IMG/VR virus record: IMGVR_UViG_3300025806_000200
Span: 1-25,732 of that record
Reading direction: 5' to 3' (one strand)
Length of the DNA: 25,732 bases
DNA from: a virus
Part shown: positions 1-25,732 of the stretch, piece after piece
Numbering within the stretch: position 1 is the stretch's first letter
How the letters are laid out: each line of letters starts with the position of its first letter
The notes under the pieces: model-generated
What the model was told of the DNA's origin: nothing
What the model saw: the letters and a program-made list of their open reading frames with translations, nothing else
Database searches by the model: none
Position numbers and translations under genes: made by a program

Positions 1-72
1 GCAATAGAAGACTATTGGGAATGGCGTCAAGAACTAGGCACAGATTTTGATGAATGCAGTATGAGGGTATGA
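1..72 (+). CDS. C-terminal end of an unidentified early protein (partial)
   Basis: An open frame enters from the left edge and ends at TGA 70-72, encoding 23 residues that end in DECSMRV. The piece is rich in aromatic and acidic residues (EDYWEW near its start). It is too short to identify. Its stop overlaps the next ATG (TGATG at 70-74), which is typical of translationally coupled phage early genes and supports it being a real gene end. Confidence 0.5.
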   Translation, partial: AIEDYWEWRQELGTDFDECSMRV

Positions 73-215
73 TGGAAATAATAGTAGACGCACCAACACC
101 GGAACTTAAGAAAGCAATAGAAAATAAAATAGCAGATCATTTAAAAGGTCTTAGAGAAATAGAAAGGGAATACAATGACAGACTCACAAACAAAAAAGAT
201 AAAGAAACATCTTGA
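72..215 (+). CDS. Small hypothetical early protein, 47 aa
   Basis: A 47-residue ORF starts at ATG 72, directly overlapping the stop of the upstream frame. An AGGG Shine-Dalgarno lies a few bases upstream (about 64-67). The product is charged and probably helical (ELKKAIENKIADHL, then GLREIEREYNDRL) with no signal peptide or membrane segment. It overlaps the start of the next gene by about 40 nt in another frame. No family is recognised. The support is the start/stop coupling and ribosome-binding site, so confidence is moderate. Confidence 0.5.
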   Translation: MEIIVDAPTPELKKAIENKIADHLKGLREIEREYNDRLTNKKDKETS

Positions 216-402
216 AAGTGGAAAACGAATATCAGCTTTAGATGCTTTAAATAAATATGGTTGCTTTAGATTAGCGGCTAGGATTTATGATTTAAAAAAA
301 GAAGGAATGAACATATATAAATTTACTATTTATGATCCTTCTACTTATAATTATGCTGACCCTAAACTAATAACATTTTATAAGTTAGCACCTAAACTAT
401 AA
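175..402 (+). CDS. Helix-turn-helix protein (HTH_39-like), putative early regulator
   Basis: This 75-residue protein matches the small phage helix-turn-helix domain family known as HTH_39. Residues about 9-45 show the pattern: a basic helix (KIKKHLESGKRIS), then ALDALNKYGCFRLAARIYDLKKEGMNI, where the second part would be the recognition helix plus wing. A clear AGGGA ribosome site lies 5-9 nt before ATG 175. Proteins of this kind occur in phage early regions and are presumed DNA-binding, but their targets are generally unknown. The C-terminal 30 residues are rich in Tyr and Lys and are unassigned. It is followed by a GC-rich hairpin at 409-440. Confidence 0.75.
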   Translation: MTDSQTKKIKKHLESGKRISALDALNKYGCFRLAARIYDLKKEGMNIYKFTIYDPSTYNYADPKLITFYKLAPKL

Positions 403-408
403 ACAAAA

Positions 409-440
409 GCCCTGCTCAGCATGGAGGAACTGGGCAGGGC
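409..440. promoter_or_regulatory. GC-rich hairpin between early genes
   Basis: An 11-bp inverted repeat (GCCCTGCTCAG at 409-419, CTGGGCAGGGC at 430-440) has one G-U wobble in RNA and a 10-nt loop. The loop contains GGAGG, a Shine-Dalgarno core. Read on the minus strand, the stem is followed by TTTTGTTT, so it would make a credible intrinsic terminator for leftward transcription. On the plus strand no U-run follows, so there it may instead act in RNA stability or translation of the gene starting near 446. The role is inferred. Confidence 0.5.
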
Positions 441-445
441 AAAGC

Positions 446-868
446 GTGGTGAACAGGGAGAAACACACGCTGATTTCAAAATACATAACCAAACAAATAA
501 CGCAAGAGATTTCTATGGAACAAGATGAATTAAAAGCTCACCGTAAATGGATACAAATACAAATAGCAGTCATGAGACAAAAGTTTTTTATAAACCATAT
601 GCAACCCCAAGTATATGAAGCGTTCATGTTATCCTGGGCTGATGCATTGCAAGACTATAGCCAAGAAGAAATAAGCAAAGCAATTGCACAATACATTTCT
701 CAAAGCCCAAAGATTGCGCCCAATGAGGGACACATAAGGCAAATCATTATGAGAAACAGGCCAAGAGTTAAGCCAGTACCCAAGGAACCAGAGCCAAAGA
801 AAGATTTACCAACCATTGAGGAACGCAAAAAGATAGCCGCATCTCTAGGCTTAAAGGTGGTTCCATAA
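446..868 (+). CDS. Early phage protein, possibly replication-associated (helicase-loader-like)
   Basis: This 140-residue soluble protein starts at GTG 446; GTG 449 or ATG 515 (residue 24) are alternatives. The ribosome sites are weak and the start is unsure. The core from about residue 50 to 107 (QPQVYEAFMLSWADAL, then YSQEEISKAIAQYI, then PNEGHIRQIIM) looks like the helical domain of small phage proteins that act near the replicative helicase. There each site on DNA is scanned by short helices followed by a Pro/Lys-rich linker, here PKEPEPKK at about residue 118. This is a resemblance in pattern, not a firm family match. The gene stands before the recombination operon, which suits a DNA-metabolism role. 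Confidence 0.55.
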   Translation: MVNREKHTLISKYITKQITQEISMEQDELKAHRKWIQIQIAVMRQKFFINHMQPQVYEAFMLSWADALQDYSQEEISKAIAQYISQSPKIAPNEGHIRQIIMRNRPRVKPVPKEPEPKKDLPTIEERKKIAASLGLKVVP

Positions 869-890
869 CCCCCATGTTTTGGAACTAAAT

Positions 891-921
891 ATACGTCAAT
901 AAAGATGATTAATTAACGTAT
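891..921. promoter_or_regulatory. Inverted repeat, candidate operator before the recombination operon
   Basis: In the 98-nt gap before the exonuclease gene, ATACGTCAAT (891-900) and ATTAACGTAT (912-921) form a 10-bp inverted repeat with one mismatch. The half-sites are centred 21 nt apart, two helical turns, which suits a dimeric repressor. Candidates encoded nearby are the ribbon-helix-helix protein (1984-2172) and the XRE protein (3269-3550). AT-rich -10-like sequences follow, including TATAAT at 961-966, but no convincing -35/-10 pair with good spacing was found. Confidence 0.4.
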
Positions 922-978
922 GACCACCCTTGCAATTACTAATGTTATGTAATACTAATATATAATATGGAGGATATT

Positions 979-1548
979 ATGAATAGAAAAGGTTTTATCG
1001 GTGGCTCTGATGCAGTTAAGATTATGCGTGGAGAGTGGCTAGATTTATGGAAAATTAAAACAGGTCGCATTGAACCAGAGAATTTAGATCATGTGTTACC
1101 AGTACAGATTGGCATACTTACAGAGGATTTAAATCTCTCTTGGTTTGAGCGTGAAGAAAATGTATTAATTATTAATCAACAATTACAACTTGAAAAAGAT
1201 TTAGATGGTGTAAAGATTAAAGGAACAATTGATGGTGAAGTTGTAAGAGCCACAATTAAATCACTAAAAGATACTAGTCGTTACATTATTGAAGCTAAAC
1301 ATACTAATGCTTTTAATAATATGAAGAAAGTATCAGAGTATTATCAAGCACAAATGCAATTGTATATGTGGTTAGCAGAAGCAGATAATTGTTATCTCTC
1401 TGTTATCTTTGGTAATCTTAAATGGGATTGGATGATAGTTCCATACGATGAAAGTTATACTGCAACAGTATTAGATATGATCAAAGAGTTCTGGGGATAT
1501 GTTGCAAGAGATGAAGAACCAGACATAAACAGAGGAGAAGAACTATGA
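979..1548 (+). CDS. YqaJ-type viral recombinase / alkaline exonuclease
   Basis: A member of the YqaJ/lambda-exonuclease group of PD-(D/E)XK nucleases, which resect dsDNA ends 5' to 3' to give ssDNA for annealing. Counting from ATG 979, visible features are GGSDA near the N-terminus (residues 8-12), an IG..TED segment (E49), the catalytic core D85 (GTIDGE) with E105-x-K107 (IEAKH), and the helix EYYQAQMQLYMWLAE with the conserved glutamines. At 189 residues it is shorter than most YqaJ proteins. ATG 979 is preferred over in-frame ATG 967 because a perfect GGAGG lies at 969-973. Its stop overlaps the next start (ATGA), placing it in one operon with its likely partner annealing protein. Confidence 0.85.
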   Translation: MNRKGFIGGSDAVKIMRGEWLDLWKIKTGRIEPENLDHVLPVQIGILTEDLNLSWFEREENVLIINQQLQLEKDLDGVKIKGTIDGEVVRATIKSLKDTSRYIIEAKHTNAFNNMKKVSEYYQAQMQLYMWLAEADNCYLSVIFGNLKWDWMIVPYDESYTATVLDMIKEFWGYVARDEEPDINRGEEL

Positions 1549-2000
1549 ATAAACACATGGAGTTATGGAATAAAGTAAGCAAGACTGATGAAACATACAC
1601 TAAAAAAGTAAACTTTGGTCGTGGATTTACAGCTATTGATGCTCATTATCAAATAAGAAATGTTACTGAACAGTTTGGAGTAGTAGGTGTAGGTTGGGGA
1701 TGGAACTCAACAACAGAATATATTCATTTACCTAATAAAGATGTAGTTGTGGTGTCAGGTGTTTCCGTTTGGACAAACGCAAATGAGAAAAATATATTCG
1801 GTCCATTTAATGGATGTAAATTATTATACGATGCAAAAAAAGATAAGCTTGATGATGATGCACCAAAGAAAGCTATTACTGATGGCTTAACAAAAGCAAT
1901 ATCACATTTAGGATTTAATGCAGATGTATTTTTAGGTAAATTTGATGGAAATAAATATACACAAAATGAGAAAGGAAAAAGTAATGACGCAGGTTGGTAG
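1545..2000 (+). CDS. Single-strand annealing protein (Rad52/Erf/Sak-like)
   Basis: This 151-residue protein is likely the annealase that works with the upstream exonuclease. Features include FTAIDAHYQI near residue 30, GVGWGW at about 48-53, and the C-terminal signature KKAITDGLTKAISHLGF followed by NADVFLGKFDGNKY (about 106-138). That signature is typical of phage Rad52/Sak-type recombinases, in which the Gly-rich beta strands and following helices form the annealing ring. Which superfamily (Rad52, Erf or Red-beta) it belongs to cannot be decided by eye. Translation is coupled to the exonuclease (4-nt overlap) and a GAGGAG ribosome site precedes it. The end overlaps the next gene by 17 nt. 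Confidence 0.7.
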   Translation: MNKHMELWNKVSKTDETYTKKVNFGRGFTAIDAHYQIRNVTEQFGVVGVGWGWNSTTEYIHLPNKDVVVVSGVSVWTNANEKNIFGPFNGCKLLYDAKKDKLDDDAPKKAITDGLTKAISHLGFNADVFLGKFDGNKYTQNEKGKSNDAGW

Positions 2001-2172
2001 ACCTCAAGCAGACAATAAGAAAATGGTAGCGATTAATCTATCTCTACCGCAAGCAATGCTTGATGCAGTGCAAGCACAAGCAGACGCTATCGGAGAATCT
2101 AAAGGTATGATAATCCGAGCGGCACTAAGACAAATGTTTTCAGTACAACAACAAGGAGTAAACAATGACTGA
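1984..2172 (+). CDS. Ribbon-helix-helix (CopG/Arc-like) DNA-binding protein
   Basis: A 62-residue protein with a classic ribbon-helix-helix layout: a short beta strand (KMVAINLSLP), helix A (PQAMLDAVQAQADAIG) and helix B (SKGMIIRAALRQMF). Such proteins bind DNA as dimers through the beta ribbon and often repress their own operon. ATG 1984 is chosen over in-frame ATGs at 1942 and 1966 because AAAGGA lies just before it and because the upstream starts would overlap the annealing protein more deeply. It ends with an 8-nt overlap into the next gene. It is a candidate ligand for the inverted repeats at 891-921 or 2549-2567. Confidence 0.8.
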   Translation: MTQVGRPQADNKKMVAINLSLPQAMLDAVQAQADAIGESKGMIIRAALRQMFSVQQQGVNND

Positions 2173-2536
2173 ATATGATAACACAAATAGCGGAGCAGTA
2201 TTTAAACCAAGGGATGTTATGAAGATGATACTCCAAGGCAAACTAAACTTAGAAGGTAATGACAGAGATTTAATTGTTGTTAGCGATACATCACAAGCTG
2301 GTAAAAAATATATGAAACTCTATCAAAAGGTTGGCGCTATGTTTCCTAATGATAAAGAGGGCAATGAAAAAAGACCAGACTTTGCTGGTAAGTTAGAGGA
2401 CTATGCCACTAATAAAGATATGGTCATTGCCGCTTGGACTAAGGATAAAGGTGGCAGTAAATATATGACCCTTAGTATTGAGGAGAAACGTGGAGCCTCA
2501 CCATCACAAGAGTTAAAGGATGAGATACCATTTTAA
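2165..2536 (+). CDS. DUF736/SSB-like protein with an SSB-type C-terminal tip
   Basis: This 123-residue protein begins NTNSGAVFK, as in DUF736-type proteins. It also has PDFAGKLED (about 71-79) and VIAAWTKDKGGSKYMTLSIEEK (about 87-108), a beta-rich pattern seen in small OB-like phage and ICE proteins. The chain ends in KDEIPF, which closely matches the acidic, Phe-terminated tip with which bacterial SSB recruits repair and replication enzymes. The linker before the tip (GASPSQE) is short and disordered-looking. It is the last gene of the exonuclease-annealase cluster, preceded by AAGGAG. A role as a phage ssDNA-binding or SSB-mimic protein is inferred. Confidence 0.65.
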   Translation: MTEYDNTNSGAVFKPRDVMKMILQGKLNLEGNDRDLIVVSDTSQAGKKYMKLYQKVGAMFPNDKEGNEKRPDFAGKLEDYATNKDMVIAAWTKDKGGSKYMTLSIEEKRGASPSQELKDEIPF

Positions 2537-2548
2537 ATTGTCGTGTAT

Positions 2549-2567
2549 TAATTAATCGGATTAATTA
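2549..2567. promoter_or_regulatory. Perfect palindrome, candidate operator
   Basis: TAATTAATC (2549-2557) and GATTAATTA (2559-2567) are perfect 9-bp inverted arms around one central G. The site lies just after the SSB-like gene and immediately before the hairpin pair at 2570-2611. The AT-rich symmetric form suits an XRE or ribbon-helix-helix dimer. There is no experimental or comparative support here. Confidence 0.4.
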
Positions 2568-2569
2568 GA

Positions 2570-2588
2570 CCACAAGCTGTGGGTTTTT
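2570..2588 (+). terminator. Possible intrinsic terminator after the recombination operon
   Basis: CCACA (2570-2574), AGC loop and TGTGG (2578-2582) form a short 5-bp stem followed by GTTTTT (2583-2588). The stem is short for a strong terminator. The TGTGGGT strand can instead pair with ACCCACA at 2605-2611, forming a longer hairpin (2578-2611) whose inner stem is TTAAGTA/TACTTAA. The two folds exclude each other. Confidence 0.45.
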
Positions 2589-2628
2589 AAGTAACTACTT
2601 AATTACCCACACACTAACGGAGGAAATA

Positions 2629-2847
2629 ATGAAAAAGAAATACCCGAATAAACTAATAGAACAAGCACATCATTTAGCATTTGAAACTAAAGCAAGTAAC
2701 AAAGCTATTGCTAAGAAATTAAATTTAAAAGCAGACCAATTAGATTATGTTTTGTATACACTTAAACCAAAAGAAAAACCAAAGCCTAAAGAACCTACTA
2801 TCACTGAAAGTTTCTTAGACTTTTTTATTGCGGATAAATTTAGATGA
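2629..2847 (+). CDS. Small basic protein, possible DNA-binding, 72 aa
   Basis: A strong GGAGG site lies 7 nt before ATG 2629. The N-terminal half has a helix-turn-helix-like pattern (IEQAHHLAFE, then SNKAIAKKLNLKADQLDYVLYTL), resembling sigma-region-4 or homeodomain-like short domains. It is followed by a Lys-Pro linker with KEKPKPKEP at about residues 47-55, and a hydrophobic tail (ESFLDFFIADKF). No precise family is recognised. It is the first gene after the hairpin leader at 2549-2611 and may be controlled by it. Confidence 0.6.
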   Translation: MKKKYPNKLIEQAHHLAFETKASNKAIAKKLNLKADQLDYVLYTLKPKEKPKPKEPTITESFLDFFIADKFR

Positions 2848-3011
2848 CTACACCGCAACAAATAATTGACAGACTTAAAAGAGTAGCTAGTATAATACAG
2901 CTAGATGCTGTTGAAAAGAACAGGGCAGGAGTTAGGAACAGAGGCGATGAGTTGCTAGCTCTATTAATTTTATTAGAACAAAGTTTAAAGGAAAATAATA
3001 ATGCAAGCTGA
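2844..3011 (+). CDS. Small helical protein, 55 aa
   Basis: An ORF of 55 residues starts at ATG 2844, overlapping the upstream stop (ATGA), and ends at TGA 3009-3011 inside the next gene. It encodes two amphipathic helices (PQQIIDRLKRVASIIQLDAVE and ELLALLILLEQSLKEN), suggesting a helical hairpin or small coiled coil. The coupled start and tight packing support expression. Its function is unknown. A promoter-like sequence lies inside it (2866-2896). Confidence 0.6.
   Translation: MTTPQQIIDRLKRVASIIQLDAVEKNRAGVRNRGDELLALLILLEQSLKENNNAS
2866..2896 (+). promoter_or_regulatory. Sigma-70-like promoter candidate with consensus hexamers
   Basis: TTGACA (2866-2871) and TATAAT (2891-2896) both match the bacterial consensus exactly, separated by 19 nt. 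That is longer than the preferred 16-18 nt, so activity is uncertain. It lies within the 55-aa ORF and would drive the DUF6378, XRE and nuclease genes. In AT-rich DNA one perfect hexamer is common; two on the same strand at near-correct spacing is less so. Confidence 0.35.
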
Positions 3012-3303
3012 TCCAATCTTTATGTCACGCAGAGACAAAGTATTACACGAAGCCAATGAATTAATAAGTAAAGATAGGAACAATCAGTATGGAGATCCCC
3101 AAAAGAACATGGAGTTAATAAGAAAAAATTGGGAAGAAGTCTTGCAATGTAAGATAGAATTGTGGCAAGTACCATTTATGTTAGCCGAAATGAAGATGGC
3201 TAGAATTAAAAGCGGTGGTTACAAGGAAGATTCGATAGTAGATTGTATTGGATATTTGGCATTAGCAAGTGAACTTAAAGACAAAAACATTTCCAAACTA
3301 TAA
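3001..3303 (+). CDS. DUF6378 family protein
   Basis: This 100-residue protein carries the pattern of the phage DUF6378 family: KDRNNQYGDPQKNMELI (about 24-40), a tryptophan-containing helix, then the hydrophobic helix with MLAEMKMARIK, and KEDSIVDCIGYLALASEL at the end. The two helices with E..KM.R and DS..D..GY.AL resemble the all-alpha NTP pyrophosphatase (MazG-like) fold. A nucleotide-housekeeping role is possible, but no activity is established that I know of. Overlaps with both neighbours indicate a tightly packed operon. Confidence 0.75.
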   Translation: MQADPIFMSRRDKVLHEANELISKDRNNQYGDPQKNMELIRKNWEEVLQCKIELWQVPFMLAEMKMARIKSGGYKEDSIVDCIGYLALASELKDKNISKL

Positions 3304-3550
3304 GGAACAGACGTATGTTACAGGGTCTTACGCAAACCTTATTGATGCAATGGTATGTTACAGGAACCAACTCGGAATATCTCAAGAAGAACTTGCAGAT
3401 AGGATTGGATGCGCTTCATCATTGGTGCATAAATGGGAACAACATAAGCGAGTGCCTTCGGGTTTCTTGTTTACCTGTTGGTTAGACGCTCTTGGCTGTG
3501 AGATCACGATCAACTTCAAAGAAACTCAGGCAACAGTCAGCAATATGTGA
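3269..3550 (+). CDS. XRE-family helix-turn-helix regulator
   Basis: The 93-residue frame contains a clear XRE/Cro-CI helix-turn-helix: LIDAMVCYRNQLGISQEELADRIG (scaffold and positioning helix, about 24-47), then ASSLVHKWEQHKRVPSGFLFTCWLDALG (recognition helix with the W-E pattern). The final 15 residues (EITINFKETQATVSN) give a short extension. The start is uncertain: GTG 3269 gives a 35-nt overlap with the DUF6378 gene, while ATG 3350 (residue 28) would cut helix 1; neither has a good ribosome site. It probably represses early genes, with the palindromes at 891-921 and 2549-2567 as possible targets. Confidence 0.8.
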   Translation: MNLKTKTFPNYKEQTYVTGSYANLIDAMVCYRNQLGISQEELADRIGCASSLVHKWEQHKRVPSGFLFTCWLDALGCEITINFKETQATVSNM

Positions 3551-3821
3551 GGCGTGTGGAATTGATTCTGATTTATTCGTTGCTATACTTGCATCAATAG
3601 AACCAACAACACATTACATTATATGTTTAAGTTGTTATGAAAGGGATACATGGCAAACAGAAATAAACTTAAAGGAACTTACCACGAAAACTGGTTCGTC
3701 AAATGGCTTACAGAAATCGGTATCCAAGCCAAAAGAGTACCGCTCAGTGGTGCGCTCGGAGGTGAGTACTCAGGAGACATCCACCTCGAAGTCGGAGGAA
3801 GAAAACTGGTGGGAGAAGTAA
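3492..3821 (+). CDS. Possible zinc-ribbon protein overlapping two genes
   Basis: An ORF of up to 109 residues uses TTG 3492 or GTG 3498 as start. Residues about 19-22 (CEAC) and 46-49 (CLSC) make a CxxC...CxxC pair about 27 residues apart, as in a zinc ribbon, with a hydrophobic block between them (DLFVAILASIEPTTHYIICL). This part looks protein-like. The C-terminal 60 residues lie in another frame over the nuclease gene (3650-3821) and are low-complexity Ser/Thr/Lys/Glu, so the real product may be ended otherwise, or the long overlap may be real. No strong ribosome site is seen. Confidence 0.4.
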   Translation: MAVRSRSTSKKLRQQSAICEACGIDSDLFVAILASIEPTTHYIICLSCYERDTWQTEINLKELTTKTGSSNGLQKSVSKPKEYRSVVRSEVSTQETSTSKSEEENWWEK

Positions 3822-3991
3822 AGTATAGAGACAAGTCAAACTTCCCTAGTCCATTTAAAGTATTAGAAGGTAGAGACATTGCCTTTTATAAGAGGAGAAC
3901 GGGCAATCCTCAAACCCTAGTCATCATGAGTGGCGATCAATTTAAAAATTTTATGGAGAAAGAAAATGAAAGCAACAGTACAGAAGTTTAA
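3650..3991 (+). CDS. Holliday-junction-resolvase-like PD-(D/E)XK nuclease
   Basis: A 113-residue protein with the layout of archaeal Hjc-like phage resolvases. It has E13 in an N-terminal helix (YHENWFVKWLTEIG), RVPLSGALGG (29-38), catalytic-type D43 (SGDIHLEV) and E56-x-K58 (GEVKYRD), followed by VLEGRDIAFYKRRTG and LVIMSGDQF. These residues are the metal-binding set of the family, which cuts branched DNA intermediates. A perfect AAAGGGAT ribosome site lies just before ATG 3650. It completes the recombination set with the exonuclease and annealase and may resolve replication concatemers. A cut-site specificity cannot be read from the sequence. Confidence 0.8.
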   Translation: MANRNKLKGTYHENWFVKWLTEIGIQAKRVPLSGALGGEYSGDIHLEVGGRKLVGEVKYRDKSNFPSPFKVLEGRDIAFYKRRTGNPQTLVIMSGDQFKNFMEKENESNSTEV

Positions 3992-4304
3992 AATAACAGA
4001 AGAACAAGAGATACTCTATGGTAAGCTAATGAAAGCATCAGCTATTGCTATGGGTCAGCAACCTAAACTACCTCATCTTAATGTATATGAAGCACAAAAT
4101 AAAAGGTTTGAAGGTAGGAGAAAAGAAGCATATGATATTATAAAAGAGTTTGGTCCATTAACAGTACTTGAGTTGCAAAATTTTATGGGTTTCCAAACTA
4201 TTGAAGGTGCAAAAAATATTATACATAAATTAACAAGGCAAAATAGAATTAAAAGATTACCTAATCTAAATAAAAATAGATATGTTTTATATGAAGTAAA
4301 GTGA
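3966..4304 (+). CDS. Winged-helix-like protein of unknown function
   Basis: This is a 112-residue product from ATG 3966, chosen over the in-frame ATG 3930 because GGAGAAAG lies immediately upstream and the longer start would overlap the nuclease more. The C-terminal half (about 52-112) looks like a winged helix: RRKEAYDIIKEFGPLTVLELQNFMG, then the recognition-type helix EGAKNIIHKLTRQNRIKRL, then a beta wing NKNRYVLYEV. The N-terminal half is a charged helical region. It is probably a DNA-binding regulator. Its TGA overlaps the next ATG (4302-4306). Confidence 0.65.
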   Translation: MKATVQKFKITEEQEILYGKLMKASAIAMGQQPKLPHLNVYEAQNKRFEGRRKEAYDIIKEFGPLTVLELQNFMGFQTIEGAKNIIHKLTRQNRIKRLPNLNKNRYVLYEVK

Positions 4305-4504
4305 TGACAGAATTAACAATCGTAAAGTTTCTCAAGCGTATAGATAAAGCTAATGTACCTAAGAATGGTTTCCCATATGATAGAGTAATAACAAGTGACA
4401 AGTTCTTAGTACAATTAGCACAAGAAGTTAGTGACTTATGCACTACAGTTATTATATTAAATGATGAGTTAGAAAGAATAAGAAAAAATTCTATTGATGT
4501 TTAA
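4304..4504 (+). CDS. Small hypothetical protein, 66 aa
   Basis: This is the last rightward gene, coupled to the winged-helix gene through ATGA (ATG 4304; GTG 4301 is the alternative). The product is soluble and helical (MTELTIVKFLKRIDKAN, then SDKFLVQLAQEVSDLCTTVIILNDELERIRKNS). No family is recognised. It ends 14 nt into the convergent minus-strand gene. Confidence 0.6.
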   Translation: MTELTIVKFLKRIDKANVPKNGFPYDRVITSDKFLVQLAQEVSDLCTTVIILNDELERIRKNSIDV

Positions 4505-4697
4505 CTTTAATGCACTGGCAATCAATATAAAATAATTCACCGCCTTTAGTTTCTATAGCATCAGCCATAACATAAACCGCTCTCTTAATATTTTGTTCGC
4601 ATCTTGCTTGTGTTGTTTCTGCAATAGGTGGAACCCAACCTTTGCACACATCCCCAACAGGAAATGTAGCACAGTATATCATAGCCATAATCCACAT
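4491..4697 (-). CDS. Small Cys-containing exported or membrane protein, 68 aa
   Basis: The start is ATG 4697, overlapping the stop of the phosphoesterase gene (TAATG). The first 12 residues (MWIMAMIYCATF) form a short hydrophobic segment, too short for a typical membrane span but usable as a weak signal or anchor. The rest holds four more cysteines, in CKGW, ARCEQ and a CQC motif near the end, possibly disulfide-bonded if exported. No family is recognised. It is the most downstream gene of the leftward late transcript. Confidence 0.6.
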   Translation of the reverse strand: MWIMAMIYCATFPVGDVCKGWVPPIAETTQARCEQNIKRAVYVMADAIETKGGELFYIDCQCIKVKHQ

Positions 4698-5800
4698 TAT
4701 AAACAAACCTTTACACGACTAACTTCACCTTCTTCTTTATGATATGTAATCCCTTGCATCTGTGATCGACTACTGTATGCATGACTAGAAGCATAGGAAT
4801 CCTTACCTGTTACTGCACGTAGCTGTTCAACAAGTACACCACCTATCTCACGCATCATTGTGTGGTGTAGGTGTCCAGTAAAATAAAATCTATGCTTAGT
4901 TCTACCCCATATATCAGGCCAAGCATCAGCCATATGCATGACAAGTCTATCTGCCTTAGCTTTATCTCCATGGTGCGCGGCAATCATAACACTTCCAAAC
5001 TCATGCACAAAGAAATCAGCAGACGTTTGTTCAACGGTCACTCTAATATTATTCTTGTAACGCTCCGCGATTGCAAACATCACAGCCAAATAGGAAGTCT
5101 CGTTGTGATTACCACGCAGTACTCTGCATATTACCTGCTCATGTTTCTGCAACGCACAATCAATAGCCGAAGCCAACGCAATTATTGCACACCTTAGAGA
5201 ATAAAAAAATCTTTCAGAGACATCGAGTGGGTGTTTACTTCTAGGAGTCTGAGCATTGTTATCATCAGCGTGAGTAAGATCACCAACATCTAACACCAGT
5301 GCAACCTTAGACTGTGGCGAACTAGCAACACACTTAGCCATTCCAGTTCTAATTCTTTCTACTGCAATGTCAGAATTATATTCTTCACCAGTCTCGCTAG
5401 CGTGCGCTCTCATGCCTATGTGTGCGTCAGCAATAGGGTACAAGGTAAGTAAGTTATCTTCTACCACCTCAGGAGGCTCTACAATCTCACACAGAACGAT
5501 TCCATTTATAACATCTCTTATTGATTCTGCTATGTCGTTTGTATTTAAGCTATCTGTTTCGTTTCTAAAATATAAACTAACATCATCAGTTTTAATCCAA
5601 CCAGAATGTACAGCATTAATGTTTGCCATACCTGTTTCATTCATGGCATACTTTATACCGTCATCAACTTCTTCATATTTCTTTGCTGAATTTATTCTAT
5701 GCCTTAGAGCAGAGCGACTAATCCCTAGAGCCTTAGCCGCTTTGACTTGGCTACCATACTTAACAACAGCATCAAGTGCCTCTTGTTGTTTTGGTGTCAC
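4697..5800 (-). CDS. HTH plus calcineurin-like metallophosphoesterase
   Basis: A 367-residue protein with two parts. Residues 1-45 form a helix-turn-helix (EALDAVVKYGSQVKAAKALGISRSALRHRI), as in psq- or Fis-like domains. Residues about 115-345 form a calcineurin-like phosphoesterase: DAHIG (125-129), DVGDLTH (171-177), RGNHNE (229-234), AAHHGD (274-279) and TGHLHH (308-313), the metal ligands of the family. Such HTH-phosphoesterase proteins recur in proteobacterial phages; the substrate is unknown, with nucleic acid or a nucleotide as guesses. The GTG start at 5800 overlaps the stop of the CxC micro-ORF (GTGA). A stop/start overlap also couples it to the gene at 4697. Confidence 0.85.
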   Translation of the reverse strand: MTPKQQEALDAVVKYGSQVKAAKALGISRSALRHRINSAKKYEEVDDGIKYAMNETGMANINAVHSGWIKTDDVSLYFRNETDSLNTNDIAESIRDVINGIVLCEIVEPPEVVEDNLLTLYPIADAHIGMRAHASETGEEYNSDIAVERIRTGMAKCVASSPQSKVALVLDVGDLTHADDNNAQTPRSKHPLDVSERFFYSLRCAIIALASAIDCALQKHEQVICRVLRGNHNETSYLAVMFAIAERYKNNIRVTVEQTSADFFVHEFGSVMIAAHHGDKAKADRLVMHMADAWPDIWGRTKHRFYFTGHLHHTMMREIGGVLVEQLRAVTGKDSYASSHAYSSRSQMQGITYHKEEGEVSRVKVCL

Positions 5801-5880
5801 TTTCTTTCCTTACAAATACACTTATCTACACAAGCGCATGAGTCTTTGCATATACATTTATCTTTACATTTACAAGTCAT
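5797..5880 (-). CDS. 27-aa CxC micro-protein (metallothionein-like pattern)
   Basis: This ORF is too small for most gene callers. It encodes 27 residues with eight cysteines arranged as four CxC motifs at residues 3-5, 9-11, 15-17 and 21-23, an exact six-residue period (CKC, CIC, CAC, CIC); the spacers are mostly Lys and Asp. The cysteine codons mix TGT and TGC and the 18-nt units differ, so this is not a recent DNA duplication. AGGA lies 7 nt before the ATG. The ATG starts 1 nt after the upstream stop, and the TGA overlaps the next GTG start, so it is tightly coupled. A metal-binding role (zinc, copper or iron) is inferred from the CxC pattern. Confidence 0.75.
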   Translation of the reverse strand: MTCKCKDKCICKDSCACVDKCICKERK

Positions 5881-5881
5881 C

Positions 5882-6439
5882 TCAATTTCCTACTAATGGA
5901 TTGTCTAATGCTTCCTGTAATCTTTCACTTAATCTATCTTCTAATTGTTTTAGGTTAGAATCAATGCGCTCCTCTGTATCTCTCATTGTATCACGCACAT
6001 CCTTTTCTGTTTCTCTATTCAAAGATTCTATTTCTCGCAAAGAAGAATTAACATCTTTATTTAATTGATTCATTTCAGTTAACGTATTCTCTACCATTAA
6101 ATCTATTGATGCTTGTGTGTCTTTAATTCTATCAGAGGATTTCTCTACCTTATTATCTATCTTATCTATGTAACCTTCTAGCTTTAGTATATCATCACGC
6201 AGATTATTCTTGATGTCTTTGCTGTACTCCAACGCACTATCTAGTTTTGTTTGGATTAGTGTGTTCTGAGATTTAATAGCACTAATATTTATATTCTGTA
6301 TGATGCCTTTCATATCCATGTAGTCTTTGTAAACTTCAAAGCCGCCCCATAATCCACCGCCAAGTGCCGAAACAATTGGAACAAGTAACATTAACTTGCC
6401 ACCTTTTATCTTTGCTCCTGCTATTTCTACTTCAGCCAT
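5882..6439 (-). CDS. Membrane-anchored coiled-coil protein
   Basis: 185 residues. After a short N-terminal stretch, residues about 15-34 (LMLLVPIVSALGGGLWGGFE) form one membrane span. The rest is charged and helical, with strong heptad character (about 45-175), rich in Asp, Glu, Lys, Asn and Ile, ending in a Leu/Arg-rich helix. The layout, one N-terminal span and a long coiled coil, resembles i-spanins and other phage membrane-tether proteins. No spanin-type partner pair is proven, but a lipoprotein gene lies directly upstream. The orientation of the soluble part is not decided by the sequence. Confidence 0.7.
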   Translation of the reverse strand: MAEVEIAGAKIKGGKLMLLVPIVSALGGGLWGGFEVYKDYMDMKGIIQNINISAIKSQNTLIQTKLDSALEYSKDIKNNLRDDILKLEGYIDKIDNKVEKSSDRIKDTQASIDLMVENTLTEMNQLNKDVNSSLREIESLNRETEKDVRDTMRDTEERIDSNLKQLEDRLSERLQEALDNPLVGN

Positions 6440-6448
6440 ATCACACTC

Positions 6449-6856
6449 CTAGTTTTCAAATGATAAACTTCTTAATTGATTAATTTCTTTTTGTAACTTT
6501 AATACTTCTAGTTCTTTCTTTTGTAACTCTAGTTCATACAATCTATTACAATCTATTCTTGATCTAGCCCTAGCACCAAGAGGTATTGTTATCCTGCTGT
6601 ACACACCTATGTCACCAGTTTGTTTATTATTATCTGCTCCTTGTATAATACCTGTAACACCAAACTCCCAGTTAGTTGCTGACCCTATAGCATTAGAACA
6701 ATCTAATTCCCCTGCTCTAAACTTATCTGCTTGAAAGTTTTGACTTGCGTTAGGTAAAGAAAGATTCAAAGAGTTAGATGCAGAATCAGCTAAAGCTATT
6801 ATTGCAGTACAACCAGAGATAAATAATACTAATACTATTAATAATACTATTCTCAT
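6449..6856 (-). CDS. Putative phage lipoprotein
   Basis: 135 residues with a lipoprotein signal: a basic start (MR), a hydrophobic core (IVLLIVLVLF) and the lipobox ISGC (Cys16). Serine and alanine-rich sequence follows. The middle (EFGVTGIIQG and GDIGVYSRITIPLGA) looks beta-rich, and the last 35 residues form a charged helix (YELELQKKELEVLKLQKEINQL). Two further cysteines (DC at residues 52-53 and 102-103) may pair. The family appears in marine phage genomes as far as I recall, without known function. Together with the membrane coiled-coil gene 9 nt downstream, a spanin-like pair is one possible reading, although this lipoprotein is larger than a typical o-spanin. Confidence 0.7.
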   Translation of the reverse strand: MRIVLLIVLVLFISGCTAIIALADSASNSLNLSLPNASQNFQADKFRAGELDCSNAIGSATNWEFGVTGIIQGADNNKQTGDIGVYSRITIPLGARARSRIDCNRLYELELQKKELEVLKLQKEINQLRSLSFEN

Positions 6857-7227
6857 TTTTTTATCTTAGAACATATGCGTGAAGCTATCAATGTAACCTG
6901 CTCTTTACCTTTAAATACTTTTGATTCAGTGCAAATGTAAACAGCTTTAGCTATGTCTCTTGATCTTATGTACACATCAAATAATTTTTTCTTATTATAT
7001 CCTACCTCTATTATGTTAGTAGTAGATGCAAACGGTACTGGCTTCCAATTATTGGTAAAGACACCTATCTCATACCAAGACACATCACTTCTGCGATTAA
7101 ATATTTTTAAGTTTGCTACTGATACACCCTCCACATAAGACGACTCCAGTTTTGGATAAGCTGGTGTCATCTCATGTGCGTGTAACGAACTACACAAACA
7201 TACAGCTATTATTACTTTGCTATACAT
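6853..7227 (-). CDS. Exported beta-rich protein, possible periplasmic-chaperone-like fold
   Basis: 124 residues with a signal peptide (MYSKVIIAVCLCSSLHA, cleavage near residue 17). The mature part alternates short hydrophobic strands (VSVANLKIFNRR, WYEIGVFTNNW, PVPFAS, IIEVGYNKKKLFDVYIRS, AVYICTES), which suggests an Ig-like sandwich. The pattern resembles the first domain of pilus chaperones, but no family signature is certain. Two cysteines, in YIC and RICSK, could pair. Its ATG region overlaps the upstream pilin-like gene by 16 nt, and it overlaps the lipoprotein gene by 4 nt. Confidence 0.65.
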   Translation of the reverse strand: MYSKVIIAVCLCSSLHAHEMTPAYPKLESSYVEGVSVANLKIFNRRSDVSWYEIGVFTNNWKPVPFASTTNIIEVGYNKKKLFDVYIRSRDIAKAVYICTESKVFKGKEQVTLIASRICSKIKK

Positions 7228-7706
7228 TCCGCTACTATTAATGCTGTGTAGTTACCAGCAGGTAAGGACTTAGTGCTACCATATTGAGCAGTAGAAGCTA
7301 CAGTAAACCAAGTGCTACCAGCTAATGTTAAGTTAAACTCAGTTACATTATTGTAAGTAACCTTAGCCGCTTCGTATGCACTCATATCTGATACGCTTAC
7401 CTGTCCTACGACTGTACTACCTGTCCATGCTACTGCATCATTAAGTGTTGGACTAGATGAAAAACTATTAGGGTGTGTAAACTTAGCCTTATAATAATCT
7501 GCCTGGGCTACATCAATTCTAATTGAAGCTGGAACGCCACCATCTGCTGGTACTGTGGACAGCTTGTAAGGGAGGGGGTGTCCATAAACACCAGAGGTTT
7601 CTGTCCATACAGAACACTTGGGTTGTACTTGACCTGTAATGGGAGAATCAACTGCCATTGCAGGAGTTGCTGATAATAAAAATATTAATGGTACTATTTT
7701 TTTCAT
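7212..7706 (-). CDS. Exported pilin-like or coat-protein-U-like protein
   Basis: 164 residues with a clear signal peptide (MKKIVPLIFLLSATPAMA, cut after residue 18). The mature part is beta-rich and has one cysteine near each end (C31 in PKCSVW and C161 in AECIAK), as in spore-coat-U or fimbrial-type proteins where the first and last strands are disulfide-linked. Strand-like blocks include SIRIDVAQADYYKAKF, STVVGQVSVSDM, EFNLTLAGSTWFTVAS and GNYTALIVAE. The family link is a guess from the layout. An AGGA site precedes ATG 7706. It sits beside another exported beta-rich protein, hinting at a working pair. Confidence 0.65.
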   Translation of the reverse strand: MKKIVPLIFLLSATPAMAVDSPITGQVQPKCSVWTETSGVYGHPLPYKLSTVPADGGVPASIRIDVAQADYYKAKFTHPNSFSSSPTLNDAVAWTGSTVVGQVSVSDMSAYEAAKVTYNNVTEFNLTLAGSTWFTVASTAQYGSTKSLPAGNYTALIVAECIAK

Positions 7707-7714
7707 GTCATTTC

Positions 7715-8611
7715 CTAATCTTTATATTGTGATCTAACTATTCTTCTGTGGGATTTATCTTGTTTTAGATTTATTAACGCTGTGGCATTATCTTCTATGG
7801 TACTATCTACTAATTTAACTGTTTCTTCATACTTACCACCTTCTATAGTTGCACTATAATAACCATCTAATGTGCCAGCCGCAGCCATTTGCTGCATCAT
7901 TGCTAGTTGTTGTGTTGGATTTGCTATTTGTTCTGCCGCTCCTGCAACAGCTAATGCTTTTTCCATTTTTAATTCTTCTTGTTCTTCTTCTTCTTTCTTT
8001 TCTTTTGCAGCTTGTTCTTCTTCTTGTTCTTCTGTCTTACGATCTAGTTGATACTGAACCCATTCATCATAATAAGGATCATCTATTGCTGGTTCATTAT
8101 TAAGCAGATCATTGTCTAAAAGATATTGATACAAAGCATCTTTAAAGTTAGGGCAGCTAGGATCAGAGAGTGGAATATAACAGGGATCAAACTTATAATT
8201 GTACGCTACTATTACATCGCTTAGTGTTGCACCATTACTAGCTGTAATACTTCCTTTTCCCCACTTAGTGCCAAGAGAAGGATTAACAACATCAAATCCT
8301 ATCTTAGTATTGCTTGGTAACTGATCCCAATTATCGTGTCTTTCATATATATTACCAGTTCCGGTGCTGTTTTTATTTACAATAGAAACTGTAGAATCTG
8401 CACTGCTACTTTTATTTATTGTATACTTATGAAATATGCCTTGAATTTCTAACCCTGCTTCGGGTGGCAACACATCTGTCATATTCCAGGTGTGTTTATT
8501 CTTAGCTACATTGTTTGTTCTTCCGTATGTATAATCAGAGTGTAAACAAGAGGGCCAAGAAAAGACCAATAACAGCGCCAGCACCTGTTGCGGTGTTCTT
8601 AGTATCATCAT
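7715..8611 (-). CDS. Exported protein with a charged helical region, unknown function
   Basis: 298 residues from ATG 8611. This start is preferred over in-frame upstream positions because an AAAGGAGG site ends 6 nt before it. Residues 1-25 look like a signal peptide (TPQQVLALLLVFSWPSCLHS). The region up to about 155 is beta-rich and contains a CYIPLSDPSCPNF motif. Residues about 195-225 are almost pure Glu/Lys/Gln and helical, followed by an Ala/Met/Gln-rich helix. The C-terminus (GGKYEETVKLVDS) resembles conserved ends of other phage proteins in this neighbourhood. Its first 77 nt overlap the previous gene in another frame. Confidence 0.65.
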   Translation of the reverse strand: MMILRTPQQVLALLLVFSWPSCLHSDYTYGRTNNVAKNKHTWNMTDVLPPEAGLEIQGIFHKYTINKSSSADSTVSIVNKNSTGTGNIYERHDNWDQLPSNTKIGFDVVNPSLGTKWGKGSITASNGATLSDVIVAYNYKFDPCYIPLSDPSCPNFKDALYQYLLDNDLLNNEPAIDDPYYDEWVQYQLDRKTEEQEEEQAAKEKKEEEEQEELKMEKALAVAGAAEQIANPTQQLAMMQQMAAAGTLDGYYSATIEGGKYEETVKLVDSTIEDNATALINLKQDKSHRRIVRSQYKD

Positions 8612-9140
8612 CCCATTCCTCCTTTGCTCCTGTCTTAGCATCAGGAACTAAGTGTGGGTTATTTTTCCATGCGTCTTTAGCTGGCTGCCCTACAAGACCA
8701 TCAAATGGACACGGCGTTCCAGCATTCATCATGCTTTCAAACACACGCTTGTCCATACAAAGTACGCTAACTGCTGCAACTTTCATTCCCATATCATAGA
8801 GAACTTTAGCATTCTTTAATCTTTCACAATTTAAATCTCTTGTTGTAGTACCAACTGAGATACCTAGTATTTGTGTTTGAACTGCACCTGACATACCTAC
8901 TGTGCATAAGTCTGAGTTAGAATTATTTATTGTAGGTGACATAGCTGAGGGTGGAGGTGACTTAACTGTAGTTTCTGAACTTAAAGTAGAGTTAACAGAA
9001 GATGTTGTATTACTATTAGTCTCTATACAATTAGCATTAGTAGTGCTGTCACACCCTTCAGCGTAAGCCATAGGAACAAGCACTATAAAAAATAATAATG
9101 CTAAGAATGCCCAACCTATATATGTAAAAGCTTTTACCAT
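8535..9140 (-). CDS. Exported phage protein with N-terminal signal and C-terminal membrane segment
   Basis: 201 residues. A signal peptide at 1-27 (WAFLALLFFIVLVPMAYA) is followed by a Ser/Thr/Asn-rich linker and a conserved-looking core from about 62 to 155 (PPPSAMSPTINNSNSDLC, then AVQTQILGISVGTTTRDLNCERLKNAKVLYDMGMKVAAV, then AGTPCPF). Six cysteines lie in the exported part. The last 18 residues (GAGAVIGLFLALLFTL) form a second hydrophobic segment. The core family recurs in phage genomes; I know of no established function. The stop of the upstream gene and this start overlap by 1 nt. A cell-envelope role is inferred. Confidence 0.7.
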   Translation of the reverse strand: MVKAFTYIGWAFLALLFFIVLVPMAYAEGCDSTTNANCIETNSNTTSSVNSTLSSETTVKSPPPSAMSPTINNSNSDLCTVGMSGAVQTQILGISVGTTTRDLNCERLKNAKVLYDMGMKVAAVSVLCMDKRVFESMMNAGTPCPFDGLVGQPAKDAWKNNPHLVPDAKTGAKEEWDDDTKNTATGAGAVIGLFLALLFTL

Positions 9141-9385
9141 TAAGACGCAGTGTAACCTTTACCTGCGTTAATTGCATTGGTAGTAGCTGTCATAGACTCG
9201 CTACCCCAGTCTGACTTAGCTTTCATCAGCTCAAGGTGTGCTACATTTCTATCTACACAGTCTTGTCTTTCTTCTTTTGCTTCATCAGCCATACTGTTAC
9301 CAGCTATTACCGCAGTAATAAGGTCTATTGAGTGACCCATTGCTGTGTAGTCTTGTGCTAATTCTTCTGTTGTTCTATCTGCCAT
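9140..9385 (-). CDS. Small helical protein next to the tail fibre gene
   Basis: 81 residues, soluble and helical (TTEELAQDYTAMGHSIDLITAVIAG, then RQDCVDRNVAHLELMKAK, then MTATTNAINAGKGY). The NVAHLELM.K plus AINAGK.Y pattern recurs beside tail-fibre genes in podoviruses as I recall, with unknown function; a fibre-associated or assembly role is possible. It starts 6 nt after the fibre stop, with an AAGGA site within the end of the fibre gene. Confidence 0.65.
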   Translation of the reverse strand: MADRTTEELAQDYTAMGHSIDLITAVIAGNSMADEAKEERQDCVDRNVAHLELMKAKSDWGSESMTATTNAINAGKGYTAS

Positions 9386-9390
9386 TTTAT

Positions 9391-12300
9391 TTATCCTTCT
9401 AGTGTTGCTATGCGAGCGAGTGCCGCATCTAATTTTGTTGATAGTTCTTGTACTGCTTTGGTTAATACAGGTATTAAAGCAGTTTCGCCTACTTCTTGCT
9501 GACCTGTAGGTAACTCATCCCACATAGTAAATCCGTCAGCTATTTCACTGTGAGCATCTATAGTCGCTTTAACTTCTTGTGCTATAAATCCGTGATTTGT
9601 TTTAGCATTTTTATATACGTCAGTAGACCCTTCTTCATAACCTTTAAAATCTAAAGGTAAATCACCTTTGTTTTTATATTTAAAAGTTCTAGGTCTAAGG
9701 TCGTTAATAAATGAAAGACCTGCTGTAGCATCAGTAATATCTTTTTTTACACGCTCATCTGAAACTGTTGACCATGTTGTATTACCGTGTGCTGCTCTTA
9801 TATCAGAACCAGATTCACCTATTGTTGTGTATCCTGCTACTGCACTAATACCATTACCAAAACCATTTGCATAACTTCCATCTGTAGCCGCACAATCTGC
9901 ACCGTTTCCAACAATAACATTTCCACTACCTGTTTGATTATTAGCACCTGTGGTGTGCCCTATAAACGTATTAGAATTTCCATCTACAGTTGCACCACCT
10001 GCGGCTAACCCTACTAAAACATTACTAGCTCCAGTCGTAATAGCATCGCCAGTTTCAACTCCAATAGCTACGTTGCTAGCTGCTGTAGTACAAGAGGCAA
10101 GAGCAGCAACTCCTAATGCTGTATTGTTTTGCCCAGTTGTAAGCGCACCTCCTGCATTGTACCCCACAATCGCATTCCAACTACCTGTCGTAATTGCATC
10201 ACCTGCTAATCCACCGATAAGGGTGTTTTGTACGGCTGTGGTTACGGATAATCCTGCATTCCAACCTACAGCAGTGTTGTAAGTATTAGTAGCTGACGTA
10301 AAGTTTTGTGCGGCTAAAGCGGCTACCCCAATAGCAACAGATCTATCACCTAAAGTATCTGCTGAAAGAGCAAAAGATCCAACAACAGTATTGTCATCAG
10401 CGTTAGTTAGTGCGTCACCTGCTCCAGCGCCAATAAGTACATTTTGAGTACCTGTGGTTACTGATAGTCCAGCGTTATATCCTACTGCTGTGTTGTAAAC
10501 ATTAGTAGCTGTTGTGAAGTTTTGCGTGCCTAAAGCATTTCTACCAATACCTACACTTCTACTACCTTTAGTATCAGCTTCTACTGCATTTTTACCTATT
10601 GCTACATTGTCAGAACCAACAGTCAAAACACCTAAAGCATCATTTCCAAGGGCAGTATTCTGACCCCCTGTCGTAACAGCATCTCCTGCTGCTGCACCGA
10701 TAAACGTATTCTGAGTACCTGTAGTTACTGCTGCACCTGCTAAATAACCCATCATAGTGTTATCTGCACCTGTGGTAATTGAGTCACCTGAGTACGAACC
10801 AATAGCAATATTATGATCACCTTCTGTTACATCGTTAAGTGCGTCATGCCCAACACCAATATTATCTGCACCTGTAGTGTTATTTTCTAAGGCACCACTA
10901 CCAATTGCTATGTTTCTACTAGCTGTAGTATTTGCCCCTAAAGCACTTTCGCCAACTGCAACGTTAGAAGTTCCAGTCGTAATTGCATCACCAGCAGAAG
11001 CGCCAATAAGGGTGTTGTTTACGCCCGTACTCATAGCCCTGCCAGAATTATAACCAACGGCTGTATTGTTACCATCAGCACCTGCATTTAAATTCTTTAA
11101 GGTACTCCATCCAATAGCAGTATTATTACCATGTGCATCTTCTGATGCTAATGCGGCATAACCCACAGCCACATTGTTATCACCTGTTGTTATATCATTA
11201 CCTGCTTCGTCACCCACAACCACGTTGTAGTTACCGCCAGATGCTATGTTAGCACCTGCGTTGACACCTGCTCTAAAGTTAGATGTACCTGATGTGTTTG
11301 TCTGTAGCGTACCGCCTGTAGATGCGATAATTATATTACCACTTGAATCTATATGTAAACTTTGAGTAGGACTTTCTGCGCCATCGGCAGAAGTTGAAAA
11401 AACTAACTCTGTTGGCATATCACCACTACCTGGAGTACCATTTACTATAGCTGTTATTCTTGCTCCTTCTGCAAAATCAGTGCCATCGTTACCAAAAAAA
11501 CGTATTCTACCTAACTCGTCATTATTTTGAACAACAGTATCACCACCAATAGTACCACTTCTACTTTTATGGAAAACAGTTGAAGCAGCATTTACATCAG
11601 CAGAAAATCTAGCCAAACCTATAGAGCTTGAATTGTAAGTTGTACCTATTTCTTGAAGAGCAAAGGCACTAGAAACAGAGCCATCATTTGCATTGCTATG
11701 ACCTATTACAACCGCATCATTACCACCATCAACAAATAACATATTAGCATTGCCATTTGATTCAACACGGAAGTCTACATCAGCAGACGCCTCGTTAAAT
11801 ACTGCTCCACCGTCTTGAGTTAAAGCACCATCAATGTCCACCACGTCTAGGTTAGCTGTGCCGTCTACGTCTATGTCACCTGAAATGTCTAGTGAAGCAA
11901 ATACAGATGTGCCTGTGCTTGTTACTGTGCCAGTTACGTCTATACCTGTGTTAGTAGTAGCTAGTTTTTTAGCACCGTTATAATATATATCAACTGCACC
12001 ATTTTCAGTTGCATTTAACATATATTCAGTAACATTTGAACTAAATAGCCCAACTGCACTACCACAAATTGCTAACGGGCCAGCACCAGTATCTTTAATA
12101 AAACTTGCTGGACTTCCACTTGGATCATGAAAGATTTCTAAATCTCCACTAGCACCAAATGTTATTTTACCACTGTCAGGTAATCCTAAAGAAGAAACGT
12201 TAGGATTAGCACCGCTACCTGCTAATGATGCCATGTCAGCAATAACAGAGCTAGTAGCAAGTAAACTTAAATCTTCTACAATTGCACTTGTTGCTAATAA

Positions 12301-13215
12301 ATTTAGGTCAGTAACTATGTCGCTTGTTGCTAAAGTATTTAAATCAGAAACAATATCAGAAGTAGCTAAAATATTTATATCGCTAACTATATCTGAAGTA
12401 GCTAAAGTATTTAAATCAGAAATAACATCTGAAGTAGCTAACAAAGCCATGTCAGCAACAACTTCACTTGTCCCAAGTAAATTCATATTACCAACAACTT
12501 CGCTCGTTCCTAGCAAAGCCATATCTGCTCTAACATCAGAGGGAGCAAGAAGCGCAATATTAGATGCTGCACCTGCAACTGCTGTTACATTGCCAGCAAT
12601 ACCAGCAACCGTTGTTACATTACTAGCTATACCAGCAACGGTTGTAACATTAGCTGCTATACCTGCTGTTGTATTAATATTAGCTGTAATTGCAGAAAGA
12701 GAGTTAACATTAGCTATAGTAGGGCCAACTTCTGCTGCACCAGTGCTAGCATTAAAGCCTAAAACAGTACCTTTTCTTACTGCAACAAGAGGTAATTCCA
12801 TACTTACTGCTGTATCGGAATCTGCTAAGTGTAATGCTCGATCAATCGTATCGTCATTGTCAGCTTGAATAGCAACAAATCTATCTAGCTCAGTGTTAAG
12901 AGTATCTATGGCAAATGAACCTGATACTGGAAAGTCTGTTGTTCTCGATAAAGCAATGCTTCTTGTAATAACAACAGTGCTTCCACCACTTGCACCAGTT
13001 ACACTATTACCAGATGTAGTATTTATAGTGCCAGTAGAACCATTACCACCTGATATTGTGTAGTGTGTTGTTAATGTTTTTTTAGTACCATCTACATAAA
13101 AGTTAAGATCAGCTTCGGCAAAGAACTCAAATGGCACAGTAAATGCTGTCTGAGTTGCACCTTCATTTACCGTATATGATATACGCGGTGTATTGTCTGA
13201 TAAACTAATAGTCAT
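9391..13215 (-). CDS. Long tail fibre: T7-type N-terminus, YadA-like repeats, S74 chaperone
   Basis: 1274 residues, the host-recognition fibre. Residues 1-140 match the T7 gp17-type tail attachment domain (ISYTVNEGATQTAFTVPFEF near the start). Residues 178-220 are 10-residue repeats (VTTVAGIASN), and 222-334 are about nine 12-residue repeats (LLATSDIVSDLN type) that likely form a trimeric stalk. Residues about 660-1105 carry many GxNNTAVG / TTGTQNTFIGAxAGDA units like the left-handed head of YadA adhesins. Residues 1149-1274 are a peptidase_S74 intramolecular chaperone (SDERVKKDI, with predicted self-cleavage before S1152; HGFIAQEV later). The AAAGAGG site precedes ATG. The C-terminal 126 residues are expected to be released after trimer folding. 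Confidence 0.9.
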   Translation of the reverse strand: MTISLSDNTPRISYTVNEGATQTAFTVPFEFFAEADLNFYVDGTKKTLTTHYTISGGNGSTGTINTTSGNSVTGASGGSTVVITRSIALSRTTDFPVSGSFAIDTLNTELDRFVAIQADNDDTIDRALHLADSDTAVSMELPLVAVRKGTVLGFNASTGAAEVGPTIANVNSLSAITANINTTAGIAANVTTVAGIASNVTTVAGIAGNVTAVAGAASNIALLAPSDVRADMALLGTSEVVGNMNLLGTSEVVADMALLATSDVISDLNTLATSDIVSDINILATSDIVSDLNTLATSDIVTDLNLLATSAIVEDLSLLATSSVIADMASLAGSGANPNVSSLGLPDSGKITFGASGDLEIFHDPSGSPASFIKDTGAGPLAICGSAVGLFSSNVTEYMLNATENGAVDIYYNGAKKLATTNTGIDVTGTVTSTGTSVFASLDISGDIDVDGTANLDVVDIDGALTQDGGAVFNEASADVDFRVESNGNANMLFVDGGNDAVVIGHSNANDGSVSSAFALQEIGTTYNSSSIGLARFSADVNAASTVFHKSRSGTIGGDTVVQNNDELGRIRFFGNDGTDFAEGARITAIVNGTPGSGDMPTELVFSTSADGAESPTQSLHIDSSGNIIIASTGGTLQTNTSGTSNFRAGVNAGANIASGGNYNVVVGDEAGNDITTGDNNVAVGYAALASEDAHGNNTAIGWSTLKNLNAGADGNNTAVGYNSGRAMSTGVNNTLIGASAGDAITTGTSNVAVGESALGANTTASRNIAIGSGALENNTTGADNIGVGHDALNDVTEGDHNIAIGSYSGDSITTGADNTMMGYLAGAAVTTGTQNTFIGAAAGDAVTTGGQNTALGNDALGVLTVGSDNVAIGKNAVEADTKGSRSVGIGRNALGTQNFTTATNVYNTAVGYNAGLSVTTGTQNVLIGAGAGDALTNADDNTVVGSFALSADTLGDRSVAIGVAALAAQNFTSATNTYNTAVGWNAGLSVTTAVQNTLIGGLAGDAITTGSWNAIVGYNAGGALTTGQNNTALGVAALASCTTAASNVAIGVETGDAITTGASNVLVGLAAGGATVDGNSNTFIGHTTGANNQTGSGNVIVGNGADCAATDGSYANGFGNGISAVAGYTTIGESGSDIRAAHGNTTWSTVSDERVKKDITDATAGLSFINDLRPRTFKYKNKGDLPLDFKGYEEGSTDVYKNAKTNHGFIAQEVKATIDAHSEIADGFTMWDELPTGQQEVGETALIPVLTKAVQELSTKLDAALARIATLEG
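9901..11238 (-). repeat. YadA-head-like coding repeats in the tail fibre
   Basis: Fibre residues 660-1105 consist of degenerate 14-20 residue units with the core N.A.G..A (examples NNVAVGYAAL, QNTFIGAAAG, DNTMMGYLAG). The units differ at many positions, so this is a protein-level repeat array rather than a fresh DNA tandem repeat. In bacterial trimeric autotransporters such units form a beta-roll head that binds surfaces. Confidence 0.85.
12214..12552 (-). repeat. 12-residue (36-nt) repeats in the fibre stalk
   Basis: Fibre residues 222-334 hold nine clear copies of a 12-residue unit (consensus LLATSDIVSDLN) plus a degenerate tenth. The central copies (residues about 258-306) are nearly identical at the protein level. 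The period and the Leu/Val/Ile spacing suit a trimeric stalk. Such arrays can change copy number by recombination. Confidence 0.85.
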
Positions 13216-13269
13216 ATTTAACCTCTTTTTTCTGCCTTATATCGCAAGCTTTTTCTATGCAACGCACAA

Positions 13270-16200
13270 TTAAAACCAATCTTCAAAGTTATTTGTAAAT
13301 TCATTTACTGAACCTTTTACAAACCAAAGCCGCATAAAAGGTAAAGTTCTTATTAAATTTTTAGCTCCTTCGGAAAAATCTCCTGCTATCATATCTTTAA
13401 GAGCTTCAAGATAATCATACCCAATGCTTGGCCCTGCACCACCTAATCCTATCGTAGCACCATAAGCATCATCAGATGGAAACTTAGGCTGTATTAAACC
13501 GCCAGTTATATTTTTACCACTAAGAGCAAGTCCTGTATGTAGTGATTGATAAAACATATCGGAATACAAAGCAGCAATACCACTTTGATCAAACCCTCTA
13601 GCAAACCAATCCCTCCAAGTCATTTCATCAAACGCCCAATCTGGAGTTTTAATTTGCACTGCCATCATGCCAAGTCCAAGAGACATTGCTAAACCAACAG
13701 TTCTGTTTTTCATTTGCCCTTGAGCAGCAGACATTGTTATTTTATTTACAGCACCTAGAGCGTAACTATAAAACTGAAATGGCAAACCAAGCAAACCGCT
13801 TTCTATTCTAGCGTATCCTTTAACTACTCTATGTTCTGGCATACCAAATTTACTTGCAACGCTCATAGGAATATAAGCAACGCCATCTACTATAATAGGT
13901 TTATCAGCAGGTGTACCCATAATAACAGTGTTTAGTATACCGCTCTGTAATGCAGTTCTAAATGTTGTTAATGTTTCATCATCTACTTTTGGCGATGTTT
14001 CCCATTTTAAAGTATTAGGTAATATTAACCCATTAGCTGTTACTTCGTGTGGCGTTGCAGCTATTTTAGCTGCCATTCTTTCATCTATATTGTATCGAGC
14101 TAAATAAGATTTTTCTAATTTAGTTGCTTTTTTGTTAATTAATTTTTTAGACATATCAATTAAAGAATGTCCACGAATAACAGAATCTAGTGTTTTTGCT
14201 AAATGTGTTATTGGTGCTAAACCATTAGCAAGATAAAAAGTATTTTTAATTTTATCATATTTAGTAGAGGCATTAACATCATTAGTAATATCTTCTACCA
14301 TTCTAAAATGTGAATTACCTTGAATTAACTCGATAGCCTCACCAACAAGTTTAGCTTCATTACCTTTTAATGTAACTTTGTTGTCAGATAATAAAGCTTG
14401 CAGCCCTTTAATTATATCTTGCCAATCATGTTCCATCATAATTTTAGCAAAATCTGGTATAGCTGATATACCTGCGCTACCTAAGTAATTAAGCTGTGCT
14501 GCTTCTTTTAAATAAAAAGCAACTTGATTATCCCAAGCGTCAGGACTTCTTTCTAATGTAGAGCCAACAACTCTTTGATGCATATGGTAATAATCTTTTC
14601 TCCAAGCTAAAACTTCCTTTTCTGTTTTGCCTGCTGCGTACATTTCTTCTGTAACATCATCCATTACATCTTCAATGTTTTTTCCATTATACATTTTAGC
14701 AAACTCATATTTACCTGCTACTTTATGAGTATAGCCTTTCATAACAGCTATTGGATCTTGCACAATATAATCCCAAACTAATTGATTAGGAATATCTAGC
14801 TCTCTGTGTTTAAAATGTTTTGATTTACCTGCACCTACATTAGGCACATCTTCTGCATCTGCTATATTTAATATATTATCAACAGTCTTTTTTACTCTAT
14901 CAGCAATAGCATCTGGACTATCACTTAAATTAGTTTGATTCCATTTATTATTTTTATCTTTAGACCAAATAACAGGGTTATCTTTATACCATTTAAATAT
15001 AATTTTTTCAAATTCTTCTCTATTTTTCTTAATATAATTTTTATCCCAGTATCTAGGTAAAAAAGATTTTTCTCCTAATGGAGTTACCTCTCCTGCTGTT
15101 TGCAAAGAAAGAGTGTTTTCAGATATTTCATTCTGCTTTCTTAATATTTTGTCTTCAAAAAATTTTGTTCTATATCTAGCAGCATTAGGATTTCTTTTTT
15201 TAAAATCTTCTAAAGCATTTTTTAATCTTTGTAATTCAAGTTCAGAATCTTTAATTATTTTTTTAATATTTGTTTGGTTTCCTATTTGACCAGTAGCTTT
15301 TAATCTTATTTCCCATTTAGTAAAAAATTTATCTAATTCTTTGATTGCGTTTTTTTCTGAAGGTGTAATACCCTCTTCTCCAAATGTTCTTTTTCTATTT
15401 GCTTCAATTAAAAAATCATTAAATGTTTGCCTTGCGTTTGGTTTCCCAGCAAAATTCTCTGCTCTTACTGCTAATTCAGATGTATTAACTCCAAGAAAAG
15501 TTTTGGCTTCAGTATCAATTTGATCTCCCCATTCTTTTAATGTTCTTTGGTATACTTGTACCCATTCTCCATTCTTAATTACTGCTCTTTGATAAATAGA
15601 AGGAGCTAATGTCATACCTAATTTGTGCAAATTTAATAAAACACCGCTATCGCTTGCCATTTCTAGCATAGTTCTTTTTGCATAATCTATATTATCTGCG
15701 CCAAGAACTCTTTTTAAAGGTGTACTAATTAAATTACCTATCCAACCACCAGAAGCAATAGCATATTTATCAGTAGAAGCTGTATTTTTAACTTCTAAAT
15801 GCCTTACTCCAAGCTCATTATCTATACCAGATAATCTTTTTGTTTGATAAGTTTTTGATTTTTGTAATTTAGTTGTGTCAAGTTTATCAGTCCCCATTTT
15901 AACATTAATATCGTCTACTTTTTTAGCAATTTTTTCTCGTTCAACTCTTAAATCTTCTGTTGTTTTATTTTGGAATTTGTTCCTTGCAGATTTTAATTGA
16001 GCTTGAGATAAAGTATTATTACCCATCATCAAATTTATATTATCTAAATCAGCTTGTTCGTTTTGCGCTTTTTGGGCATTAGAAACCATTCGATTAAAAG
16101 CATTATTTTTAGTTATAGCAGGAACAGAAATTGCACTTGTTAACAATCCACCAGTAACAGCAGCAAACCCAATATTAAGAGCAGACTCACTTACAGTAGC

Positions 16201-16680
16201 TAATGGATCAACTGGATAACGAATAGCTTCTAACCCTGTTTGCAATCCTCCAACTCCAATAGCACCTCTAGCAAAAGTTTTACCTACAGTAAGAGCTGGG
16301 CCGCCTAAAGGTATTGTAACTAAATTAATTGGATCAAAAATAGCTGCTCCTATCTGTGACCAAAAACTAGAGTTTTCTAAAATTTCTCTGCGTTTAGTAT
16401 TTTCGTCAATACCTCTTTTTAAAGACTTCATATGATCTGCGTTTTTTGCATAAAGCAAAGAAGAGCCGTATTGCTCATAACCTTTTAAATCATCTTTAGG
16501 AGAATACCCTAAGTCAACACTATCATCTCTAAAATTTTGTGTATTTTTTATCCACTCAATTAATGGATCATATGTATACCCAAGAGATGCGCCAACTGTA
16601 GACCAAAAAGGAACATTAGGATCAGATAATTCTTCACCTAAATTTAACTGATTTCTATATGGCGTTAACTTATAAACCAT
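13270..16680 (-). CDS. Large internal virion (ejection) protein, T7 gp16-like position
   Basis: 1136 residues. Residues about 107-190 are hydrophobic and Gly/Ala-rich (SFWSQIGAAIFDPINLVTIP, IGVGGLQTGL, IGFAAVTGGLLTSAISV), suiting membrane insertion during ejection. A long charged coiled-coil region follows (about 195-560). FLPRYWDK occurs mid-protein (about 543). The C-terminus (GLPFQFYSYALGAVNK, then a Met/Gly-rich helix and WRDWFARGFDQSGIAALYSD) resembles the end of large podovirus ejection proteins. Unlike T7 gp16, no lytic transglycosylase motif is seen at the N-terminus. Its place after the other internal proteins and before the fibre matches T7 order. Confidence 0.8.
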   Translation of the reverse strand: MVYKLTPYRNQLNLGEELSDPNVPFWSTVGASLGYTYDPLIEWIKNTQNFRDDSVDLGYSPKDDLKGYEQYGSSLLYAKNADHMKSLKRGIDENTKRREILENSSFWSQIGAAIFDPINLVTIPLGGPALTVGKTFARGAIGVGGLQTGLEAIRYPVDPLATVSESALNIGFAAVTGGLLTSAISVPAITKNNAFNRMVSNAQKAQNEQADLDNINLMMGNNTLSQAQLKSARNKFQNKTTEDLRVEREKIAKKVDDINVKMGTDKLDTTKLQKSKTYQTKRLSGIDNELGVRHLEVKNTASTDKYAIASGGWIGNLISTPLKRVLGADNIDYAKRTMLEMASDSGVLLNLHKLGMTLAPSIYQRAVIKNGEWVQVYQRTLKEWGDQIDTEAKTFLGVNTSELAVRAENFAGKPNARQTFNDFLIEANRKRTFGEEGITPSEKNAIKELDKFFTKWEIRLKATGQIGNQTNIKKIIKDSELELQRLKNALEDFKKRNPNAARYRTKFFEDKILRKQNEISENTLSLQTAGEVTPLGEKSFLPRYWDKNYIKKNREEFEKIIFKWYKDNPVIWSKDKNNKWNQTNLSDSPDAIADRVKKTVDNILNIADAEDVPNVGAGKSKHFKHRELDIPNQLVWDYIVQDPIAVMKGYTHKVAGKYEFAKMYNGKNIEDVMDDVTEEMYAAGKTEKEVLAWRKDYYHMHQRVVGSTLERSPDAWDNQVAFYLKEAAQLNYLGSAGISAIPDFAKIMMEHDWQDIIKGLQALLSDNKVTLKGNEAKLVGEAIELIQGNSHFRMVEDITNDVNASTKYDKIKNTFYLANGLAPITHLAKTLDSVIRGHSLIDMSKKLINKKATKLEKSYLARYNIDERMAAKIAATPHEVTANGLILPNTLKWETSPKVDDETLTTFRTALQSGILNTVIMGTPADKPIIVDGVAYIPMSVASKFGMPEHRVVKGYARIESGLLGLPFQFYSYALGAVNKITMSAAQGQMKNRTVGLAMSLGLGMMAVQIKTPDWAFDEMTWRDWFARGFDQSGIAALYSDMFYQSLHTGLALSGKNITGGLIQPKFPSDDAYGATIGLGGAGPSIGYDYLEALKDMIAGDFSEGAKNLIRTLPFMRLWFVKGSVNEFTNNFEDWF

Positions 16681-16699
16681 TTAATTTTAAATTCCTATA

Positions 16700-19600
16700 T
16701 TAATACATTGGCATAAATGCACGCGGATAAGCTCGAATTAAAGGTTCAGCAGATGTATTTGAAGAAATAGATGTTTTTATACCAGAAACATTTCCTGCTA
16801 AACTTTCTCTATATTTTATTGAATCTTCTAATTCTTCTAAAGTATAACCAGATTCTTTATTTGCTTTATTAGTTAAATATTTAACAAGATAATCATCTCT
16901 ATTACTAAACGCTAAATGATCTCCATCAGCAGTTCTAACTGGTTCTAATCCTCCATCTTCTCTTCGTACATAAGCTGCATGAATTACTAATTGATCAGAA
17001 CTTGGGATAGGTACTAATACAACTCTTTTAGCCTCACCTTTTGCTATTTCTCTATTATAAAATGTCATAGCTACTTTTATAGGGTCAAAGCCTTTTTTTA
17101 TAGCTTCATTAATACTAGAATTAAAATCAGTTAAAAGTGTTTGAGAAGTAACACCAATTCCAAAAGCAGCAAAAGGCTCGAAAAAATTAGCAATTTTACC
17201 AACAAAATTTTGATCTTTTTCAAAAATTAAATGAGGATTAATTTTACTTAATTCTTGCTGAACATGGCTTATAAATTCTTGTGATAATCCTGGAACCCTT
17301 CCATAAGTAGAAGCAATAGAATTTCTTGATCTATTTACATTTTGATTACCTGCATCAAGAACTAAACCCTCAGTATCTTTATATATTTTTTTATATCTTT
17401 CTTCTATTTTATCTTTTATTTTATCTAATTTCATTCCACCTAAATGCAAATATTTTACATACGGAATAAAATCGGCTATTGCTTGACCGTCTTTTTTTAA
17501 ATCATCGTTAATTGATTGAACAAAATCTTTTACATCTTTATATTCATTTTCTTTTAAATCAACACTAAATTTTTTGTTAAAATCTGCTGAGTTAATTTCA
17601 TCCGCTCTTAAAATAAACTCTAATGCTTTTTCATTTCCTTCTGCAATAGAAAGCGCAATTGCTGTTTCAAAAATATTATTTGTATCTGCATCTAATACAT
17701 CTTCTAATAAATCGTGTGTAATTGATTCATCAGGATTTAATCTATTTTTTAATGTATTTACTAACCCAACAACACCTGCTGCTTCTTCTGGAGAAACAAC
17801 CCCTCTTGCTACTTGATTAAAATATGCGTTTACTTCTGTAGGAATAGCTTTAAGTTCCATAGATTTAATTAAACCTGCAAACAATTTAGGATTATCTTGC
17901 ATTAAATTAGGATTGCTTAAATTTTCTGCTAAAGTTAATTTTGCACTTGTATCTTGAATATCAATAGCAAATGGCTCTCCAGACTTTAAAGGCAAATGAG
18001 GATCTATAAACATAGATTGTACCATTTCCTGATCTACTTTGCTATTTGTACTACCCCCACTAATTATCCTTTTTTTATTTCTTTCAAAAGTATTTCGTTG
18101 ACCTTCTGCTGTTTCAAATTGACTTAATCGACTATTAATACTTCTAATAGAAGATTCTAATTCTGATTTTAAAATACCTCTACTTTGTATATCTTCTAGT
18201 ATTTCTTTTACTTTAGGCATACTATCTAAAGCAGTGCTATCATCTTCTTGCAAATATCTTAGTGCAGCATTTGTTTCAGCAGTATTTTGAAAACGTATTT
18301 GGCCTAAAGCTTCTTTAGAAATAGTTAATGTTAACCTTCTTATTAAAGCATTAGCACGTTCAAAATCCATTTTTGAATACATTCCATCAGGATTATTTAA
18401 TTCATTAATTAAAGAATTATAAAGCCTTTCATTTTCTTCATAGCTATTTAAAGATAATGTTTCTCTTAATTCGTTTTCTTGTGTAAGAGCAGCTTGCGTG
18501 TGATTTTTTATTTTTTGTATATTTTCTGTTGCATATTGTCTTGCTAAATCACTAAACAAACCATCAAAACCAACAGTTTTTATTTTATTTCTGTTAATAA
18601 AATCTACTGTAACTTTTCCTTTAGAAGAAAGTTTTGCTATAAATCTTGGCTCTCCTTTTAAAGCTAATTTTATTTCATTTATACTTATATCTTCTGTAAT
18701 TGCTAAATCAAATATAGCCTGTTTTAAAACAGTATTTTTTATTGTTTCTTTTTGTTCTTGTATTAATCCTATTTCTTTAATTATATTTGGATCATCATTA
18801 GCCATATTTGCTTGAATTAATGTTTTAGCCTGATCATCTAATTTTTTTAATTCAGTTTCAATTTTTCCATTTTTAGTTAAATCTACTGTTCTATTAAAAA
18901 ATGATTGTTCTATTTCATTTTCTTTAGCAATTTGTTGTGATCCAAATTCGTAAACATTTAATATCATTTGCGTTTCTTGTTTAGCTTGAGATTCCGCATT
19001 TAATATTTGGATATTTTTTCCTATATCGTTTCCAATATTACTAAGAATAGCTCTGTCACCACTAGTTGTTGCTATTAATTGTGTAAGTATTTTTCTTGCA
19101 TCTTGATACTTATCATTATTTAAAGCGTTATAATCACCAGTAGTTAAGGCAACAGAAAGAGCATTTCTTTGATCGTCACCGCCAACTAATGGAATAATAG
19201 TATTGTCTCTAAGCATTTCTTGCGCCTGATAAAGGCCAAGAGTTGCTAGAAATTTATCTTCAAATTTTTCTGCGCTACCTACTGGTAAAATATTAGCGGC
19301 CTCAGCATCTTCTATTTCAGCAATTAATTCATCAGCTTGTGTTCCTACAAAATTTAAAGCTAAGTCTTTGTTAAAATTTACAAAGTTATTATAAAATTCT
19401 TCATTTAAAAAAGTATCAATTTTATTTTCAATATTTAAAGCAAGCTCTTGATTATTTTTTTCTATTGCATTTGCTTGAATATTTAATTCGGTAGCTCTTG
19501 TTATTGCTACTCCACCAACTTTAACAGTCTCTTTCCATTTGCCTTGAGCGTTTGCGTGCATATCAGCAACATACCTAGACATTTCTTCTCGAAACAATTC

Positions 19601-19975
19601 TGGTTCAAACTTATATTTTAATTGAAGTTCTTGAGCTTTTATTTTTAACTCATTTTCTATAGAAGCTCCAAATCTTTTTTCTACAACGCGCTTATAAGCA
19701 TCTCTAGCAATTATACCTCCACTAAACATTTTAGGATCTAATGCTCTTGGCTTGCCAGTTTCAGCATCAAACGCAATTATTTCTGATTGCTCAACAGCCA
19801 TAGCTGCATCAAGACCAGATTGCTCTGCTTGTTTAGCACCTTCTTTTAAAGCTATTTCATTCAACCTGCCAGCAGTATTGGCAACAGCTTCCCACATTTG
19901 AGTTTCACCAGTCTCAAATCTAGTTACTCCTATTGGTTGATTTATATAGGATCTTTTTTGTTTAGTTACTGCCAT
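16700..19975 (-). CDS. Internal virion protein, T7 gp15-like position
   Basis: 1091 residues, mostly charged helix with coiled-coil segments and no signal peptide or membrane span. The N-terminus (NQPIGVTRFETGETQMWEAVANTAGRLNEIALKEG) is of the type seen in podovirus inner-core proteins. Internal stretches are rich in Asn, Ile, Lys and Glu. In T7, gp14, gp15 and gp16 form the inner core and the trans-envelope tunnel. The assignment rests on order and size rather than on a motif. It starts 1 nt after the gp14-like stop and is followed by 19 nt before the next gene. Confidence 0.75.
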   Translation of the reverse strand: MAVTKQKRSYINQPIGVTRFETGETQMWEAVANTAGRLNEIALKEGAKQAEQSGLDAAMAVEQSEIIAFDAETGKPRALDPKMFSGGIIARDAYKRVVEKRFGASIENELKIKAQELQLKYKFEPELFREEMSRYVADMHANAQGKWKETVKVGGVAITRATELNIQANAIEKNNQELALNIENKIDTFLNEEFYNNFVNFNKDLALNFVGTQADELIAEIEDAEAANILPVGSAEKFEDKFLATLGLYQAQEMLRDNTIIPLVGGDDQRNALSVALTTGDYNALNNDKYQDARKILTQLIATTSGDRAILSNIGNDIGKNIQILNAESQAKQETQMILNVYEFGSQQIAKENEIEQSFFNRTVDLTKNGKIETELKKLDDQAKTLIQANMANDDPNIIKEIGLIQEQKETIKNTVLKQAIFDLAITEDISINEIKLALKGEPRFIAKLSSKGKVTVDFINRNKIKTVGFDGLFSDLARQYATENIQKIKNHTQAALTQENELRETLSLNSYEENERLYNSLINELNNPDGMYSKMDFERANALIRRLTLTISKEALGQIRFQNTAETNAALRYLQEDDSTALDSMPKVKEILEDIQSRGILKSELESSIRSINSRLSQFETAEGQRNTFERNKKRIISGGSTNSKVDQEMVQSMFIDPHLPLKSGEPFAIDIQDTSAKLTLAENLSNPNLMQDNPKLFAGLIKSMELKAIPTEVNAYFNQVARGVVSPEEAAGVVGLVNTLKNRLNPDESITHDLLEDVLDADTNNIFETAIALSIAEGNEKALEFILRADEINSADFNKKFSVDLKENEYKDVKDFVQSINDDLKKDGQAIADFIPYVKYLHLGGMKLDKIKDKIEERYKKIYKDTEGLVLDAGNQNVNRSRNSIASTYGRVPGLSQEFISHVQQELSKINPHLIFEKDQNFVGKIANFFEPFAAFGIGVTSQTLLTDFNSSINEAIKKGFDPIKVAMTFYNREIAKGEAKRVVLVPIPSSDQLVIHAAYVRREDGGLEPVRTADGDHLAFSNRDDYLVKYLTNKANKESGYTLEELEDSIKYRESLAGNVSGIKTSISSNTSAEPLIRAYPRAFMPMY

Positions 19976-19976
19976 A

Positions 19977-20480
19977 TTAATATACCTTGCCAGTTGGATA
20001 ACTTATTGGCGCTGGAGTAGAAGCAGGCCATATATTTGCCATATTATAAATACCAGTAAGAGCAGTCCCCATCATATTAGCATACCCCGCACTTAAAGCG
20101 TTAGCACCTCTTTCTCTCGCTAATCCAGCTTGTACAGTTCTTGTTCTTGATTGATAATCAGCTTGTAAAGCTATAGCATTTAAATCCTCACCAACAGTAA
20201 CGGCATTAGCTTCTTGGAAAGCTTGTATTGATGCACTATCTACATCAACACCACTTGCAGAAAACACAGCTAAATTAGATTTTTCAGCAGAAATGTATTC
20301 AGCTACACGCGCATTTTGGTTTTGCATAGCTTGTACTTTACCCATTTCTCTATCAATTTCTATTTGCTTTGCCTGCCTATCTTGAGCTTTTTTTTGAGCT
20401 TGCGCTTGTTTTTGTTGTGCATCCATTTGAATTAATGTACCTGCACCACTTGCAATCATAGGTAAAACTTGCCAACACAT
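19977..20480 (-). CDS. Internal virion protein, T7 gp14-like
   Basis: 167 residues with an N-terminal hydrophobic stretch (VLPMIASGAGTLI), then a Gln/Ala/Lys coiled coil (about 19-60), the conserved-looking SGVDVDSASIQAFQEAN and Ala/Gly-rich helices (about 125-152). This matches the small ejection protein gp14 of T7-like phages, which in T7 sits in the outer membrane on infection. The ATG overlaps the stop of the nozzle gene (TAATG). Confidence 0.8.
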   Translation of the reverse strand: MCWQVLPMIASGAGTLIQMDAQQKQAQAQKKAQDRQAKQIEIDREMGKVQAMQNQNARVAEYISAEKSNLAVFSASGVDVDSASIQAFQEANAVTVGEDLNAIALQADYQSRTRTVQAGLARERGANALSAGYANMMGTALTGIYNMANIWPASTPAPISYPTGKVY

Positions 20481-23089
20481 TAGAATACTAACTCCGCTAT
20501 AAGACCATTAACCTGCATTGGTAATGGTGCTGATTGACTTATTGTGACTTGTGGGTCACGATTATAACCAAGTAACCTAAATTCTTTCTTCCCTGTGACT
20601 GGTGCTTGTTGCAAAGAAAGATCATCTGTTACCTGTCTAATTAAAAGATTTGTTCCGTTTACACTTACAGATAGAGTAGTGTTTAAGTCAACAACTACAC
20701 TTGCTAAACTTCTTGGTTCACCTGTAACTGGGCCACTTTGTGAAACAATATCTAATGGATTTGTTTTTAAATTAACATCAAACTTTAAACCTATTTCAGC
20801 TACAGAAGTAGTCTCCACAGCAGAAACATCTACATTCCCACCAGCTACAGTAAACTGTCCAAGATAGTTTGTACCGTTTATAACATCAACGACTGCACCA
20901 TTTGCGTATGTAGCAGACACATCAAAGACACCTGCGCTACCAGTATAAACTTTAGCAACATCAGTATTAAGTGCAGCTTGAAATTCACAAAGAAATATTT
21001 GGTGTGTACCAGCACCAGTATTAATAATTACATTAGCAAACACTCTATCATCTATAGTTACAGTAGAAGAAAATCTTCCCTGGCAAGTAAACTCTGTCCA
21101 CCCTGCACGTTTTTCATTTCTGTTAGAATTAAATACTGCAAGAGTGCCATCGTTATTCAAAACAAATATATAACTTTCAGTTCTATCTATTGCTCCATAA
21201 AGTATATTCATTTCCTTTGGTGCTTTAATAAGATGTGCAGAGAGTGCCGATACTGATCCTGCTGAGTAAGCTAATTCAGAATCAGTAAATAAATATTCTC
21301 TAACAATAGCACCACCTTTTTGCACAAACACAGTAGCACCATCTATAACTTGTGGCCTTACAAAATCACTACCAAATGGCGTTTGTCTTTTTACAGTTGT
21401 TGTTGTTGGCGTTAATGGTTTGTTTTGAAATGAAGGTATAAACATTTCAGATGTAGCAGTAAATATTTGTAAATCACGATTAGATACTAAATGTCTAATT
21501 TGGTTAATCTCACCAATACTTGCTGTAATTTGTATTGAATCATTATCTTCTGCTGTACCAACGTCAAAGTTATAATACTGAGCAGACTTACTCATAAATA
21601 TAGAATCTGGTTGCGATATAGTTCCTGCAAATATTAATCTGTTTTCATGAAAAGCAACAGCAGCAGGATACCCCCTTAATGCAGAGAATGATTGCTCTGA
21701 CCAGTTTTGAGAAGCAGCGTGTGTTGTCATTACTGGCGCACCGCCACCATCTACACTTGCATTTGCGGAACCACCTGCATCAAAAGTATAATGATTATCA
21801 TCAACAATAGAAGTAACTGTTCTTGAACCATTAAGATTACTAGAAGCTATATTACCAACAGCCGCAGCTTTAGAAACAACAAGAACATCACCAACTGCTA
21901 ACCCATGTTTAACGTGAGTAACAATAACTTCAGCAGAACCATCTGTTGTTCTAAAAGCATTTACATCTAAAGTTTGTGATAAAGCATCAAGTACAGTACC
22001 AGTAGCTTGTGTATTAGATTGAACAGAAGTAATTTCTATTTCTGCTCCATGATACCTAATAGTTACACCAACGTGCAAAGAACTTGGATAATTACCACCT
22101 GATTGACTTCCTGTTGTATCCCAATAAGCAACACTTGTTGTTAAAGTCACACCGCTTCCACTTGTTGCAGAAGGATTAAGTGTAACACCTAAAGACTGAA
22201 AAGAAAAATAAGGTTGATAAATTAATTTTGAATCTGACTTAACATCAAACGCAAACACTTCTATTTGAAATGTTGTAAGGCTTGTTCTAACAAGTTGTCT
22301 TGGCATAAACAGTGGATGACAGATAAACATAACATCACCTGCTTGAGCAAAGGTATACTCATGCAAGTAAGTATCAGAAAATGGCAAAGCAGCACTATCA
22401 GTATCAGCAGTTATTGTAGCGACTAAAGATACTGCTCCAGTTGTTGGGCTTATTTGAAAACATCTTACCTTAGCATTTTCTAAAGATATTATATATCGTT
22501 CATCATCAGAAAATATAAAAGGTAATAATCTTGATTGTACTTTTGAGCCACCCGAAAAGTTTGTTACAGTTAGTCTTGTTGCGTCTGTGCTTTCTGTGGC
22601 TAAATAAGTACCGCCATTAGGTTTATCCCTTGTTACTGTGACAACAGCAGCACCAGGATTAGCTACTGTAAATCCATTAATAGCATTAATTGCGGTATAA
22701 AGATTGTCTGCTGTTGTGTTGTTTGATTCATTGGGTCTAAAATAATGTATATTATTTACAGCAGCAGAAGGTGCGCTACCGCTTATTGCTTGGGCTTCTA
22801 GTATGTATAAATTGCCATCTGCATCATAAAACTTAAGTTGTGTTCCTACTGCTATATTAGCATAGTCAGATACAGTAATAGTAAATGTAGTTCTCTCTAC
22901 AGTAATGTCATATTCATAAATATTCTCTAGTCCCGGTCTTTTAATTACACCGCCTTCTGCCCTAAGAAATAGATTTTCTACTCTTTGAGCGGAAGCTGTA
23001 TAAACATCAGAATCAGTTCTTGAATATAGGGAAGGGCTTACTTCTCCAAATTGGAAGTTAGTAATAGGTACTCGTACTTTTTGCATCAA
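20480..23089 (-). CDS. Tail tubular protein B / tail nozzle (T7 gp12-like)
   Basis: 869 residues, similar in size to T7 gp12 (about 790). The N-terminus is typical: VPITNFQFGEVSPSLYSRTD, then YTASAQRVENLFLRAEGGVIKRPG. Beta-rich sequence fills the rest, with AAVAFHENRLIFAGT (about 471-485), then DNDSIQITAS and GGAIVREYLF, all common in podovirus nozzle proteins. The protein forms the distal tail tube. The start overlaps the adaptor stop by 4 nt. Confidence 0.9.
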   Translation of the reverse strand: MMQKVRVPITNFQFGEVSPSLYSRTDSDVYTASAQRVENLFLRAEGGVIKRPGLENIYEYDITVERTTFTITVSDYANIAVGTQLKFYDADGNLYILEAQAISGSAPSAAVNNIHYFRPNESNNTTADNLYTAINAINGFTVANPGAAVVTVTRDKPNGGTYLATESTDATRLTVTNFSGGSKVQSRLLPFIFSDDERYIISLENAKVRCFQISPTTGAVSLVATITADTDSAALPFSDTYLHEYTFAQAGDVMFICHPLFMPRQLVRTSLTTFQIEVFAFDVKSDSKLIYQPYFSFQSLGVTLNPSATSGSGVTLTTSVAYWDTTGSQSGGNYPSSLHVGVTIRYHGAEIEITSVQSNTQATGTVLDALSQTLDVNAFRTTDGSAEVIVTHVKHGLAVGDVLVVSKAAAVGNIASSNLNGSRTVTSIVDDNHYTFDAGGSANASVDGGGAPVMTTHAASQNWSEQSFSALRGYPAAVAFHENRLIFAGTISQPDSIFMSKSAQYYNFDVGTAEDNDSIQITASIGEINQIRHLVSNRDLQIFTATSEMFIPSFQNKPLTPTTTTVKRQTPFGSDFVRPQVIDGATVFVQKGGAIVREYLFTDSELAYSAGSVSALSAHLIKAPKEMNILYGAIDRTESYIFVLNNDGTLAVFNSNRNEKRAGWTEFTCQGRFSSTVTIDDRVFANVIINTGAGTHQIFLCEFQAALNTDVAKVYTGSAGVFDVSATYANGAVVDVINGTNYLGQFTVAGGNVDVSAVETTSVAEIGLKFDVNLKTNPLDIVSQSGPVTGEPRSLASVVVDLNTTLSVSVNGTNLLIRQVTDDLSLQQAPVTGKKEFRLLGYNRDPQVTISQSAPLPMQVNGLIAELVF

Positions 23090-23679
23090 CTACGCCTTTG
23101 AGTTATAAACCTCGATGTATTTAGAGTACGATTTGTTTGTTGCTGTGAATCTAAGCCTCTTGCCTTAGCCATAGCCATCACACCTTTTTGTTCCATAAGT
23201 TGAGATAAACTTGCATCTCTTGCTAAAGCTACTGCAAACACACTAGCTAGAGCGTACTCTACAGCCAACACAAAATAGGAAGGCCAAAATTCTTCATCAA
23301 CTCTAAACGTATAATCTAGTATTAATTCATCGCTAGAGTCTGCATCACAAAATATTTTATTACCATATGATTGATACAATATTGGATAATCATTTACTGT
23401 TACCGCATGAACCATAAGTGAATCACTTGGTATTTGATAAGCTGAATCATATCTGCCAGTAGGTGCGTCAGATAGTTTATTTAATACAGCTTGGTTTGTT
23501 GCAAATCTCCACCTAGTATTTACAAGTGAAGCTCTAGCAACATCTTCATACATATTAGAAGCAACAAGTGCTTCATTGTTTCCGTCATCAAACGAAGTAA
23601 TAGGCTCTGCGCCTATCAATATTAAAGCCCTGCTAGATACATCTACAGGGGAATCTGCTGAAGTGCTTATTACTGCCAT
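23086..23679 (-). CDS. Tail tubular protein A / tail adaptor (T7 gp11-like)
   Basis: 197 residues, about the size of T7 gp11. The pattern is clear: SRALILIGAEPITSFDDGNNEALVASNMYEDVARASLVNTRWRFAT, then YQIPSDSLMVHAVTVN and a C-terminal helical segment (FVLAVEYALASVFAVALARD). It joins portal to nozzle. The upstream Shine-Dalgarno is separated from ATG 23679 by a G/C hairpin (23689-23709), described separately. Confidence 0.9.
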   Translation of the reverse strand: MAVISTSADSPVDVSSRALILIGAEPITSFDDGNNEALVASNMYEDVARASLVNTRWRFATNQAVLNKLSDAPTGRYDSAYQIPSDSLMVHAVTVNDYPILYQSYGNKIFCDADSSDELILDYTFRVDEEFWPSYFVLAVEYALASVFAVALARDASLSQLMEQKGVMAMAKARGLDSQQQTNRTLNTSRFITQRRS

Positions 23680-23688
23680 ATATATAAA

Positions 23689-23709
23689 TGGGGGGCTATT
23701 AACCCCCCA
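23689..23709 (-). terminator. G6/C6 hairpin: terminator-like and lying between SD and start
   Basis: In the sense of the late transcript, T-GGGGGG, loop TTAATAG, CCCCCC-A form a 7-bp stem, followed by TTTATATAT. It lies after the capsid and decoration genes, as T7 places T-phi after gene 10, and may lower transcription of downstream genes. AAAGGAG abuts its 5' side and the adaptor ATG is 9 nt beyond its 3' side. No other ribosome site is seen before that ATG. Confidence 0.75.
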
Positions 23710-23717
23710 CTCCTTTA

Positions 23718-23981
23718 TTAATCGCCATCTGTTTCAACGACAATAGTGCCGTCTGAAACATCTACTACAGAGCCAGTGTTCGAAAGAACATTAACAAAGT
23801 GAGTTGTTGGCGTGTTTGTATCGCAAACAATCATCAAGTCACGAACAGCAAGCATATTTGCTGCATCGTTAAAGTAACCTGCTGTGTTTACGGTAGCAAT
23901 CGCATCCGCACTTGTGTAGAACCACAAGTTTGCATTTGATGCACCACCAATGCGAGTTAGTCCGCTTGCGCTATAAGCCAT
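23718..23981 (-). CDS. Small head protein, probable capsid decoration protein
   Basis: 87 residues. It starts AYSASGLTRIGGASNANLWFYTSAD, continues with AGYFNDAANMLAVRDLMIVCDTNTP and ends SNTGSVVDVSDGTIVVETDGD. This small beta-rich pattern recurs next to capsid genes of podoviruses and other phages and is taken to coat or stabilise the head. Ribosome site AGAGGAG, 7 nt spacing. It lies 14 nt after the capsid stop and before the hairpin, so it is co-expressed with capsid. Confidence 0.75.
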   Translation of the reverse strand: MAYSASGLTRIGGASNANLWFYTSADAIATVNTAGYFNDAANMLAVRDLMIVCDTNTPTTHFVNVLSNTGSVVDVSDGTIVVETDGD

Positions 23982-23995
23982 AATTAAACTCCTCT

Positions 23996-24808
23996 CTATG
24001 AGTTATTGTCAAGGACTTCATAAACGCCAGCGTCGTTAATTACGACAGCGCCCATGGACATCATTGAAGTTGCGAGGTGAGAAACTTTCTCAGGCACATA
24101 GTTGACCTCAGTAGAAACATCAGAGTTTATACCAAGTCCAATTGCAGATTGATGGTAAGCAATGTTTTTACCAGCAGTAACCGCAGACGTTGAGAAAACT
24201 TTCATTCCTAAAAATTCTTTCATTGTCATGCCACCTGCAAACGGAAGGTTTTTATCGCCAACGTAATCAGAAGAAGCAAACTCTTCAATTAAGAATAAGT
24301 CAGCAAAGCCTTTAGGGTGCATTGCTAAATATCTCTGACCATCCTCAGGAACATCATTTGTACCTAAAGTTTCAAACAATGATATAAGATCAGCTTTTGC
24401 AAGAGCAGAACCAGTATCATGTATTTGAGTTGAGCTTGCACCTGCATCCATTGCTGCGTACAGAATGGCATCAGTCTTACGACCTAGTGCAGCAGCAGCA
24501 GATTGTGCTACAGCTTGACGCTCGTTGATGTTGACTTTTAACTCATCCAACTTGTCGATGTATTCAGCAGCATAGTAGTCTGCCATTGTAGCTTCGACTG
24601 TGGTGTGAGCTAGTTCCATTGGTGTAACATTACCGTTGCGTGATTTTGTTGACGCTTCGGCACTACCAATCTTTTGGAATCTGACCACACTTCCAGTAAC
24701 GTTAGAAGTACGAACAGTATTCCGCAGCTTTGAACCCATACGTTGATACGCTAGATGCACATCAGATTCAAACTGCTTAATAAAGGCTGTATCTATTGTA
24801 TTAGCCAT
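23996..24808 (-). CDS. Major capsid protein (HK97 fold, T7-like)
   Basis: 270 residues. The start (ANTIDTAFIKQFESDVHLAYQRMGSKLRNTVR) and the following VTGSVVRFQKIG..EASTKSRNGNVTP are typical of podovirus capsid proteins. Also seen are an acidic-Tyr segment (DYYAAEYIDKLDE), the helix with AQSAAAALGRKTDAILYAAMD, MHPKGFADLFLIEEFASSDYVGD (P-domain region) and LGMKVFSTSAV. It forms the icosahedral shell. Shorter than T7 gp10A (345 aa). Ribosome site AAGGA, 9 nt spacing. An 84-nt gap separates it from the upstream gene, where a promoter might lie. Confidence 0.9.
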   Translation of the reverse strand: MANTIDTAFIKQFESDVHLAYQRMGSKLRNTVRTSNVTGSVVRFQKIGSAEASTKSRNGNVTPMELAHTTVEATMADYYAAEYIDKLDELKVNINERQAVAQSAAAALGRKTDAILYAAMDAGASSTQIHDTGSALAKADLISLFETLGTNDVPEDGQRYLAMHPKGFADLFLIEEFASSDYVGDKNLPFAGGMTMKEFLGMKVFSTSAVTAGKNIAYHQSAIGLGINSDVSTEVNYVPEKVSHLATSMMSMGAVVINDAGVYEVLDNNS

Positions 24809-24892
24809 TTTATCAGTTCCTTATTTAAGTTGCATTTAAAGTATCTTGAGTGTCCGCTCTGTCATATCAATGCAGGTGTCCTTACGGGCTGC
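24809..24892 (-). other. 84-nt gap before the capsid gene
   Basis: The longest gap in the late block. It holds the capsid ribosome site (AAGGAAC close to the ATG). GGACAC occurs twice in the same direction (minus strand). I see no clear promoter: TTGATA and GATACT stand 19 nt apart and are weak. A phage-specific promoter cannot be excluded. Confidence 0.3.
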
Positions 24893-25432
24893 TCAATGAA
24901 TTACGGGTCTTGATGGAAAAGCGTAAACATTCTTTCTACGTTGATTGCAACGCACAAAATGAGCCATATTAAAACCATGCTCATTGCAATACATTTCTGT
25001 AAGATCAAAACCTAACCAACCTAACCATTGAAGCATCTTATGATTACCCTCCCAAGTGTCTACAATAATTTCATGGTAGTGGGTGTGTAGGTAATCAATT
25101 AATTTAGGAGATGCTTTAACAAAAGAAAACCAATTGTCTTTCATTTTTTCAGAAAACACTGTCCACATTACTGCTTGCTGGTGTGTAATACCTGTTATAC
25201 CTACAATAGCTAGAGGCTCTTTACTATTCTCTATAGCAAAAACATCAGGTGTTTCTGAGTATTGAATAAGAGTTTTCATTAAATCAACTTTATATACAGC
25301 TTCAGCTTCAAATAAATTTTCTGTACTCATTGTGCTATACATAGGAATAATATGGCGTTTTTGCATGGGAACCATTTGTAGGCTCCCATGACTTATAAGA
25401 ACTTTATCCATATAACTTTTTGAAACCATCAT
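24893..25432 (-). CDS. T7 gp13-like protein (DUF2833, GNAT fold)
   Basis: 179 residues from ATG 25432; ATG 25411 (residue 8) is a possible shorter start. The pattern fits phage gp13/DUF2833: AIENSKEPLAIVGITG (strand turn), then MWTVFSEKMKDNW, a helix (FVKASPKLIDYLHTHYHEI), then VDTWEGNHKMLQWLGWLGFDL, where the W-LG-LGF ends the acetyltransferase-like motif. In T7, gp13 is needed for virion assembly without being a tail part. No acetyl-CoA binding motif (QxxGxG/A) is obvious, so enzymic activity is doubtful. It overlaps the scaffold end by 29 nt at the longer start. Confidence 0.75.
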   Translation of the reverse strand: MMVSKSYMDKVLISHGSLQMVPMQKRHIIPMYSTMSTENLFEAEAVYKVDLMKTLIQYSETPDVFAIENSKEPLAIVGITGITHQQAVMWTVFSEKMKDNWFSFVKASPKLIDYLHTHYHEIIVDTWEGNHKMLQWLGWLGFDLTEMYCNEHGFNMAHFVRCNQRRKNVYAFPSRPVIH

Positions 25433-25732
25433 CTACTTGCTTAACAAAGTGAGGATCGCGTCTTGTTGCATTCCAATATCTTTCATCTTGCATCATAGCT
25501 TGAAGGTCTGCTTCTCCAAATGTAGCAACAGGAGAAGATTCAGCAGATATTTGAGTATCTTTATTTTGTGACATAATATGCTCGATAAGCATAATGCCCT
25601 CTGCTGTTTCACCTAATCTTTCTACAGCACCGCTCAATTCATCTGGAAAGTATTTATTCGCAAACATACTAACAGCTTCTATTCTTGTGTTAGCATTATC
25701 TCCTAGTTTTTCTTGTTCTGCCGCTAAATCAT
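25404..25732 (-). CDS. Scaffold protein, C-terminal part (cut by the window edge)
   Basis: The minus-strand frame is open to the right edge, encoding 108 or more residues; the internal ATG at 25667 is unlikely to be the start. EKLGDNANTRIEAVSMF near the visible start, then VERLGETAEGIMLIEHIMSQ, a Ser/Pro linker, then DLQAMMQDERYWNATRRDPHFVKQVDDGFKKLYG at the end are typical of T7-like scaffolds, whose C-terminal helices bind capsid. The position directly before gp13 and capsid supports this; portal would lie upstream, outside the window. Confidence 0.8.
   Translation of the reverse strand, partial: DLAAEQEKLGDNANTRIEAVSMFANKYFPDELSGAVERLGETAEGIMLIEHIMSQNKDTQISAESSPVATFGEADLQAMMQDERYWNATRRDPHFVKQVDDGFKKLYG

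Follow-up and report, generated by a model that had tools for sequence, protein, structure and literature searches.

What has become of a T7-type tail fiber that ends in a head resembling a bacterial adhesin, and which of its parts change between close relatives? This question is raised by the gene at positions 9391-13215 of a 25,732-nt stretch (IMG/VR record IMGVR_UViG_3300025806_000200, positions 1 to 25,732; hereafter the window). The gene lies on the minus strand and encodes 1274 amino acids; the plus-strand reading of the same interval contains many stops in its first frame. The fiber belongs to an uncultured marine virus of bacteria. Genes for the capsid, gp11- and gp12-like proteins, a gp15 assigned by position only, a gp16-like protein and the fiber follow one another in the window; the gene between the gp12- and gp16-like genes had no PHROG match. 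The fiber gene thus comes after the gp16-like gene, at the gp17 position of a T7-like structural order.

The original prediction that a single protein joins a T7 base, about nine 12-residue repeats, a YadA-like head and an S74 end was confirmed on the minus strand. A 10-residue repeat block (residues 166-222) and a 313-residue middle part had been overlooked. This architecture has already been described for pelagiphages, whose tail fibers of clusters C24 and C28 unite a T7-like N-terminal domain with repeats and, in one fiber, with a C-terminal YadA domain (Mizuno et al., 2014; PMC3909814); a figure legend there also gives an S74 peptidase domain, and the distal part is under-recruiting for reads. 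The exchange point, the unit lengths and the partner gene reported here are absent from the parts of that paper compared. New here are a close relative whose head is replaced just past the stalk and the tie between the head type and a small unnamed neighboring gene, orf81. The contigs compared are metagenomic. Searched directly against the PDB, the complete protein gave 0 matches, and there was no full-length match to the fiber, no single place in 156 records covering 80% of it.

Base and S74 end of the fiber

The T7-type attachment base occupies residues 1-165 (12721..13215, minus strand). A profile of 19 sequences, the window included, matched the N-terminus of the Dpo31/Dpo36 tailspikes (8ck1, 28lx; E 4.7e-13), and the base model matched the fiber bases of LME-1, Carin 1, PhiM1, T7 and P-SCSP1u in Foldseek (probability 0.98-1.0; E as low as 7.5e-7, and 1.2e-3 for T7). 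Pfam T7-tail (PF03906) was matched by 3 of 17 aligned members (best E 6.6e-4) and had no match at E<=1 in the window protein, so that the proposed attachment domain is borne out by the profile, the Pfam matches of aligned members and the predicted fold, not by the window's own Pfam result. When the profile of the base was set against T7 gp17 only, the probability was 2.7, and the fold comparison was used instead.

At the other end, residues 1152-1274 (9394..9762, minus strand) form an S74 intramolecular chaperone. PF13884 scored 46 bits on residues 1152-1221 against a cut-off of 22 and was matched at E<=0.1 by all 18 aligned members, window included, in which the S74 Ser, Asp, Arg and Lys are also invariant. 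The Ser-Lys dyad S1152/K1157 is intact, with Lys at +5, the same spacing as in S911/K916 of endoNF and S587/K592 of MyRF (PMC8326128). Foldseek linked the domain to the MyRF ICA and endosialidase chaperones (probability 0.66-1.0, E no better than 0.087), and a profile search to the phage tail fiber 8jov (E 2.3e-4). PF13884, the five-residue step from Ser to Lys, a C-terminal helix and the resemblance of fold are thus shared with these proteins, whereas a head of 17-residue repeats stands before S74 here, in place of a sialidase or triple beta-helix. Self-cleavage, also part of the original prediction, is predicted from the sequence, with the cut before S1152. Unlike a trimeric autotransporter, the protein ends in S74, and no C-terminal membrane anchor was found among Pfam matches at E<=1.

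Stalk, middle part and head

The base is followed by the 10-residue repeat block (12550..12720, minus strand; period-10 identity 0.61 over residues 165-218), predicted to be helical and modeled as a long helix at low confidence. The stalk proper comprises nine 12-residue units at residues 223-330 (12226..12549, minus strand), in keeping with the about nine originally placed at 12214-12552. Period-12 identity reached 0.58 over residues 215-340, compared with a mean of 0.10 and a maximum of 0.21 in 2000 shuffles. Units were counted with a scoring matrix; a strict pattern gave 8 instead of 9, missing the window's first unit. Most units are modeled as one short helix each (pLDDT 56-72), and the stalk has a sub-threshold Pfam LED_rpt match. 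The central units had been called near-identical, which holds in the protein and less so in the DNA, where Tandem Repeats Finder rows showed 69-80% matches. The middle part (residues 344-656; 11248..12186, minus strand) has weak periodicity only and was found in some relatives and not in others.

The head, residues 657-1091 (9943..11247, minus strand), consists of about 25 units, mostly of 17 residues, with a YadA-head-like motif. The 25 units were put in register by hand, the automatic pattern alone finding 14; period-17 identity was 0.31 over residues 641-1150, against a mean of 0.11 and a maximum of 0.15 in 2000 shuffles. In the best part of the monomer model, residues 910-1059 (block pLDDT 62-88; mean of the head model only 64), most repeats have two short strands, a pattern compatible with a beta-roll and short of proof of one. 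Pfam YadA_head (PF05658) had no match in the window protein and, of the 18 aligned sequences, scored a single one (E 0.0061). The tandem N-x-A-[IV]-G-like core motif is common to this head and to YadA-type autotransporter heads, but the phage unit has 17 residues and that of YadA_head 14, as in the Testudinibacter arrays. Both kinds of unit occur together in Testudinibacter aquarius, in a surface protein of large size (L162) where a block of 16-17-residue units of the phage type is flanked by stretches of canonical 14-residue YadA_head units. Together, the 25 units and this mixed array support the proposed YadA-head-like stretch of more than 400 residues, against which stands the missing Pfam score.

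No YadA chain was among the matches listed in fold searches with the head model (Foldseek, best 50 of 90; VIA, 50 entries). The VIA matches listed, mainly beta-helix enzymes and tailspikes (best AlgE4, Z 13.7; Sf6 tailspike, Z 13.0), were set aside as generic solenoid likeness to a middling model. The phage L Dec protein, a weak match in a PDB search with the head (E 0.0049), aligned out of the repeat register and was attributed to composition. The further claim that such units are known from the hosts' own autotransporters was not upheld: a scan of a genome collection returned only the T. aquarius protein and, within a flavobacterial MAG, a contig that looked like phage by eye. This was a single scan with six exact eight-residue patterns, and its silence therefore weighs little.

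Head exchange between close relatives

Measured in steps of 200 nt, the relative L006 is 94-100% identical to the window over the 3800 nt that precede the fiber gene and on to gene nucleotide 600. Along the stalk, a gapped comparison gave 59-80% per 100 nt over nucleotides 601-900 and 94% over 901-1000, replacing an ungapped one (65 and 87% in two stalk windows). Similarity stops 12 residues past the last repeat, and the head of L006 is unrelated to that of the window. The left edge of the exchanged segment is thus the end-of-stalk linker (residues 331-343; 12187..12225, minus strand). Similarity to L006 returns 326 nt after the fiber end, with 87.5-98.5% per window from nucleotide 4300 on; the right edge falls at 9065..9144 (minus strand), homology resuming at 9144 in L005, 9143 in L009 and 9065 in L006. 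With gaps of up to 90 nt allowed, chained nucleotide homology between the window and 66 distinct stalk-bearing relatives never extended past residue 343.

The 65 distal parts compared fell into 23 clusters, and in 16 of the 42 pairs with bases at least 90% identical the two distal parts belonged to different clusters. In 34 of 1999 pairs of stalk-bearing relatives homology reached the end of the gene, and in 1305 it was lost at the nucleotide level ahead of the stalk, mostly because the sequences had diverged. Homology in 104 closer pairs ended inside the gene: before the stalk in 59, inside it in 3, at 0-20 residues after it in 14, at 20-60 residues after it in 7 and beyond in 21. The break between the window and L006 is clear in the alignments, but given these several stop places the end of the stalk is not a universal place of exchange.

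The neighboring gene orf81

The 81-aa gene orf81 (9140..9385, minus strand) starts 5 nt after the fiber stop. A Shine-Dalgarno-like AGAAGGA (9394..9400, minus strand) lies in the last codons of the fiber (Leu-Glu-Gly-stop), 8 nt before the next ATG, and is the same in several relatives. Searches of Pfam, PHROG and PDB gave orf81 no confident match, and literature searches listed no paper on it, the gene having no name to search by. A scan started from orf81 found the head type upstream in 49 of 49 testable loci among the best 80, with orf81 at most 24 nt from the stop of an S74 fiber in 44 loci. Conversely, among 68 fibers of the base family, orf81 accompanied all 5 that bear the head and none of the 63 that lack it.

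The association extends to cultured phages. Pelagibacter phages HTVC111P and HTVC112P have the same head type with the orf81 family close to the fiber, as do Roseobacter phages CRP-1, CRP-7 and CRP-831 and Methylophilales phage Venkman. Pfam S74 was above the cut-off in four of these six fibers, just below it in CRP-1 and absent in CRP-831; none of the six had a Pfam T7-tail match at E<=0.1. Judged from these sequences, orf81 is most likely a dedicated partner of the YadA-like head type. We also lean, with some reserve, toward the fuller reading that it represents an as yet unnamed family, about 80-90 residues long: it would be translated directly after the fiber from a ribosome-binding site in the fiber's last codons, would serve this head only, as a second chaperone, cap or tip, and would move with the head between unrelated phages.

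Alternative explanations

A different division of labor would make the head only a spacer, the receptor-binding tip being orf81 or another protein exposed after the S74 cut. Such an arrangement would fit the finding that in none of the sets tested did orf81 occur apart from the head, next to which it lies at most loci, but 8 of 25 distinct fibers with head and S74 had no orf81 family match within 2.5 kb, which means that the head can do without orf81; the family is also short and lacks a confident structural match. We regard a separate tip as unlikely. Still less credit is due to the proposal that adaptation works through the stalk repeats, whose number, and with it fiber length and host range, would change by slippage. 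Repeat counts do differ among relatives, from 0 to 20, with 9 against 12 or 17 in fibers whose bases are 95-98% identical, so the expected variation in copy number exists, but nine units are kept in the window, in a 99.98% identical contig and in L006. The clearest length change within the array, an in-frame difference of 72 nt in L109 with the distal part 92-99% identical, adjoins a diverged unit, which slippage would not produce and which points to recombination there; on this pattern slippage was demoted as a driver. Moreover, counts differed in 11 of the 42 close-base pairs, 6 of which differed in the distal part as well, and the distal part changed at an unchanged count in 10 more. On sequence comparison, head replacement is a larger change than repeat number.

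Assembly chimeras at the repeats could also imitate head swaps, as the left junction adjoins repeats, where short-read assemblies can misjoin. However, the window form recurs in another contig over 12.9 kb at 99.98% identity, the L009 fiber is present in identical form in three further contigs and in nearly identical form in L013, Tandem Repeats Finder shows no tandem repeat near the right-hand junctions, and orf81 goes with the head from contig to contig as well as in the six cultured phages. Chimerism is accordingly very improbable.

Proposed model and implications

We consider it very probable that this is the gp17-position tail fiber of a T7-like marine podovirus, with a swappable trimeric YadA-like head, an S74 end and an orf81 cassette. 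The base would dock on the tail, the repeat stalk would serve as spacer and trimer rod, and the trimeric beta-roll head of YadA-like units would be displayed outwards as the host-binding part. S74 would trimerize and fold the head and then cut itself off before Ser1152. Head and orf81 would form a cassette swapped by recombination between the stalk end and the downstream gene, with the repeat array as a second place of recombination at which its length would change too. The sequences show the identities of the domains, the residues of the dyad, the pattern of exchange and the linkage of orf81 to the head; the trimer, cleavage, receptor binding and what orf81 does are inferences from them. Counted against the model were the metagenomic nature of the contigs, the absent Pfam YadA_head match, the low T7 gp17-alone profile probability, the several homology stop places, the lack of a YadA structure among the listed head fold matches and the low mean pLDDT of the head model.

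Alteromonas phages of distant families are reported to have a fiber and a helper gene in common as a host-recognition module (PMC10579305). The chaperone in the modules described there is a separate gene, whereas in the window S74 lies within the fiber and is accompanied by an unnamed small gene. Our results show, down to the junctions, how a lineage of marine podoviruses may alter the host-binding end of its fiber while neighboring genes are kept, and they offer in orf81 a small gene whose partnership with YadA-like heads of phages can be tested directly, also in the cultured phages of Pelagibacter, Roseobacter and Methylophilales.

Architecture of the Fibre

The 25.7-kb IMG/VR virus record belongs to a T7-like podovirus, whose minus strand carries, in reading order, genes for the major head protein, for gp11-like and gp12-like tail proteins, for a large product without a PHROG match at the place of gp15, for a gp16-like protein and for the fibre (9391-13215, minus strand, 1274 aa); an exonuclease-like gene lies beyond the fibre. 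The gp12-like protein has its best cultured match in Pelagibacter phage EXVC031P Hodr (38.5% over 60% of its length). A profile of the attachment base (residues 1-165) built from 19 sequences including the window matched the Dpo31/Dpo36 tailspike at its N-terminus (8ck1, 28lx; E 4.7e-13), and its predicted fold, best at residues 11-90 (pLDDT 69-90 per block), resembled the bases of the LME-1, Carin 1, PhiM1, T7 and P-SCSP1u fibres; profile match and fold likeness together bear out the T7-type base of the original prediction. The 12-residue stalk repeats it had put at about nine were also recovered, as nine units at residues 223-330, after 10-residue repeats at 166-222. The stalk was modelled mostly as one short helix per unit (pLDDT 56-72), and Pfam LED_rpt matched 16 of 17 aligned members, the window's score falling below the curated cut-off. 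A middle part without strong repeats (344-656), modelled with low confidence up to residue 470, leads to the head.

Head Units and the S74 End

The head (residues 657-1091) comprises about 25 units, most of them spaced by 17 residues, in a register set by hand, and its periodicity far exceeds that of shuffled sequences. Pfam YadA_head found no match in the window and matched one of 18 aligned members weakly; the claimed likeness to YadA heads holds by motif and context but not by Pfam. The context came from a single scan of a genome collection with six exact eight-residue patterns, which returned two loci. The first, a flavobacterial MAG contig judged phage-like by eye, carries this head along with an S74 chaperone domain and orf81, the small gene that follows the fibre. 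The second is a large Testudinibacter aquarius surface protein (L162) with 16 YadA_head stretches in the scanned part (E 1e-36), where units spaced 16-17 sit between runs spaced 14. An HMM of the window's units peaked exactly at these 16-17-spaced units (17.5, 12.1 and 10.7 bits per stretch), the next best score elsewhere in the protein being 6.9 bits and shuffled copies giving at most 0.6 bits among those listed of 50. Phage-type and 14-residue units can therefore share one head. The phage-type block lies at about 4313-4660 of L162, which also has collagen-like repeats. We infer a trimeric beta-roll head; YadA was absent among the listed fold matches to the head model.

The S74 domain (residues 1152-1274) contains S1152 and K1157, neither of which varies among the 18 aligned sequences. 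Self-cleavage of endoNF and MyRF requires the same Ser/Lys +5 pair (PMC8326128). The S74 end of the original prediction is supported as regards domain and dyad; its self-cleavage is predicted.

Repeat Number and Exchange of the Head

It had been suggested that the repeats could vary in copy number. Among relatives whose fibre has a base of the window's family, stalk units ranged from 0 to 20, with 12 in L003, L005 and L008 and 17 in L009, but nine were kept in L002, whose contig is 99.98% identical to the window, and in L006. Base identity over the first 480 nt was 95.6% between the window and L003 and 97.9% between L006 and L003 (L006's contig entering this comparison as L084, L003's as L085). 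L109 shares a distal part 92-99% identical with L106, L153 and L098 and lacks 72 nt in frame; the unit adjoining this gap has diverged before identity resumes, so the length change looks like recombination inside the repeat array.

A larger change concerns the head. Window and L006 are 94-100% identical per 200-nt window from 3800 nt upstream through gene nt 600. In a gapped alignment, the next three 100-nt steps, which take in the last of the 10-residue block and the early stalk units, gave 76, 59 and 80%, and nt 901-1000 gave 94%. Similarity stops at about nt 1026, 12 residues past the last repeat, and resumes at nt 4151, within the next but one gene, with values per window of 87.5-98.5% from nt 4300 onwards. 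L009 likewise has the base (94.7%) and downstream genes (96%) in common with the window but not the head. Its preceding gp16-like gene is only distantly related (25-40% in protein), so that the base, too, moves.

Among 42 pairs whose bases share 90% identity or more, and which are not independent of each other, distal parts fell in different clusters in 16 (10 with the same unit count) and in the same cluster in 26 (5 differing in count); 65 closed distal parts formed 23 clusters in all. In a looser test of 1999 pairs homology mostly ended before the stalk, and in 104 closer pairs it ended within 20 residues after the stalk in 14. The stalk end is thus one place of exchange, but there are others. 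In L014, L016, L018 and L051 the same base belongs to a fibre of only about 510 aa, with several small genes behind it; in L014 and L051 the S74 match falls outside this short fibre, as if the fibre were split.

A Small Gene Linked to the Head

Orf81 (9140-9385) starts 5 nt after the fibre stop, and a Shine-Dalgarno-like AGAAGGA lies inside the fibre's last codons, Leu-Glu-Gly-stop. Seventeen of 49 distinct fibre ends in the first scan have Leu-Glu-Gly as their last residues, and 13 of these carry GAAGGATAA. Pfam searches of 16 members gave the family no confident name (best value 0.0071, for a single member), nor was there a confident match in PHROGs (best 0.041) or PDB (best 0.26).

An orf81 homologue occurred in 23 records among the loci first collected, counting the window's own record and duplicate contigs; every one of these 23 matched head and S74. 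Among 68 distinct closed same-base fibres with at least 400 nt downstream, orf81 lay within 700 nt in 5 of 5 with this head (called at BLAST E<1e-20) and 0 of 63 without (Fisher p 1e-7, uncorrected for relatedness and with an orf81 profile built partly from the positives); six of the 63 had a weak S74 match, five of these also a weak head match. Starting instead from an orf81 alignment, we scanned a viral collection and took the best 80 of at least 581 relatives, those closest to the window's orf81, some on contigs already seen in earlier scans. The 49 with at least 1.5 kb upstream were tested and 31 left out: the head profile matched upstream of orf81 in 49 of 49 and the S74 profile in 48 of 49, against 5 and 10 of 36 same-base comparison loci. 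The orf81 match started 3-24 nt past the S74 frame's stop in 44 of 48, and at 78 to 1831 nt in the other four. Six of 50,697 cultured-phage records had orf81 (E<=0.01), all with the head; a gene annotated as glycosyl transferase separates fibre and orf81 in HTVC111P and HTVC112P, and orf81 precedes the fibre in CRP-1.

The reverse linkage is less strict. Of 25 distinct head+S74 fibres, 17 had a match to the orf81 family no more than 2.5 kb away, that of L024 being only partial. In L024 the first ~18 residues of the family are fused to an unrelated membrane-like small protein downstream of the fibre, as if recombination had cut through the start of orf81. In L031, L039 and L043 a gene of 212-213 aa, which we take to resemble phage 2OG-Fe oxygenase-type proteins, stands between fibre and orf81.

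Six small minus-strand genes (5882-9140) follow downstream, 82-99% identical in L005, L006 and L009, with no Pfam or NCBIfam match above cut-off; a search of the cultured-phage collection with that at 7212-7706 found nothing at E<=0.01. By eye, the N-termini of 7212-7706, 6853-7227 and 6449-6856 resemble signal peptides or lipoprotein signals, and these genes may encode proteins that are secreted or placed in the envelope during infection.

Discussion

The observation behind the original prediction was confirmed and its interpretation partly supported. Neither the architecture nor the notion that the distal part varies is new, since for pelagiphages Mizuno et al. (2014; PMC3909814) described a T7-like N-terminus, repeats and, in one fibre, a YadA domain, listed S74 in a figure legend and reported under-recruitment of metagenomic reads over the distal part, and YadA domains are mentioned in pelagimyophages (PMC7029224). 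A head swap resolved to the junction and a putative partner gene were not found in the literature searched, an open-licence library. Beside the known architecture, there is one new regularity worth testing.
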